Source: Rhabdothermincola salaria (GTDB lineage: Bacteria; Actinomycetota; Acidimicrobiia; Acidimicrobiales; Acidimicrobilacustridaceae). Taken from it: a DNA stretch of 64,000 nucleotides. The notes beneath the pieces are model-generated. The model saw only the letters and a program-made list of their open reading frames with translations, was not told the DNA's origin and did no database searches. Made by a program: the position numbers and the translations under genes. Of the stretch, positions 1-64,000 are shown one piece after another (positions within the stretch are counted from its first letter, which is position 1; each line of letters opens with the position of its first letter). The DNA is taken from assembly GCF_021246445.1 (NCBI RefSeq), contig NZ_JAJQXW010000002.1, positions 434,001 through 498,000 on the forward strand. The letters are read 5' to 3'.

Positions 1-699
1 AGCGGTGAGGCGGTCGCGGCGCGTGGCCGCCATGCGGGCGGTGACGCGCTGCACACCGGGGAAGGCCGGCACGATCACGAGGGCGTCGGGCAGCGCGCCG
101 CGGTAGCAGTCCTCGGCTCCGACGGGATCGGGGAACCAGCTGAGCTCTCGTCCGGACCCGCCGGGGCGCTGCACCCAACCGCCGTCGCGCCAGTCGAGGG
201 CCATGCGACCGAGGGCTCGGTGGTGCTGGCGGGCGCAGGCCGGACCTCCCGTGCCGACCTTGGCCACGTGCACCTCGGTGAGGGTGTCGAAGCGCCCGGC
301 ACCGTGCGCGGCCAGCACGCAGGTGAGCCCCGGCGCGAAGCCGGCGCCGACGACCACGGTCCGGCCCCGCTCCCTGGCCTCGGCATCGAGGGCGAGCAAC
401 GCCCGCACGTCGTCGATGTCGTCGCTGGTGGAGACGACCGAGTGGCCCTGGCGCAGGAACCGGGCGGCGTGGTCGGCGTGCACCCCTCCGGGACCGGCCA
501 GCACGACCACGTCGGCATCGAAGGGAGCATCGACCTCGGCGTCGTCGTGCTCGGCGCCATCGCCGAGGCTGTCGACGACGGCGCGGGCCCGGGCGGCATC
601 GGGATCGCGCACCGCGACCGAGTCGACGCCGGTCGTGAGCAGTTGGCGGGCGAGTCGGGCCCCCACGGCACCGGCGCCCACGATGCCGACGCGAGCCAT
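1..699 (-). CDS. NAD(P)-binding oxidoreductase, saccharopine-dehydrogenase-like (3' end outside window)
   Basis: The frame opens at ATG (complement of 697-699) and runs off the left edge after 233 codons. The N-terminus reads MARVGIVGAGAVGARLARQL, a dinucleotide-binding Rossmann motif (GxGxxG), followed by a second-strand acidic region (VRDPDAAR) and a VVLAGPGGVHADHA loop. A later stretch, VVVGAGFAPGLTCVLAAHGA, resembles the second half of the saccharopine dehydrogenase/Gfo-Idh-type fold. The substrate cannot be inferred. The start codon lies 1 nt after the stop of the 45-aa upstream gene, so the two are probably co-transcribed. Other dehydrogenase families with the same N-terminal fold are possible because the C-terminus is missing. 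Confidence 0.7.
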   Translation of the reverse strand, partial: MARVGIVGAGAVGARLARQLLTTGVDSVAVRDPDAARARAVVDSLGDGAEHDDAEVDAPFDADVVVLAGPGGVHADHAARFLRQGHSVVSTSDDIDDVRALLALDAEARERGRTVVVGAGFAPGLTCVLAAHGAGRFDTLTEVHVAKVGTGGPACARQHHRALGRMALDWRDGGWVQRPGGSGRELSWFPDPVGAEDCYRGALPDALVIVPAFPGVQRVTARMAATRRDRLTA

Positions 700-700
700 G

Positions 701-838
701 TCAGCTCAGCTCGGGACCGGACAGCTCACGCCATCCGCCCGACTGCGGCGGCGTGCCGCCGGTGCCGCGCAAGCGCAGCACCGAGGCCACGAGGGTGGCG
801 AAACCGAGGGCCATGATGGCCCGGCGGAGCATCTTCAC
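701..838 (-). CDS. 45-aa membrane-anchored microprotein between tRNA-Ile and the dehydrogenase
   Basis: A GTG start (complement of 836-838; ATG alternative at 832) gives 45 residues: a basic start (KMLRRA), a short hydrophobic segment (IMALGFATLVASVLRL) and a hydrophilic tail rich in Gly, Pro and Trp. The stop codon is 1 nt before the next gene. The start lies 1 nt after the 3' end of the tRNA gene, so any transcript would be processed out of a tRNA precursor and has no room for a Shine-Dalgarno sequence before GTG. In other actinobacteria the small DLW-39 family sits in a comparable place near gyrA and tRNA-Ile. The DLW motif itself is not visible here, so equivalence is positional only. Confidence 0.5.
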   Translation of the reverse strand: MKMLRRAIMALGFATLVASVLRLRGTGGTPPQSGGWRELSGPELS

Positions 839-839
839 G

Positions 840-913
<74 letters not shown>

Positions 914-1013
914 GTGGGGCAGCGGGTCACGATAACGGATCGCCCGGGACGGGGCCAACGCCGCCCGGAGGCCACCGGTCCCGGCTGGTGGGCCAGACCC
1001 CTGACGCGTCGAC

Positions 1014-1634
1014 TCAGCGACGCCCGGAACGGCGCCCCCCGGCGCGACGCGCCGTCTCGAGCTCGATGACGCTGACCCGCAACCCGCCGGTGAGCCCGGC
1101 GATGAGGTTGAACAGCACGCTGAACACCACGGCGAAGACCATGCCCGTCACCACCAGGACGAGCGCACCGATGGCCGAGGCCCGGAAGATCTGCATGCCG
1201 TCGACCACCCATCCAGGCTCGGCGAGGATCTCGGCCATGAAGTTCTCGAACTTGGAGATGGTGCCGGTGGACACGGCCACCCGCCACAGCACGACGCCGG
1301 CCACGACCAGGATCAGCCAGGTGGAGAACGCGAACAGCAGCGACACCTTGAGCACCGACCAGGGCTCGACCCGGGTGACGATGCGGTGGACCTGGCGGGC
1401 CTCGTAGCGCACCGGGCCGCCGTCAGTCGCCCTGGCGACCGGGGCAGTGGTCGGAGGCCGAGAAGGAGGAGCCTGAGGATATGGGGGTGGAGGAGCGCTG
1501 GCCCGCACCACCGGGGCGCTGATGGTGGGCTCGCCCTGGTCGCCGTCCCCGTCGTCGGCGTCGGTCTGATCGTCCCCTCGCAGGGGCGCGGCGCCAGTGC
1601 GGGGGTCGATCGCCATCGCAGGAAGTGTAGGCAC
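1014..1634 (-). CDS. DUF3566 domain transmembrane protein
   Basis: This 206-residue protein has a Pro/Ala-rich, disordered, acidic N-terminal half (about residues 1-80). A DUF3566 domain follows, starting around HRIVTRVEPWSVLKVSLLFAF, with two hydrophobic membrane spans near residues 98-120 and 150-180 separated by a loop. The C-terminus is basic. DUF3566 proteins are actinobacterial membrane proteins of unknown function usually found just downstream of gyrA, as here. The start is taken at GTG 1634; an ATG at 1616 is an alternative. The gene is between the TadE-like gene and tRNA-Ile on the same strand. Confidence 0.85.
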   Translation of the reverse strand: MPTLPAMAIDPRTGAAPLRGDDQTDADDGDGDQGEPTISAPVVRASAPPPPYPQAPPSRPPTTAPVARATDGGPVRYEARQVHRIVTRVEPWSVLKVSLLFAFSTWLILVVAGVVLWRVAVSTGTISKFENFMAEILAEPGWVVDGMQIFRASAIGALVLVVTGMVFAVVFSVLFNLIAGLTGGLRVSVIELETARRAGGRRSGRR

Positions 1635-1690
1635 GCTCCGGCCCCTACCCAGGTCATGGCGGGCGTGTGCACGGGCATTTGGCCGTCGTG

Positions 1691-2068
1691 TCAGGGCCTC
1701 TCCGGGGCGAACGGTTCGAGGCGGGCGCGCGCCACCGCCTCGGCGTCACCGACCCTGACCGTGACCTCGACCTCGTCGCCGTAGCTCTCGAACGCCATGA
1801 CCCGGCCCCCGTTGGCCGCCGCCAGGCGATCGGCCGCGGCGCGCCCCTCGACAGCGCCGGCCAGGGCGGCGGCGTCGGCGGCCGAATGGGCCCGGGCCCG
1901 ATCCGTCACCACGCCCGCCAGGCGCACCGCGCCGAACCCCAGCACCATCACCAAGGCCAGCGCGCCGGCGACCACCGGCACCGCCTGGCCTCGGTCGCCC
2001 CGGAAGCGTCGGGCCCGGCTCGGCACCTGCCCGGCTCGGGCGCACTCGCGTCCACCTCGTCGGTCCAT
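1691..2068 (-). CDS. TadE/TadG-like pilus-assembly or secretion-associated protein
   Basis: This 125-aa protein has a basic leader, then RGQAVPVVAGALALVMVLGF, the prepilin-like N-terminal hydrophobic helix typical of TadE/TadG and Rv3654c-type proteins. A motif rich in small residues (AHSAADAAALAGA) follows, as expected for the post-helix region of TadG-like proteins. A strong GAGGAGG ribosome-binding site lies 7 nt upstream of the ATG. No other tad/flp genes are visible nearby, so it may be an orphan exported protein rather than part of a pilus operon. Confidence 0.75.
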   Translation of the reverse strand: MDRRGGRECARAGQVPSRARRFRGDRGQAVPVVAGALALVMVLGFGAVRLAGVVTDRARAHSAADAAALAGAVEGRAAADRLAAANGGRVMAFESYGDEVEVTVRVGDAEAVARARLEPFAPERP

Positions 2069-2089
2069 GTGGGATCCTCCTCATCGGCG

Positions 2090-2109
2090 ACCGACCATCG
2101 GTGGTCGGT
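2090..2109. terminator. Hairpin downstream of gyrA
   Basis: Perfect 8-bp arms (ACCGACCA and TGGTCGGT) are separated by TCGG, about 60 nt past the gyrA stop and just upstream of the TadE-like gene's ribosome-binding site. There is no U-run, so it could be a terminator or an attenuating or processing hairpin. Confidence 0.45.
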
Positions 2110-2171
2110 GCTCGTCGATGGCCAGCCGCAGCTCGCGAGGAGGCCGTCGGGGACGGCGAGGGTGGGTGCGG

Positions 2172-4640
<2,469 letters not shown>

Positions 4641-4681
4641 GGGTGGTGGGGTTCCTCGTGGGTGGTGCCGGGTCGCTCGCC

Positions 4682-6922
<2,241 letters not shown>

Positions 6923-7264
6923 TCAGATGGGCCGCACCCGGACCTCGATCGAGGTCACCGGCGCCCCGTCGAGGCCGGCCAGCCGCTCGAGGAGGGTGGC
7001 CTCGAGGAAGCGGAGCTGGGTGGCCCAGGCCGGGTCGGTGACCCCGATCACCAGGGTGCCCCCACGCAGGCTCAACGGCCGGGTGTGCCCGCTGAGCCGA
7101 GGGCCCACCAGCTCGTCCCACCGCTGGTAGAGCGCGCCGAGGGCATCCACGGACGGCCCGCCGAGGTGGCGCACGACCCGATCGAGGGCACCGCCCATGG
7201 GCGCGGGCTCCTCGGCGGCGGAACCGGGAAGGGGCGACCAGGGCACGAGGCTGACTGTACCCAT
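6923..7264 (-). CDS. DUF721 / DciA-like protein
   Basis: This 113-aa protein lies between recF and gyrB, the characteristic position of actinobacterial DUF721 (DciA-family) proteins. DciA is the ancestral loader or partner of the replicative helicase DnaB. The DUF721 core is visible: VVRHLGGPSVDALGALYQRW, then WDELVGPRLSGHTRPLSL, then LVIGVTDPAWATQLRFLEATLLERL. The ATG start lies 13 nt from the recF stop. The helicase-loading role is inferred from the family. It is short because the extended disordered tail seen in some DciA proteins is missing. Confidence 0.88.
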   Translation of the reverse strand: MGTVSLVPWSPLPGSAAEEPAPMGGALDRVVRHLGGPSVDALGALYQRWDELVGPRLSGHTRPLSLRGGTLVIGVTDPAWATQLRFLEATLLERLAGLDGAPVTSIEVRVRPI

Positions 7265-7277
7265 GCGGTGCGACCGC

Positions 7278-8360
7278 TCAGATCTCCCTGGTCACCTGGC
7301 CACCGGCGACGCGGAAGACCACGTCGGGCCGAGCGCCGGGGGGAAGACCGGCGGCGCTGGTCAGCAGCGTCTGGCCTTCGGGCAGGTGGGTCAGCAGCGC
7401 ACCCGAACGGTCGGGATCGAGCTCGGAGAACACGTCGTCGAGCAACAGCACCGGTGGTGTCCCGGTCGCGGTGGTCACCGCCTCGTGGGCGGCCAGGCGC
7501 AGGGCCAGGGCCAGGGAACGCTGCTCTCCCTGGGACGCATGGGTGCGCGACGGCAGACCTCCGATGCGCAGGTCCACGTCGTCGCGGTGGGGTCCCACCA
7601 GGCTCACGCCCCGACGGACCTCGTCGCGGCGAACCCGCGCCAGCGCCGCCTCGAGGCCCTCGGCCCGCCACGGCGCCACGTAGTCGACGGTGACCTCGGC
7701 CGGTCGGCCGGCCACGCGGTCGTAGGCCCGGGCCAGGAACGGGCGCAGCTCTTCCACGAGGTCCTCGCGTGCCGACGCCAGCGCCTCGCCCGATTCGATG
7801 AGCTTGGTGTCCCACACCGCCAGGGTCAGCTCGACCTCCTCGGTGATGCGACCCCCGGCCTGGCGCAACAGCGCGTTGCGTTGACGCAGCACCTTGTCGA
7901 GATCGGTGCGCAGGACGTCGAGCCCGGGCCGGCGGGCAACCAGGGCGTCGTCGAGGTAGCGCCGTCGCCCGGCGGGACCGCCCTTGACCAGGTCGAGGTC
8001 GTCGGGAGCGAAGACGCTCACCCTCAGCGCCCCCAGCAGGTCACGTCCCCGGGTGAGGCGCTGGCGGTTGACCATCACCCGTCCCCGTCCCGAGGGCGTG
8101 ATCTCGGCCTCGATGAGCAGGGAACGACCCTCGCGCTCGCCCTCGGCTCGCACGATCGCCGTGGCGGCGCCGCTGGCGACCATCGCCTCGTTGGGAGCAC
8201 CCCGGAACGACGAGAGCGTGGCCAGGTAGCCCACGGCCTCCAACAGGTTGGTCTTGCCCTCGCCGTTGGCGCCGAGCAGCACCGTGAGGCCGGTCCCGAG
8301 CTCCAGTTCGGCGCTGGGGTAGGACCGGAAGTCGGTCAGCCAGAGGGACCGCAGCAGCAC
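7278..8360 (-). CDS. recF: DNA replication and repair protein RecF
   Basis: RecF is the SMC-like ATPase that helps load RecA at gaps. It is 360 aa with Walker A GANGEGKTNLLEAV near residue 30, the N-terminal LWLTDFRSY motif, a signature-type region (THASQGEQRSLALALRLAAHE) and Walker B VLLLDDVFSELDPDRS. The GTG start lies 16 nt from the dnaN stop, consistent with a dnaA-dnaN-recF-dciA transcription unit. Confidence 0.96.
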   Translation of the reverse strand: MLLRSLWLTDFRSYPSAELELGTGLTVLLGANGEGKTNLLEAVGYLATLSSFRGAPNEAMVASGAATAIVRAEGEREGRSLLIEAEITPSGRGRVMVNRQRLTRGRDLLGALRVSVFAPDDLDLVKGGPAGRRRYLDDALVARRPGLDVLRTDLDKVLRQRNALLRQAGGRITEEVELTLAVWDTKLIESGEALASAREDLVEELRPFLARAYDRVAGRPAEVTVDYVAPWRAEGLEAALARVRRDEVRRGVSLVGPHRDDVDLRIGGLPSRTHASQGEQRSLALALRLAAHEAVTTATGTPPVLLLDDVFSELDPDRSGALLTHLPEGQTLLTSAAGLPPGARPDVVFRVAGGQVTREI

Positions 8361-8376
8361 CGGGCGAGCCGGCGGT

Positions 8377-9471
8377 CTAGGAGACCCGAACGGGCATCAA
8401 CAGGTACAGGAAGTCCGGGCTGTCGACGGCCTTCACGAGCGCCGGCTTGAGCGCGTCGATGGTCTCCAGGGTGATCTCGTCACCGGGCGTGACCTCTATT
8501 CCGGCGATGAGGTATTCCGGGTTGAAGGCGACGGTGAGCTCGTTGCCGCTGTACTTGGCGTCGAGCTCCTCCCGGGCCTGGCCCACGTCCTGGGTGATGG
8601 CCAACAGCTCGAGGGTGTCGGCGGACATGACGAGACGGACCGGGGTGGCCTCGCGAGCGAGCAGCCGCACGCGACGCAGGGCCTCCAACAGGGCGTCGCG
8701 CCCGACGCGGAGCTGGTTGGGCTGGCTGCTCGGAATCAGGCCCCGGTAGTTGGGGAAGTCGCCCTCGATCAACCGGCTGGTCACCCGCACGTCGCCGACC
8801 TCGAACGCCACGTCGCGCTCGCCCAGGCGCAGGGTGACGGTCTCGGCGCTGCCCAGGAGGCGGGAGAGCTCCTTGAGGGCGGTCGAGGGCACCAGGACCT
8901 GCTGGCCCTCGTCGAGCACCGACGTGCCGGGCAGGTCGCGCACGGCCAGCCGGTAGCTGTCGGTGGCCACGAGACGCAGCCCGTCGCCCTCGGCGGCGAG
9001 CAGGACGCCCGTGAGGATGGGCCGCGACTCGTCGTTGCTGGCGGCCGAGACCACCTGTCGGAGGGCATCGGCGAAACCGGCGGCGTCGAGGTCGACGGAG
9101 CGCTCGGCGGGCTCGGGGAGCTGGGGGAACTCCTGGGCGGGGATGGTGCGCACCGCGAACTGCGAGCGCCCCGAGCTGATGCGGGCCTCCTCGTCGGTGA
9201 CCTCGACGGTGACCGCCCCGGGCGGAAGGGCCCGGCTGATGTCGCCCAACAGCTTGGACGGCACCACGGCGACACCGTCGGTCTCGCCGCTCACGGCGGC
9301 ACGGACCGAGATGGTCAGGTCGAGGTCGCTGCCGGTGACCGACAGCTGGTCGCCCTTGACCTCGAGGCGCAACCCGGAGAGCACGGGCAGCGAGCTGCCC
9401 CGGCTGGTGACGGCCCGCCCGGCGGCGTTCAGGGCGTCGACCAGGGGATCACGTTCGCATCGGAACTTCAC
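8377..9471 (-). CDS. dnaN: DNA polymerase III beta subunit (sliding clamp)
   Basis: The beta clamp tethers DNA polymerase III to DNA. It is 364 aa with the three repeated clamp domains: MKFRCERDPLVDALNAAGRAV at the start, SRPILTGVLLAAEGDGLRLVATDSYRLA in domain 2, and the conserved C-terminal SPDFLYLLMPVRVS. The GTG start faces the candidate oriC gap. Normal length and no broken motifs. Confidence 0.97.
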   Translation of the reverse strand: MKFRCERDPLVDALNAAGRAVTSRGSSLPVLSGLRLEVKGDQLSVTGSDLDLTISVRAAVSGETDGVAVVPSKLLGDISRALPPGAVTVEVTDEEARISSGRSQFAVRTIPAQEFPQLPEPAERSVDLDAAGFADALRQVVSAASNDESRPILTGVLLAAEGDGLRLVATDSYRLAVRDLPGTSVLDEGQQVLVPSTALKELSRLLGSAETVTLRLGERDVAFEVGDVRVTSRLIEGDFPNYRGLIPSSQPNQLRVGRDALLEALRRVRLLAREATPVRLVMSADTLELLAITQDVGQAREELDAKYSGNELTVAFNPEYLIAGIEVTPGDEITLETIDALKPALVKAVDSPDFLYLLMPVRVS

Positions 9472-9730
9472 ACCAGCTCGCTTTCTCGTACCTCTACTGA
9501 AGAAGTGTGATCTCTAGGTAGTAGTCGTAGTAGGGCCTGTGGATCGTGGACAACCTGGTGTTCTCCCTGGTCAGGGACCATGTGGTCGTCCTCGCGATGT
9601 CCACAGCTGCGCACAGGCTCGCGCACCGTGCGCCGACCCCGGGGGATGAACCCCTCGTCGTCCACCGATCGTCCACCGGCCGGCGCGGCCTCGTCCACCG
9701 AGATGTCCACGGATCCGTGCACAGGCGGGG
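9472..9730. other. Candidate replication origin (oriC) between dnaA and dnaN
   Basis: This gene-free gap contains a cluster of 9-mers close to the actinobacterial DnaA box TTGTCCACA. On the minus strand are TTGTCCACG (9545-9553) and, overlapping it, CGATCCACA (9538-9546). On the plus strand are ATGTCCACA (9597-9605), three TCGTCCACC copies (9658-9666, 9669-9677, 9691-9699) and ATGTCCACG (9703-9711). The 9481-9540 part is less GC-rich than its surroundings and carries DnaA-trio-like repeats. Origins in actinobacteria commonly lie in this gap. Confidence 0.8.
9519..9553 (-). other. DnaA-box plus DnaA-trio unwinding element
   Basis: On the minus strand two overlapping DnaA boxes (9538-9553) are followed by a GC spacer (GCCC) and then the triplets CTA CTA CGA CTA CTA (9519-9533). 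The complementary strand therefore reads TAG TAG TCG TAG TAG. This is the box, GC-spacer, DnaA-trio architecture described as the basal unwinding system of bacterial origins. Confidence 0.65.
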
Positions 9731-11161
9731 TCATCCGTTCTTGATCCGTTGGATGAGCTCGGTGACCTGGTCGTAGATCTGGCGCTTCTCCTTCATGAGA
9801 CCGCCGATCTTCTCCACGGCATGGATGACGGTGGTGTGGTCCCGGCCACCGAACTCCCGGGCGATGGCCGGGTACGACAGGTCGGTGAGCTCACGGAACA
9901 CGTACATGCTGATCTGGCGAGCCGTGACGAGCGGGCGGCGCCGGCTCTTGCCCTGGATCTCCTCGATCGGGAACCCGAACATCTCCGAGGTGCGCTCGAG
10001 GATGAGTTCCGGGGTGATGGCCCGGGGTTGGGTGTCCGAGAGGATGTCGTCGAGGACCTCTTGGACCATCGGGACGCTGAGCTGTTGGCGGGTGAGGCTG
10101 GCATAGGCGCACACCCGGATGAGGGCGCCCTCGAGCTCGCGGATGTTGTTGGTGATGTGGGTGGCGATGAACTCGAGCACCTCGGGCGGGGGTTCCACCG
10201 GCTCGCGCTCGGCCTTCTTGCGCAGGATGGCGAGGCGGGTCTCGAGCTCGGGGGGGTTGATCTCGGTGATGAGGCCCATCTTGAAGCGGCTGCGGAGACG
10301 GTCCTCGAGGGTCGAGATGGCATCCGGGGGCCGATCGGAGGACAGCACGATCTGGCGGTCGGCCTGGTGGAGCGACTCGAAGGTGTGGAAGAGCTCCTCT
10401 TGGAGGTTCTCCTTGCCCTCGATGAGCTGGATGTCGTCGAGGAGCAGCACGTCGACGGCTCGGTAGTGCTCCTTGAAGGTGGCCATGCGGCCCCGGCCGA
10501 GGCGCATGGCGTCGACGAACTGGTTGAGGAACTGCTCGGTGGAGACGTAGCGGACCCGGTAGCTCGGGTAGTTCACCGAGACGTAGTTGGCGATGGCCTG
10601 CAGGAGGTGGGTCTTGCCCAGTCCCGGGTCGCCGTAGATGAACAGCGGGTTGTACGACCGCGCCGGGGTCTCGGCCACGCTGAGCGCGGCTGCGTGGGCG
10701 AAGCGGTTGGAGGTGCCGGTGACGAAGGCCTCGAAGGTGTAGCGGTCGTTGACGGGCTGGCCCGGGAGCCCGGTCTTGGCCGGTTCGACGGCCGATTCGT
10801 GCTGCTGCGGTGGCGCCGGGTGGCGCAGCGGGGCATCGTCGGCTTCGAAGAGCTCGAGGTCCTCGCCGGCATCGCCCGGGCCCTCGTCGTGGCCCACCGG
10901 GGCGGCGTCGGTGACCACCTGGACGGCGAGGCGCACCTCGGGGCGGCCGATGTCGGCCAGCGCTCCCTCGACCAGGGTCAGGTAGCGGTGCTCGACGCGG
11001 TCCTTGACGACCGAGCTGGGCACGGCCAACAACAGGCGGTCCTCGGCCAGGCCGATCGGGACGGCGGCGGAGAAGGTGGTGTGCCAGACCGCCTCGGAGA
11101 CCTGCGTCCGCAGGACCTCGGCACATGCTGTCCACAGCGATTCGGCCTGGTCCACCTGCAC
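9731..11161 (-). CDS. dnaA: Chromosomal replication initiator protein DnaA
   Basis: DnaA is the AAA+ initiator. Domain I (SLWTACAEVLRTQVSEAVWHTTF) is followed by an acidic/proline linker. The AAA+ domain has Walker A GDPGLGKTHLLQAI, Walker B VLLLDDIQLI and the sensor/arginine-finger region DRLRSRFKMGLI. Domain IV has the DnaA-box-binding signature FGGRDHTTVIHAVEKI. I take GTG 11161 as the start (476 aa): a GAGGG motif lies 5 nt upstream, and the frame's earlier start at 11206 sits inside DnaA boxes. GTG 11155 is a further alternative. A DnaA-box-like 9-mer (CTGTCCACA, 11128-11136) lies within the 5' coding end, possibly for autoregulation. Confidence 0.97.
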   Translation of the reverse strand: MQVDQAESLWTACAEVLRTQVSEAVWHTTFSAAVPIGLAEDRLLLAVPSSVVKDRVEHRYLTLVEGALADIGRPEVRLAVQVVTDAAPVGHDEGPGDAGEDLELFEADDAPLRHPAPPQQHESAVEPAKTGLPGQPVNDRYTFEAFVTGTSNRFAHAAALSVAETPARSYNPLFIYGDPGLGKTHLLQAIANYVSVNYPSYRVRYVSTEQFLNQFVDAMRLGRGRMATFKEHYRAVDVLLLDDIQLIEGKENLQEELFHTFESLHQADRQIVLSSDRPPDAISTLEDRLRSRFKMGLITEINPPELETRLAILRKKAEREPVEPPPEVLEFIATHITNNIRELEGALIRVCAYASLTRQQLSVPMVQEVLDDILSDTQPRAITPELILERTSEMFGFPIEEIQGKSRRRPLVTARQISMYVFRELTDLSYPAIAREFGGRDHTTVIHAVEKIGGLMKEKRQIYDQVTELIQRIKNG

Positions 11162-11445
11162 AAACGCCCTCGATCGACGATCTCTGGTCCACAGCCACGT
11201 CCACATGTGTGGAAAAAGGCAGCGCTGCCCGTGGAAACGGGCCGGTCAGGCGGTGGACTCCCGTGTTCTTCCCCCGCAGGCGGTCGTTACCGCCGAACGG
11301 GTGCCGGACCGTAGCACGCTCGCCGATGTTGCCGCACCGGTGGACTTCGCTCTACCGTGACGGCGAGCCAGAGCCGGGCCGCGTCATCGTCGCGGCATTC
11401 GGCGGATGGTCATCATCGTGACAGACCTGGGGCCGGGAGGCTCGC
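11162..11445. promoter_or_regulatory. Divergent dnaA/rpmH regulatory region with DnaA-box-like 9-mers
   Basis: The 284-bp divergent gap carries TGGTCCACA (11185-11193), ACGTCCACA (11197-11205) and, on the minus strand, TTTTCCACA (11208-11216). All are 7-8 of 9 matches to DnaA-box consensus and lie close to the dnaA start. It must hold the promoters of dnaA and of the rpmH operon. The boxes suggest DnaA autoregulation or a second box cluster of a split origin. Confidence 0.6.
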
Positions 11446-11946
11446 ATGGTCGAGGAGGCAGGACGTGAAGCGCACCTTTCAGCCCAACAACCGGCGCCGT
11501 GCCAAGCGGCACGGTTTTCGCCATCGCATGGCGACGCGCGGTGGTCGTGCCGTGGTCCGGGCTCGCCGGCTCAAGGGCCGTTCGCGCCTGTCGGCCTGAT
11601 CTGGCGCATCCGTGACCGGCGAACGTTCCTCGAGCTCCGCCGGTCGGGGACGCGCGCCCGTCGTGGACCCGTCGCGGTGATCCATCTCCCGGACGATCCC
11701 GAGGCGCCTGCCCAGCACCCCCGAGTGGCGTTCGCCGTGCCCCGCAAGGTTGGCAACGCCGTCGTGCGCAACCGCATCCGCCGCTGCGTCAAGGGCCGGC
11801 TGCTCCAGCGGGTCCGTGATCCCCGCCGCGGCGTCGCTCCCGGTGCCTACCTCGTGACGGTGCGCCCCGAGGCCGCCGGGCTGGGCGGCCCCGAGATCGC
11901 CGATCTGGTCGAAGGCTGCCTCGATCGGTTGGACCGACGCCGATGA
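11446..11946 (+). CDS. rnpA: Ribonuclease P protein component, frame containing all of rpmH
   Basis: RnpA is the protein cofactor of RNase P, which matures tRNA 5' ends. The conserved part runs from about [17 protein letters not shown] through [20 protein letters not shown], with the RNR motif, to the end. There is no ATG, GTG or TTG in this frame between 11446 and the conserved region. The only ordinary start is ATG 11446, preceded by GGGAGG with a 5-nt spacer. That start gives 166 aa and an N-terminal extension encoded across the whole of rpmH in another frame, as known for Thermus. The alternative is CTG 11596, which overlaps the rpmH stop (CTGA) and gives 116 aa. The 3' end overlaps yidD by 4 nt. 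Confidence 0.85.
11465..11599 (+). CDS. rpmH: 50S ribosomal protein L34
   Basis: L34 is a 44-residue, highly basic protein of the large ribosomal subunit. The sequence starts [20 protein letters not shown] after the GTG initiator and continues with the usual [10 protein letters not shown]...LKGRSRLSA end, a full-length match to the family. An AGGAGG ribosome-binding site lies 6 nt upstream (11453-11458). The gene lies wholly inside the longer rnpA frame described separately, and translation of the two is probably coupled. Confidence 0.97.
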
Positions 11947-12206
11947 CCGCGATCGCCGACACCGCCGGGCCTCGGGCCTCTTTGGCGGCCCGGGCTGCGC
12001 AGGCCCCGGTCCGCGCCTACCAGTGGGCCTTCGCGTGGCGGATCTCGCCCTGCCGCTATGTGCCCAGCTGCTCCACCTACGCTCTCGAAGCCCTCGAGGT
12101 GCACGGCGTCGTCCGGGGCACCTGGCTGTCGGTGCGCCGTCTGGGTCGCTGCCACCCGTGGGGTGGCCACGGACACGACCCCGTTCCTCCTCGGAAGGTC
12201 TCGTAA
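11943..12206 (+). CDS. yidD: Membrane protein insertion efficiency factor YidD
   Basis: YidD is a small membrane-associated protein that aids YidC-dependent insertion. It is 87 aa, with an amphipathic N-terminal part, then [20 protein letters not shown] followed by [13 protein letters not shown], the family's Cys-containing signature, and [22 protein letters not shown] overlap with rnpA and a 3-nt gap to yidC place it in the conserved rpmH-rnpA-yidD-yidC operon. Confidence 0.96.
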
Positions 12207-12209
12207 GTC

Positions 12210-13361
12210 ATGCAGGTGTTCTTCGACGCCCTCGCCGCTGTGCTGGCGTTCTTCTACGACCTGGTGCCGAACTACGCGTTCGCCATCATCATGCTCACCC
12301 TCGTCGTGATGGTCGTGGTGACGCCGCTGACCCTCAAGGGCACGCGCTCCATGATGATGATGCAGCAGCTCCAGCCCGAGATGCGCAAGATCCAGACGCG
12401 CTACAAGGACGATCGCCAGAAGCTCAACGAAGAGCTGCTCAAGTTCTACAAGGAGAACAACATCAACCCCCTCGGGGGCTGTCTGCCGCTGTTGGTGCAG
12501 ATGCCGGTGTTTCTCGTCCTCTACCAGGTGCTGCGCGGTCTCACCCGTCGGGTGACCGACATGGGCTTCGACGTCGGCTGGGCCTCCAACCTGTTCGCTG
12601 CGGGCGATCCGATCACCGAGGCACCTGCGATCGAACGAGCGTTCGATCCATCGTATGTCAACGAGAGCTCGTCGCTCTACCAGAGCCTCGCCGGCTCCAC
12701 CGAGATGGACGCCTTCGGGATGGATCTCAGCCAGAGTGCCAGCCAGGCGCTCGGTGAAGGGATCCTGACCGCCCTGCCCTTCCTCATCCTGATCGCCATC
12801 GTCGGCGCCACCGGCTTCATCCAGCAGCGCCAGATCCAGGGCCGCAACCCTGGAGCGTCGATCAACCCCCAGCAGCAGATGATCATGAAGATCATGCCGA
12901 TCTTCCTGCCGGTGATCTCCTTCGGCCTCCCTGCCGGCCTGGTGGTCTACTTCGCGGTGTCCAACCTCTACCGGATCGGTCAGCAGGCCTTCATCTCCCG
13001 CAGCATCTACGGGATGAAGAAGGGCCAACCCTCGGTGCTCGCCGGCAAGGGTGGCGACGACGACGCGGCGCCCCAGCAGTCCTTCCGCGAGATGTTCGGC
13101 CTGGCCAAGAAGAACGCCGAGACCACCGCCAAGGCCAAGGCGGCCAAGCCCACTCCTGCCAAGAGCGGCGCCCGGAGCAAGTCCGCGGCGAAGACCGGCG
13201 GATCCGCCAAGGGCGGCACCGCCACCAAGACCAGCGCCAAGAGCGGCGCCAAGAGCGGCGCAAAACGTCCATCCAAGTCGAGCAGCGGCAAGAGCGCGGC
13301 GGGGAACACACCACCCCCGACCCTGCAGCCCCGTGCTCGCAAGAACCAGAAGAAGAGGTAA
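12210..13361 (+). CDS. yidC: Membrane protein insertase YidC
   Basis: YidC inserts and folds inner-membrane proteins with or without SecYEG. The 383-aa protein is of the Gram-positive (Oxa1-like) type without a large periplasmic domain. A first span around YDLVPNYAFAIIMLTLVVMV leads into the cytoplasmic hairpin MMMMQQLQPEMRKIQTRYKD, then NPLGGCLPLLVQMPVFLVLY and two later hydrophobic blocks near residues 188-260. The C-terminal about 100 residues are Lys/Ala/Ser/Gly-rich, a basic tail likely to bind ribosomes. An insertion between spans 2 and 3 (about residues 125-180) is hydrophilic. Confidence 0.96.
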   Translation: MQVFFDALAAVLAFFYDLVPNYAFAIIMLTLVVMVVVTPLTLKGTRSMMMMQQLQPEMRKIQTRYKDDRQKLNEELLKFYKENNINPLGGCLPLLVQMPVFLVLYQVLRGLTRRVTDMGFDVGWASNLFAAGDPITEAPAIERAFDPSYVNESSSLYQSLAGSTEMDAFGMDLSQSASQALGEGILTALPFLILIAIVGATGFIQQRQIQGRNPGASINPQQQMIMKIMPIFLPVISFGLPAGLVVYFAVSNLYRIGQQAFISRSIYGMKKGQPSVLAGKGGDDDAAPQQSFREMFGLAKKNAETTAKAKAAKPTPAKSGARSKSAAKTGGSAKGGTATKTSAKSGAKSGAKRPSKSSSGKSAAGNTPPPTLQPRARKNQKKR

Positions 13362-13366
13362 CGCAC

Positions 13367-14263
13367 GTGGAGTGGGTCGAAACCACCGGGAAGTCACTGG
13401 AAGAAGCCAAGGACGCCGCCCTCGACGAGCTCGGCATCGCCGACGAGGACGCCGAGTTCGAGGTCCTCGAAGAGCCCAAGCAGGGCCTCTTCGGCCGTAC
13501 CCGTGGGGAGGCCCGGGTCCGGGCCCGCATCCGCCCCACCCAACCCAGGCCCAAGGTCGAGCGACGTGACCGTCGCAAGGGCAAGGGGCGGGGCGGTGAG
13601 GGGCGCAGCAGCCGTTCGGCCTCGACCGGGGCCACCGAGACCACGACCGAGGCCGAGGAGACCCCCGACCCCGCTCCCGTCGCCGCGGACGAGCCCACCC
13701 CGGCTCGCCCGCCGCGCGGTCGGAGCTCCCGTGGTCAGTCCACCAAAGCCGCCGAAACCCCCCAGGGAGCTCCCGTGAGCGACACCGACCGAGACGTCGA
13801 CATCGACACCCACACCACCATCGTGACCGACTTCGTCACCGGCCTCGTCGACGCGTTCGGGGCCGAGGGCACCGTCGCCGCCGAGAAGGTCGACGACGAC
13901 AACGTCGAGGTCCGGGTCACCGGCAGCGACCTCGGCCTCCTGGTCGGGCCCAAGGGCGCCACCCTCGCGGCCGTCCAGGAGCTCTCCCGCACCGTGGTGC
14001 ACCGCCAGGTGCCCGGTACCGCCGCGGGCCGGGTTCGCGTCGACGTCGCCGGCTATCGCCAGATGCGTCGTGAGGCCCTCGAGCGGTTCGTGCAGTCCAT
14101 CGCCGAGCAGGTGCGGGAGTCAGGCGTGCAGAAGGCGTTGGAGCCCATGTCGCCCCCCGACCGCAAGGTCGTCCACGACACGGTGAACGAGATCGACGGC
14201 GTGCGAACGATCTCCGAGGGCGAGGAGCCCCGTCGTCGAGTCGTGATCGCCCCCGACGACTGA
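13367..14263 (+). CDS. Jag/KhpB family RNA-binding protein (Jag_N, KH, R3H)
   Basis: The GTG start at 13367 follows yidC by 5 nt. Residues 1-50 form the Jag_N domain (VETTGKSLEEAKDAALDELG...LFGRTRGEARVRARI). A long Arg/Pro/Glu-rich linker follows (about residues 55-140). The KH domain contains VEVRVTGSDLGLLVGPKGAT, and the R3H domain ends with SPPDRKVVHDTVNEIDGVRT, which contains the Arg-x3-His signature. KhpB/Jag proteins bind RNA and influence cell division and envelope synthesis. The linker is unusually long for the family. Confidence 0.93.
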   Translation: MEWVETTGKSLEEAKDAALDELGIADEDAEFEVLEEPKQGLFGRTRGEARVRARIRPTQPRPKVERRDRRKGKGRGGEGRSSRSASTGATETTTEAEETPDPAPVAADEPTPARPPRGRSSRGQSTKAAETPQGAPVSDTDRDVDIDTHTTIVTDFVTGLVDAFGAEGTVAAEKVDDDNVEVRVTGSDLGLLVGPKGATLAAVQELSRTVVHRQVPGTAAGRVRVDVAGYRQMRREALERFVQSIAEQVRESGVQKALEPMSPPDRKVVHDTVNEIDGVRTISEGEEPRRRVVIAPDD

Positions 14264-14300
14264 ACGAGCCCTTGGCCCGACCGGGCCCGCAGCGGTGAGA

Positions 14301-14330
14301 CGAAGACCCAGCCTGAGGGCTGGGTCTTCG
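14301..14330 (+). terminator. Terminator of the rpmH-jag operon
   Basis: A 13-bp perfect stem (CGAAGACCCAGCC / GGCTGGGTCTTCG) with a 4-nt loop TGAG lies about 37 nt past the jag stop. It is followed by TCGTTCC rather than a long T-run. Confidence 0.85.
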
Positions 14331-14342
14331 TCGTTCCCGGCC

Positions 14343-14358
14343 CGTTTCACGTGAAACA
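14343..14358. other. parS centromere site 1
   Basis: The 16-mer CGTTTCACGTGAAACA matches the near-universal ParB-binding parS palindrome at 15 of 16 positions. It lies just after the jag terminator and 2.3 kb from parA. Confidence 0.85.
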
Positions 14359-15777
14359 CCATCGTCGCCGGGCTGCGGTGGCCCACCACTGCATCACTGC
14401 CCCACTCCCCACAGCCGCACAGCATCGCCGCAGCGCTGGAACGCAGCGCCGATGCCCGCCGGACGGCAGCAACGACGCCCTTCGAAGAGGCGTCGGGGTG
14501 GTCCGGTCGGTCTGGACCGAGCCCGAGCCCGAGGCCGGGCGCGGGAGCCGAGCCGTGTCCGATGGTCGTTGTCCGTGCCTCTCCCCTGCCAGGGGGTGCA
14601 CCACGGGTTCGCCGCCGAGCGGCGGGAGGGGTGCACTGGGGACCGTGACCCTCACGCGGGCGATGGCGGCACGACCGAGAGGCTTCTGTGCCCCGGCGCG
14701 GGGACCCGGCGGCTTCGCTCCCCGTCCCCAGAGTGGCGTCGACCCCCGAGGGCGCCCCTGGGTGTCGCCACCCTCGGCGGGCCACCACCAACCAGGAGGG
14801 TCGTGGGTGGTCGGTCTCCTCCGGGGGTCGGGGCGACTGGGCCGAGACCGGCTGTCCATCCATCAGGGGTGGTCCGGTCGTTCGTCCCTCGCGAGTCGAG
14901 GTCCTGTGCGGTCAACGAGTCGGCTTCGACCACCGGGGGCGGCAGGCCTCCCCGTCGCGTCTGCCGGCTCGGCTGCTCTCGGCAGGCGACGGCACCAGGG
15001 TGGTGGGACCCCGCCGCGGCGCGCCGGTGGTGCTCCCGGCCGGGCGAGGGGGTGGCTGGGAGTCGGCCATCGAGGCCATCGTCGTCGGACGGTCGAGGGA
15101 TCGACCCCGCCCCCCCCAGCCACCCGTCGTGCGCCGAGCCGAACGCGGGCCCGCTCGGGGGACGGCGTCCGCAGGGTCTCCCGATGCTGCCGCAGCGCGC
15201 CCGGAGGTCCCCCGGGGCGGCCGCCCCCGACCGTTCCCGACCACGACGACCCGGAGGACGGGCACGGCAGGGGTTCGAGAGCACGGCCACGACCGGAGTC
15301 CGGCTCGGGAACCCGTTGGCGGCCAGGTGAGCCCGGCCCCCGACGCGGTGACCCGGACTCCCGATCCATCGGCGAGCGTCGCAGCGGCACCGCCCTGGGG
15401 CTGCGGGGCCGAGCTCAGGGCTAGAAGGTGATCGCCCAGGCGGGTCCAGCTGCAGCACCTCAGGCATCGGCTCCCGCTGCGCATCCATGTCTGGGGAGGG
15501 CGCCGGCGTCCGGCCGGTGGCGATGGGCCAGGGGAGCTCGGCTCGTGCGCGGAGGGCCTGGCTCGTGGGGTCGTGACCTCGTGCTCGAACGCATGGTTGA
15601 ACGCCTGGTGCCCGGGGAGTGACGACGGGGCCCGGGTGGTCGCGGCGATGGTCGCCCTCCCTCAGACCGGAGCGGTCGGGCGGGTGCGGCGGGCGGGTGG
15701 CGCCATCATCATCATCGGCCGTGAGCTCTTGGCGGGCCGCCTCGGTTCCGGTGCTGGGTCGCAGGGTGATGGGCAGC
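14359..15777. other. About 1.4 kb without a recognisable gene, between convergent jag and rsmG
   Basis: Several frames are open here, as expected at this GC content, but all translate to Arg/Pro/Gly-rich sequence without family motifs. No tRNA, rRNA, RNase P RNA, tmRNA or SRP RNA signature was seen by eye. A 15-bp direct repeat GGGGTGGTCCGGTCG occurs at 14495-14509 and 14866-14880. The parS site 14343-14358 is at its left edge. It may be a decayed gene, a structured non-coding region, or segregation-related DNA. Confidence 0.5.
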
Positions 15778-16386
15778 TCAGAAGAGGGGGCGCTTGGCGG
15801 GGATCCCCACCCGGCGGGGGAGTTCGGTGGGGCAGGGCTGGACGGAGCGCAGCACGGTGAGCTGTGACGACGAGCGGGGGTCGCGAACCAGGCCCACACG
15901 GTCGAGGCCCTCCGGGGGCCATCGGTCGCCGGATCCGGGTGGCTCGCTGACGAGCAGCCGTCCCTGGGGGGCGAGGAAGGGTGCTCCGCACTCAGCCACC
16001 ACCGCCGGAGGACCGAACAGTCGGGCCGTCACGGTGTCGAACGTTCCTCGGAGATCGACCTCGTGAGCCAACGCCTCGGCCCGGCCGTGGAGCACCTGCA
16101 CCCGCTCGCCGCAGCCCATAGCGGTGACCGCCTGACGGAGGAGGGCCACCCGTTTGTCCTGGGCATCGAGCAAGGTGATGGTCAGCTCCGGACGCATGTC
16201 GGCGATGACCAGGCCCGGGAGCCCGGCCCCGCTCCCGAGATCCAGGAGGGTTCCGGCCCCGGAGCCCAGGGCATCGAGGAAGTGGTGAGCGTGGCGGAGG
16301 TGCTCGTCGATGGGGGTGGGGCCGAGGACACCCAGGCGCCGAGCCCGCTCGAGGGCCTGGCGAAGGGCAACGCTGACGTCGGGCAT
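15778..16386 (-). CDS. rsmG: 16S rRNA (guanine527-N7)-methyltransferase RsmG
   Basis: RsmG methylates G527 of 16S rRNA using SAM. It is 202 aa, with the N-terminal helix region (VALRQALERARRLGVLGPTPIDEHLRHAHHF), SAM motif I LLDLGSGAGLPGLVIA, and the downstream LDAQDKRVALLRQAV and TARLFGPPAVVAECGAPFL motifs. ATG 16386 is chosen because the frame upstream is not conserved. Its neighbours jag, parA and parB are on the opposite strand, whereas rsmG normally lies in the same direction as them. Confidence 0.93.
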   Translation of the reverse strand: MPDVSVALRQALERARRLGVLGPTPIDEHLRHAHHFLDALGSGAGTLLDLGSGAGLPGLVIADMRPELTITLLDAQDKRVALLRQAVTAMGCGERVQVLHGRAEALAHEVDLRGTFDTVTARLFGPPAVVAECGAPFLAPQGRLLVSEPPGSGDRWPPEGLDRVGLVRDPRSSSQLTVLRSVQPCPTELPRRVGIPAKRPLF

Positions 16387-16484
16387 GTCCCCACAATGCG
16401 TTCGAGCCCGGCCCCTGTCCAGTTGGCCGGTGCTGCTGGGGAGGCCCGTCCGCCCGGCGCGCCACGCGGCCATGGTCGAGGGTG

Positions 16485-16500
16485 TGTTTCACGTGGAACA
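16485..16500. other. parS centromere site 2
   Basis: TGTTTCACGTGGAACA fits the parS consensus at every position allowing the T/C and A/G degeneracy. It lies in the divergent rsmG/parA gap, 123 bp before the parA start. Confidence 0.9.
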
Positions 16501-16622
16501 CACCCTCGGGTCCTTGACCTGTGGTGGCCTCCCGGCCAGGATGGGCCCGCACACCGGAGAACGCTTCGGTGGTGCCTGTCCGCCACGTCGATCCGCGACG
16601 TGCTCGGCCTCTGAGTGGGTGT

Positions 16623-17609
16623 ATGGATCCCGACGACACGTCTGCCACATCACGTCCTGCCTCGGGCCCACCCGACGGCGCTGCGCCCGCTGCCGACACC
16701 GGGCCCTCGGACGTCCCGGCACAGGCGCCCGTGGCCCCGGTTGCCGAGCCGCGCAGCGTCGAGATCCCCCCGGAGCTCGCGGCCATGGGCGATGTGATCG
16801 AGGCGGGTTCCCCCATCTCACAGGATCGCCCCTTCCCTCGGATCATCGCCGTGGCCAATCAGAAGGGTGGCGTGGGCAAGACCACGACCACGGTGAATCT
16901 CGGGGCCTGCCTGGCCGAGCTGGGCTACCGGACGTTGTTGGTCGACCTGGACCCTCAGGGCAACGCCTCCACCGGGCTCGGCATCAATCCCCGGGCTCTC
17001 GAGGTCTCGATGTACGACGTCCTCCTCGCCGACACCCCGCTCGAGGACTGCATCGAGGGCAGCTCGGTGCGCAACCTCTTCGTGGCCCCGGCGAGCCTCG
17101 ACCTGGCCGGAGCGGAGATCGAGCTGGTGCCGGCGTTCAGCCGGGAGCTCAAGCTGCGCAACGCCCTGGCCACCGTGCACGACGACTACGACTTCGTCTT
17201 CATCGACTGCCCGCCCTCGCTCGGTCTGCTGACCGTGAACGCTCTCGCGGCCGCCAGTGAGGTCTTGGTCCCGATCCAGTGCGAGTACTACGCCCTCGAG
17301 GGCCTGGGGCAGCTGCTGCGCAACGTGGACCTGGTCCAGAAGAACCTGAACACCGCGCTGGAGGTCAGCGCCATCGTGCTGGTGATGTACGACGCCCGCA
17401 CCAAGTTGTCCGACCAGGTGGCGGCGGAGGTCCGGGCCCACTTCGGCGACAAGGTCTGTCGTCAGATCATCCCCCGGACGGTGCGGCTGTCCGAGGCCCC
17501 GTCGTTCGGTCAGCCGATCATCACGTTCGATCCGAGTAGCCGGGGCGCCATCGCCTATCGGCAGTTGGCCAAGGAGGTCAGTGGTGGGACGCCGAAGCGG
17601 ATTGGGTAA
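16623..17609 (+). CDS. parA: Chromosome-partitioning ATPase ParA (Soj)
   Basis: ParA is the Walker-type ATPase that moves ParB-parS complexes. After an about 70-aa Pro/Ala-rich N-terminal extension comes IIAVANQKGGVGKTTTTVNL (deviant Walker A), LLVDLDPQGNASTGLG (A' motif) and FVFIDCPPSLGLLTVNALAA (Walker B). The protein ends with the usual RGAIAYRQLAKEVSG. ATG 16623 gives 328 aa; upstream in-frame sequence is unconserved. It overlaps parB by 29 nt. The N-terminal extension is typical of actinobacterial ParA proteins. Confidence 0.96.
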   Translation: MDPDDTSATSRPASGPPDGAAPAADTGPSDVPAQAPVAPVAEPRSVEIPPELAAMGDVIEAGSPISQDRPFPRIIAVANQKGGVGKTTTTVNLGACLAELGYRTLLVDLDPQGNASTGLGINPRALEVSMYDVLLADTPLEDCIEGSSVRNLFVAPASLDLAGAEIELVPAFSRELKLRNALATVHDDYDFVFIDCPPSLGLLTVNALAAASEVLVPIQCEYYALEGLGQLLRNVDLVQKNLNTALEVSAIVLVMYDARTKLSDQVAAEVRAHFGDKVCRQIIPRTVRLSEAPSFGQPIITFDPSSRGAIAYRQLAKEVSGGTPKRIG

Positions 17610-18474
17610 GGGGCTCGGGGCGCTGATCCCCACCACGGCCACGGTCGAAGAGGAAGCACAACTCCACGAGCTGCCGATCAGCCAGATCGAACCCAACCGG
17701 TACCAGCCACGCGAGTACTTCGACGAGGAGCAGCTGGTCAGCCTGGCGGCTTCCATCCGCGCTGTGGGGGTCCTGCAGCCGGTGCTGGTGCGACCCGCCG
17801 GCCCGGAGCGCTACGAGCTCATCGCCGGTGAGCGTCGATGGAGGGCCGCCCGCCGAGCAGGCCTGCAGACCATCCCCGCCCTCGTGCGCCAGACCGAGGA
17901 CGTCCGCTCGCTCGAGCACGCCTTGGTCGAGAACCTCCACCGAGCCGACCTGAACCCCCTGGAGGAGGCGGCGGCCTACCAGCAGTTGATCGAGGAGTTC
18001 GATCACACCCAGGAGGAGGTGGCGACTCGGGTGGGCAAGAGCCGCTCCGCGGTGGCCAACACGCTGCGCCTCCTGCACCTACCGGCCACCATCCAGCGCC
18101 TGGTGCAGGACGGCCAGCTGTCGGCCGGCCATGCCCGGGCCCTGCTCGGCACGCCGGATCGGCAGTTCCAAGAGGCGTTGGCCCAGCGGGCGGTGGCGGA
18201 GCGCCTGACGGTTCGCGATGTGGAGGAGGAGGTGCGGCGTCACCAGACCGAGACCGACGATCCGGCGACGCCGCCCCCGACCAAGGCGCCGGCGCCGGTG
18301 CGCCCGGCCGCGGTGCTCGAGCTCGAGGAGATGCTGGCCAACCTGCTCGACACGCGTGTGCAGGTGTCGGTCGGCGCCAAGCGGGGGCGACTGGTCGTGG
18401 AGTTCGCCACCCTCGAGGATCTCGAGCGCATCTACCGGGTCATGGCCGAAGGCCCGGAGGGCGACGGCGCTTGA
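17581..18474 (+). CDS. parB: Chromosome-partitioning protein ParB (Spo0J)
   Basis: ParB is the CTP-dependent clamp that loads at parS. It is 297 aa, starting GRRSGLGKGLGALIP, the ParA-stimulating N-terminus. The CTPase/ParB_N domain contains IEPNRYQPREYFDEEQL and the GERRWRAARRAGL motif. The HTH region is TQEEVATRVGKSRSAVANTLRLL, and a C-terminal dimerisation domain follows a Pro-rich linker. The GTG start lies within the parA 3' end, indicating translational coupling. Confidence 0.96.
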   Translation: MVGRRSGLGKGLGALIPTTATVEEEAQLHELPISQIEPNRYQPREYFDEEQLVSLAASIRAVGVLQPVLVRPAGPERYELIAGERRWRAARRAGLQTIPALVRQTEDVRSLEHALVENLHRADLNPLEEAAAYQQLIEEFDHTQEEVATRVGKSRSAVANTLRLLHLPATIQRLVQDGQLSAGHARALLGTPDRQFQEALAQRAVAERLTVRDVEEEVRRHQTETDDPATPPPTKAPAPVRPAAVLELEEMLANLLDTRVQVSVGAKRGRLVVEFATLEDLERIYRVMAEGPEGDGA

Positions 18475-18505
18475 CCCTCACCCGCTCGTGGCGGTGAAGG
18501 GTTCT

Positions 18506-18530
18506 CCACAGGCTGTGGCAAAACCTGTGG
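18506..18530. terminator. Weak hairpin between convergent parB and amidase genes
   Basis: Arms CCACAGG and CCTGTGG (7 bp) are separated by 11 nt, with an inner alternative pairing CCACAG/CTGTGG. It lies in the 91-bp convergent gap and may act as a bidirectional terminator. The CCACAG words also resemble partial DnaA boxes. Confidence 0.35.
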
Positions 18531-18565
18531 TCAATGTCGAGTCGACGGCTGGGCCGTGTGACCGC

Positions 18566-19585
18566 CTATGAACCCTCGACCGGCTCGGTGACCCAGCTGC
18601 GGACGGCCTCGACGATCGTCGAGGCCACCATCGAGGACCGTTCCACCACCACCGGAGCGGGGCCCAGGAAGCACACGACCGCGGGCATGCGCGTCTCGCG
18701 CAGGATGGGCAGGCGCAGCCCCGAGGCCCGGCTCTCGTCGATCCCAGCGACGCCGGGGAGACGTTCGGTGAGGAGCTCGGCCAGCTGGGCCCCGCCGACC
18801 GAACGGAAGCCCTCGGTGGCGTAGAAGGCGGTGCGGCACTCGGCGTGGGCGAGGAGCTCGAGGCCGATGTACAAGTCGGCGTCGAAGGCGTTGGCCTCGC
18901 GCGCCTGGGTGGACGGATCGGGGTGGTGCAGCACGGCCACCACGGCCCCTTCGTCGTGCAGGAGCCGACCGATGGCGGAGGCGAGCACGTCGAGGCCGCC
19001 GTGCTGACCGATGACGATCCGGCGTCGCTCGAGCTGTGGTGGTGCCGCCCGGAGCCGCTCGCGCTCGCGCACGCCCGCCACGCTGTCGGAAGTGGTGCGG
19101 CCCCCGAGCCGGGCGAGCGCGGCGCCCACCTCGGGACCGCACACCCCGTCGGTGGTGAGGCCCTGGTTGCGCTGGAACTGACGCAGGGCGCTCTCGGTCT
19201 GGGGGCCGAAGATGCCGTCGACGCGCCCGGCGTCGAAGCCGAGGGCGCCGAGGCCGAGCTGGAGGGCCTGGACGTCGTCGCCGCGCAGCATGGGGCTGCG
19301 CAGGTAGATGAGACGGTCGCCCAGCCGGTAGCCCGCTTCGACCAAGGCGTGCCAGGTGGCGTCGTCGCACAGGCCGGTGACGAGCAGACCTCGCTGCTCC
19401 TGGAAAGCCTCGATGGCGTGTTGCGTGCTCGGTCCGAAGATCCCCAGCTCGCCCCGATCGACAGTGATGCCTGTCAGGTGCAAGCGTTGCTGAACATCAC
19501 GGACAGCGGGGCCCTCCGCACCGGGGCCGAGAGGATCATCGACGACGATGACAGGTGGTCCGGGTGTGGGGCCCGAGCGGCTCAG
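18566..19585 (-). CDS. N-acetylmuramoyl-L-alanine amidase-like protein with two peptidoglycan-binding repeats (CwlM type)
   Basis: Two PG_binding_1 repeats come first (AVRDVQQRLHLTG...FGPSTQHAIEAFQEQRGL, then DDVQALQLGLGALGF...FGPQTESALRQFQRNQGL). An Amidase_3-like domain follows (RIVIGQHGG..., DADLYIGLELLAHAECRTAFYATEG, RASGLRLPILRETRMPAVVCFLG). Mycobacterial CwlM, at the same position by trxA, is a regulator of MurA rather than an active hydrolase, and that may apply here. No ATG, GTG or TTG lies between the trxA stop and the conserved start. CTG 19585, overlapping the trxA stop as CTGA, is the best candidate (339 aa). A GTG at 19816 would overlap trxA by 235 nt. Confidence 0.85.
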   Translation of the reverse strand: MSRSGPTPGPPVIVVDDPLGPGAEGPAVRDVQQRLHLTGITVDRGELGIFGPSTQHAIEAFQEQRGLLVTGLCDDATWHALVEAGYRLGDRLIYLRSPMLRGDDVQALQLGLGALGFDAGRVDGIFGPQTESALRQFQRNQGLTTDGVCGPEVGAALARLGGRTTSDSVAGVRERERLRAAPPQLERRRIVIGQHGGLDVLASAIGRLLHDEGAVVAVLHHPDPSTQAREANAFDADLYIGLELLAHAECRTAFYATEGFRSVGGAQLAELLTERLPGVAGIDESRASGLRLPILRETRMPAVVCFLGPAPVVVERSSMVASTIVEAVRSWVTEPVEGS

Positions 19586-19908
19586 AGGAAGGGTCGCAGA
19601 TCCTCGAGGAGCTGGCCCTTGCCCTTGGCCCCGACGATGCGGGCCGCTTCCTGACCGTCCTTGAACACGATCATGGTGGGGATGCTCATGACGCCGTAGC
19701 GGCGGGCCACATCGGGGTTGTCGTCGACGTTGAGCTTCGACACGGAGAGCTTGCCGGCCTGCTCGGAGGCGATCTCTTCGAGGATCGGGGCGATCATCTT
19801 GCACGGACCGCACCACTCGGCCCAGAAATCGACGATCACGGGCTCGGTGGCGGAGCCGATCTGCTCATCGAAGGTGGTGTCGGTGAGGTTGGAGATGGTG
19901 TCGGACAT
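19582..19908 (-). CDS. trxA: Thioredoxin
   Basis: Thioredoxin is the small protein disulfide reductase reduced by TrxB. It is 108 aa, the standard length, with active site WAEWCGPCKMIAPILEE, the cis-proline region MSIPTMIVFKDGQ, and a normal C-terminus. It lies 88 nt downstream of trxB on the same strand and likely shares its transcript. Its stop overlaps the candidate CTG start of the amidase gene. Confidence 0.97.
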   Translation of the reverse strand: MSDTISNLTDTTFDEQIGSATEPVIVDFWAEWCGPCKMIAPILEEIASEQAGKLSVSKLNVDDNPDVARRYGVMSIPTMIVFKDGQEAARIVGAKGKGQLLEDLRPFL

Positions 19909-19996
19909 GTTGGGTGCACCTCGTGGGGGCGTGGGTTCGAGAGGTCGGGCCCGGATGGGGTCACGCTAGCGGCCGACCCCGGCGAAGCGGGCGTGA

Positions 19997-20968
19997 TCAG
20001 TGGGCGTCGTTGGCCTCGAGCCAGCGCTCGGCGTCGATGGCGGCCATGCAGCCGGATCCGGCTGCGGTGATGGCCTGACGGTAGATCTGGTCCTGCACGT
20101 CGCCGCAGGCGAAGACGCCGTCGACGTCGGTGTGGCTGCCGTCGTGGGTGACGAGGTAGCCGTTGTCCTCCATGTGGAGCTGGCCCTTGAACAGGTCGGT
20201 GTTCGGCTTGTGGCCGATGGCGACGAACACCCCGCTGACGTCGAGACGGGATTCGTCGCCGGTGACGGTGTCGCGGACCAACAGGCCCTCGACCGTGCTC
20301 TCACCTTCGATCTTGGTCACGACGCTGTTCCACTGGAAGCGGATCTTGTCGTTGGCGAAGGCGCGGTCCTGCATGATCTTGGAGGCGCGCAGCTCGTCGC
20401 GGCGGTGCACGAGCGTGACGGAGCGGGCGAACTTGGTGAGGAACAGGGCTTCCTCGAGAGCGGAGTCGCCGCCGCCCACCACGGCGATGTCGTGGTCACG
20501 GAAGAAGAAGCCGTCGCAGGTGGCGCAGGTCGAGAGGCCGTGGCCGAGCAGTCGGCTCTCCTCGGGCAGCCCGAGCATGAGGGACTGGGCGCCGGTGGAG
20601 ACGATGACGACCTTGGCCCGGTAGGTGGGCTCGGCGGTGTCGGGATCGCCGACCCAGACCCCGAACGGGCGGCTGGAGAGGTCGACCCGGCTGACCTTGC
20701 GGGTGAGGATCTCGGTGCCGAAGCGGGTGGCCTGCTCGCGGAACCGCATCATCAGCTCGGGTCCCATGATGCCGTCGGGCCACCCGGGGAAGTTCTCCAC
20801 CTCGGTGGTCAGCATCAGCTGGCCACCCGGCTGGTCGCTGGTCGAGGACGGCTCGCCCTCGATGAGCAGCGGCTCGAGGTTGGCCCTCGCGGTGTAGATC
20901 GCGGCGGTGAGCCCGGCGGGGCCGGAGCCGATGATGATGACGTTGCGCACGTCGGGGCTGTCGGGCAT
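19997..20968 (-). CDS. trxB: Thioredoxin reductase
   Basis: TrxB is the FAD- and NADPH-dependent enzyme that reduces thioredoxin. It is 323 aa. The FAD-binding motif [19 protein letters not shown] is at the N-terminus, the redox-active site is [16 protein letters not shown] binding is [17 protein letters not shown], and the C-terminal FAD motif is [27 protein letters not shown] ribosome-binding sequence lies just upstream of the ATG. Confidence 0.97.
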
Positions 20969-21047
20969 TGCGCTCTCCGCTGGATCGAGTGGGGGTGTAC
21001 CTACCGGGGTATGCAGAGAACCCGGGCGGTGCCGGAATTGTTCCCGT

Positions 21048-21509
21048 CTACGCCGGGGCTCGTCGACGTCGGTAGACCAGCGCCCCGGCCAGGACGAAGA
21101 CCGCGCCCAGGATGAGGTAGGGCAGCCACACGCTCGAGGGAAGGGCTTCGTCGAGCAGGCGTACCAGGGCGATGATGGCGATGACGGCCACCATCACGGC
21201 CATCACGGCCGCGAACAGGCCGAGGACCACGCCGCGGGCCACCGTGGTGATGGGCCCGGTGGTCTTGTCGCGGACGGTGCCGACGAGGTCGACGATGGTG
21301 TCGGTGACCTGGGCCGGCCAGTCCCCTCCGGTGAGGCCGCCCGACGAGCCGGGCTCGGTGGTGGGGGCGACGGGTGGCACGACGGGCGGGCCGGGCGGAG
21401 GCAGCGGGGGGGCCACCGGCGGCACGGCGGGAGCCACCGGTGGTGTCTGTGCGGACGGGTTGTCGGGGGGGCCCTCGACGGGACCATCGGCGCGACCGGA
21501 GGTCTCCAT
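21048..21509 (-). CDS. Small membrane protein with Pro-rich N-terminus, function unknown
   Basis: This 153-aa protein has a Pro/Val/Ala-rich N-terminal half (residues about 15-60). An amphipathic stretch follows ([20 protein letters not shown]), then two membrane spans, [21 protein letters not shown] and [20 protein letters not shown], ending in a basic tail. The two-span layout resembles actinobacterial phage-holin-like membrane proteins, but no family is claimed. ATG 21509 is chosen because a TAGGAT hexamer lies 8 nt upstream, suggesting a leaderless mRNA. It lies between trxB and the anti-sigma gene. Confidence 0.65.
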
Positions 21510-21517
21510 GGCCTCGA

Positions 21518-21523
21518 ATCCTA
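21518..21523 (-). promoter_or_regulatory. -10-like TAGGAT, 8 nt before the start
   Basis: TAGGAT on the minus strand ends 8 nt before the ATG of the 153-aa membrane-protein gene, so transcription would begin at or next to the start codon. Confidence 0.45.
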
Positions 21524-21579
21524 CCCACGGCCTCCCGATGCCTTGCCCGATCGGTGCGCGCGGGGACCGGGGGGCGAGC

Positions 21580-22488
21580 TCAGACGGGGCCGACGAACAC
21601 CAGCGCGCAGTCGTCCGTGGTGACGACGCGGATGGTGTCGGCGACACCCGCGTCGTCGCCGGCGGTCACGACCGCGACGACGTCGCGCCCGTCGAGGACC
21701 GCACGAGCCGCCAACACGACGACGCCTGTCGGGGGGATCACCTCGGCCTCGCACGGCACCGCCGCGGCAGCATCGAAGGACTCCGGGGTGGGCGGTTCGG
21801 CACCAGCCGCGGCGGATCCCCGGTCTGCGGTGGGGTCGAGGGTGGCGCGGGCGGCGGCCACCAGCTCGTCGAGGGTGCGGACGGCACCGAGGTCGCCGAC
21901 CGCCGGGTCGGCGTCGCGTGCGAGTGGGCCGGCCGCCGACGGGGCGATCGTGGTGGTGGCGCTCTCCTCGACCGGGCTGCTCGACTGCGCTTCGGCCCCG
22001 GAGCCGGCATCGTCGGCGACCGATGCGGTGTCGTCGGAGCGCTGGTCCGACAGCGTGGTCCCGACCACGGCACCCAGGGCCACCACGACCACCGCGACGG
22101 CGGCGACCAGCCAGCGCGTGGCCGGTGGCCGTGCGCCCCGGCGAGGGTCCCGGCGCTGGGCGCGTCGCCCGGGGGCGGCCGCACCAGCGGCTCGGGAGAG
22201 GCCATCGGCAGGGTCGTCGTCCGCCATGGCCTCGAGAGCCCGGGCGACGTGCTCGTCGACCACGGATGCGTCGGGGCCCGCCGGCGGGACCTCGAGCTGG
22301 GAACGAACGACGCGGAGGGCCTCGACGTGCGCGGCCAGGTCGGCGCGCGACGCGACCAGGTGGTGCTGGGCGTCGGTGGCGTCGCCGTCGACGACGGCGT
22401 GCACGGCGAGCTCGTCGGTCGAGAGCTCACGGGTGAGCTCGTCGTCGAAGGGGTTCGGCTCCGGGCCGTTCGGGGGAGGGCTGGTCAT
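21580..22488 (-). CDS. Anti-sigma factor-like transmembrane protein
   Basis: This 302-aa protein is encoded 3' of an ECF sigma gene with an ATGA overlap, the hallmark of a sigma/anti-sigma pair. The cytoplasmic N-terminal part (LSTDELAVHAVVDGDATDAQ, then ALRVVRSQLEVPPA) is helical like an anti-sigma domain, although the HxxxCxxC zinc motif is absent. One membrane span (WLVAAVAVVVVALGAVVG, about residues 125-145) precedes a Ser/Ala-rich linker and an extracytoplasmic domain with two Cys. Role inferred from context. Confidence 0.7.
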   Translation of the reverse strand: MTSPPPNGPEPNPFDDELTRELSTDELAVHAVVDGDATDAQHHLVASRADLAAHVEALRVVRSQLEVPPAGPDASVVDEHVARALEAMADDDPADGLSRAAGAAAPGRRAQRRDPRRGARPPATRWLVAAVAVVVVALGAVVGTTLSDQRSDDTASVADDAGSGAEAQSSSPVEESATTTIAPSAAGPLARDADPAVGDLGAVRTLDELVAAARATLDPTADRGSAAAGAEPPTPESFDAAAAVPCEAEVIPPTGVVVLAARAVLDGRDVVAVVTAGDDAGVADTIRVVTTDDCALVFVGPV

Positions 22489-23084
22489 CGGTGATCGTCC
22501 TGTTCGACGTCGACCCCGGTCTCCTGGTTCCCGTGATCGGTGTCACCCGTCGGTCGAAGGGTCCGGGCGAGCGCAGCGCGGCCCCGGGCGATGCGTGAGC
22601 GGACGGTGCCGGCGGGGAGGTCGAGCACCTGGGCGATCTGGGCGTAGTCGAGGCCGAGGACGTCGCGCAGCACGACGGGGACACGGAAGGCCTCGGGGAG
22701 CTGGGCGAGGGCGGCGTCGAGGTCGAGGCGGTCGCTCACCCGGTGGTCGAGGTCAGGCGAGTCGTCACGAGGCCGATCCCAGGCATCGTCGTCGGGGTCG
22801 CCGCCGTGGGCGGTCTGCGCCGGTCGCAGCAGCGGGCGTCGTCGCTTCCGGCGCAGCTCGTCGACCGCGGCGTTGGTGGCGACCCGGTAGACCCACGTGG
22901 AGAGCGCCGAGCGCCCGTCGAAGCGGGGTAGGCCCCGCACGATGGCGATGAGGGCCTCCTGGGCGGCGTCGGCGGCATCGTCGTCGTCGCCGGTGAGTCG
23001 TCGGCAGAGGGCCCAGACCTGTGGTTGGTGGGCGCGCAGCAGCGTCTCCATCGCCCGGGGGTCGCCCTCGCGGGCTGCGGCCAC
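22485..23084 (-). CDS. ECF (group 4) RNA polymerase sigma factor
   Basis: This 199-aa extracytoplasmic-function sigma factor has region 2 in DDDDAADAAQEALIAIVRGL followed by PRFDGRSALSTWVYRVATNAAVDELRRKRRR. Region 4 is LAQLPEAFRVPVVLRDVLGLDYAQIAQVLDLPAGTVRSRIARGRAAL. It occupies the position of mycobacterial sigM, beside trxB/trxA. GTG 23084 is the start. The gene overlaps the anti-sigma gene by 4 nt. Likely targets are envelope-stress genes, by analogy only. Confidence 0.9.
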   Translation of the reverse strand: MAAAREGDPRAMETLLRAHQPQVWALCRRLTGDDDDAADAAQEALIAIVRGLPRFDGRSALSTWVYRVATNAAVDELRRKRRRPLLRPAQTAHGGDPDDDAWDRPRDDSPDLDHRVSDRLDLDAALAQLPEAFRVPVVLRDVLGLDYAQIAQVLDLPAGTVRSRIARGRAALARTLRPTGDTDHGNQETGVDVEQDDHR

Positions 23085-23115
23085 GGTGGTCTCGGGGACG
23101 GTGGGGATGTCGATG

Positions 23116-24654
23116 TCAACCCGCCAGCAGGATGTCGGAGACCGTCACCCGCAACGGGTCGTTCGTGCCGAGGTCGGTGATCCACACCAGCACAGCGGCT
23201 CCGGTGGCCCCTCCGAGGTCGAGCTCGACGTCGCCATCCACACCGTCGGCCCTCGCGATGGGCTCACCCCAGCCGGCGAGGGTGGGGGCGACGGCGTCGC
23301 TCACGTACACCTCGACGGCCCAGTCCTGGCTGGGGCTGTTGACCCGGATCCGTTCGAGGGAGCGGGCCTCGGGGAGCGTGAGGGCGATGCCCACACCGGT
23401 CTTGAGGTTGCCGAAGGCCCGGTTGGGGTACGTCTCGGTGTTCCAGGTGGTCGAGGGTTCGGCGTCGATCACGTTGCCGACGGTGGCCTCGTGCTCGCCG
23501 GGCGTGCCGATGCCCTGCGGGTCGAAGGACGTGACCCCGCTCACCGCGACGAGAGAGGGGGCGGTGGGCCCGGCACCGGGTGCCCGCGACAACAGGTCCT
23601 CCCCGAAGTCGGTGCGGGCCACCAGCAGGGCCACCAGGACGAGGGCGAGGGTGACCAGCACGCCGCTGACGACCATGGCGGTGGGGCGCCGGGAGCCGGC
23701 CGCGGGGGGTGCAGGTCCCGTGGCGGGGACGGTGTCCCAGGGGCCCGGCGGGGTGGCGGGGGACGCGCCCGTGGCCCAGCCTTCATCGACGTGGGTGGCG
23801 ACGGTGGCATCGCCCTCGGGGCGCACGGCCAACAGGGCGGTGCGGAGGTCGTCGGCGCGGGCGAAGCGATCGTCGGGTCGACGGGCGAGCGCCCGACGGA
23901 TCGCCTGGTCGAGCTCGGGGGGTACACCTCGCACCCGATCCGCGAGGGGAGGGGGGTCGTGCTGCAGGCGGCGCAGGGCGAGGGCGGCGGGGTTGTCGCC
24001 GACGAACGGCGGCGATCCGCACAGCGCCTCGTAGAGCACCGCGCCGAGGGCGTACACGTCGGTTCGGGCGTCGACCGGTGCCCCCTCGACCTGCTCGGGT
24101 GCCAGGTACTTCACCGTCCCCAGCAGGGTCGAGGTCTGGGTCATGTCGGGCTGGTCGAGCACCTTGGCGATGCCGAAGTCGGTGACGAGCACCCGACCGT
24201 CGTCGGACAGCAGGATGTTGGCCGGCTTCATGTCTCGGTGCACGATGCCGGCGCGGTGGGCGCAGGTCAGCGCGGCGGCGACGTCGGCGCCGATGTGGAC
24301 CACTTCGACCGGGTCGAGGCGCCCGCCCCGTTCGTCGAGGAACTCGCGCAGCGTGCGACCCCGCACCAGCTCCATCACGATGGCTTCGGTGCCGTCGTCG
24401 TTGCAGGTGTCGTAGATGGCCACGATGGACGGGTGGACCAAGCGGGCCACCGACACTGCCTCGGAGCGGAACCGGGCGCGGAAGCCCTCGTCGTCGGCGA
24501 GGTGGGGATGGAGGATCTTGACGGCCACGGCGCGGCCGAGGACCTGGTCGGTGGCCTGCCAGACCTCCGCCATGCCGCCACGGGCGAGGACGGCGTCGAG
24601 GCGGTACCGCCCACCGAGCGACCGCCCGGGAGCCAGCGCTGGCGCGTCGCTCAC
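23116..24654 (-). CDS. Ser/Thr protein kinase with MviN-type extracellular C-terminal domain
   Basis: The 512-aa protein has an N-terminal Hanks-type kinase (residues about 16-270). It has Lys46 in AVAVKIL, the catalytic loop HRDMKPANILL (139-149), DFG at 159-161 and GTVKYLAPEQ, so it looks catalytically competent. A Pro/Ala linker leads to one membrane span (about 327-347). The extracellular 366-512 domain (VSGVTSFDPQG..., NVIDAEPSTTWNTETYPN, NLKTGVGIALTLPEARSLERI, VLVWITDLG) is a beta-jellyroll/discoidin-like fold resembling the C-terminal domain of mycobacterial MviN. GTG 24654 is the start. The gene lies between the sigM-like gene and degV, where mycobacteria have mviN (murJ). Confidence 0.9.
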   Translation of the reverse strand: MSDAPALAPGRSLGGRYRLDAVLARGGMAEVWQATDQVLGRAVAVKILHPHLADDEGFRARFRSEAVSVARLVHPSIVAIYDTCNDDGTEAIVMELVRGRTLREFLDERGGRLDPVEVVHIGADVAAALTCAHRAGIVHRDMKPANILLSDDGRVLVTDFGIAKVLDQPDMTQTSTLLGTVKYLAPEQVEGAPVDARTDVYALGAVLYEALCGSPPFVGDNPAALALRRLQHDPPPLADRVRGVPPELDQAIRRALARRPDDRFARADDLRTALLAVRPEGDATVATHVDEGWATGASPATPPGPWDTVPATGPAPPAAGSRRPTAMVVSGVLVTLALVLVALLVARTDFGEDLLSRAPGAGPTAPSLVAVSGVTSFDPQGIGTPGEHEATVGNVIDAEPSTTWNTETYPNRAFGNLKTGVGIALTLPEARSLERIRVNSPSQDWAVEVYVSDAVAPTLAGWGEPIARADGVDGDVELDLGGATGAAVLVWITDLGTNDPLRVTVSDILLAG

Positions 24655-24692
24655 GACACCACGTCGCTTCCCGGGCGGCTCGTCATCGGCGA

Positions 24693-25532
24693 TCAGGACC
24701 GCAGATAGCAGATCCCGATGACCGCGGGACCGCCATGGGTGCCGATGACGGCACCGATCTTGCCCAGGCGGATGGTGTCGCGCGGATAGCGGTCGGAGAT
24801 CATGTCGAGGAAGTCGTCGATGTCCGTGGCCTCGCCGTGCAGGATCGACAGCGACTCGACCTCGCCGGCCTCGTAGAGCTTGTCGCGCAGCGTCTCGAGG
24901 GCCCGGCGCCGGGTGCGAGGCTTCCCGGCCTCCTCGACGGCCCCGTCGACGATGCGGATGAGCGGCTTCACCGACAGCATCGAGCCGAGGAGGTGCTGGG
25001 CCCCACCGATGCGACCGCCCTTCTTGAGGTTGTCGAGGGTGTTGAGGGCGCCGTAGATGTCGGTGCGCGGGATCATGCTCTCGACCCGGGCGACGATGGC
25101 GTCGGCGTCGGCACCGTCGCGGGCCATGGTGGCGGCCTCGAGGACCATGGTGCCGAGGCCGCCGGTGATCGACCGGCTGTCGACCACCCGGACGTCGACC
25201 TCGCCCTCGAGGGCGCGCGCCGCCGCCTGGGCCGACTGCATGGTGGCGGAGAGGGCGCTCGAGAGGTTGATGCAGACCACAGCGTCGGCGCCGGCGGCCT
25301 GGGCGTCGCGGAACGCCTGCTCGAAGCGGCCCGGCGAGGGGGCCGCGGTCTCGGGGAGCAGGCCCGTGCTGTCCATGAGCGAGTAGAAGCGTTCGACATC
25401 GAGCTCCTCGCGATCGACGTACTCGTCGTCGCCGAAGCGGATGCTCAGTGGCACCACGCCGATGTCGAGCGCCGTGGTGTCGGCCTCGTCCAGGTCGCAC
25501 GAGCTGTCGGTCACGATGCGCACTCCGGCCAT
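24693..25532 (-). CDS. DegV family fatty-acid-binding protein
   Basis: This 279-aa protein starts MAGVRIVTDSSCDLD, the N-terminal DegV signature. It also has LSIRFGDDEYVDREEL, CINLSSALSATMQSAQAAA and VDSRSITGGLGTMVLEAA, the lipid-contacting motifs, and NTLDNLKKGGRIGGAQ. DegV/FakB proteins bind fatty acids, in some bacteria delivering them to a FakA kinase; no fakA is present in this window. ATG 25532 has a GGGGGG-rich ribosome-binding region just upstream. It is followed after 38 nt by the kinase gene. Confidence 0.92.
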   Translation of the reverse strand: MAGVRIVTDSSCDLDEADTTALDIGVVPLSIRFGDDEYVDREELDVERFYSLMDSTGLLPETAAPSPGRFEQAFRDAQAAGADAVVCINLSSALSATMQSAQAAARALEGEVDVRVVDSRSITGGLGTMVLEAATMARDGADADAIVARVESMIPRTDIYGALNTLDNLKKGGRIGGAQHLLGSMLSVKPLIRIVDGAVEEAGKPRTRRRALETLRDKLYEAGEVESLSILHGEATDIDDFLDMISDRYPRDTIRLGKIGAVIGTHGGPAVIGICYLRS

Positions 25533-25599
25533 GGGCCCCCCTTTCGTCGTGTGGTTGGAGCGTATCCCCGCTGCTCGGGCCCTCCCGGTCGTGGCCGAC

Positions 25600-27687
25600 T
25601 CACCGAGTGGGGTCGGGCTCACCGAAGACCGGGTGGTCCGACGCCACCAGCTGGCGGGCCCGGCGCACCTTGCGGAAGTGGCGGCCCCACCAGACGAGGA
25701 GGAAGACGCCGGCGCCGATGGACAGCACGAGTCCGGCTCCCGAGATGGCGGTGGAGCGCACGGTGAAGCTGGTGGAGGTGATGTCGAGCACCTCGTCGGG
25801 GGAGCGGACGCCCACCTCGAGGGGGAACGCTCCCGAGGCCCGGGTGGTGACCTCGACGTCGAGACGGGTGGTGGCGGCGGCCGGGAGCTCCACGTCGATG
25901 ACGTTGCCGGCCGGGAACTCGAGCTTCACGCTGTCGAGGACCAGGTGGATGCGCACCGGGTAGGGGAGCCGGTTCTCGAGGTTGAGCGGGATCTTCCCCG
26001 AACGAGAGGTCAGCGTCACGTACTGCTGCAGCGGCGCGACGATCTCGCTCGTGGCCGCATCGATGCGCGTCGTGACCGTGTCGAGGATGTCGGCGCGCTC
26101 GGCGGCGTCGAGCGAGATCGCGCCGGAGAGCAGCAGCGCTCGGGCGAGGCCTTCGGCGAGGGTCGGCGACGCGGGCTCGGTGAGCGACCGGTACCCGGTC
26201 ACCTGTCGCTCGGCGGCGCGCAGCTCGCTCGGATAGTCACCGAGCGAGGTGGGTGGGTCGCTGCGGTAGTCGAGGACGAGGTCGGTGGCTCCGCTCTGGT
26301 CCTCGGCGGCCTCGGTGACCCGGAACAGGTCGTCGAGGGTGACGGGGCTGACCATCGGGCGGCCGTCGGAGTCGGGCGGCGCCGGTTGGGCGAGCCCGGC
26401 GAGGAGCGTGGTGAGCGTCTGGGGGTCGGTGTCGGTGCCGAGGTCGAGGGCCACGCCGCGGCTCTCGCCGGGCCGGTCGTTGTAGAGCACGGCGAGATCG
26501 GCCAGTACGAGGTGGGCGTTGAGCACGGGGTCGTCGGTGGCGCGTAGGCGGCCGGCCAGGTCGGGGTCGGCGGTGACGGCGGACAGCGACGAGCCGTCGC
26601 CGACCGCGAGCTCGAAGACGTCGGTGAAGGTGACGTCGGTGGTGGGCGGGTCGACGAGCTGGTCGGTGGGCACGACGACCTGGTCGAGGCCGAGTCCGTC
26701 GAGGCGCCGGAGGGCCTCGGGGGTGAGCGTCGGGTCGGCCACGGTGGTGCGGCCGTCGGGTGTCACGCCGAGCAGTTCGGCGGTCGTCGTCGCCCCCTGG
26801 GCCAGCTGGACGTCGAGCTCGGGGTCGAGCCGGGCCGCCACCCACGCACCGAGGTCGAGCCGGACGTAGGGCTCGACGAGGACCTGGCGGCCGGCCAGGT
26901 GCCCGGCGAGGGCATCGACCGGGGAGGGGTCGGCGCTGCTCGTGGAGGTGCCCTCCAGAGCCGCCAGCACGGCGGGGACGGGATCGACGGTGAGCGCCAC
27001 CGAAGGGTGCTCGGTGAGGGCGTCGATCGTGGCGAGCGCCTGGGTGGTGTCGGCGGCGTCGAGGGAAAGCTCGTCGGCCTCGGTCGGGGTCACCGTCCCG
27101 CCGATGCCCAGCACCGTCCCGACGGCGAGGGAGGGACCTTCGGTGTCGTCGGTGGGGACGCGGATCAGATGGGTGACGAGGCGGGCCAGCTCGTCGCCGT
27201 CGGGGCCCATGGCCTTCACCACCACCGGGTGCACGCCGGGCCCCGAGAGCAGCACCCCACCCTCGGGCACGGGGCCGGTGCGGACCACGGGCACGGCGAT
27301 CTCGACCGCTCCGTTCGTGGCCCGCGGCGCGGTGTCGACCGGGACGGGGCTCGGACCCGGGCCGAGCGGGCTGGACAGGTCCTCCCCGCGGATCGAGCGC
27401 TCGAAGCGGATCCGCCCGATGGAGGCGGCGTGGACGTCGACCTCGATCGTGGAACCGGCGGGAAGCCCTTGGGGGAGCACCTGGATGCGGAACTCGCCGG
27501 TGGGGGCCGTCCACGGGGTCTGGCCGGCGAGGGTCAGGCGGGGCACGGTGCCGGTGGGGGTGGTGTCCTGGGCCCGGGCCGGGCGGGAGGTGGTCGTCGA
27601 CAGCGCCGAGGCGACCAGCAGGATCGCGGCGAGGACGAGCCACCGCCGCCCCCGTGTCGTGGGCGGATGGTCCGCGGCGGCGCTCAC
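25600..27687 (-). CDS. DUF6049 family secreted/membrane protein (Rv3909-like)
   Basis: This 695-aa protein has an N-terminal signal peptide (WLVLAAILLVASALSTTTSRPARAQ), a long extracytoplasmic region of Ala/Thr/Asp-rich domains, and a single C-terminal span (AISGAGLVLSIGAGVFLLVWWGRHFRK) with a short cytoplasmic basic tail. Such proteins sit beside mviN/murJ and pcnA in mycobacteria (Rv3909) and are of unknown function, presumably envelope-related. The GTG start overlaps the upstream GNAT stop (GTGA), so the two are translationally coupled. Confidence 0.82.
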   Translation of the reverse strand: MSAAADHPPTTRGRRWLVLAAILLVASALSTTTSRPARAQDTTPTGTVPRLTLAGQTPWTAPTGEFRIQVLPQGLPAGSTIEVDVHAASIGRIRFERSIRGEDLSSPLGPGPSPVPVDTAPRATNGAVEIAVPVVRTGPVPEGGVLLSGPGVHPVVVKAMGPDGDELARLVTHLIRVPTDDTEGPSLAVGTVLGIGGTVTPTEADELSLDAADTTQALATIDALTEHPSVALTVDPVPAVLAALEGTSTSSADPSPVDALAGHLAGRQVLVEPYVRLDLGAWVAARLDPELDVQLAQGATTTAELLGVTPDGRTTVADPTLTPEALRRLDGLGLDQVVVPTDQLVDPPTTDVTFTDVFELAVGDGSSLSAVTADPDLAGRLRATDDPVLNAHLVLADLAVLYNDRPGESRGVALDLGTDTDPQTLTTLLAGLAQPAPPDSDGRPMVSPVTLDDLFRVTEAAEDQSGATDLVLDYRSDPPTSLGDYPSELRAAERQVTGYRSLTEPASPTLAEGLARALLLSGAISLDAAERADILDTVTTRIDAATSEIVAPLQQYVTLTSRSGKIPLNLENRLPYPVRIHLVLDSVKLEFPAGNVIDVELPAAATTRLDVEVTTRASGAFPLEVGVRSPDEVLDITSTSFTVRSTAISGAGLVLSIGAGVFLLVWWGRHFRKVRRARQLVASDHPVFGEPDPTR

Positions 27688-28415
27688 GGCGTCGTCGCCG
27701 GGGTGGGTCGGCCGAGGGGGTGCTCGAGCACGGCCAGCCCGTAGGGCTCGGGGGTGAAGCCGAGGTGCTGGTAGAGCCCGAGGGCGCGCTGGTTCGTCTC
27801 CTGGGTGTTCACGAGCACGGACCGACAGCCGTGGCGGCGGCACCAGGCGAGCGCATCGCCGACCAGGGCGGTGCCCAGGCCTCCGCCCTGGTGGGCGGGA
27901 TCGACGGCGAGACGTTGGAGGTACCCGAGGCGTCCCGCTCGCCCGGTCACGTGGTAGCCCACCACCCGGCGGTGGGCGCCGGCCACCCGGAAGCGGTGCG
28001 ACGGGGTGGCGGAGCGGGCGTCGGCCAGGCCGGCGCGGTCGAAGCGCCAGAAGCTGTCGAAGGCGGCGCCGTCGACGGCCAGCACGGCGTCGAGGTCACC
28101 TCGTCGCCCCCGGCGGAGCCGGGCGTTCGGGGTGCGCGGCGGAGGGATCCGGTCGAGGGGGTGGCGCAGCAGGTGGAGGCGCTCGTGCACGGTGAACCCG
28201 GCGCGGAGGAACGGCTGCTGCTCTCCGTGGGTGAGCGCCGGGGTGATGACCGTGCGGTAGCCCTGCTCGACGACGCGCTGCAGGGCTTCGGCGAGCCCGC
28301 CCGGGGTGGGAGCCACGCCGGCGGTGGGGCTGAGCAGCGCCACGGCGTCGTCGCCCCGCCACGAGCCCAGGCGCAACCGGTCGGAGCCGGTGGAGAGGGT
28401 GTCGAGTCGTCGCAT
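27684..28415 (-). CDS. GNAT family N-acetyltransferase
   Basis: This 243-aa protein has a C-terminal GNAT fold: LGYLQRLAVDPAHQGGGLGTALVGDALAWCRRHGCRSVLV, containing the acetyl-CoA-binding R/Q-x-x-G-x-G/A loop (HQGGGLG), then NTQETNQRALGLYQHLGFTPE. The N-terminal half (residues 1-100) is a degenerate GNAT-like domain (TPGGLAEALQRVVEQGYRTVITPALT...FLRAGFTVHERLHLL), so it may be a tandem or two-domain GNAT. ATG 28415 is chosen; AAGG lies just upstream. The substrate is unknown. It is the first gene of a GNAT-DUF6049 operon. Confidence 0.85.
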   Translation of the reverse strand: MRRLDTLSTGSDRLRLGSWRGDDAVALLSPTAGVAPTPGGLAEALQRVVEQGYRTVITPALTHGEQQPFLRAGFTVHERLHLLRHPLDRIPPPRTPNARLRRGRRGDLDAVLAVDGAAFDSFWRFDRAGLADARSATPSHRFRVAGAHRRVVGYHVTGRAGRLGYLQRLAVDPAHQGGGLGTALVGDALAWCRRHGCRSVLVNTQETNQRALGLYQHLGFTPEPYGLAVLEHPLGRPTPATTP

Positions 28416-28476
28416 GGTTGCCTTCGGCCCCTCACGATACGACGCTCGGCCCGTCCGCCTCCCTCGGCCTGCTCGG

Positions 28477-28482
28477 TAGGGT
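28477..28482 (+). promoter_or_regulatory. -10-like TAGGGT, 6 nt before the start
   Basis: TAGGGT ends 6 nt before the GTG of the deacetylase-like gene; no ribosome-binding site is visible. A leaderless mRNA is likely. Confidence 0.5.
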
Positions 28483-28488
28483 TCCCTC

Positions 28489-29502
28489 GTGACCGTCCTC
28501 GTCGCGACCCATCCCCAGTTCTTGTTGCACGACACCGGTCACGGCCACCCCGAGCGCCCGGCGCGGCTCACGGCCGTGATGGAGGGCATCGATGCGGCCG
28601 GGCTGCGCGATGCCGTGGTGCGGTTCGAACCGGAGCCGGCGTCGTGGGCGGCCATCGAGCGGGTCCACCCCGACCGGTACCTCCTCGGTCTGGAGGAGCT
28701 CTCCGCGATCGGTGGGGGGCACATCGACGCCGACACGGTCGTGAGCGAGGAGTCCTTCGCCGCCGTGCTGCGGGCGGCGGGCGCCGGACTCGACGCGGTC
28801 GATCGCCTCGACGCCGGCGAGGCCGACGTGGCCTTCTGTGCCGTGCGCCCGCCGGGCCACCACGCCACGCCCCGCCAGGCCATGGGCTTCTGCCTGGTCA
28901 ACAACGTGGCCGTCACGGCGGCGGCGTTGGCCGATCGGGGTGAGCGGGTGCTGATCGTCGACTACGACGCCCACCACGGCAACGGCACCCAGGACATCTT
29001 CTTCCGGGACCCGCGCGTCACCTACGTGTCCTTCCACGAGTACCCCCTCTATCCCGGCACCGGCGCCATGGACGAGACGGGTTGGGGCGACGGTGTGGGG
29101 ACGACCGTGAACTTCCCCATCCCGGCCGGGGCCACCGGCGACGTGCTGCGGCTGGGCCTCGACACCGTGGTCGCGCCGCTGGTCGAACGCTGGGCGCCCA
29201 CCTGGCTGTTGATCTCCGCCGGCTTCGACGCCCACCGTCGCGACCCGCTCACCGGCCTCGAGCTCACCGCCGGCGACTTCGCCGACATCACCGCGGCGCT
29301 GGTGGCGATGGTGCCCCGGGGCCGGTGCCTCGTGTTCCTCGAGGGCGGCTACGACCTCGAGGCGTTGTCCATGTCGGCGGGTGCCGCGTTGAGCGCGTTG
29401 GTGGGCGGCGACCATCGACCCGAGCCGGCCAGCAGCGGAGGACCCGGTCGCACCGTCGTCGAGGCCGTCGCCCGCATGAGGTCGGCCGCCGGTTGGTCCT
29501 GA
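28489..29502 (+). CDS. Histone deacetylase family (arginase-deacetylase fold) metallohydrolase
   Basis: This 337-aa protein belongs to the class II HDAC/acetylpolyamine amidohydrolase/AcuC superfamily of zinc deacetylases. Visible motifs are GHGHPERPARL at the N-terminus, the catalytic pair in RPPGHHATPRQAMGFCLVNN, the zinc ligands in VDYDAHHGNGTQDIF, SAGFDAHRRDPL and the C-terminal FLEGGYDLEAL. The substrate (acetylated protein, polyamine or other amide) is not decidable. It is transcribed divergently from the GNAT gene; the two may act on opposite sides of acetylation, but that is only an inference. Confidence 0.92.
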   Translation: MTVLVATHPQFLLHDTGHGHPERPARLTAVMEGIDAAGLRDAVVRFEPEPASWAAIERVHPDRYLLGLEELSAIGGGHIDADTVVSEESFAAVLRAAGAGLDAVDRLDAGEADVAFCAVRPPGHHATPRQAMGFCLVNNVAVTAAALADRGERVLIVDYDAHHGNGTQDIFFRDPRVTYVSFHEYPLYPGTGAMDETGWGDGVGTTVNFPIPAGATGDVLRLGLDTVVAPLVERWAPTWLLISAGFDAHRRDPLTGLELTAGDFADITAALVAMVPRGRCLVFLEGGYDLEALSMSAGAALSALVGGDHRPEPASSGGPGRTVVEAVARMRSAAGWS

Positions 29503-29556
29503 CCGCCGCCGACCCCGGCGATTGCGTCGCCGGGGAAGGACCGGCCCGGACGCCGA

Positions 29557-29562
29557 TAGCCT
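29557..29562 (+). promoter_or_regulatory. -10-like TAGCCT, 8 nt before the start
   Basis: TAGCCT followed by 8 nt and then GTG of the tRNA nucleotidyltransferase gene; no ribosome-binding site, so a leaderless start is likely. Confidence 0.5.
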
Positions 29563-29570
29563 CGCCCGCC

Positions 29571-30962
29571 GTGATTCCCGACCGCCTCCAGCCCGTCCTC
29601 GAACGGGTGACACCTCTCGCCGAGCGCTTCCGCGCCGAGGGCTTCACCCTGTACCTCGTGGGTGGGGTGGTGCGCGACCTGTTGTTGGGTCGAGACCTCA
29701 CGGGTGGGCGCGACATCGACCTGACCACCGACGCCCGCCCGGCCGACACCAAGCGTTTGTTGAAGGGCTGGGCCGAGTCGGTGTGGACCCAGGGCGAGCG
29801 CTTCGGCACCATCGGCTGTCGCCGCGACGGCTGGGACTTCGAGATCACCACCCACCGTGCCGAGGCCTACGCGCCCGAGTCCCGCAAGCCGGAGGTGGTG
29901 TTCTCCGACGCCGTCGAGGCCGACCTCTCACGCCGTGACTTCACCGTCAACGCCATGGCCCTGGCCCTCCCCGAGCCCCGTCTGATCGATCCTTTCGGAG
30001 GAGCCGACGACCTGGCCGCCGGCCGCCTGCGCACCCCGTTGGCGCCCGAGGAGTCGTTCTCCGACGACCCGCTGCGCATGCTGCGTGCCGCCCGCTTCGT
30101 CGCCGGCTACGACCTCGCCCCCGACCCGGAGCTGCGGGCCGCGGTCGAGACCATGGCCGACCGTCTCACGATCGTGTCGGCCGAGCGCATCCGCGACGAG
30201 TTCGACAAGCTGATCGTGGTGCCCGACCCGGCACCGGGCCTGTGGTTCCTGGTCGACACCGGCCTCATCGATCGCTTCGTCCCGGAGTTCGGCAAGCTCC
30301 GCCTCGAACAGGACCCCATCCACCGCCACAAGGACGTGCTCACCCACACCATCGCCGTCGTGGGCAACACCCGGCCGGAGCGGATCGTGCGGTTGGCCGC
30401 GTTCTACCACGACGTGGGCAAGCCCCGGACCCGCTCGTTCGACTCCGGCAAGGTGTCGTTCCACCACCACGAGGTGGTGGGCGCCCGGATGACCCGCGAG
30501 CGGATGAAGGCCCTCAAGTACTCCGGCGACGACGTCGAGGCCGTGACCCGCCTGGTCTTCCTGCACCTGCGCTTCCACACGTACCAGATGGGTTGGACCG
30601 ACGCCGCGGTGCGGCGGTTCGTGCGCGACGCCGGCGACCTGCTGCCCGAGCTCATCGAGCTCACCCGGTGCGACTGCACCACCCGGAACGAGAAGAAGGC
30701 CCGGATGCTCTCCCGGCGCATGGACGAGCTCGAGGCGCGCATCGCGGAGCTGCGCGAGCGCGAGGAGCTGGCGTCGATCCGTCCCGATCTCGACGGGAAC
30801 CAGGTGATGGCCCACTTGGCGCTGGCGCCGGGGCGCGACGTGGGCGACGCGCTCGACTTCCTGCTCGAGCTGCGCCTCGAGGAGGGACCTCTCGGCGAAC
30901 AGGAGGCCTACCGGCGCCTCGACGCGTGGTGGGCCGAACGCCGGGCTGCTCCCGAGGGCTGA
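29571..30962 (+). CDS. CCA tRNA nucleotidyltransferase / poly(A) polymerase family with HD domain
   Basis: This 463-aa protein adds or repairs the 3' CCA of tRNAs. The nucleotidyltransferase head has LYLVGGVVRDLLLGRDLTGG followed by RDIDLTTDARP (the catalytic DxD). A second motif is RRDFTVNAMALALPEPRLIDPFGG, then the neck AERIRDEFDKLIV. A C-terminal HD-type domain contains HKDVLTHTIAVV and LAAFYHDVGKPRTRS. This is the actinobacterial PcnA arrangement (mycobacterial pcnA lies in the same neighbourhood). GTG 29571 is the start. A long Arg-rich frame upstream is only a shadow of the preceding gene. Confidence 0.94.
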   Translation: MIPDRLQPVLERVTPLAERFRAEGFTLYLVGGVVRDLLLGRDLTGGRDIDLTTDARPADTKRLLKGWAESVWTQGERFGTIGCRRDGWDFEITTHRAEAYAPESRKPEVVFSDAVEADLSRRDFTVNAMALALPEPRLIDPFGGADDLAAGRLRTPLAPEESFSDDPLRMLRAARFVAGYDLAPDPELRAAVETMADRLTIVSAERIRDEFDKLIVVPDPAPGLWFLVDTGLIDRFVPEFGKLRLEQDPIHRHKDVLTHTIAVVGNTRPERIVRLAAFYHDVGKPRTRSFDSGKVSFHHHEVVGARMTRERMKALKYSGDDVEAVTRLVFLHLRFHTYQMGWTDAAVRRFVRDAGDLLPELIELTRCDCTTRNEKKARMLSRRMDELEARIAELREREELASIRPDLDGNQVMAHLALAPGRDVGDALDFLLELRLEEGPLGEQEAYRRLDAWWAERRAAPEG

Positions 30963-31011
30963 GACAGGGCCGGTGCCCGGAGGGCGTCGACCGGTGCCTG
31001 AGGGGCCAGCG

Positions 31012-31722
31012 TCAGATGCCTTCCTTGCGGGCCCGGACCACCAGCGTGGCCGGCACCCTGGTCATGGCCTCGCTCCAGAAGGGACCACGGGCGACGCTGT
31101 CGGTGGGGGCCGGTTCGAGCACGTTGTCGACCCTGAAGTTGGCCCGGTGCAGGCTGGCGAACACCTCGGCCACGGAGCGGGGGTGGACGACGACGTCGCC
31201 GTCGGCGCGCGCCGAACGGTCGAGGTAGCCGTGGGTGATGCGGAAGGGGTCGTCGTCGGAGGCGTCGAGCATGCAGAACGCCGGATGGGGCAACGAGCAC
31301 ACGAACGTGCCCCCGGTGCGCAGCACCCGGTGGGCCTGGCGCAGGACCCGGTCGAGGTCGCCGACGCGTCCGAGCTCGTAGACGGACAACGCGGCGTCGA
31401 CGGTGTCGGCTCGGATGAAGGCCAGCTCGGCGAGATCGCCGTGGTGGAGCTCGAGGCGTCGTTCGTGGCGCTCGGCCAGGTCGCGGGCCCCTTCGAGGGC
31501 ATCGTGGTCGGGATCGACCACGATGACGTGGGCACCCTGGCCGGCGAGGGCCACGGCGCCGTGACCGCCACCCGCCCCGAGGACGATGACGCGCTTGGTG
31601 TCGAGCGAGCCGAGGAGGCGGAGGGACCGTTCGTCGGGGATGTCGGGGCCGTAGCTCACGACATCGCTGGGAAGGCCGTGGTCCCCGGCAGGGAAGGCGG
31701 CGGCGGCGCTGGGCTCGGGCAT
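31012..31722 (-). CDS. Class I SAM-dependent methyltransferase
   Basis: This 236-aa protein has SAM motif I VIVLGAGGGHGAVALAGQGA, motif II HVIVVDPDHDALEGARDLAE, and the motif III region DTVDAALSVYELGRVGDLDRVLRQAHRVLRTGGTFVCS. This is a Methyltransf_11-like fold. The middle HPAFCMLD and HPRSVAEVFASLHRANFRVDNVLE are typical of small-molecule or ubiquinone/menaquinone-like methyltransferases. The substrate is unknown. ATG 31722 is chosen. It converges with pcnA and diverges from DUF5318. Confidence 0.88.
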   Translation of the reverse strand: MPEPSAAAAFPAGDHGLPSDVVSYGPDIPDERSLRLLGSLDTKRVIVLGAGGGHGAVALAGQGAHVIVVDPDHDALEGARDLAERHERRLELHHGDLAELAFIRADTVDAALSVYELGRVGDLDRVLRQAHRVLRTGGTFVCSLPHPAFCMLDASDDDPFRITHGYLDRSARADGDVVVHPRSVAEVFASLHRANFRVDNVLEPAPTDSVARGPFWSEAMTRVPATLVVRARKEGI

Positions 31723-31798
31723 GCGACGCAGTCTCCCAGACGGGACCACCGGGACCGTGGAACACCTGGCCCGAGGCCGTTGCGGGCAGCGGCGTGGA

Positions 31799-31804
31799 TA
31801 GCCT
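31799..31804 (+). promoter_or_regulatory. -10-like TAGCCT, 8 nt before the start
   Basis: TAGCCT plus 8 nt precede the GTG of the DUF5318 gene, the same hexamer and spacing as before the tRNA nucleotidyltransferase gene. Confidence 0.5.
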
Positions 31805-31812
31805 CTGGCGTC

Positions 31813-32211
31813 GTGAGCTTCGGACCGGGTTCGATCCAGGGGGCGACGTCCCCGGGCGAGATCGACTACCGGCTCGCGCGCCAGCACCTGGTGGCCGAGT
31901 TCAGGCGCGGGCGCCTGGCCCAGCACGAGGTCTGCGATGCCCACCCCGAGCTGGTGCGAGCAGCCCGAGAGGTGGGCGAGACGTCGCGCATCGACTGCCC
32001 CATCTGCGAGGACGACAAGCTGGTGCTGGTCTCCTACGTGTTCGGGCCCCGCCTGCCCAGCTACGGCCGGTGCATCACGTCGGCCAAGGAGCTGAAGGCG
32101 CTGGCGCGCCGGTCCGGCGAGTTCTCCTGCTACGTGGTCGAGGTCTGCCCCTCCTGCCACTGGAACCACCTGGCGCGCACGTTCGTGCTGAACCCGGCCC
32201 GCTCCGCCTGA
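31813..32211 (+). CDS. DUF5318 family protein (Rv0049-like), putative zinc-ribbon
   Basis: This 132-aa protein has IDYRLARQHLVAEFRRGRL followed by VCDAHPELVRAAREVGETSRIDCPICE...SYVFG, the DUF5318 pattern. The Cys pairs CPIC and CPSCHW could chelate zinc. In mycobacteria the homologue lies immediately upstream of ponA1, exactly as here (4-nt gap). Function is unknown, presumably tied to peptidoglycan synthesis by context only. Confidence 0.88.
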   Translation: MSFGPGSIQGATSPGEIDYRLARQHLVAEFRRGRLAQHEVCDAHPELVRAAREVGETSRIDCPICEDDKLVLVSYVFGPRLPSYGRCITSAKELKALARRSGEFSCYVVEVCPSCHWNHLARTFVLNPARSA

Positions 32212-32214
32212 TCC

Positions 32215-34500
32215 ATGGCCTCCCGCAGTCGTGCCGCCGATCGCGCCCCCAAGGGCCGCCCCTCCCGGTCGGGTGGGTCCCGAGCGGCGACGAGCAAGCC
32301 CCCCAAGGAGGGCACGTTCGTCTGGCGCTGGCGACGGGCGTGGTTCCTCATGGCGCTGCTGTTCGTCCTGGGGGTCTCCGGCGTCGCCTACCTGTTCACC
32401 CAGGTCCCGCTGCCCGACGACGACCCCGAGCTGTCGCAGACGTCGTTCTTCTGCGCCTCCGACGTCACCACCGACTGCAACGCCGACAACTCGATCGCCC
32501 AGCTCAGCGGGGGCATCGACCGGGTCAACGTCGAGTACGAGGACCTTCCCCAGGTGCTCGTCGATGCCGTGCTGGCCGCCGAGGACAAGGACTTCTACCT
32601 CCACAGCGGGGTGGACCCGGCCGGCATCCTGCGGGCGCTGTGGGCCAACGTGCGCAACCAGGACGTGCAACAGGGCGGGTCCACCATCACCCAGCAGTAC
32701 GTCAAGAACGTGTACCTCACCCAGGAGCGCACCTACACCCGCAAGATCAAGGAGGCGGCCCTGGCCGTCAAGCTCGAGCGGGAGCTGCCCAAGCAGGAGA
32801 TCCTGTTGCGCTACCTCAACACCATCTACTTCGGTCGGGGCGCCTACGGGGTGGAGGCGGCGTCACGCAGCTACTTCGGCAAGCCGGTGCAGCAGCTCAC
32901 CCTCCCCGAGGCCGCCTACCTGGCCGGGCTCATCCGCTCGCCGGAGACGGCCGACGCCAACCGGGGCCCCGACGACCCCGCCGCGCCCGTCCAGGCCGCC
33001 ACCGCCCTGCGCCGTCGCGACTCGGTGCTCGACGCCATGCTCGAGGCCGGTTTCGCCAGCCGGGCCGAGTACGACGCGGCGATGGCCACCGCCCTGGAGA
33101 CGGTGACCCCCCGCCAGGTGCCGACCAACTTCGGGCGGGTGGCCAACCCGGAGTGGGGCACCGAGTACTTCATCGACCACGTCCGCCAGTGGCTGGTCAC
33201 CGAGGGCGGCTTCAGCGACGCCGACGTCTTCGAAGGAGGGCTGAGGGTCTACACCACCCTCGACCTCGACATGCAGCGAGCGGCCCACGAGGCGGTCGTC
33301 TCCACCCTCGGCCAGCCCGACGATCCGTCGGCGGCGCTGGTCGCCATCGACGACGTCGGGGCGGTCTCGGCCATGTTCTCGGGCACCGACTTCGCCAACG
33401 AGAAGGTGAACCTGGCCACGGGCACGTTGGGCGGCGGCGGTGGGCGCCAGCCCGGTTCGTCGTTCAAGACCTTCGCCCTGGCCGAGGCGGTCGCCCAGGG
33501 AATCCCACTCAACAAGACCTACGACGCCCCGGCCAAGCTGGTGATCCCCGAGGCCAACGACGGCGAGGACTGGGAGGTCGGCAACTACGCCGACGCTGGC
33601 CTCGGCACCCTCGACCTGGTGTCGGCGACGGCCAAGTCCTCCAACACCGCCTACGCCCAGCTCATGTTGGAGGTCGGGCCGCAGAACGTGGTCGCCCTGG
33701 CCAAGCGCATGGGCATCACGGCGGCGATCGACGCCTATCCGGCCACCGTGCTCGGCACCGAAGAGGTGTCGGTGCTCGACATGGCGTCCGCCTACTCGAC
33801 CTTCGCCGACGGCGGCGTCCACATCGACCCCTACGTGGTGACCCGGGTGACCGACGCCTCGGGTCGGGTGCTCTACGAGAACGAGGTCCAACGCGATCAG
33901 ATCCTCGACCAGGCCCAGGTCGAGCAGGTCAACTGGGCGCTGCACCAGGTGGTGGAGGGGGGCACGGGCACGGCGGCGAAGTACGACCAGCCGGCCGCCG
34001 GCAAGACCGGTACCACCGACAACTACCGCGACGCCTGGTTCGTCGGCTACACGTGTCGTCTCACCGCCGCGGTCTGGATGGGCTATCCCGGTGTCGACGA
34101 GAACGGCAACGACCGCCTGATGGAGAACGTCCGGGGTCGCGACGTCACCGGCGGGTCGTTCCCGGCCGAGATCTGGCGCAAGTTCATGGTCGAGGCCACC
34201 CGCGACAAGGACGCGTGCGAGTTCACCCAGCCCGACCTGGCCCCGTTCGTCGACGACGAGGCGGAGGAGGAGCCAGTCGACACGACCGAGCCTCCGCCGA
34301 CCACCGCTCCGGAGACGACGCTGCCGCCCACGACGGCCCCGCCCACGACGGCGCCACCCACCACCGCCCCGCCGACGACCCCACCCCCCACCACGGTCCC
34401 GCCGACCACCGCGCCGCCCACGACCGCCCCACCGGGCACCGGTGGGGCCGGAGGCGCCGGTGGGGGCAACGGGAGCAACGGCGCCGACGAGCGGGGCTGA
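32215..34500 (+). CDS. Class A penicillin-binding protein (transglycosylase/transpeptidase, PonA1-like)
   Basis: This 761-aa bifunctional peptidoglycan synthase starts with a basic cytoplasmic tail and one span (WFLMALLFVLGVSGVAYLF). The GT51 glycosyltransferase has VLAAEDKDFYLHSGVDPAGI, QGGSTITQQYVKN, RKIKEAALAVKLE and YLNTIYFGRGAYGVEAAS. The transpeptidase has SSFK (PGSSFKTFALAEA), SSN and KTGTTDNYRDAWFVGYT. The last about 85 residues are a Thr/Pro-rich repeat tail (34310-34440) ending in a Gly-rich stretch, probably spanning the wall. It follows DUF5318 by 3 nt. Confidence 0.96.
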   Translation: MASRSRAADRAPKGRPSRSGGSRAATSKPPKEGTFVWRWRRAWFLMALLFVLGVSGVAYLFTQVPLPDDDPELSQTSFFCASDVTTDCNADNSIAQLSGGIDRVNVEYEDLPQVLVDAVLAAEDKDFYLHSGVDPAGILRALWANVRNQDVQQGGSTITQQYVKNVYLTQERTYTRKIKEAALAVKLERELPKQEILLRYLNTIYFGRGAYGVEAASRSYFGKPVQQLTLPEAAYLAGLIRSPETADANRGPDDPAAPVQAATALRRRDSVLDAMLEAGFASRAEYDAAMATALETVTPRQVPTNFGRVANPEWGTEYFIDHVRQWLVTEGGFSDADVFEGGLRVYTTLDLDMQRAAHEAVVSTLGQPDDPSAALVAIDDVGAVSAMFSGTDFANEKVNLATGTLGGGGGRQPGSSFKTFALAEAVAQGIPLNKTYDAPAKLVIPEANDGEDWEVGNYADAGLGTLDLVSATAKSSNTAYAQLMLEVGPQNVVALAKRMGITAAIDAYPATVLGTEEVSVLDMASAYSTFADGGVHIDPYVVTRVTDASGRVLYENEVQRDQILDQAQVEQVNWALHQVVEGGTGTAAKYDQPAAGKTGTTDNYRDAWFVGYTCRLTAAVWMGYPGVDENGNDRLMENVRGRDVTGGSFPAEIWRKFMVEATRDKDACEFTQPDLAPFVDDEAEEEPVDTTEPPPTTAPETTLPPTTAPPTTAPPTTAPPTTPPPTTVPPTTAPPTTAPPGTGGAGGAGGGNGSNGADERG
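34310..34440 (+). repeat. Low-complexity PTT-rich coding repeat in the PBP tail
   Basis: A degenerate 12-bp periodic run encodes repeats of the type PPTTAPPTT. It is coding-sequence low complexity, common in wall-spanning tails. Confidence 0.85.
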
Positions 34501-34652
34501 CCCGGGCCTGACCCGGGCCTGACAGGGGGTCGAGGCCCGCCGGTCATCCGTCACCTCGGGACCCGCGGCTCTGGCGGTCGGGCCCATGGCGTGGGTAGCG
34601 TTCGTCTCACCGCCGGCAGCCGAGGGGCGCCGGACGGCTCGAGGAGGCTCCG

Positions 34653-35516
34653 ATGAGCGCACGCACCACCGTGCCCTCCGTGCAGGCCCGCAAGGCCCGA
34701 CGGGGTGCCCAACCGCTGGTGATGGTGACGGCCTACGACGCCCCGGGGGCGCGGATGGCCGACGAAGCGGGGGTCGACATGATCCTCGTCGGCGACTCGC
34801 TCGCCATGGTGGTGCTCGGCTACGACGACACGCTGTCGGTGACCACCGAGGACATGGCCCACCACACCGCGGCGGTGGCCAGGGCCCGACCGGCCCCGCT
34901 CATCGTGGCCGACCTGCCCTGGATGAGCTACCACGTGTCCACCGAGGACACGGTGCGCAACGCCGCCACCCTGGTGCGGGCCGGGGCCCAGGCCGTGAAG
35001 CTGGAGGGCGGGCGCAAGCGGGTGCCGATGATCGAGGCCCTGGTCGACGCCGAGATCCCGGTGATGGGCCACGTCGGCCTCACCCCGCAGTCGGTCAACG
35101 CCATGGGCGGGTTCAAGGTCCAGGGGCGCGAGCACGCCGCCGCCCTGGCGCTGGTCGACGACGCCAAGGCGTTGGCCCACGCCGGGTGCTTCGCCGTCGT
35201 GCTCGAGGGCATGCCCGACGAGGTGGCCCGCATGGTCACGGACGCCGTCGACGTCCCCACGATCGGCATCGGGGCCGGTTCGGCCTGCGATGGCCAGGTG
35301 CTGGTGCTGCACGACGTCTTGGGCATCGAGGACCGCATCACCCCCAAGTTCGTGCGCCGGTACGCCTCGCTGAAGTCCGATGCGGTCGAGGCCCTGCAGG
35401 CCTACGCCGCCGATGTGCGCGCCGGGCGGTTCCCCGGACCGGACGAGAGCTACCACCTGTCGGCGGAGGCCTCCGAGGCGCTCGGGCTCTACGGGAGCAC
35501 GGCGCACACGGCGTGA
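34653..35516 (+). CDS. panB: 3-methyl-2-oxobutanoate hydroxymethyltransferase (ketopantoate synthase)
   Basis: PanB transfers a hydroxymethyl group from 5,10-methylene-THF to 2-oxoisovalerate, the first step of pantothenate synthesis. The 287-aa protein has MVTAYDAPGARMADEAGVDM, ILVGDSLAMVVLGYDDTLSVT (metal-binding Asp), VVADLPWMSYHVS, KLEGGRKRVPMIEALVDAEI, VMGHVGLTPQSVNAMGGFKVQGR and IGIGAGSACDGQVLVLHD. GAGGAGG upstream of the ATG fits. No panC or panD is seen in the window. Confidence 0.96.
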   Translation: MSARTTVPSVQARKARRGAQPLVMVTAYDAPGARMADEAGVDMILVGDSLAMVVLGYDDTLSVTTEDMAHHTAAVARARPAPLIVADLPWMSYHVSTEDTVRNAATLVRAGAQAVKLEGGRKRVPMIEALVDAEIPVMGHVGLTPQSVNAMGGFKVQGREHAAALALVDDAKALAHAGCFAVVLEGMPDEVARMVTDAVDVPTIGIGAGSACDGQVLVLHDVLGIEDRITPKFVRRYASLKSDAVEALQAYAADVRAGRFPGPDESYHLSAEASEALGLYGSTAHTA

Positions 35517-36088
35517 CGGCGCGACGGCCCGGTGTGGCTCGGGTGGCGAGCGGCGCGCTCGTGGCGCTGGCCGTCGTGGCCTCGGGGTGCTCTGACGGCA
35601 GCCCCGACGCGACTCCCCTCGTTCCCGCCGATGGCACGAACACCTCCACGACCCTCGTGGCCGAACCGGGCCTGGTGGCGCCGGTGGGCTACACGGCGGT
35701 CACCGTCGTCGTCACCCAGCCCGACGGTTCCGTACAGGAGTGGTGCCTCTGGCTGGCCGACGAGTCCGCCGAGCGCTCCCGGGGGCTGATGAACGTCACC
35801 GATCCCGACCTCGGTGGCAAGGCCGGCATGGTGTTCACCTACGAGACGGACACCTCCAACGGCTACTGGATGCGCGACACGCCGCTGCCGCTCACCATCG
35901 CCTACGTCGCCGCCGACGGATCGGTGGTGTCCACCGCGGACATGGAGCCCTGCCCCGAGGACGCCGAGACGTGTCCGTCCTACCCTCCCGACGGGCCCTA
36001 CCGCTACGCGGTGGAGGTGCCCCAGGGTCGCCTCGACGACCTCGGGATCGTCGACGGCAGCCGGGTGACGCTGGGCGACGCCTGCTGA
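35513..36088 (+). CDS. DUF192 lipoprotein
   Basis: GTG overlaps the panB stop (GTGA). The N-terminal signal with lipobox LAVVASGC suggests a lipoprotein. After a Thr/Pro linker, the DUF192 domain shows VTVVVTQPDGSVQEWCLWLA, RSRGLMNVTDPDLGGKAGMVF, SNGYWMRDTPLPLTIAYVAADG and YRYAVEVPQGRLDDLGIVDGSRV. The 191-aa protein has no assigned reaction. Two additional Cys pairs in MEPCPEDAETCPSYP may form a disulfide. Confidence 0.9.
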   Translation: MTARRPGVARVASGALVALAVVASGCSDGSPDATPLVPADGTNTSTTLVAEPGLVAPVGYTAVTVVVTQPDGSVQEWCLWLADESAERSRGLMNVTDPDLGGKAGMVFTYETDTSNGYWMRDTPLPLTIAYVAADGSVVSTADMEPCPEDAETCPSYPPDGPYRYAVEVPQGRLDDLGIVDGSRVTLGDAC

Positions 36089-36147
36089 GCACGTGTGGCG
36101 AGCCGCTGTCACAGGGGCCGGCCAGACTGGTCGACGATGGCGTGCTC

Positions 36148-36177
36148 TTGGGGATTGCGGTCCGCGTCCGATAGGGT
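36148..36177 (+). promoter_or_regulatory. Candidate promoter of the rpsF-rplI operon
   Basis: TTGGGG (36148-36153) and TAGGGT (36172-36177) are spaced 18 bp apart, about 80 nt upstream of rpsF. They are reasonable -35 and -10 hexamers for the housekeeping sigma factor. Confidence 0.45.
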
Positions 36178-36198
36178 CGCCCGGTCCAATGAAGCCCT

Positions 36199-36240
36199 GC
36201 CCCGTGCTGACGGGGCCCCGGTGGCCGCGAGGTCGGCCAC
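36199..36240 (+). promoter_or_regulatory. Structured leader with two hairpins upstream of rpsF
   Basis: Two adjacent perfect stems lie between the promoter and the rpsF ribosome-binding site: GCCCCGT/ACGGGGC (36199-36216, loop GCTG) and GTGGCCG/CGGCCAC (36221-36240, 6-nt loop). S6-S18 operons in many bacteria have a protein-binding leader; this could be one. Confidence 0.45.
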
Positions 36241-36266
36241 GGGTCCGTAGGGAGGTGATGCTCGCC

Positions 36267-36608
36267 GTGCGAGCCTACGAACTCATGATCATCTTTGACG
36301 GCGATCTCGACGACGCCGGGGTGTCCGAGCAGCTCAAGCTCGTCACCGCCGCAGTCGAGGCCGGAGGAGGCACCGTCGCCAAGCGCGACATGTGGGGCCG
36401 CCGCCGCTTCGCCTACGAGATCAACCACAAGTGGGAAGGCGTCTACGTCGTCCTCGAGATCGTGACCGAAGGTCGCGATCTGCACGAGGTCGAGCGTCAG
36501 CTCCATCTCGCGGACCCTGTGGTCCGCCACAAGGCACTCCGCCTGCCCGAACGCGAAGCGACCCGCCGAGGTCTGCTGGGCGAGGCGGCGCCGGCCGAGG
36601 CCGGCTGA
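36267..36608 (+). CDS. rpsF: 30S ribosomal protein S6
   Basis: S6 is a small-subunit protein that pairs with S18. GTG 36267 (11 nt after GGAGG at 36251-36255) gives VRAYELMIIFDGDLDD, matching the family start. An in-frame ATG 36258 is the alternative but is only 2 nt from that motif. The core contains GGGTVAKRDMWGRRRFAYEINHKWEGVYVV and the end LPEREATRRGLLGEAAPAEAG. The 113-aa product is slightly longer than usual. It heads the operon rpsF-ssb-rpsR-rplI. Confidence 0.95.
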   Translation: MRAYELMIIFDGDLDDAGVSEQLKLVTAAVEAGGGTVAKRDMWGRRRFAYEINHKWEGVYVVLEIVTEGRDLHEVERQLHLADPVVRHKALRLPEREATRRGLLGEAAPAEAG

Positions 36609-36625
36609 CCCAGGAGGCACTTTCC

Positions 36626-37087
36626 ATGGCAGATGCAAACGTCACGATGGTGGGCAACTGCACCCGAGACCCGGAGCTGCGGTTCACCGCCTCGGGGATG
36701 CAGGTCACCACCATGGGCCTGGCGGTCAACCACCGTCGCCAGAACCGCCAGAGCGGTGAGTGGACCGAGGAGACGTCGTTCGTCGACGTCACCTGCTTCG
36801 GTCAGATGGCCGAGAACGTGGCCGAGACCTGTACCAAGGGCAGCCGGGTGCTCGTCACCGGGCGCCTCTCGGTGCGCACCTACGAAAAGCGCGACGGTGG
36901 CACCGGTGTCGCCGTCGAGGTCGTCGCCGACGAGATCGGCCCCAGCCTGCGCTGGGCGACCGCACAGATCACGAGGAACGAGCGCCGCGAGGGCGGCTAC
37001 GACAGCGGCGGGGCCGGCGGTGGCGCCCCCCGGGCGCAGTCGGCAGCCCCTGCCGGCGGGTACGACACGGACGAGGAGCCGTTCTGA
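36626..37087 (+). CDS. ssb: Single-stranded DNA-binding protein
   Basis: SSB coats single-stranded DNA during replication and repair. The 153-aa protein has the OB fold ([60 protein letters not shown]), a Gly/Ala-rich linker and the acidic protein-interaction tip [14 protein letters not shown] precedes the ATG. Its stop overlaps the rpsR start (TGATG). Confidence 0.96.
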
Positions 37088-37542
37088 TGGCCAAGGCATC
37101 AGCACCGAAGCGCGGCAAGAACAAGGACAACGCGCGTCGCAGCAAGAAGAAGATCAGCGTCCTGACTCAGGAGAAGGTCGAGTACGTCGACTACAAGGAC
37201 GTGAACCTGCTGCGCCGGTTCATGTCCGACCGGGCCAAGATCCGGGCTCGTCGCGTCACCGGCAACGACTCCCAGCAGCAGCGCGAGATCGCTCGGGCCA
37301 TCAAGAACGCCCGAGAGATGGCGTTGCTGCCCTACGCCAGCCGGGTGACCACCCAGCGCGGCGGGGGACGTGACCGTGGGGACCGCGGCGATCGTGGCGA
37401 CCGCGGTGATCGTGGCGACCGCGGCGACCGCGGGCCCCGTCCCGAGGCGACCACCGCCCCGACCGACACCGAGAACACCGCGCCCGAGGCCACCGAGGCC
37501 GAGGTCGTCGAGGTGGAGGCCACCGAGGAGGTGTCCGAGTGA
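37087..37542 (+). CDS. rpsR: 30S ribosomal protein S18 with unusually long repeat-bearing tail
   Basis: The first about 85 residues are canonical S18: [40 protein letters not shown] and the ending [12 protein letters not shown]. They are of the Cys-free type. The protein then continues for about 65 more residues: seven tandem Asp-Arg-Gly units followed by an acidic Glu/Thr/Val-rich end. Typical S18 is 75-90 aa, so 151 aa is exceptional. The tail is in frame, lies before the stop that overlaps rplI, and is encoded by 9-bp repeats. Confidence 0.95.
37372..37434 (+). repeat. Seven 9-bp tandem repeats encoding Asp-Arg-Gly in rpsR
   Basis: Units of the form GA(C/T)CG(T/C)GG(N) are repeated seven times without interruption, each encoding DRG. 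Copy number could vary between strains without frameshift. Confidence 0.95.
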
Positions 37543-37985
37543 AGCTGCTCATGCGCTCCGACGTCCAGGGCGTGGGCAAGAAGGGCGACCTCGTCGAGGT
37601 GGCCGACGGCTTCGCCCGCAACTACCTGGTGCCCAAGGGCTTCGCGGTGGCGGCCACCCCCGGGGTGGAGGCCCAGGCCTCGGCCATGCGGCGGTCCCGT
37701 GATCTCAAGGACGCCGCCGAGCGGGCCTCCGCCGAGGAGATCGCCAAGACCCTCGTGCCCGCCATCATCACCCTCACCGAGCGAGCTTCGGGCGAGGGCA
37801 AGCTGTTCGGCTCCGTCTCCGTCCACGATCTGGTGATCGCGGTGGGCGAGCAGACGGCGGTCGAGCTCGAGCGTCGCCACATCCTGCTCGAGGAGCCGCT
37901 GAAGACGGTCGGCACCCATGCCGTGCCGGTCAAGCTCCACAGCGATGTGCAGTTCCAGATCACCGTGGAGGTCGTCGCCTCCTAG
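37539..37985 (+). CDS. rplI: 50S ribosomal protein L9
   Basis: L9 binds 23S rRNA at the L1 stalk base. The 148-aa protein starts [20 protein letters not shown] and continues [20 protein letters not shown], a connecting helix, and a C-terminal domain with [16 protein letters not shown] and [16 protein letters not shown] 37539 overlaps the rpsR stop (GTGA pattern). Followed by a strong hairpin terminator. Confidence 0.96.
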
Positions 37986-38010
37986 GCGTCGATCCCTCTT
38001 CGGAACGTGG

Positions 38011-38039
38011 CGAAGGACCGGCCCGAGGCCGGTCCTTCG
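38011..38039 (+). terminator. Terminator of the rpsF-rplI operon
   Basis: A 13-bp perfect stem (CGAAGGACCGGCC / GGCCGGTCCTTCG) with a 3-nt loop lies 25 nt past rplI. It is followed by TCGTTG, the same tail as the jag-operon terminator. Confidence 0.85.
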
Positions 38040-38343
38040 TCGTTGCGCCGGGGCGTGACGCCCGTCACGTTTAGTGCTGATCAGCGCCGGTCGGTCAGCA
38101 TCGGTGCAGATCCGAACAGCAGCACTTCTCCACAGTGGGCGTCACTGTTTGAGCCGGTTCAGTGTCGCAGCCCCTGCGTAGCGTTCCCCCATATGGGACT
38201 AGGGCTCGGCTCGAGTGGCCTTGCCGCTCGCAACTCACAACCGGGCCGGGTTGTCCACACACCGTCCACAGGGGGATCGGTGGAAATTCCCAGGGTTGTC
38301 CGTCTATCGCTGCACAGGGCGAATGCGAGAGTGTGTCGAGGCC
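38040..38343 (+). promoter_or_regulatory. dnaB upstream region with a perfect DnaA box
   Basis: About 300 bp between the rplI terminator and dnaB hold no supported gene and are less GC-rich than their surroundings. TTGTCCACA at 38251-38259 is a perfect DnaA box, and CCGTCCACA at 38262-38270 (7 of 9) follows on the same DNA face, 11 bp away. They lie about 75-95 bp before the dnaB start and could link dnaB expression to DnaA. Confidence 0.55.
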
Positions 38344-40992
38344 ATGACCTTCCCCGATGACGAGAGCCGTGCCCCCCGATCCGGTGGGGCGACGCGGGTC
38401 CCACCGCACAACCTCCAGGCCGAGGAGTCCCTCCTCGGGGCGATGCTGCTCTCCAAGGAGGCCATCGCCGTGGCCTCGGAGATCCTCGAGCCCGAGAACT
38501 TCTACAAGCCCGCCCACGGCCACATCTTCGAGGCCGTCACCTCGCTCAGCGCCGCTGGCGAACCGGCCGACCCCGTCACCGTGGCCGAGGAGCTGCGTCG
38601 CGCCGGCCTTCTCGACGCCATCGGCGGCCCCGCCACGCTGGTCACGCTGCAGGGCGCCACCCCGGCCATCTCAAATGCCAGCCGCTACGCCAAGATCGTC
38701 GAGGAGCATGCGCTGCTGCGCCGCCTCATCGGCGTCGCCGGCGAGATCGCCGAGATGGGCTACAGCCTGCCCGACGACGTGACCAAGACGGTCGACTCCG
38801 CCGAGTCGCTGGTCTTCGAGGTCGCCCAGCGCCGAGTCACCGACTCCATGGCGCCCATCCACGACCTGCTCAACGCCAACCTCGACCGTCTCGAGAGCCT
38901 GTACGACAAGGGCGACTCCATCACCGGTGTCCCCACGGGCTTCCTCGACCTCGACGAGCTGCTGTCGGGCCTGCAGCCCAACGCGCTCGTCGTGCTCGGG
39001 GCCCGTCCGTCCATGGGCAAGACCGCCTTCGGCCTGGGCCTGGCCACCCACGCCGCCATCGAGGCCAACCGGCCGGTGCTGCTGTTCAGCCTCGAGATGG
39101 GCCAGCTCGAGCTCACCCAGCGCATGTTGTGCTCCGAGGCCCGGGTCGACTCCAAACGGGTGCGCAACGGCAACCTCACCGAGGCCGACTGGGGCAAGAT
39201 CGCCCATGCCACCGGCCGTCTGGCCGAAGCGCCGATCTGGATCGACGACAACCCCAACCTCACCATCATGGAGATCCGGTCCAAGGCCCGCCGCCTCAAG
39301 AGCCGGCTGGGTGATCTGGGCCTGGTGGTGGTCGACTACCTGCAGCTGATGACGGGTCGGTCGAGCGCCGAGAACCGCCAGGTGGAGGTGTCGGAGATCT
39401 CCCGTGGCCTCAAGATCCTCGCCCGCGAGCTCGAGTGCCCGGTGCTGGCCATGTCCCAGCTCTCGCGTGGCCTCGAGATGCGAGCCGACAAGCGCCCCAT
39501 GCTGGCCGACCTCCGCGAGAGCGGTTGCCTCACCGCCGACACCCTCATCACCCGCGCCGACACCGGTGCGCAGGTCCCCATCGGCGAACTCCTTCAGACC
39601 GGCGCCACCGACGTTCCGGTGTGGACCCTCGACGAGCACTACAAGCTCGTCCCCGGTGTGATGAGCCATGTCTTCGCGAGCGGCGTCAAGGAGACCTACG
39701 AGCTCAGGCTGCGGTCTGGGCGGTCCGTCAAGGCCAGCGGGAACCACCCGTTCATGCGGTTGGGTGGTTGGACACCGCTCGATGCTCTCGTCGTCGGTGA
39801 CCGCGTCGCCGTCCCGCGGTCGCTCCCCACACCACTCGCCACCACTCGGTGGGACGACGAGCACCTCATCATGTTGGGCCACATGCTCGGCGACGGGTCG
39901 CACGTCGAGCGGCACAGCCTGCAGTACACGACCGTCGACCCCGAGAACGTCGAGGCGGTGCTCGCCGCCGCCTCGGTGTTCGACGTGACTCCCCGGGTCG
40001 TTCACGAGCGGACCTGGATCCAGGTATACCTGTCCGCCACGAAGCGCCTGACCCACGGCGTCAGTAATCCGATCGCCGTCTGGCTCGACGAACTCGGACT
40101 GTGGAACAAGCGTTCGTGGGAGAAGTTCGTGCCGGACGAGATCTTCGCCCTGCCGGACGACCAGATCGCGCTCTTCCTCCATCATCTCTGGGCAACCGAC
40201 GGTTGCGTCTGGTCCGATGTACAACGGCGACGGGCGCCGGTGGTCTACTACGCCACCACGAGCCGGCGTTTGGCCACCGATGTGCAGACCCTCTTGCTGC
40301 GTTTGGGAATCAGAGGTCGGGTGCGGTCCGTGGCCCAGGGGCCGCACCGCCTCGGCTACCACGTGATCGTGCAGGGAGCCGCCGACCAATGCCGCTTCGC
40401 AGAGGTGGTCGGGGTGCATGGCGAGAGAGCCCGGCATCTGACCCCGTTGCGTGAATGGCACGCGAGCCGACGTCCGAACACAAACCTCGATGCCGTTCCT
40501 GCTGATGTCTGGGACCACGTTCGGCACAAGTCGATGCCGGAGCACGGCGTGTCGTCCAGGGAGCTGGCGCGCCGGCTCGACATGGCCTACTGCGGTTCGA
40601 CGCTCTACCTCCATGGTGTCTCTCGTGATCGCATGCAGCGGCTCTCGGCGGCTCTGCCCGAGGACCAGTGGATCGCTGATCTCGCCGCCTCCGATGTCTT
40701 CTGGGACGAGGTGGTCGACATCGTGCCGCTCGGCCCGCAGCCGGTCTTCGACGCGACGGTCGACGGTACCCACAACTTCCTGGCCGACGGAATCATCGTC
40801 CACAACAGCATCGAGCAGGATGCGGACGTGGTGATGTTCATCTATCGCGACGACGTCTACAACCCCGACTCACCCGATCGGGGCACGGCCGAGATCCTCG
40901 TGTCGAAACACCGCAACGGTCCCACCGGCATGGTCCGTCTGGCGTTCCTCGATCACTACACCAAGTTCGCCAACATGGCTCGCGGCGCGTAG
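38344..40992 (+). CDS. dnaB: Replicative DNA helicase DnaB containing an intein
   Basis: DnaB is the hexameric fork helicase. The 882-aa precursor splits into a 394-aa N-extein, a 427-aa intein and a 61-aa C-extein, so the mature helicase is 455 aa, normal for the family. The N-terminal domain begins VPPHNLQAEESLLGAMLLSK; Walker A is GARPSMGKTAFGLGLA; Walker B is LVVVDYLQLM; the arginine-finger region resumes after splicing as SIEQDADVVMFIYRD and KHRNGPTGMVRL. The insertion point, after LADLRESG, is the same as that of the Synechocystis and Rhodothermus DnaB inteins. ATG 38344 is chosen; frames upstream are unconserved. Confidence 0.96.
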   Translation: MTFPDDESRAPRSGGATRVPPHNLQAEESLLGAMLLSKEAIAVASEILEPENFYKPAHGHIFEAVTSLSAAGEPADPVTVAEELRRAGLLDAIGGPATLVTLQGATPAISNASRYAKIVEEHALLRRLIGVAGEIAEMGYSLPDDVTKTVDSAESLVFEVAQRRVTDSMAPIHDLLNANLDRLESLYDKGDSITGVPTGFLDLDELLSGLQPNALVVLGARPSMGKTAFGLGLATHAAIEANRPVLLFSLEMGQLELTQRMLCSEARVDSKRVRNGNLTEADWGKIAHATGRLAEAPIWIDDNPNLTIMEIRSKARRLKSRLGDLGLVVVDYLQLMTGRSSAENRQVEVSEISRGLKILARELECPVLAMSQLSRGLEMRADKRPMLADLRESGCLTADTLITRADTGAQVPIGELLQTGATDVPVWTLDEHYKLVPGVMSHVFASGVKETYELRLRSGRSVKASGNHPFMRLGGWTPLDALVVGDRVAVPRSLPTPLATTRWDDEHLIMLGHMLGDGSHVERHSLQYTTVDPENVEAVLAAASVFDVTPRVVHERTWIQVYLSATKRLTHGVSNPIAVWLDELGLWNKRSWEKFVPDEIFALPDDQIALFLHHLWATDGCVWSDVQRRRAPVVYYATTSRRLATDVQTLLLRLGIRGRVRSVAQGPHRLGYHVIVQGAADQCRFAEVVGVHGERARHLTPLREWHASRRPNTNLDAVPADVWDHVRHKSMPEHGVSSRELARRLDMAYCGSTLYLHGVSRDRMQRLSAALPEDQWIADLAASDVFWDEVVDIVPLGPQPVFDATVDGTHNFLADGIIVHNSIEQDADVVMFIYRDDVYNPDSPDRGTAEILVSKHRNGPTGMVRLAFLDHYTKFANMARGA
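39526..40806 (+). mobile_element. DnaB intein with LAGLIDADG homing endonuclease
   Basis: The 427-residue intein starts with Cys (CLTADTLITRADTGAQVPIG, block A). It has block B GNHPFMRLGGWTPLDALVVGD and ends FDATVDGTHNFLADGIIVHN, with +1 Ser, so all splicing residues (Cys1, block B His, penultimate His, Asn, +1 Ser) are present. Two LAGLIDADG-type motifs, IMLGHMLGDGSH and LFLHHLWATDGCVW, retain their acidic residues, so the endonuclease may be active. It interrupts the helicase at a highly conserved ATP-site-proximal segment. Confidence 0.94.
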
Positions 40993-41110
40993 CACCCCCC
41001 GGTTATCGGGGGACAGGCGACCCGCGAAACTCCTTCGTCGAGCGGGCACATGCTGGTCAGACTGGCCGGGTGACGACCTCTCCTCCGACGACGGGCGGCC
41101 CCGAGCCCGT

Positions 41111-41434
41111 TCAGGGCGCGGCGGGAGCGTGCACGGCGAGCCACGACGTGCCGGGCTCGGTCTCGTGCAGCACGTGAGGGGTGGCGGCCGGGATGGTGAC
41201 CCAGTCGCCCGCCGCCAGGTCGAGCACCTCGCCGGCGATCTCGAGGCGGGCGGAACCGGTGAGCACCACCACCCACTCGTCGGCGTCGGACACGAAGCGC
41301 TCGGCGCGTTCGAGGTGGCCGCTGAGGATGTGCTCCACGCGGACGGCCCCCAGGTGGGCGAGCACATGGTGTGTCTCGCCCACGCCGGGGGCCTGTCGCC
41401 CGTCTTCGAGTCGCCCCCGGCGCACGTCAGCCAT
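41111..41434 (-). CDS. Cupin-domain protein
   Basis: This 107-aa single cupin has motif 1-like LGAVRVEHILSGHLERAERFVSDADEWVVVLTG and motif 2-like LAAGDWVTIPAATPHVLHETEPG. One metal-ligand His of motif 1 is not evident, so metal binding is uncertain. Ligand unknown. It is the gene closest to dnaB, in the opposite orientation, and lies just downstream of two similar lipoprotein genes on the same strand. Confidence 0.8.
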   Translation of the reverse strand: MADVRRGRLEDGRQAPGVGETHHVLAHLGAVRVEHILSGHLERAERFVSDADEWVVVLTGSARLEIAGEVLDLAAGDWVTIPAATPHVLHETEPGTSWLAVHAPAAP

Positions 41435-41455
41435 GGTGCCGGGTACCGGTCGGGA

Positions 41456-41920
41456 CTACTCCTGGACGCAGCTGGTGAGAGCCTCGAGGAACGCGGGGGG
41501 CGGCTCGTCGCTGTCGAGGGCGGTGATGAACTCGCCCATGTCGACGTCCTCGAAGGCGTCTCGCAGGCAGTCGGCATCGACGGTGCCCCCGCTCGCCTCG
41601 ATGTCCTCGATGATCGAGTCGACGAAGTCGTCGGGGTCGATGCAGTTGAACATGTCGCCGACCGCGCCCATGAGCTCGCTCGGGGGCTCTTCGTCACCCT
41701 CGACGGTGGCTGCCAGGGCGGCGGCATCCTCGTCGGGGAGGTCGGCGGCGACGTCCTCGACGCAGCTCTCGTCGATGCCGAAGCCCTCCTCCTCGGCGCT
41801 GGCCATCAGCGCGTCGACGACCTCTTGCTGGTCGTCGCTGAGGCTGGCGCCACCATCGTCACTCCCGCACGCGCCGAGGAACAGCGCGGCGGCCGCCGCC
41901 AGGACTAGGAACTTGCGCAT
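41456..41920 (-). CDS. Acidic four-cysteine lipoprotein, copy 1
   Basis: The start MRKFLVLAAAAALFLGACGS is a signal peptide with lipobox, so the mature protein is a lipoprotein. The 154-aa sequence is strongly acidic, with SLSDDQQEVVDALMASAEEE and four further Cys at regular spacing: ESCVEDVAADLPDEDAAAL, FNCIDPDDFVDSI, DADCLRDAF and a final SCVQE. The neighbouring copy has the same Cys pattern and near-identical first 30 residues, showing a tandem duplication. Function is unknown; the four Cys suggest two disulfides outside the membrane. Confidence 0.8.
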   Translation of the reverse strand: MRKFLVLAAAAALFLGACGSDDGGASLSDDQQEVVDALMASAEEEGFGIDESCVEDVAADLPDEDAAALAATVEGDEEPPSELMGAVGDMFNCIDPDDFVDSIIEDIEASGGTVDADCLRDAFEDVDMGEFITALDSDEPPPAFLEALTSCVQE

Positions 41921-42108
41921 CGAGACCCTCCGGTCCACTCGTGTGAAGCTCGCAGGCTAGGCCCTCCCGCCGGCCGCCCGTCGAGAGAGCCCGGCCGGCA
42001 TCCCTCCCGAGTGCTCGGTGCCACCTGAACCCTGGGGACCGTCGGCTGATCGGTCGGGCCGAACTGGTCCGTCGCGCACGGCGATCTCGGCCGAGATCGC
42101 AGGGGCTG

Positions 42109-42582
42109 CTACTCCTCCTCGACGCACCCCAGGATGGCGTCGAGGAACCCGTCGGGCGGCTCGTCGCTCTCGAGCGCCTCCGCCAGGTCGCTCATCTCGA
42201 AGTCCGAGAGGGCATCGCGCACGCAGTCCTCGTCGACCGTGGCGCCGCTGTCGGAGATCTCGGAGATCATCGAGTCGATGAAGGCGTCGCGGTCGAGGCA
42301 GCCGAAGATCTCCGTGCCCAACGCCTCGCCTTCGGCGGACAGCTCGGGGTCGCCGTCGACCCCGGCGGCGACGAGCGCGGCGGCGTCCTCGTCGGACAGG
42401 TTGGAGGCGACGTCCTCCGCGCATGCCTGATCCATGGCCAGGCCTTCCTCTTCCATGGCCGTGTTCAGCATGTCGACGACTTCCTGCTGGTCGTCGCTGA
42501 GGCTGGCGCCACCGTCGTCGCTCGAACAGGCGCCGAGGAACAGCGCGGCGGCCGCCGCCATGAACAAGAGCTTCCGCATCAT
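42109..42582 (-). CDS. Acidic four-cysteine lipoprotein, copy 2
   Basis: This 157-aa paralogue of the adjacent gene has lipobox ALFLGACSS and mature start DDGGASLSDDQQEVVDMLNT. Conserved Cys lie in QACAEDVASNLSDEDAAAL, FGCLDRDAFIDSM, DEDCVRDALSDFEM and the terminal GCVEEE. ATG 42582 (MMRK) or 42579 (MRK) are possible starts. The two genes are 188 bp apart. No family is recognised; such acidic Cys-containing lipoproteins are of unknown function in these bacteria. Confidence 0.8.
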   Translation of the reverse strand: MMRKLLFMAAAAALFLGACSSDDGGASLSDDQQEVVDMLNTAMEEEGLAMDQACAEDVASNLSDEDAAALVAAGVDGDPELSAEGEALGTEIFGCLDRDAFIDSMISEISDSGATVDEDCVRDALSDFEMSDLAEALESDEPPDGFLDAILGCVEEE

Positions 42583-42798
42583 CGTGGCCCCTTCGGTCCG
42601 GTTGCCTGGCTGAACGCTAGCGCCCCGTCCGGGCGCCCCGGGGGTGTTCGTCACCCCGTCGGTCCCACCGAGGGAGGCGGGACACAGCCCCGGCCGCCGC
42701 TTGCGCCGCCGGTGGCGGTGGGGGTGGACTGGGCCCGAGCGACCGGGCCCGGTCGCGGGGGAGAGCGCCGGCGATCGTCGGCGAGGGGAGAGGGCTCG

Positions 42799-44478
42799 AT
42801 GGCTGCGCACGACCTGGTGATCCGCAACGGCACGGTGGTGGACGGCACCGGGGCGCCGCGCCGCGAGGCGGACGTCGCCGTCGACGGTGGCCGCATCGTG
42901 GCGGTGGGCGACGTCGAGGGGCGCGGCCGGCGAGAGCTGGAGGCCGACGGACTGCTCGTCACGCCGGGCTGGGTCGACGTGCACACCCACTACGACGGCC
43001 AGGCCACCTGGGATCCGCAGCTCACGCCGTCGTCGTGGCACGGCGTCACCACCGTGGTCATGGGCAACTGCGGGGTGGGCTTCGCCCCGGTGGCCCCCGA
43101 CCGCCACGAGTGGCTGGTCGCACTGATGGAGGGCGTGGAGGACATCCCGGGTACCGCCCTGCACGAGGGCATCACCTGGGAGTGGGAGAGCTTTCCCGAA
43201 TACCTCGATGCCCTCGGCCGCACCCCCAAGGCCATCGACCTCGCCGCCCAGGTGCCCCACGCCGCGCTGCGTGGCTACGTCATGGGCGACCGCGGCGCCG
43301 AGCATGCCGAGCTCCCCACGCCCGACGAGATCGACCGCATGGGTCGTCTCGCGGCGGAGGCGATCGAGGCGGGGGCCCTGGGCTTCACCACGTCGCGCAC
43401 CATCGCCCACCGCTCCGTCGACGGCCGCCCCACGCCGAGCCTCACCGCCACCGCCGACGAGCTGCTCGGCATCGCCCGAGCCGTCGGCGCCACCGGCAAG
43501 GGTGTCTTCCAGGCCGTCGCCGACCTCGTCGACGTCGACGTCGAGTTCGCCCTCCTGCGGGCCATGGCCGAGGTCAGCGGTCGGCCCCTCTCGATCACCA
43601 CGCTCCAGCGCGCCGAGCAGTCCCCCGACGCGTACCGTCGCCTCCTCGAGCTCATCGCCGCAGCCGCCGCCGACGGGCTGGAGGTCCGGGGGCAGGTGGC
43701 GTCGCGACCGGTGGGCCTGGTCCTGAGCCTGGAGGGCCGGCTGCACCCGCTGGTCGCCTCGCCCACCTACCAGGCCATGGCTGAGCGCCCCCTGTCCGAG
43801 CGAGTGGCCGAGCTGCGCCGCCCCGAGGTGCGCGAGCGGGTGCTCGGTGAGCTCGCCGACCCCGCCACCGACATCGTGGGTCGCCTGGGGCCCACCTTCG
43901 CCTTCGGCGACGAGCCCCGCTACGACCCTCGCCCTGCTGATCGCCTCGATCTGGCCGCGGCCTACGACGCGCTGCTCGCCGACGAGGGTCGGGGCGTGCT
44001 CTACGTGCCCATCATGAACTTCACCGACGGCGATCTGGCGGCCGTGCGCGAGATGCTCGTGCACCCTCGCACGGTGCCCGGCCTGGGTGACGCCGGGGCC
44101 CACTGCACCATGATCTGCGACGCCAGCTTCCCCACCCACCTGCTGCAGTACTGGGGGCGCGACGTCGCCGAGGACCAGCGCCTCGGCGTGGAGTGGGTCG
44201 TGGCGCGCCAGGCTGCCGCCACGGCCGCCCTCGTCGGGCTCGGCGACCGCGGCACCCTGCAGGTGGGGAAGCGGGCCGACGTGAACCTGATCGATCTCGA
44301 CGCCCTGACCCTGCACAACCCCGAGATGCGCTACGACCTCCCGGCGGGGGGCAAGCGCCTGGTGCAGCGGGTCGACGGCTACCGGGCCACGATCGTGGCC
44401 GGCGAGGTCGTCCGGGCCGACGGCGAGGACACCGGTGCCTTGCCCGGGCAACTGGTGAGAGGCGCCCGCCCCGCCTGA
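42799..44478 (+). CDS. N-acyl-D-amino-acid deacylase / D-aminoacylase family amidohydrolase
   Basis: This 559-aa metal-dependent amidohydrolase starts HDLVIRNGTVVDGTGAPRRE. Metal-ligand motif HTHYDGQATWD follows VTPGWVDV. Further motifs are GVTTVVMGNCGVGFAPV, LGFTTSRT, QRAEQSPDAYRRLLELI, the late catalytic Asp in PGLGDAGAHCTMICD, and LGDRGTLQVGKRADVNLIDLD near the end. These match the D-aminoacylase/N-acyl-D-amino-acid deacylase family. ATG 42799 follows GGGGAGAGGG. It may recycle D-amino acid derivatives, for example from the cell wall; the substrate is inferred only from the family. Confidence 0.9.
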   Translation: MAAHDLVIRNGTVVDGTGAPRREADVAVDGGRIVAVGDVEGRGRRELEADGLLVTPGWVDVHTHYDGQATWDPQLTPSSWHGVTTVVMGNCGVGFAPVAPDRHEWLVALMEGVEDIPGTALHEGITWEWESFPEYLDALGRTPKAIDLAAQVPHAALRGYVMGDRGAEHAELPTPDEIDRMGRLAAEAIEAGALGFTTSRTIAHRSVDGRPTPSLTATADELLGIARAVGATGKGVFQAVADLVDVDVEFALLRAMAEVSGRPLSITTLQRAEQSPDAYRRLLELIAAAAADGLEVRGQVASRPVGLVLSLEGRLHPLVASPTYQAMAERPLSERVAELRRPEVRERVLGELADPATDIVGRLGPTFAFGDEPRYDPRPADRLDLAAAYDALLADEGRGVLYVPIMNFTDGDLAAVREMLVHPRTVPGLGDAGAHCTMICDASFPTHLLQYWGRDVAEDQRLGVEWVVARQAAATAALVGLGDRGTLQVGKRADVNLIDLDALTLHNPEMRYDLPAGGKRLVQRVDGYRATIVAGEVVRADGEDTGALPGQLVRGARPA

Positions 44479-44683
44479 GGGGAGCCCCTGTCCGAGCGGT
44501 CTGCTGTCCGGGGGCCGCCGATGGTGGCGGTGGGGCGGTCCCGGGTCGTTCGGCCCCCGTCGGGCCCGCGTCCGGCTCTGTCGCTGTTCCGGGTCCCTCG
44601 GTACCGTCACCGACGGAGGGTGTGGCGAACCCGTCGGGTCGCTCACGGCCCACGGAGGCGCTGCGCCGTCGGAGGTGGTCGTC

Positions 44684-45310
44684 ATGAACGGTGCCGTCTG
44701 CCCGGCCTGCGGGGCTCCTCGACACCCCGGGGCGCTGGCCTGCGATCGCTGCGGACTGGTCGTCGACGAGCCGGAGGGTCGGGGTCTGCTGTGGGCGGCG
44801 ATCGCCGTGGTGGTGATCGGCGTCGTGATCGCCGGTGGCATCGTGGTGTGGGCCGCCCGCTCCGGCGGCGGCGGCGCGGGCGAGGTGTTCGTGGCCAGCG
44901 GCCAGGCGTCCTCCACGTCGACGACGTCGACGACGTCGACCACCACCACCACCACGGAGCCGACCACGACCCCGACGCCGGCCCCCGCGCCCCCTCCTTC
45001 GGCGCCGGTCACCACGGCCCCGTTCGACTGGACCACCGCGGTGGGCAGCCCCTACGAGGCGATCGCCGACTGGGCCACCGCACTGGGGCTGAACTACGTG
45101 GGGCTGTGCGACCAGCTCGACTCCATGGCCGACCATGGCGTCGACCCCTGGTGCGCCAGCGTGTTCGCTGACCGCGGAGCCGAGGTCGTGTTCCGCCTCG
45201 CCGACTTCCCCGGCGGCGACTTCGGGGTCTGGGTCCTCACCGCGGCGACCCCTTCCGGCTGGCAGGTCGTGGACGACGCCGAGGACACCGGCGGCGGCCC
45301 GCCCTTCTGA
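44684..45310 (+). CDS. Zinc-ribbon, single-span membrane protein with Thr-rich linker
   Basis: This 208-aa protein begins with a zinc-ribbon CPACGAPRHPGALACDRCG. One span follows (GLLWAAIAVVVIGVVIAGGIVVWAA), then a long Thr/Ser/Pro linker and a C-terminal extracytoplasmic domain (YEAIADWATALGLNYVGLCDQLDSM, WCASVFADRGAEVVFRLADFP) with two Cys. GGAGG lies 8 nt upstream of ATG 44684. The function is unknown. Confidence 0.75.
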   Translation: MNGAVCPACGAPRHPGALACDRCGLVVDEPEGRGLLWAAIAVVVIGVVIAGGIVVWAARSGGGGAGEVFVASGQASSTSTTSTTSTTTTTTEPTTTPTPAPAPPPSAPVTTAPFDWTTAVGSPYEAIADWATALGLNYVGLCDQLDSMADHGVDPWCASVFADRGAEVVFRLADFPGGDFGVWVLTAATPSGWQVVDDAEDTGGGPPF

Positions 45311-45566
45311 ACGTGTCCCCCGGGGGCGCGCGGCAGGCATCCCCGCGTTCTGGTCCCTGTGTGTTGCTGCGCCGTGTCCGGGAGATGACCGAGGGGGTGC
45401 GGCCCCGCCGAGAGGTGGCGGAACGGACCATCGCCTCTGTGGGATCGGGCCCGGAGCGAGTAGAAATGGGTGATCGGCGGCGTGTCGAAGAGGGGCCGCC
45501 TGCGACCCCTCACCCGGGCGCCGTCGAGCGCAGGTCTGTACCCACACCACGACCCACGGGGCCATT

Positions 45567-46454
45567 GTGAACCAAGAGCAGCTGAACAAGATCGCCGCCG
45601 GCAACGGCTTCATCGCCGCCCTCGACCAGAGCGGCGGCAGCACCCCCAAGGCCCTCCGGCTGTACGGCATCGAGGAGTCGACCTACTCCTCCGAGGACGA
45701 GATGTTCGACCTCGTCCACCAGATGCGCAGCCGCATCGTCACCAGCCCCGCCTTCAGCGGCGAGCGCATCATCGGCGCCATCCTCTTCGAGATGACCATG
45801 GACCGTGAGATCGGCGGCAAGGGCTCGGCCGCCTACCTGTGGCAGGACAAGGGCGTCGTGCCGTTCCTCAAGGTCGACAAGGGCCTCGCCGACGACGCCG
45901 ACGGCGTCCAGCTCATGAAGCCCATGCCCGGCCTCGACGAGCTCCTCGAGCGGGCCAAGGGCAAGGGCGTGTTCGGCACCAAGATGCGCTCGGTCATCAA
46001 GCTCGGCAACGCCGCCGGCGTGGGTGCCGTCGTCGGCCAGCAGTTCGAGGTCGGCCGTCAGATCCTGGGTCACGGTCTGGTCCCGATCATCGAACCCGAG
46101 ATCGACATCAAGAGCCCGGAGAAGGCCCAGGCCGAGGGGCTGCTCAAGGACGGCATCCTGGCCGCACTGGCCGACATCGCCGAGGGCCAGCAGGTGATGC
46201 TGAAGCTCACCCTCCCGGAGGCCGACGGCTTCTACACCGAGCTCGTCGAGCATCCCAAGGTGCTCAAGGTGGTGGCCCTCTCCGGGGGCTACACCCGCGA
46301 CGAGGCCAACGCCCGCCTGGCCCGCAACCCGGGTGTGGTGGCGTCGTTCTCCCGGGCGCTCACCGAGGGCCTCACCGCCCAGCAGACCGACGACGAGTTC
46401 AACGCCATGCTCGACGGCTCCATCCAGAGCATCTACGAGGCGTCGATCGCCTGA
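45567..46454 (+). CDS. Class I fructose-bisphosphate aldolase
   Basis: This enzyme splits fructose-1,6-bisphosphate into triose phosphates using a Schiff-base lysine. The 295-aa protein matches the bacterial/archaeal class I type found in actinobacteria: [65 protein letters not shown] and [16 protein letters not shown], whose KLTLP lysine is the likely Schiff base. A GTG start is used. The upstream 256-bp gap holds no gene. Confidence 0.93.
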
Positions 46455-46482
46455 CCGGGCGCCGGCTCCGGTCGGTGCAGTG

Positions 46483-46522
46483 CGGCCCCGGCCCGTCCCT
46501 CAGGGGTTCAGGACCGGGGCCG
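46483..46522. terminator. Hairpin between convergent aldolase and bicupin genes
   Basis: Arms CGGCCCCGG and CCGGGGCCG (9 bp) are separated by 22 nt, overlapping the 3' end of the bicupin gene. It could serve both convergent transcripts. Confidence 0.55.
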
Positions 46523-47266
46523 TGCCGCGTGGACGAGACGACCGCCGCGACCGAGGGCCGTCTCGGGGACGGGTTCGGTGTCACCGGCGTAGTGCTGGGT
46601 CGACGGCCCGGCCCGGTAGTTGAGGAAGGCGTGGTGGCGGTCGCCGCAGGTCACCGCGTAGCGGGTGTCGGCGGGGATGTGGACTGCGGTGCCGGCGGGC
46701 ACCGGGTGGGCCCCGAGGTGGATCTCGCCGTCGATCACGAAGATGATCTCCTCGGCGCTGTGGGTGTGGGCCCGACCCCGGTTCCCGGGGGTGTCGCGCT
46801 CGACCTTCATGAGGGTCACGTCGCAACCCTCGCAGGTGGAGTCGGCGAACCAGGTGGCGAACGACGCGTCGCGCGAGCCGGACACGGCCCAGCCGTCGGG
46901 CCCGACGAGGTGCCGCCCCGCCGGTGGGTCGTCCTCGACGCTCGACGGGGTCGACCAGAAGTGGGCCAGGCGCGACGCTTCGGTGGCGGCGAGGGTGACG
47001 GGGCCGCCGGCGTGCAGCACCAGCGCACCGCCCGTGGCGAGGGCTGCACCGTCCACGTCCACGGCACCGGTGAGCAGGTACACGGCGTCCTCGCCGTGCT
47101 CGGCGGGCCACGACATGGTGGCTCCGGCCTCGAGCTCGACGATCACCAGACGCAGGTCTCCCCCGGTCACCAGCGGGCCGAGCCGAGCCCCTCGGCTCAC
47201 CTGGCACGAGCCGGGGTGTTCGGCGACGGCCGGGGAACCGTCGACCTCGGTGATGGTCAGGCGCAC
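46508..47266 (-). CDS. Two-domain cupin protein
   Basis: This 252-aa bicupin has a first half with GGDLRLVIVELEAGATMSWPAEHGEDAVYLLTG and a second with HTHSAEEIIFVIDGEIHLGAHPVPAGTAVHIPADTRYAV. The second domain keeps the cupin His residues (HTH) and E, so it may bind a metal. A CxxC (STCEGCDV) lies between domains. The ligand is unknown. TATCCT lies 6 nt before the GTG, so the mRNA is probably leaderless. Divergent from a DUF1275 gene only 53 bp away. Confidence 0.82.
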   Translation of the reverse strand: MRLTITEVDGSPAVAEHPGSCQVSRGARLGPLVTGGDLRLVIVELEAGATMSWPAEHGEDAVYLLTGAVDVDGAALATGGALVLHAGGPVTLAATEASRLAHFWSTPSSVEDDPPAGRHLVGPDGWAVSGSRDASFATWFADSTCEGCDVTLMKVERDTPGNRGRAHTHSAEEIIFVIDGEIHLGAHPVPAGTAVHIPADTRYAVTCGDRHHAFLNYRAGPSTQHYAGDTEPVPETALGRGGRLVHAARPRS

Positions 47267-47272
47267 GGGGCG

Positions 47273-47278
47273 AGGATA
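47273..47278 (-). promoter_or_regulatory. -10-like TATCCT, 6 nt before the start
   Basis: TATCCT on the minus strand ends 6 nt before the bicupin GTG. Confidence 0.5.
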
Positions 47279-47305
47279 GGGGCGCGCCGTGGGGTCGGGG
47301 CCACC

Positions 47306-47311
47306 TACGCT
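47306..47311 (+). promoter_or_regulatory. -10-like TACGCT, 8 nt before the start
   Basis: TACGCT then 8 nt then the GTG of the DUF1275 gene. With the bicupin's hexamer only about 28 bp away on the other strand, the two promoters must overlap. Confidence 0.5.
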
Positions 47312-47319
47312 CGGCGGAC

Positions 47320-48057
47320 GTGCCCCACGCCACCCAACCCCGGTTGTCGGGCCCGCTCGGCGCGGCGGTGGCGCTGACCGCGGCTGCCGGCTTCTCCGAC
47401 GCGCACATCTTCCTGCACGTCACCGATGTGTTCGTGGCCAACATGAGCGGCAACCTGGTGCTGGCCGGGATGGCGCTCGGGGAGGGCAGCTGGCGGGCCG
47501 GCGCCCGTCACGGCACCGCCCTGGTCTCGTTCGCTCTCGGCGCGGCGGTGGCCAACTGGTTCCATGCCCGCAACCGCCGCCGCGACCGCCCGATGCGCCC
47601 GGACCTGGTGTTGGCCTTCGAGGCGGGCCTCATGGTGCTCGTCGTCGTCTGGATCGCCGTGCTGGGCGGCGAGCACGCCGGCGAGACCGGGTTCGTGTAC
47701 CCGGTCATCGGGGTGGGCGCCTTCGCCATGGGCATGCAGAACGCGGCGTTGTTGCGGGTCGGGGCGGTGGCGGTGGCCACGACCTATGCGTCGGGGTCGG
47801 TGGCCCGGCTCGGGGCCGAGTCGGCCTTGATGGTCTCGGCCCCCGGCGTGGACGAGCGGTCACCGCACGCCCGGGCCGCCCGGGTCCTGGCCGCTGTGGT
47901 CCTCGCCTACCTCGGCGGCGCGGCCCTCGCCGCGTGGGCCGGTTCGGCGGCCGGCTGGTTGCTCATCCCGGTGGTGGTGTTGGCCGCGACCGCCCTGGCC
48001 ACCCACCGACGCCTGGCCGAGGAGCCGTGGGACGTCGACATCCGCCCCCCGGCGTAG
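47320..48057 (+). CDS. DUF1275 (YoaK) family membrane protein
   Basis: This 245-aa integral membrane protein begins LSGPLGAAVALTAAAGFSDA and has HVTDVFVANMSGNLVLAGMALG, the DUF1275 signature. Roughly six hydrophobic spans follow, including LVLAFEAGLMVLVVVWIAV, PVIGVGAFAMGMQNAALLRVG, and VLAAVVLAYLGGAALAAWAG. DUF1275 proteins are widespread membrane proteins without a proven substrate. GTG 47320 is the start. The stop codon lies inside the hairpin 48052-48106. Confidence 0.88.
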   Translation: MPHATQPRLSGPLGAAVALTAAAGFSDAHIFLHVTDVFVANMSGNLVLAGMALGEGSWRAGARHGTALVSFALGAAVANWFHARNRRRDRPMRPDLVLAFEAGLMVLVVVWIAVLGGEHAGETGFVYPVIGVGAFAMGMQNAALLRVGAVAVATTYASGSVARLGAESALMVSAPGVDERSPHARAARVLAAVVLAYLGGAALAAWAGSAAGWLLIPVVVLAATALATHRRLAEEPWDVDIRPPA

Positions 48058-48106
48058 TTGTCGGCAAAGGGCGCTGGGGGGTGACGCCCTTTCCCGACAG
48101 CTACGC
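48052..48106. repeat. Long intergenic palindrome after DUF1275
   Basis: Arms of 6, 6 and 8 bp (GCGTAG/CTACGC, TGTCGG/CCGACA, AAAGGGCG/CGCCCTTT) are separated by single mispairs, with an 11-nt loop at 48074-48084. It lies in the convergent DUF1275/antiporter gap and could be a terminator or a dispersed palindrome. Confidence 0.6.
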
Positions 48107-48139
48107 GTGGGAGCGGGTCGGGTGGGGGAGGGTCGTGGG

Positions 48140-49363
48140 CTAGGCCGAGCCGGTGCGGGTGCGAGAGCCGGCGAAGCGCATGGTGAGCGGGTCGGCGTAG
48201 CGCGTGAGCACCGGGCCCACCACGGCGAGGATCAGCACGTAGGCGGTGGCCAGGGCGCCGATGTCGGGCTCGACCGCGTTGGTGGTGGCCAGGGTGGCGA
48301 TGACGATCGAGAACTCGCCGCGGGCGACCAGCACGGTGCCGGCCCGGACGCGGCCTCGGACACCGATGCCGGCCCGGTTGGCCGCCCACCACCCCGTGAA
48401 CATCTTGGTGGCGGCGGTGACGACGGCCAGGGCCAGCGCGATCGGCAGGGCCCGGAGGATGGCGCTGGGCTCGATGGTGAAGGTGAAGAAGACGAAGAAC
48501 ACCCCGGCGAACAGGTCGCGCAGCGGGGCGAGGAGCTCGGCGCCGCGATGGGCCGACGGTCCCGAGACGGCGATGCCCACCAGGAAGGCACCGACGGCGG
48601 CGGACACCTGCAACGCCTCGGCGGCGCCGGCGATGACCAGGGCCAGGCCGAGGATGCTGAAGAGCAGGACCTCGTTGGAGCGGGCGAAGATCAGCCGCCC
48701 CAGCACGTCGGTGTGGCGCACCGACAAGAAGAGCGCCAGGGCCACGACCGCCATGGCCACCACGACGCCGATGACCATGCTGGAGAAGGCGCCACCCACG
48801 GCGAGGCCGGCCACGATGGGCAGGTAGACGGCCATCACCAGGTCCTCGATGACGAGGATGGCCAGCACGGTCGGGGTCTCGCGGTTGCCCAGTCGTCCGA
48901 GGTCGCCGAGGACCTTGGCGATGATGCCGGACGACGAGATGTAGGTGATGCCACCCAGGAAGACGGCGGCCAGGGGCGACCAGCCGAGGACGAGGCCGAA
49001 GGCCAGGCCAGGCAGGAAGTTGAGCACCAGATCCACCGCGCCGGCACCGGCCGAGGCGCGCAACGCACCCATCAGCTCCTGGGGCGTGTACTCGAGGCCG
49101 AGCATGAGCAACAGCAGGACCACGCCGATCTCGGCGCCGACCTCGATGAACTCGTCGGTGGCGGTGAGGTCGAAGAGGCCCCCGTCGCGCAGGAGCAGCC
49201 CGGTCATGAGGAACAGTGGGATCGGGGAGAGGCCGATCCGGTTGGCCAGCCGGGCCATGAGGCCGAGGGCGAGGAGGACCCCGCCGATCTCGAGCAGGGT
49301 GCGGGCGACGCCTTCGCCGCCGGCGGCGAGGATCGTGGGGACCACGCCGGCCAGAGCGGTCAC
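48140..49363 (-). CDS. Cation:proton antiporter (KefB/KhtU-like, CPA2)
   Basis: This 407-aa multi-span protein of the CPA2 monovalent cation/H+ antiporter family has LLEIGGVLLALGLMARLANR, IGLSPIPLFLMTGLLLRDGG, EFIEVGAEIGVVLLLLMLGLEYTPQEL, LGGITYISSSGIIAKVLGDLG and LAILVIEDLVMAVYLPI. GTG 49363 overlaps the stop of the adjacent TrkA-C gene (GTGA). The arrangement, a soluble TrkA-C protein plus an antiporter, matches Bacillus KhtT-KhtU, a potassium/proton antiporter, so K+ efflux is a reasonable guess. Confidence 0.9.
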   Translation of the reverse strand: MTALAGVVPTILAAGGEGVARTLLEIGGVLLALGLMARLANRIGLSPIPLFLMTGLLLRDGGLFDLTATDEFIEVGAEIGVVLLLLMLGLEYTPQELMGALRASAGAGAVDLVLNFLPGLAFGLVLGWSPLAAVFLGGITYISSSGIIAKVLGDLGRLGNRETPTVLAILVIEDLVMAVYLPIVAGLAVGGAFSSMVIGVVVAMAVVALALFLSVRHTDVLGRLIFARSNEVLLFSILGLALVIAGAAEALQVSAAVGAFLVGIAVSGPSAHRGAELLAPLRDLFAGVFFVFFTFTIEPSAILRALPIALALAVVTAATKMFTGWWAANRAGIGVRGRVRAGTVLVARGEFSIVIATLATTNAVEPDIGALATAYVLILAVVGPVLTRYADPLTMRFAGSRTRTGSA

Positions 49364-49845
49364 CCGGCCGACGCGCCGAGCAGCTCGGCGGCCGCGACGA
49401 TGCCGTCCTTGGTGCCGACCAGCACGACCGTGTCCCCGGCCAGCATCTCGTCCTCCGGTCCGGGGGCGGGCACCGCGGTGCCGTCGCGCATGATGGCGAT
49501 GACCGACGAGCCGGTGCGGGTGCGCATCTCGGTGTCGGCGATGGTGATGGGGGTGAACTCGGGCGGGAGGGGCAACCAGTCGATGAACAGGCCCTCGATC
49601 TCGGCCGAGAGGGCGGCCAGCTGGGCGGTGATGCGGGTGCCGCCCAGCAGCTCGGCCATCGCCGCGCTCTCGGCCTGCGTCAGCTCGATGCGGGCGGCGA
49701 CGGCGTCGGGGTCGTCCTCGTCGTAGAGGACGACCTCACGCCGTCCGGAGTGCCGGGAGATGACGCCGACGCGTTCTCCCGCCTCGCACGACATCTCGAA
49801 CTCGATGCCGACGCCGGGCAGCTTGGTCTCGCGGATCTCGGGCAT
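49360..49845 (-). CDS. TrkA-C domain antiporter regulatory subunit (KhtT-like)
   Basis: This 161-aa soluble protein has an N-terminal part IRETKLPGVGIEFEMSCEAGERVGVISRHSGRREVVLYD and a C-terminal RCK_C/TrkA-C domain (GTAVPAPGPEDEMLAGDTVVLVGTKDGIVAAAELL) that would bind a nucleotide or K+-linked ligand. It overlaps the antiporter gene by 4 nt, so the two are a translationally coupled regulator/transporter pair as in KhtT-KhtU. ATG 49845 is chosen. Confidence 0.9.
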   Translation of the reverse strand: MPEIRETKLPGVGIEFEMSCEAGERVGVISRHSGRREVVLYDEDDPDAVAARIELTQAESAAMAELLGGTRITAQLAALSAEIEGLFIDWLPLPPEFTPITIADTEMRTRTGSSVIAIMRDGTAVPAPGPEDEMLAGDTVVLVGTKDGIVAAAELLGASAG

Positions 49846-49907
49846 GTCCCATTGTCGCGTCCCCTGCTCGCCGGGGTGCGAGTCGACGGGTGCGAGCCGC
49901 TCCGCGC

Positions 49908-50891
49908 TCAGAGCGGGGGGAGCTCCTGGTCCAGTCCGATCAGGGGGGCGAGGGGGTCGCCGACCTCGGCCAGTCGGCCCTCGAGGTCCCGGATGGTCCA
50001 GCGGTCCGAGGCCAGCTCGGGGTCGTCGAGCTCGTCCCACTCGATGGGGACCGACACCGGCGCCCCGGCCGCGGGGCGCGTGCTCCATGGCGCCACCAGC
50101 GTCTTGTTGACGGCGTTCTGGGTGTAGTCGAGCCGGGCCAGGCCGCTGCGGTCGCTCTTGGACCACTTCCAGCTGACCAGGTCCGGCACCGTGGCGCCGA
50201 CGGCCCTAGACAGCTTCTCCACCCAGTCCCGCGTCTCGTCGAAGCCGTACCGGGGCGCCACCGGCACCCAGATCTGGATGCCCCGCTTGCCGGTGACCTT
50301 GGCGCCGGCCCGCACGTCGAGGTGCTCGAGGGCGGTGCGGTGCAGGCGGGCCAGGGTGAGCAGGTCGTCCCACGAGGTCTTGGCACCGGGATCGAGGTCG
50401 ATCAGCGCCCAGGTGGGCCGGCGCACGGCGGGGATGCGCGACGTCCAGGGGTTGAGCTCGATCGCCCCGTAGTTGGCCATCCAGGCCATGGCGGCGGGTG
50501 AGTCGACCACGAAGTACCACTCGGTGTCGCCTGCGGAGGCCCCTTCGTTGTGCCAGCGGCTCAGCCACTGCGGGGCGTGCGAGGGCACCGCCTTGTGCCA
50601 GAAGCCGTCGGTGTCGACGCCGTTCGGGAACCGGTTGAGGTTGACCGGTCGGTCGTAGAGGTAGGGGAGGGCGAACGGGGCGACCGAGGCGGCGTAGCGC
50701 ACCAGGTCGCGCTTGGTCGTGGCGGGACCGCCGTGGCGGCCGGGGAACAGGACCTTGTCGAGGTTGGTGAGCTTCACCTCGATCCCGCCGAGCGCCCACA
50801 GTCCCTCGTCGGCGAGCTCGTCCAGCGCGGCCAGCTCGTCGTCGGTGGGGAAGTCCCAGCCCGGAGGACGGGCCGGGGGGTCGGTCACCAC
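49908..50891 (-). CDS. LigD-type DNA polymerase/primase domain protein
   Basis: This 327-aa stand-alone polymerase domain related to LigD of non-homologous end joining has VKLTNLDKVLFPGRHGGPATTKRDLVRYAASVAPFALPYLYDRPVNLNRFPNG, FWHKAVPSHAPQWLSRW, the catalytic DLDPG in WALIDLDPGAKTSW, and VTGKRGIQIWVPVAPRYGF. The position usually His in the SGxxGxH-like motif is Gln in this protein, as in some stand-alone actinobacterial members to my memory. No ku or ligase gene is seen in the window. GTG 50891 is the start. Confidence 0.88.
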   Translation of the reverse strand: MVTDPPARPPGWDFPTDDELAALDELADEGLWALGGIEVKLTNLDKVLFPGRHGGPATTKRDLVRYAASVAPFALPYLYDRPVNLNRFPNGVDTDGFWHKAVPSHAPQWLSRWHNEGASAGDTEWYFVVDSPAAMAWMANYGAIELNPWTSRIPAVRRPTWALIDLDPGAKTSWDDLLTLARLHRTALEHLDVRAGAKVTGKRGIQIWVPVAPRYGFDETRDWVEKLSRAVGATVPDLVSWKWSKSDRSGLARLDYTQNAVNKTLVAPWSTRPAAGAPVSVPIEWDELDDPELASDRWTIRDLEGRLAEVGDPLAPLIGLDQELPPL

Positions 50892-50998
50892 GTTGACGGG
50901 AGAGCCCTCTGGGTCCGGACGCGCTGCCACGAGTCTGTTCGTACCCCATCGAGGCGGGCGGTGCCCGCCGAACCGGTCTGCCCCCGGCGTGGCGCCCG

Positions 50999-51004
50999 TA
51001 GCCT
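50999..51004 (+). promoter_or_regulatory. -10-like TAGCCT, 7 nt before the start
   Basis: TAGCCT then 7 nt then GTG of the fused ABC exporter. Confidence 0.5.
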
Positions 51005-51011
51005 CCCGGGG

Positions 51012-54000
51012 GTGAGCGAGCGCCCCTCCCCCGAGCCGGCAGCCGAGGGCGGCTGGATCCGGCGGCTGTGGCCCTTCCTCATGGCGCATCGTCGCAACGT
51101 CGTCCTGGCCCTCGGGGCGTCGGTCGTCGGGCAGGGGCTCATGGCCCTGGCCCCCTTGATCCAGAAGGTGGTGGTCGACGACGGCATCGTGGGTCGCAGC
51201 CGGCCGGTGGCGCCCTGGCTGACCGCCCTCGTGGTCATCGGCGTGGCCTCGTTCGCCTCGGCGGTGGTGCGGCGCTGGATCGGCGGCCGGGTGAGCCTCG
51301 ACGTGCAGTACGACCTGCGCAACGCCATCTACGAACGACTGCAGCGCCTCGACTTCGCCGGCCACGACCAGCTCCAGACCGGCCAGCTCGTGTCGCGCGC
51401 CTCGACCGACCTGGCGCTCATCCAGGGCCTGCTCGCCTTCCTCCCCATCATGTTGGGCAACGTGGTGATGGTCGTGCTCGCCCTCGTCATCATGACGATC
51501 CTGTCCCCGCCGCTCACCCTGGTGATGGTGGTGGTCCTGCCGCTGTTGTTGGTCACCGCTCTGCGCCTGCGCCGCAAGGTCTTCCCGGCCACGTGGGACG
51601 CCCAGCAGCGAGCCGGCGAGGTGGCCGGCGTGGTCGACGAGGCCGTCTCCGGGGTCCGGGTCGTCAAGGGGTTCGGCCAGGAGGACCGCGAGATCGCCCA
51701 CCTGGCCGACACCGCAGCCGGGCTGTACGCCTCCCGCGCCCGCCTGGTGCGCCTCCAGGCCCGGTTCACCTCCACCCTGCAGGCCATCCCCGCGCTGGCC
51801 CAGGTGGCGGTGCTGGCCCTCGGGGGGTGGTTGGCCATCGAGGGGCACCTCACCCTCGGCACCTTCCTCGCCTTCTCGGCCTACCTGGTGCAGCTGGTCG
51901 CACCGGTGCGCATGCTGGCCGGCCTGTTCACGGTGGGGCAGCAGGCCCGGGCCGGTGCCGAGCGCATCCTCGACGTGCTCGACGCCAACGCCGTGGTCAC
52001 CGAGGCACCCGACGCCGTCACCCTCGACGAGGTGGCGGGGGAGGTGCGCTTCGAGGGCGTGCGCTTCGGGTACACGCGCAGCGAGCCCGTGCTCGACGGT
52101 CTCGACCTGCGCATCGGGGCCGGCGAGGTGGTGGCCCTGGTGGGCACCAGTGGGTCGGGCAAGTCCACCGTCACCGCGCTGCTCCCCCGCTTCTACGACG
52201 TGCCCGAGGGTCGGGTCACCATCGACGGCACCGACGTGCGCGAGGTCACGCTCGAGTCGCTGCGGCGCCAGGTCGGCGTGGTGTTCGAGGACGCCTTCCT
52301 CTTCTCGGACTCGGTGGCGGCCAACATCGCCTACGGCCGCCCCGACGCCACCCACGACGACGTGGTGGCGGCGGCGACGGCGGCCGGGGCCCACGGCTTC
52401 GTGACCGCGCTGCCCGACGGCTACGCCACCGTGGTCGGCGAGCGGGGGCTCACCCTCTCCGGGGGCCAACGCCAGCGCATCGCCCTGGCCCGCGCCATCC
52501 TCACCGACCCTCGGATCCTCGTGCTCGACGACGCCACCTCGGCGATCGACGCAGCGACCGAGGAAGCCATCCACGCCACCCTCCGCTCGCTCATGCAGGA
52601 CCGCACCACCATCCTCATCGCCCACCGTCGCTCGACCCTGCGGTTGGCCCAACGGATCGTGGTCCTCGACGCTGGTCGAGTGGTGGCCGAGGGGTCCCAC
52701 GAGTCGCTGATGGTGGAGAGCCCCCGGTACCGGACCCTGTTCGCCGGCGACGAGGACCTCGACGGCGAGGGGCTGGTCGACCCGGCCCTCGGCTCCGCGG
52801 TACAGGGGAGGGTCGCGGGGGAGGGGGCAGAGCCGCTGGCGCTCTACGCCGAGCGGGTGGCCGAGGCCGACGAAGCGGGTCGCTCGGCCGGGGCCATCAC
52901 CTTGTCCGCCTGGCCCGCCCCCTCCGGTGCGGCGCCGGCCCCCAGCGCGGCGGTCGCCGGCCCGGCTCGCAACCCCGGCACCGGGGGCGGAGGAGGGGGC
53001 GGCGGCTTCGGTGGGGCGGCACTGTCGGCCACCCCGGAGTTGCTGGCCGCGCTCGACCGGCTGCCGCCGGCCGACGGCACCCCCGACGTCGACGTCGCGG
53101 CCGTGTCAGCACCCGAGGACGGACCGTTCCGCATCCGCCGGTTCGTGCGCCCGTGGGTGGCCGGCTTGGCGTTGGGTCTCGGCCTCGTCGTGCTCGACAC
53201 CATCTTGACCCTGCTCGGACCGGTGTTCGTGAGCCGAGGGGTGGACGAGGGCATCACGCCGGGCGACCGGGCCGCCCTGTGGGCCGCGGTGGTGATGTTC
53301 GCCGGCGCGGTGCTCGTCGACTGGGCCGTGGTGTGGACCTACACGCTGGTGACGGGCCGCACCGCCGAGCGCATGCTGTACGCCCTTCGGGTCAAGATCT
53401 TCGGGCACCTGCAGCGCATGTCGCTCGACTACTACGACGCCGAGCTCGACGGGCGCCTGATGACCCGCATGACCACCGACGTGGAGGCGCTCTCCCAGCT
53501 GGTGCAGACCGGCCTCATCAACGCCGTGGTCGGGGTGTTCACCTGCGTCGGCGTGTTCGTGTTCCTCGTCATCCTGTCGCCGCCCCTGGCGTTGGCGGCG
53601 GCGTCGATCCTGCCGCCGCTGCTGCTGGCCACCTGGTGGTACCGGCGCCGGTCGACCGAGCGCTACGAGAAGGCCCGCGAAGCCATCGCCGACGTGAACG
53701 CCAACCTCCAGGAGAGCCTCTCGGGTGTCCGGGTCGCGCAGGCCTACACCCGTGAGGATCGCAACATCTCGGGGTTCCGCTCGGTGAACCGTCGCTACCT
53801 CGACCACCGCCTGGGGGCGCAGCGGCTGGTGGCCCTCTACTTCCCGTTCATCTTGTTGCTGTCCGACCTCGGCGCGGTGGTGGTGCTGGGCACGGGTGCC
53901 GCCCTCGAGCCGCGCGGGATCGTGACCGCCGGCGTGGTCATCGCCTTCCTGCTGTACCTCAACCAGTTCTTCGCCCCTCTGCAGCAGCTGTCCCAGGTGC

Positions 54001-54869
54001 TCGACACCTGGCAGCAGGCGTCGGTGTCGGTGGCCAAGATCGAGGAGCTGCTGGCCACCCCCTCCACCACCCCACCGCCCGCTGACCCGGTCGACCCGGG
54101 TCGGGTGCGGGGCGAGGTGCGCTTCGAGGCGATGCGGTTCCGCTACTCCGGAGCGTCCGACGACGCCCTGCGCCGGCTCGACCTGGTCATCCCGGCCGGG
54201 CAGACCGTGGCCCTCGTGGGCGAGACCGGGGCCGGCAAGTCCACCGTCGTGAAGCTGGTGGCCCGCTTCTACGACCCTACCGAGGGGCGGGTCACCGTCG
54301 ACGGCATCGACCTGCGCGACATCGACCTCGGTGCCTTCCGGCGCCAGCTCGGCATCGTGCCCCAGGAGGCCTTCCTCTTCACCGGGACCGTGCGCGACAA
54401 CATCGCCTACGGTCGCCCCGAGGCCACCGACGCCGAGGTCGAGGCCGCCGCCCGGGCGGTGGGCGCCCACGAGTTCGTGGCCACCCTGCCCGAGGGCTAC
54501 CTGACGGCGGTGAGCGAGCGGGGCCGGTCGCTCTCGTCGGGCCAGCGCCAGCTCATCGCCCTGGCCCGGGCCCGCCTGGTCGACCCCGCCATCCTCCTGC
54601 TCGACGAAGCCACCTCCCAGCTCGACCTGGCCACCGAGGGCCGGGTGCAGCGAGCCATGGACGCCGCCGCCCAGGGGCGCACGACCCTGATGGTGGCCCA
54701 TCGCCTACCCACCGCCCGCCGGGCCGACCGCATCGTGGTGGTCGACGACGGCCGGGTGGTCGAGGACGGCACCCACGACGAGCTGGTGGCCGCCGGTGGG
54801 GCCTACGCCTCGCTGTGGGCCGCGTTCGCCGAGACCGCCGACGACGGGGACGGCGCGCTGGTGCCGTGA
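51012..54869 (+). CDS. Fused two-half ABC exporter (TM-NBD-TM-NBD) with asymmetric ATP sites
   Basis: A single 1285-aa polypeptide carries both halves of a type IV ABC exporter, like mycobacterial Rv0194. Half 1 has an ABC_membrane region, Walker A VGTSGSGKSTVTALL, signature LSGGQRQRIALARA and Walker B ILVLDDATSAID, in which the catalytic Glu is Asp. Half 2 has VGETGAGKSTVVKLV, signature LSSGQRQLIALARA and canonical ILLLDEATSQLD. The pairing of NBD1 Walker B and NBD2 signature forms the degenerate site. A Gly-rich linker joins the halves. Substrates are likely lipids or drugs. GTG 51012 is the start; the frame upstream is unconserved. Confidence 0.93.
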   Translation: MSERPSPEPAAEGGWIRRLWPFLMAHRRNVVLALGASVVGQGLMALAPLIQKVVVDDGIVGRSRPVAPWLTALVVIGVASFASAVVRRWIGGRVSLDVQYDLRNAIYERLQRLDFAGHDQLQTGQLVSRASTDLALIQGLLAFLPIMLGNVVMVVLALVIMTILSPPLTLVMVVVLPLLLVTALRLRRKVFPATWDAQQRAGEVAGVVDEAVSGVRVVKGFGQEDREIAHLADTAAGLYASRARLVRLQARFTSTLQAIPALAQVAVLALGGWLAIEGHLTLGTFLAFSAYLVQLVAPVRMLAGLFTVGQQARAGAERILDVLDANAVVTEAPDAVTLDEVAGEVRFEGVRFGYTRSEPVLDGLDLRIGAGEVVALVGTSGSGKSTVTALLPRFYDVPEGRVTIDGTDVREVTLESLRRQVGVVFEDAFLFSDSVAANIAYGRPDATHDDVVAAATAAGAHGFVTALPDGYATVVGERGLTLSGGQRQRIALARAILTDPRILVLDDATSAIDAATEEAIHATLRSLMQDRTTILIAHRRSTLRLAQRIVVLDAGRVVAEGSHESLMVESPRYRTLFAGDEDLDGEGLVDPALGSAVQGRVAGEGAEPLALYAERVAEADEAGRSAGAITLSAWPAPSGAAPAPSAAVAGPARNPGTGGGGGGGGFGGAALSATPELLAALDRLPPADGTPDVDVAAVSAPEDGPFRIRRFVRPWVAGLALGLGLVVLDTILTLLGPVFVSRGVDEGITPGDRAALWAAVVMFAGAVLVDWAVVWTYTLVTGRTAERMLYALRVKIFGHLQRMSLDYYDAELDGRLMTRMTTDVEALSQLVQTGLINAVVGVFTCVGVFVFLVILSPPLALAAASILPPLLLATWWYRRRSTERYEKAREAIADVNANLQESLSGVRVAQAYTREDRNISGFRSVNRRYLDHRLGAQRLVALYFPFILLLSDLGAVVVLGTGAALEPRGIVTAGVVIAFLLYLNQFFAPLQQLSQVLDTWQQASVSVAKIEELLATPSTTPPPADPVDPGRVRGEVRFEAMRFRYSGASDDALRRLDLVIPAGQTVALVGETGAGKSTVVKLVARFYDPTEGRVTVDGIDLRDIDLGAFRRQLGIVPQEAFLFTGTVRDNIAYGRPEATDAEVEAAARAVGAHEFVATLPEGYLTAVSERGRSLSSGQRQLIALARARLVDPAILLLDEATSQLDLATEGRVQRAMDAAAQGRTTLMVAHRLPTARRADRIVVVDDGRVVEDGTHDELVAAGGAYASLWAAFAETADDGDGALVP

Positions 54870-54930
54870 CGCGCCGGGGCCGGTGGAGCGACGCTGCCCC
54901 ACCGGCCCCGAGACCGACGCACCAGAGTGG

Positions 54931-56235
<1,305 letters not shown>

Positions 56236-56241
56236 GCCGCG

Positions 56242-56247
56242 ATGCTA
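56242..56247 (-). promoter_or_regulatory. -10-like TAGCAT, 6 nt before the start
   Basis: TAGCAT (minus strand) precedes the MIPS ATG by 6 nt. The mRNA is likely leaderless. Confidence 0.5.
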
Positions 56248-56253
56248 CGAGGA

Positions 56254-56294
56254 ACTGAACAGTCATTGAGGTCTGTGTAGCAAGACTGAACAGT
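56254..56294. promoter_or_regulatory. Paired operator-like repeats upstream of the MIPS gene
   Basis: Two copies of ACTGAACAGT at 56254-56263 and 56285-56294 are 31 bp apart, three helical turns. Each is an 8-of-10 dyad. The near copy lies in the spacer of the predicted promoter and the far copy just past the expected -35, so a repressor bound to both would block transcription. Confidence 0.6.
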
Positions 56295-56367
56295 TAGCCT
56301 CGGGGGGTGGCCCCTCGACCCGCTCCTACCCCGGCCCGCCACACCCCGACGACGTACCTCCCCACCG

Positions 56368-56417
56368 GTTCTTGCATGGCTTCGGCGTGCTCTGCGACGC
56401 CGAACGCATGCAAGAAC
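56368..56417. repeat. Palindrome H1 upstream of LysR gene
   Basis: An 11-bp perfect outer stem (GTTCTTGCATG/CATGCAAGAAC), a 2x2 internal mismatch, a 7-bp inner stem (TTCGGCG/CGCCGAA) and a 10-nt loop. It lies just before the ribosome-binding site of the LysR gene. Confidence 0.75.
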
Positions 56418-56430
56418 GAAGGGGTTGGCG

Positions 56431-57444
56431 GTGGACGCTGAGGTCCCGCTGCCGGCGGTGACCGTGCCGCAGCTCACCTACCTGGTGGCGGTGGCCGAAG
56501 CCCCCACCTTCGCCGCCGCGGCCGCGGCGGTGGGGGTGACGACCTCGGCGCTGTCGCAGGGCCTGGCCGAGCTCGAGCGTCGGGTGGGGGTGTCGCTCTT
56601 CGAACGGGTGGGTCGGCGCCAGGTCCTACGGGAGGAGGCCGCCGAGGTCCTCGCCTATGCCCGCCGGGTGGTGGCCGACACCGGCGACCTGGCTCGCTGG
56701 GCGGCCGCCGTCCGTTCGGGGGCGTCGGGCCGCCTCCGGGTGGGCATGATCGACGCCGCCGCCGTGCACCACTGCGCCGACCCGCTGCGGGCCTTCCGTC
56801 GCAGCCACCCCGAGGTCGACCTGCGCCTGCGGGTGGCACCGTCGGGCGAGCTGCTCGAGCAGCTGGCCTCGGGGGCGCTCGACCTGGCCGTGGTGGTGGA
56901 ACCGCCGGAGCTCGACCCGGCGCTCGAGGTCGAGGTGCTGCTCGAGGAACCGCTCGTCGTGGTTCCCGCGGAGGGCCTCTCCGCCGCGCCGGGCGACCGG
57001 CGACGCTCGGATCCCGACGGCGAGGGAAGCGACGATGGCGACGCCGAGGGGGGCGGGGTGACCGATCCGGCGTCCTGGGGGCCGTGGGTGCTCTTCCCGG
57101 CCGGCTCGCACACCCGGGCGGTGGTGGAGGCCGCGCTGCGGGCGCGGGGTGCCCCGGTGGAGGTGGTGGCCGAGTCGCACCAGCCCGAGGTGCTGCGCGA
57201 GATGGCCCGCCTGGGCGTGGGTTGGACGGTGCTGCCCGAGCTGCAGGCCCGCGAGGGCCCTCGTCGCCGGCGCCCCAGCGGCGAGCCGGAGGTCCTCGCC
57301 ACCCGCCGCCTGGTCATCGCCCGTCGGGCAGGACGGGTCACCAACCCCGCCGCCGACACCCTGGCGAACGCCCTGAGGTCCGCCTTGCCCGACTCCCTCA
57401 CCGATGAGCTCGGCGGTCCCCGCCCCCACCCGACGGGCTCCTGA
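56431..57444 (+). CDS. LysR-family transcriptional regulator
   Basis: GTG 56431 is the best start (AAGGGG at 56419-56424, 6 nt upstream); TTG 56425 is an alternative. The 337-aa protein has the LysR winged HTH (LTYLVAVAEAPTFAAAAAAVGVTTSALSQGLAELERRVG...LFERVGRR) followed by a periplasmic-binding-like effector domain (LRVGMIDAAAVHHCADPLRAFRRSHPEVDLRL, GALDLAVVVEP, LVVVPAEGL). An acidic insertion (about residues 190-210) breaks the effector domain. It is divergent from MIPS and flanked by palindromes H1 and H2. Confidence 0.88.
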   Translation: MDAEVPLPAVTVPQLTYLVAVAEAPTFAAAAAAVGVTTSALSQGLAELERRVGVSLFERVGRRQVLREEAAEVLAYARRVVADTGDLARWAAAVRSGASGRLRVGMIDAAAVHHCADPLRAFRRSHPEVDLRLRVAPSGELLEQLASGALDLAVVVEPPELDPALEVEVLLEEPLVVVPAEGLSAAPGDRRRSDPDGEGSDDGDAEGGGVTDPASWGPWVLFPAGSHTRAVVEAALRARGAPVEVVAESHQPEVLREMARLGVGWTVLPELQAREGPRRRRPSGEPEVLATRRLVIARRAGRVTNPAADTLANALRSALPDSLTDELGGPRPHPTGS

Positions 57445-57478
57445 CCGACCTCGCCGGCATCGCCCATCTTCCGCTTCC

Positions 57479-57518
57479 TGCATGTGTTCGTCGCTCTGGG
57501 GAGCGTCGAACACATGCA
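57479..57518. repeat. Palindrome H2 downstream of LysR gene
   Basis: A 12-bp perfect stem (TGCATGTGTTCG/CGAACACATGCA), one mismatch, a 5-bp inner stem (CGCTC/GAGCG) and a 4-nt loop. It is similar to H1 along its whole length; it may also terminate the LysR transcript. Confidence 0.75.
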
Positions 57519-57564
57519 ACTACGGGGTGGGGGGAGCATCGCCGGGCTCGCGCCCCCAGGATGC

Positions 57565-58752
57565 CTAGGGCGAGCCGGATGACTCAGGGGAGGACCCGGT
57601 CCCGCTCGCCGACGACCCAACGGGCTCGCTCCAGCGCTCCAGCAGCGCCGGGGGCACCGGCCGGGGCTCGGCGGGGAAGAGCAGGTCCTCCCACTCCTCG
57701 CCGGTGGACATCGTGAGCCGGTCGGCCAGGGCGAGGGCGTCGTCGACCGACTGGTCGACGCCGAGGTGGAGGGCGTAGGTGCGGTCGCCCTCGGTCCACG
57801 AGATGGTCCGCTCGGGTGCGTCGCGGCCCTCGTCGAGGTGGCCGGGCCGCCCCCGTACCTCGATCGGCTGCTCGGTGCCGTCGAGGCCGAACTCAACACC
57901 CGGACCGCCGGCGACCAGCAGCGTGGGCGGGGTGCTCCCGGAGGGCGCGATCCACATGAGCACGAAGTCGAGCGTGGCCTGGACCACCTGGGTGGATCCG
58001 TCGGCGCCACGCAGCACCAGGGCCGGGTTCGCGCTGAGCAGGACGTCCCCCACGGAGCTGCGCAGTCGCCGCTCCCAGGTGGGGCGATCGACGTCGACCA
58101 CGGGGTCCGCCGCCTCGAGCAGGGCCTCGGCATCGGCGAAGGCGTCGGGGGAGTTGCCCATGAGGGTGGCCGTCCAGCCCGGGGCGGGCGACCACCACAG
58201 CGCCGGCCCCTCCGTCGGGGGTCGGTCCTCCTCACCGGATGCCCAGCGGACGGTGCCGACCTGCAGCGGCCCCTCCGAGTGCTCGATGGTGCGCTCGGCG
58301 ATGCGTTCCACCCCGGGGACGCCGGACGGCATGGTCTGGCTCGTCTCCCCCGGTCCGGTGCCGTCGCGGGTGACGAGGAGGGTCACGGCCTCGTCGCTCG
58401 GGCCTTCCATCGAATCGAAGGCCACGTAGGAGGTGCCGGGGGCGTAGGTCGTCACCTGCCAGGTGTCGTTGGCGAAGCCGAGGAAGGGCATGGTGCTGCC
58501 ACCGGCGTCGACCACGTCGGTGTCGTCGGGCGAACGGGTGAGGTCGAGCACGCCGGCGACGACCACCACGAGCGCGAGCACAGAGGCGACGCCGACGACC
58601 AGGTGGCGCCGTCGCCGCCGCTGGCCGACACGGGCGCGGATGGCGGACAGCCCCTCGGGGTCGGCGGCGATCGTGGCAGCTCGTCGGTCGAGGCGGGCGG
58701 CCAGGCGGCGCTCGAACGGGTCGAGGTCGTCGTGGTGCTCGTGGTCGGTCAT
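57565..58752 (-). CDS. Membrane protein, likely anti-sigma factor partner of the adjacent ECF sigma
   Basis: This 395-aa protein is encoded by the gene overlapping the ECF sigma stop by 4 nt (ATGA). The cytoplasmic N-terminal part (residues about 1-48) is short and charged (DPFERRLAARLDRRAATIAAD...RARVGQRRRRRH). One span follows (LVVGVASVLALVVVVAGVLDL), then a large extracytoplasmic domain ending in a Ser-rich tail. No zinc-binding anti-sigma motif is seen. The role is inferred from the sigma-gene overlap. Confidence 0.65.
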   Translation of the reverse strand: MTDHEHHDDLDPFERRLAARLDRRAATIAADPEGLSAIRARVGQRRRRRHLVVGVASVLALVVVVAGVLDLTRSPDDTDVVDAGGSTMPFLGFANDTWQVTTYAPGTSYVAFDSMEGPSDEAVTLLVTRDGTGPGETSQTMPSGVPGVERIAERTIEHSEGPLQVGTVRWASGEEDRPPTEGPALWWSPAPGWTATLMGNSPDAFADAEALLEAADPVVDVDRPTWERRLRSSVGDVLLSANPALVLRGADGSTQVVQATLDFVLMWIAPSGSTPPTLLVAGGPGVEFGLDGTEQPIEVRGRPGHLDEGRDAPERTISWTEGDRTYALHLGVDQSVDDALALADRLTMSTGEEWEDLLFPAEPRPVPPALLERWSEPVGSSASGTGSSPESSGSP

Positions 58753-59252
58753 CGCTCCACCACCTCGCGCAGCTGGGCCAGCCCCCGGCTGACCGTCGAC
58801 TTCACCGTGCCGGGGGCCATGTCGAGGGCGGCGGCGATGTCGGCCTCGCTGAGCCCCTCGTAGTAGCGCAGCACGATGGCGGCCCGTTGCCTGTGGGGCA
58901 GGGCCGCCAGAGCGTCGGTGAGCTCGCGGGCGCCGAGCTCGTCGTAGGCGGCACCCCCCTCGAGGCGGTGCCGGCGTTCGAGCTTGCGTCGCCGTTGCAG
59001 GTCACGGCACCGGTTGACGACGCAGCGCCGCAGGTAGGCACCGTGGTCGTCGATCTTCTCCCAGCGTTCGTAGACCTTGGCGAAGGCGTCGTGGACGGCT
59101 TCTTCGGCCAGGGTGTCGGCGTCGAGCAACAGGAACGCCACGCGCACCATGGGTTCGTACTCGCGCCGGTACAGCGCCTCGAACCCCGCCTCGTCGTCGA
59201 CCACGTCCTCCACCGTCCTCGGGGCCGGTACCCCGGTGGCTGTTCCGCTCAC
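58749..59252 (-). CDS. SigE-family ECF RNA polymerase sigma factor
   Basis: This 167-aa ECF sigma factor has region 2 EAGFEALYRREYEPMVRVAFLLL, DTLAEEAVHDAFAKVYERWEKIDDHGAYLRRCVVNRCRDLQRRRK and region 4 LAALPHRQRAAIVLRYYEGLSEADIAAALDMAPGTVKSTVSRGLAQL, the SigE (SigE-like, Streptomyces-type) family. It overlaps the membrane protein gene. GTG 59252 is the start. Confidence 0.9.
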   Translation of the reverse strand: MSGTATGVPAPRTVEDVVDDEAGFEALYRREYEPMVRVAFLLLDADTLAEEAVHDAFAKVYERWEKIDDHGAYLRRCVVNRCRDLQRRRKLERRHRLEGGAAYDELGARELTDALAALPHRQRAAIVLRYYEGLSEADIAAALDMAPGTVKSTVSRGLAQLREVVER

Positions 59253-59426
59253 ATCCTCTACGACGAGCGGTGCGACACCTCGGTTCCAGCGGGCAACTCG
59301 TCGGCCCCGTCTCGTGCTCTCGGGCTCGACGACTCGAGCACCCGTGAGGGCGGGCGGGGCGCGACTCGACCCCGCCGGCGTGCGGTGGCGGCACGACGGC
59401 GGGGTCGAGGTCGGGGGGAGGTCGGG

Positions 59427-59582
59427 CTACTTGCCGGTGAGCTTGTTCTTGACGGAGTCCACCGCGTCCTTGACCTTGCCGGTGGCCTTGTCGGCCTTGC
59501 CCTCACGCTTGAGGTCGTCGTCGTCGGTGATGTCGCCGGCCGCTTCCTTGGCCCGGCCCTTCGCTTCGTCCATGTTCGCCAT
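59427..59582 (-). CDS. CsbD-like stress protein
   Basis: This 51-aa hydrophilic protein (MANMDEAKGRAKEAAGDITD, DLKREGKADKATGKVKDAVD, ending NKLTGK) is a clear CsbD-family member, small stress-induced proteins of unknown biochemical role. ATG 59582 or the second Met (59573) may be used. A TGGAG sequence precedes the start. Its upstream neighbour on the opposite strand starts about 95 nt away. Confidence 0.85.
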   Translation of the reverse strand: MANMDEAKGRAKEAAGDITDDDDLKREGKADKATGKVKDAVDSVKNKLTGK

Positions 59583-59663
59583 GGGTGCTCCATTCGTTCG
59601 GGGGATGTCCTCCTCGTACCCACGACCGGGACCGCACAGCACCCTCTCTTCTCGTGCCCCCGC

Positions 59664-59669
59664 TACCGT
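59664..59669 (+). promoter_or_regulatory. -10-like TACCGT, 8 nt before the start
   Basis: TACCGT then 8 nt then ATG of the 246-aa membrane protein gene. Confidence 0.45.
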
Positions 59670-59677
59670 CGCCACCG

Positions 59678-60418
59678 ATGGCGTCCGAGTCCGAGTCCGA
59701 GTCGCCCGTGGCCGGTGACGGTGAACCGGGACGGGAGCGATCCCGGGACCTGGGACGCCGTTGGGTGCTCGCCGGGCTCGCCGTGCTCGTCACCGTGGGG
59801 GCGATCGTGGCGTGGCTGCTCGACCGTCGAGAGCCGGCCGTGGTCACCGGGGCGGCCGCGGCGGACGCCTTCCTCGACGCCAGCGAACGCAACCTCGACG
59901 CCACCTACCGGCTCGAGGGGGAGTTCCGTCGCACCCTCGACGAGGGTCGGGCCCTCGTCTCCGGGCTGCTGGTGGTCCAACGGCCGCCGGACCGCATCCA
60001 GCGCTCGCTCGGGGGCACCGTCGGCGTGGTGGGTGGTCGCACGGTCAACTGCGGCCGCTCCGAGGGCGCCGACTACGCCTGTGCCGTGAGCGGTGAGGCC
60101 GAACCGTGGGAGGTCAGGCGGGGCGAGCAGCTGCAGGCCCTGCAGGACTACGTCCTGGGCGACGATCCCCTCTATGCGGTGGAGGAGGTCGGCAACGACT
60201 GCTTCAGGCTCGAACGGCGCCTCAGCGAGCCCGAGGCGGTGTACGGCCGCCGGGCCGAGCTGTGCTTCGATCGGGCCACCGGGGCGCTACGCCGCCTCGA
60301 GGTGCGTCGCGAGGGCGGGGCGACCGACGTCCTCGAAGGGCTGGTCGTGACCGGCCGGGTGAGCGACGGCGACTTCGACCTCTCGGCCGACGACACCTAC
60401 GATCCCCAGGGCGCCTGA
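59678..60418 (+). CDS. Single-span membrane protein, function unknown
   Basis: This 246-aa protein starts with an acidic N-terminus (SESESESPVAGDGEPG), one membrane span (WVLAGLAVLVTVGAIVAWLL), and an extracytoplasmic domain with paired Cys (NCGRSEGADYACAVSG, NDCFRLERRL, LCFDRATG). No family is recognised; the fold may resemble LppX/LprG-like lipoprotein domains, but that is a guess. It lies upstream of the 90-aa protein and purU on the same strand. Confidence 0.65.
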   Translation: MASESESESPVAGDGEPGRERSRDLGRRWVLAGLAVLVTVGAIVAWLLDRREPAVVTGAAAADAFLDASERNLDATYRLEGEFRRTLDEGRALVSGLLVVQRPPDRIQRSLGGTVGVVGGRTVNCGRSEGADYACAVSGEAEPWEVRRGEQLQALQDYVLGDDPLYAVEEVGNDCFRLERRLSEPEAVYGRRAELCFDRATGALRRLEVRREGGATDVLEGLVVTGRVSDGDFDLSADDTYDPQGA

Positions 60419-60454
60419 CCGGCTCGCCCGAGCCGACGACGAGAGCGTGGACCG

Positions 60455-60727
60455 ATGGGCCGAGACCTGCACCCCACCAGCGATGACCTGCGACTCGTGT
60501 TCGCCCAGGAGTCGGAGACCCTGAACCCGCTCGGCGACGACCTCCTGCCCTGGCTGGTGCTGGCCATCGGGGCGGCTCTGGCCGTGGGCACCACGCTGGC
60601 GCTGGTGCGCCCGCGGGAGGATCCCGACGGCAACGACCTGCCCCGCCCGCCTCTCTCGCGCAGCATCGTGATGATCGTGCTGGGCACCATCGCCTCGATC
60701 TGGGGCCTGGGCAGCCTCCTGACCTGA
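60455..60727 (+). CDS. 90-aa two-span membrane protein
   Basis: The protein has two spans, LLPWLVLAIGAALAVGTTLALV and SIVMIVLGTIASIWGLGSLL. Its stop falls inside the 5-bp repeat tract downstream. Function is unknown. It lies between an unknown membrane protein gene and purU. Confidence 0.6.
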   Translation: MGRDLHPTSDDLRLVFAQESETLNPLGDDLLPWLVLAIGAALAVGTTLALVRPREDPDGNDLPRPPLSRSIVMIVLGTIASIWGLGSLLT

Positions 60728-60748
60728 CCTGACCTGACCTGACCTGAC
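60719..60748. repeat. Six tandem CTGAC repeats
   Basis: A 30-bp run of the pentamer CTGAC repeated six times overlaps the stop codon of the 90-aa gene and lies just upstream of purU. It is a possible slippage tract; TGA occurs in every frame, so the gene's end stays short. Confidence 0.9.
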
Positions 60749-60794
60749 CCGGACCGCAGTCCCGGTCCCGATCCCGCCGACCGAACGAGCCCCC

Positions 60795-61667
60795 GTGCCT
60801 GCCGAACCCGCCAAACGACCCCAGCCCAGCGTGCTCACGGTGCGCTGCGCCGACCAACCGGGCATCGTCGCCGCGGTCGCCAACCTCATCGCCGAGGCGG
60901 GCGGCAACATCGCCAACGCCGACCAGCACACCGACCGGGCCTCCAGCGTCTTCCTGCAGCGCATCGAGATCGACGGGCCCATCGACTGGGGTCGCTTCGA
61001 CGCCGGACTGGCCGACGCCGCCCGGCGGATGGGCATCGAGTGGGAGCTGCACCGTCCCGGCACGCCGACGAGGGTGGCGGTGGCCTGCTCGGGTGAGCTC
61101 TACTGCGCCGCCGATCTGCTCAACCGGGTCGAGTTGGGCGAGCTCGACGCCGAGGTGGTCGCCGTCGTCTCCGACAAGACGCCGGCGCGGGCCCTGGCCG
61201 AACGCCACGGTGTCGCCTTCCGCTCGGTCGAGGGCGGCCTGTCGGGCGAGGAGCGGGTCGCCCAGGAAGCCGCCTTCGCCGCCACCCTCGAGGAGCTGCA
61301 GCCCGACCTCGTGGTGCTGGCGCGCTACATGCGGATCCTCCCCGAGGCCATCACCGAGGCCTGGACGGGCCGGATGATCAACATCCACCACTCCTTCCTC
61401 CCCGCCTTCGCCGGCGCCCGGCCCTACCACCGGGCCCACGATCGGGGCGTCAAGATCATCGGCGCCACCGCCCACTACGTGACCGCCGAGCTCGATGCCG
61501 GGCCCATCATCGCCCAGCGGGTGGCCACGGTGACCCACCGCGACGAGGTCGAGGACCTGGTGCGCAAGGGCCGCGACGTCGAACGTCAGACCTTGGCCGA
61601 CGCCGTGCGCCTCCACCTCGAGCAGCGCGTGCTCGTGTGGGACAACCGCACCTGCGTCTTCGCCTGA
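60795..61667 (+). CDS. purU: Formyltetrahydrofolate deformylase
   Basis: PurU hydrolyses 10-formyl-THF to formate plus THF, balancing one-carbon units. The 290-aa protein has an N-terminal ACT domain (VLTVRCADQPGIVAAVANLIAEAGGNI) and a formyltransferase-type domain with VVLARYMRILPEAITEAW, MINIHHSFLPAFAGARPYHRAHDRGVKIIGATAHYVTAELDAGPII, and the conserved C-terminal RVLVWDNRTCVF. GTG 60795 is the start. Confidence 0.95.
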   Translation: MPAEPAKRPQPSVLTVRCADQPGIVAAVANLIAEAGGNIANADQHTDRASSVFLQRIEIDGPIDWGRFDAGLADAARRMGIEWELHRPGTPTRVAVACSGELYCAADLLNRVELGELDAEVVAVVSDKTPARALAERHGVAFRSVEGGLSGEERVAQEAAFAATLEELQPDLVVLARYMRILPEAITEAWTGRMINIHHSFLPAFAGARPYHRAHDRGVKIIGATAHYVTAELDAGPIIAQRVATVTHRDEVEDLVRKGRDVERQTLADAVRLHLEQRVLVWDNRTCVFA

Positions 61668-61698
61668 CGGCCTCGTCTTTGCGGACCGGCCGGATGCC

Positions 61699-62682
61699 TC
61701 AGCGCGACGGCTCGGCGACCGGTGTGCCCGCGGCGGGGCTGCGGTAGTGGTGGGCCGCCGGGTTCGGGGCGTGGGAGCCGGGAGCCAGGTCGATGACGAC
61801 CCGACATCCCGGGTCGCCGACGGCGATGCGCTCCTCGAGCAGCACCGCCGCGCCATCGTCGCGGTTGGCCGCCGCGATCCCACCGAACACGCTCGACGTC
61901 ATGCGGCACAGCGACGGTGCCCGGGTCACGACGTCGCCGAACGGGCAGCGGTCGTTGCCGAGCACGATGCGGTCGTCGCTGACCTCGATCACGTAGAAGG
62001 CACCGTCGATCGCGTGCTTGAGGCGGACGTAGCACTCGGCGAGCTGCTGAGCCGAGAGGTGGCCGACCACCTCGGCCGCCGCCCGGTACTCGTTCTCCAT
62101 GCTGCCCCCGACGTCGATGCCGACCTGGGCCACCGCCGCCTCGGCCGCGTCCGGACCCCGCTGTTCCTCCACCGATGCCGCCAGCTGGACGACGAGGGCG
62201 CGTAGGAAGGGCTCGCGGCCGAAGCCGCCATCGGGACGGGCCTCGTCGGGAGCGGGCAGGGCGTCGATGCGGTGGCGGGGGGGATCGAGGTCCGCGGCGG
62301 TGGGCCGGTTGACGGGCAGGGTGGCGCTCACGTGGGAGCCGCGGTGGCTGCGGCGACGCACCGCCAGGCCCCGGGACAACCGATCGGCCAGGAACAGCCC
62401 GCGGCCACCCACCGAGAGGTGGTCTTCGGGGAGGGCCGCCTGCAGGTCGAAGCCGGGGCCCAGGTCCTGGACGGAGAGCAGCGGGTTGGTGCCGCTCCAG
62501 GTGAGCGACACCCAGGCCACGCCTTCGGTGTGGCGCTCGACGTTGGAGAGCAGCTCGGAGATGGTGATCTCCGCCCCGGCGAAGTCGTCGGCGGGGTCGC
62601 CGTGGCGTTGCAGGTAGTCCATGACCTGGTGGCGGAGATCGGAGCCGGAGCCGGCGACCCGGGTGTCGAGGAACCACTCCAT
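61699..62682 (-). CDS. HATPase (RsbW-like) plus methanogen-output-domain-like signalling protein
   Basis: This 327-aa protein has an N-terminal GHKL ATPase resembling anti-sigma kinases: N-box ISELLSNVERHT, G1 VQDLGPGFD, G2 GGRGLFLADRLS. A C-terminal part (DDRIVLGNDRCPFG...LCRMTSSVFGGIAAANRDD, AVGDPGCRVVIDL) has the Cys pattern of the methanogen output domain 1 (MetOD1) type. Its partner may be a sigma or anti-sigma-antagonist pathway; none is adjacent. TACCGT lies 8 nt before the ATG, so translation is likely leaderless. Confidence 0.78.
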   Translation of the reverse strand: MEWFLDTRVAGSGSDLRHQVMDYLQRHGDPADDFAGAEITISELLSNVERHTEGVAWVSLTWSGTNPLLSVQDLGPGFDLQAALPEDHLSVGGRGLFLADRLSRGLAVRRRSHRGSHVSATLPVNRPTAADLDPPRHRIDALPAPDEARPDGGFGREPFLRALVVQLAASVEEQRGPDAAEAAVAQVGIDVGGSMENEYRAAAEVVGHLSAQQLAECYVRLKHAIDGAFYVIEVSDDRIVLGNDRCPFGDVVTRAPSLCRMTSSVFGGIAAANRDDGAAVLLEERIAVGDPGCRVVIDLAPGSHAPNPAAHHYRSPAAGTPVAEPSR

Positions 62683-62690
62683 GAGTCGCC

Positions 62691-62696
62691 ACGGTA
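62691..62696 (-). promoter_or_regulatory. -10-like TACCGT, 8 nt before the start
   Basis: TACCGT on the minus strand precedes the HATPase ATG by 8 nt. Confidence 0.45.
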
Positions 62697-62826
62697 GGCC
62701 TGTCGCGCCCCTCCTCGTCGATCCACTCGGCGGTGCGGCGGGAGGTCGGCGACGTCCGGCTCGGCGCCTCTGCCAAACAGGCGTTAGGGTGATGCCGATC
62801 ACCACGTCTGCTCGGAGGAGCTCGCC

Positions 62827-63585
62827 ATGGGGCAGTTCGACGGCAAAGTGGTCCTCGTCACGGGGGCCGCGTCAGGCATCGGACGAGCCTCGGTGCGGCT
62901 CTTCGCCGGTGAGGGTGCCCAGGTCGTGGCAGCCGACATCGACCTCGACGGGGCCGAGCAGACTGCCGAGCTCGTGCGCGCGGCCGGGGGTGATGCGCTG
63001 GCCGTGCCGGTCGACGTGGCCGACAGCGCGGCGGTGGCCGAGATGGTGGCGCGCACCGTGGAGACCTACGGGCGTCTGGACGTGGCCCACAACAACGCCG
63101 GCATCATGGGCGCCGGCGCCGACGTCGCCGACATGGACGACGACGTGTGGCAGCGGGGCATCGACGTCATGCTCAGCGGCGTCTTCTACTGCATGAAGCA
63201 CGAGATCCCGCACCTCGAGGCCGCCGGCGGCGGTGCCATCGTGAACACCTCGTCAGGAGCCGGCCTCATCGGTTTCCCCGGCCAGGCCAACTACGTGGCG
63301 GCCAAGCACGGGGTCATCGGCCTCACCCGGTCGGTGGCCCTCGAGGTCATCGGCAAGGGCATCCGCGTCAACGCCATCTGTCCGGGCACCGCCCGCTCCC
63401 GCATGGTCGACGAGTGGATGCAGGGCAGCGCCGAGGCCGAGGCCGAGATCGCCGGCCTGCACCCCATCGGGCGCATCGCCGAGCCCGAGGAGATCGCCCA
63501 GGCCGCCGTCTGGCTGGCCTCCCCCGCCGCCTCGTTCGTGGTGGGCGTGGCCCTGCCCGTCGACGGCGGCTACACGGTCCCCTGA
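62827..63585 (+). CDS. Short-chain dehydrogenase/reductase
   Basis: This 252-aa SDR has Rossmann motif LVTGAASGIGRASVRLF, acidic AADIDLDG (NAD-preferring), the NNAGIMG motif, active-site Ser/Tyr/Lys (IVNTSSGAGLIGFPGQANYVAAKHGVIGL with YVAAK) and the C-terminal PVDGGYTVP. GGAGGAG lies 6-8 nt before ATG 62827. The substrate is unknown. It is followed by an amidohydrolase that starts 82 bp later, suggesting a catabolic cluster continuing beyond the window. Confidence 0.93.
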   Translation: MGQFDGKVVLVTGAASGIGRASVRLFAGEGAQVVAADIDLDGAEQTAELVRAAGGDALAVPVDVADSAAVAEMVARTVETYGRLDVAHNNAGIMGAGADVADMDDDVWQRGIDVMLSGVFYCMKHEIPHLEAAGGGAIVNTSSGAGLIGFPGQANYVAAKHGVIGLTRSVALEVIGKGIRVNAICPGTARSRMVDEWMQGSAEAEAEIAGLHPIGRIAEPEEIAQAAVWLASPAASFVVGVALPVDGGYTVP

Positions 63586-63667
63586 CCGGCTGCCGCCCTG
63601 GCCCGCCCGGCAGCGCGCCGAGACCGACCATCCCCGCTCCATCCCTCCGTCTCACCCAGGAGTCCCC

Positions 63668-64000
63668 GTGACCTCGGAATCGCAGCAGATCCGCGAGCAG
63701 CTCGACCACCCGATCATCGATGCGGACGGCCACGTGCAGGAGTATCTGCCGGCCGCCATGCCCTACCTGCGCGAGGCGCTGGGGCCGAAGAAGTTCGAGG
63801 AGTACCGGGCCCAGACCAGCCAGCACGACAGCATCATCGGTGGCCACGACTGGGAGCGCCGTCAGCGCACCCGCACACCGCAGAGCGCCTGGTGGGGCAC
63901 GCCGGGCAACACCCGCGACCTCGCCACGGCCGCCATCCCGGGCCTGCTGCACGAGCGCATGGACGAGTTCGGCATCGACTACTCGATCCTCTTCCCGTCC
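63668..64000 (+). CDS. Amidohydrolase-family protein (3' part outside window)
   Basis: GTG 63668 follows AGGAG; 111 codons to the end of the window. The start of the frame, REQLDHPIIDADGHVQEYLP, has the early DADGH metal-ligand motif of amidohydrolase_2-type enzymes (as in ACMSD-like decarboxylases), followed by YLREALGPKKFEEYRAQTS and ERMDEFGIDYSILFPS. The family is widespread in actinobacterial catabolic clusters. The substrate cannot be inferred from this fragment. Confidence 0.82.
   Translation, partial: MTSESQQIREQLDHPIIDADGHVQEYLPAAMPYLREALGPKKFEEYRAQTSQHDSIIGGHDWERRQRTRTPQSAWWGTPGNTRDLATAAIPGLLHERMDEFGIDYSILFPS

Follow-up and report, generated by a model that had tools for sequence, protein, structure and literature searches.

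In the window, by which we mean the whole 64-kb stretch of DNA analysed, a receptor-type Ser/Thr kinase gene occupies positions 23116..24654 of the minus strand, the reading frame and strand given by the first-pass annotation. The gene starts with GTG, encodes 512 aa and has orthologues across the family. It belongs to a series of minus-strand genes in the order DUF6049, DegV, kinase, sigM-like, probable anti-sigma, trxB, trxA and CwlM-position gene, in which the DUF6049 gene is Rv3909-like (25600..27843; PF19516, E 7.4e-20) and the DegV-family gene (24693..25622; Pfam DegV, E 8.4e-80) stands where it is found in most loci of the class. The slot between sigM and DUF6049 does hold the kinase, as previously described, but it contains two genes rather than one because the DegV gene, which had been missed, sits between the kinase and DUF6049. 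The gene described as sigM-like (22485..23084) lies 31 bases downstream of the kinase gene on the same strand; an ECF sigma factor is indeed in place there, but its score of 128.8 bits falls below the SigM equivalog cut-off of 190. Further along are a probable anti-sigma factor gene (21580..22488), assigned from its position and with no family match, the thioredoxin reductase gene trxB (19997..20968), a locus marker of conserved order, and the CwlM-position gene (18566..19816), which is conserved in position and encodes two peptidoglycan-binding domains (PG_binding_1, E 3.2e-33), with no amidase domain detected in its product. No sigma-70 or terminator-like sites were seen around the locus. 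The kinase gene lies between DUF6049 and sigM/trxB, the position that characterizes the MviN-tail family.

The encoded protein comprises a kinase domain, a span and an ectodomain, in that order. The kinase domain (residues 12-277; 23824..24621, minus strand, as are all features below) matches Pkinase of Pfam with E 5.7e-45, and the nearest solved kinases are PknB and PknA (E 1e-65 to 1e-58; PknB 1.5e-65). Hydropathy predicts a single, strongly hydrophobic membrane span at about residues 327-345 (23620..23676), with basic residues toward the kinase side, and the remainder is an ectodomain of the MviN C-terminal domain (CTD) type with a CBM32/F5-8C jellyroll fold (residues 366-512; 23119..23559). 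As the first-pass annotation had reported, the kinase motifs are intact, comprising VAVK43-46 (K46 codon at 24517-24519), HRD139-141 (24232-24240), N146 and DFG159-161 (24172-24180), and the activation loop carries a PknB-like TQT at residues 172-174 (24133-24141), which we take to be the counterpart of the activation-loop Thr pair of PknB. With K46, D141 and D159 all present, the protein does not qualify as a pseudokinase in the sense applied to MviN, and its motifs and activation loop give it the appearance of a catalytic kinase. The single span was borne out, as was the lack of a flippase part: only kinase families match the protein, and no MurJ flippase domain was found in it. The PASTA kinase model NF033483 reached 372 bits against a cut-off of 450 and covered the kinase part alone, and family models gave no match to PASTA repeats. 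When the juxtamembrane region was searched for an FhaA-docking Thr, the conserved T(D/E)x(I/L/M) context of the fused proteins could not be clearly matched in the window protein. Both active and dead kinases from nine family codes carry a conserved juxtamembrane motif, SFxRxE(G/R)RWL, just before the span (L045, L052, L059, L062, L064, L089, L104, L105, L107, and further L274, L281, L296, L305, L308, L316, L329 and L336); it is absent from the window protein. A search of genome contigs with a single protein gave mostly relatives from Microthrixaceae and, in other genera, PknAB loci.

The survey covered 40 DUF6049 loci of the class and another 40 from elsewhere in the phylum. The commonest order among the class loci was DUF6049, murJ, DegV, kinase-CTD, sigM, anti-sigma, trxB, trxA, CwlM and parB. 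Kinase and sigM were adjacent in most loci surveyed, and this, together with the close spacing of the two genes in the window, would suit a kinase that serves the downstream sigM/anti-sigma and thioredoxin genes, its ectodomain sensing envelope stress and its kinase domain phosphorylating the anti-sigma factor. The same can be said of the congener G035 (L182), where one stretch of loss took the ectodomain, sigM and the anti-sigma gene together, and a motif-intact kinase ends just past its span. However, kinase-CTD genes are retained with no sigM match in L031, L032, L035, L054 and L055, and the homologous MviN tails act on the flippase and FhaA in mycobacteria (PMC6180346); we consider a dedication of the kinase to the sigM genes unlikely. 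Two other arrangements were seen in the survey. In L063 and L089 a single uninterrupted frame (1277 and 1588 aa between stops) spans DUF6049 and MurJ, possibly a further fusion, and in L080, L081 and L082, which belong to a single family, DUF6049 and murJ are present but the stretch gave no kinase-CTD match.

The first-pass annotation had also proposed that the kinase replaces MviN/MurJ, having noted, as we confirmed, that the 64-kb window contains no murJ. A search of the whole genome found one murJ, which encodes a plain flippase of 540 aa without kinase or ectodomain and adjoins pspA-, proA- and proB-like genes on contig C1, another contig than that of the kinase; the three-part MviN that might have lain elsewhere in the genome was not found. 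Among the 40 class loci, murJ occupied the slot in 20 and stood alongside the kinase as a separate gene in 16, and outside the class 17/40 loci held both as separate genes. The two are thus normally neighbours. The slot lacks murJ in the window's family and in several other families, and murJ was found elsewhere in 31 of 31 genomes checked, most of them without a slot murJ, often near pspA/proA/proB. In the MurJ tree, the copy of the window genome clusters with the unlinked copies from the rest of its family, which as a set sit near slot copies of Acidimicrobiia. Replacement is not supported, given the murJ-kinase neighbourhood elsewhere and the stand-alone murJ of this genome; murJ appears to have left the slot without the kinase taking its place. 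In some genomes of the order (L161, L170, L172 and L175) a very distant, long-branch MurJ is found at or near pspA/proA/proB, giving the impression that murJ was exchanged at that site.

To follow the kinase across the phylum we searched 396 genomes for the CTD, which was present in 199, and examined the kinase state of 131 distinct CTD proteins from 100 genera and 43 family codes. Lys, HxD and DF(G/A) were kept in 96 of these proteins. Eleven of the 131 were fused to MurJ, all with dead kinases and all from the Mycobacterium-containing family; the remaining unfused proteins were 23 dead kinases and one fragment whose kinase could not be read. Separate kinase-CTD genes occurred in 42/43 families, and in 33 of the 43 such a kinase was motif-intact. 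In streptomycete-like and related genomes the dead kinase is a separate gene. The labels streptomycete-like and Mycobacterium-containing were inferred from architecture and from the PDB match of L070. A large CTD tree (131 rows, 138 columns) was poorly resolved and used for counts alone; it contained 13 changes between active and dead kinases on the best tree, five of them forced by well-supported branches.

Among the 40 loci outside the class, a single open reading frame joining MurJ, a kinase-like domain and the CTD was found at seven, all of one family (L070-L075 and L077). L070 is MviN: MurJ is matched by its front part, and the solved MviN pseudokinase (3OUN, 3UQC, 3OTV; E about 1e-126) by its middle. 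In fused MviN the catalytic Lys is replaced by Thr, HRD by LSI, and no DFG aligns. In a smaller and better resolved CTD tree the fused CTDs formed one clade (support 99/95), and a clade uniting them with the streptomycete-type pseudokinases was not rejected (p 0.53); in the MurJ tree, fused MurJ grouped with streptomycete-type slot MurJ with support of 100. Two Mycobacterium-type genomes, represented by L307 (G422) and L346 (G294), contain both a fused MviN and a motif-intact PknI-like kinase bearing an MviN-type CTD. This CTD falls within the MviN clade, suggesting that the MviN ectodomain was acquired by an active kinase. Besides its fused MviN, G422 also encodes a stand-alone MviN-like pseudokinase-CTD protein (L352; 557 aa) that lacks a flippase part.

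The captured ectodomains of L307 and L346 show that such exchange can be envisaged at the locus itself, where an ectodomain homologous to that of MviN might have been joined to a kinase domain taken independently from a PknB-type kinase. The kinase-domain tree, from which the fused and streptomycete-type pseudokinases were omitted as too diverged, would allow this, as it left the unfused locus kinases unresolved as one clade. Yet a single origin was not rejected either (p-AU 0.46), the kinase holds the same locus position throughout the phylum, and the fused pseudokinases are still picked up by the KIN profile, in register and directly before the CTD. Independent capture of the kinase domain consequently strikes us as improbable.

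The fused proteins also bear on the two histories that the first-pass annotation had offered, namely a split of the MviN module and an ancestral state preceding the fusion. If the window kinase were a remnant of a three-part MviN that split in its own lineage, the separate state would be secondary, and the three parts do exist as separate genes in this genome. Against this stand the separate kinase-CTD genes in nearly every family, most of these families with active members, and the restriction of the fusion to the one Mycobacterium-holding family, always with a dead kinase, which would have had to regain every catalytic residue. We regard a split as very improbable. The ancestral reading fits the distribution of motif-intact separate kinases, and a pre-fusion state for the window kinase is supported.

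The relationship of the ectodomain to the MviN CTD was assessed with profiles built from each group alone, Acidimicrobiia only or fused only, to avoid circularity. The Acidimicrobiia-only profile matched 7/7 fused MviN proteins (E 1e-29 to 3e-19), the fused-only profile matched 28/28 Acidimicrobiia CTDs (E 7e-22 to 2e-9), and hhalign of the two profiles gave a probability of 99.8. In most of 17 genomes the CTD was single-copy, any second match being weak, and a true second copy occurred in two. The structural model of the ectodomain (pLDDT 95.1) adopts the CBM32/F5-8C jellyroll fold, with alginate- and chitosan-type carbohydrate-binding modules (CBM32) as best structural matches (Foldseek E 1e-7; VIA Z 15.8, rmsd 2.1 over 122 residues). 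Sequence ties to such domains are weak: a Pfam search with the window CTD itself gave no match, its homologues match F5_F8_type_C and CBM_AftD weakly (best homologue 1.1e-7), and the CTD alone, run with phmmer against the PDB, found nothing meaningful (best E 0.47). Since the fold is CBM32-like and the sequence ties to F5/8C are weak, the ectodomain, with its signature FGxLKxGVGL...WIT, is a distinct family within this carbohydrate-binding fold. That it might be just one of many unrelated discoidin domains, like MviN in fold alone, finds some encouragement in the shared fold and the weak Pfam matches but is contradicted by the reciprocal profiles (E 1e-29 to 2e-9, where solved F5/8C proteins reach at best 3.7e-5 against the family profile) and by the usual single copy per genome, and deserves almost no credence. 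Judged by sequence profiles, the ectodomain is homologous to that of MviN and far closer to it than to other discoidin/CBM32 domains; the MviN-like C-terminal domain of the first-pass annotation was upheld, and the grouping with unrelated discoidin domains that would have spoken against it did not occur, despite the fold.

Taking these lines together, it is rather probable that the receptor Ser/Thr kinase of an ancient actinobacterial murJ locus is the free-standing form of the pseudokinase-ectodomain tail of mycobacterial MviN. We propose, with a probability of about 0.7, that a phylum-wide receptor kinase with a CBM32-like, wall-sensing ectodomain was the original partner of murJ, that catalysis disappeared repeatedly from proteins that retained the ectodomain, and that one dead copy was fused to murJ to give MviN. 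The simplest order of events is a separate active kinase, then loss of catalysis, then fusion, and in the Mycobacterium-containing family it would have been an already dead kinase copy that was joined to the upstream murJ gene. The window protein is most likely a wall-glycan-sensing receptor kinase, for which we infer both ligand and substrates. Its kinase domain would face the cytoplasm, and its ectodomain may bind wall glycan or a lipid-linked precursor. Binding could bring kinases together for autophosphorylation on the TQT loop, after which the activated kinase might phosphorylate regulators of wall synthesis that FHA proteins recognize. Mycobacterial FhaA is bound by phosphorylated MviN, and CwlM switches between FhaA and MurJ (PMC6180346, PMC10166564); these links make FhaA, the CwlM-like protein and MurJ the first candidate substrates. 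An FhaA_N+FHA protein, a PP2C phosphatase and a separate PASTA kinase are all present in the genome.

Accounts of MviN regulation in mycobacteria involve a dead kinase that depends on phosphorylation by PknB. If the MviN tail descends from a self-sufficient sensor kinase still present in many actinobacteria, the ancestral ligand and substrates become accessible to study in those with the active form, and ideas on how a tuberculosis cell-wall regulator arose can be tested. We found no described function of the MviN ectodomain in the literature; if our proposal is true, it gains a concrete hypothesis, glycan binding. The repeated loss of catalysis with retention of the ectodomain suggests that the ectodomain or scaffold function is the more conserved one. 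According to an earlier study, the extended pseudokinase domain seems limited to organisms with an arabinogalactan layer (PMC10166564), a statement that our results qualify, as the fusion appears confined to arabinogalactan-bearing organisms and the module is not. Relative to that study, the tail homology, the intact motifs, the phylum-wide range and the recurrent loss of catalysis appear new, and, subscription papers aside, we found no earlier paper stating the same ectodomain, intact motifs and recurrent catalysis loss.

Of the known systems, the closest is MviN (Rv3910) of mycobacteria and corynebacteria, which shares with the window protein a homologous ectodomain, a kinase fold before one span and the gene neighbourhood. 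In contrast to MviN, the window protein has no flippase part, its motifs are intact, a DegV gene adjoins it and murJ lies elsewhere. The 'protein kinase family protein' noted in 2023 as often encoded downstream of actinobacterial mviN orthologues without the extension (PMC10166564, S6 Fig legend) very probably belongs to the same gene family, to judge by its position. The PknB/PASTA receptor kinases have the closest kinase domain, the same receptor layout and the activation-loop TQT, whereas the window kinase has a CBM32-like ectodomain and no PASTA repeats. Finally, CBM32 and F5/8 type C domains have the same fold as the ectodomain, which is related to them weakly in sequence and bears a signature of its own.
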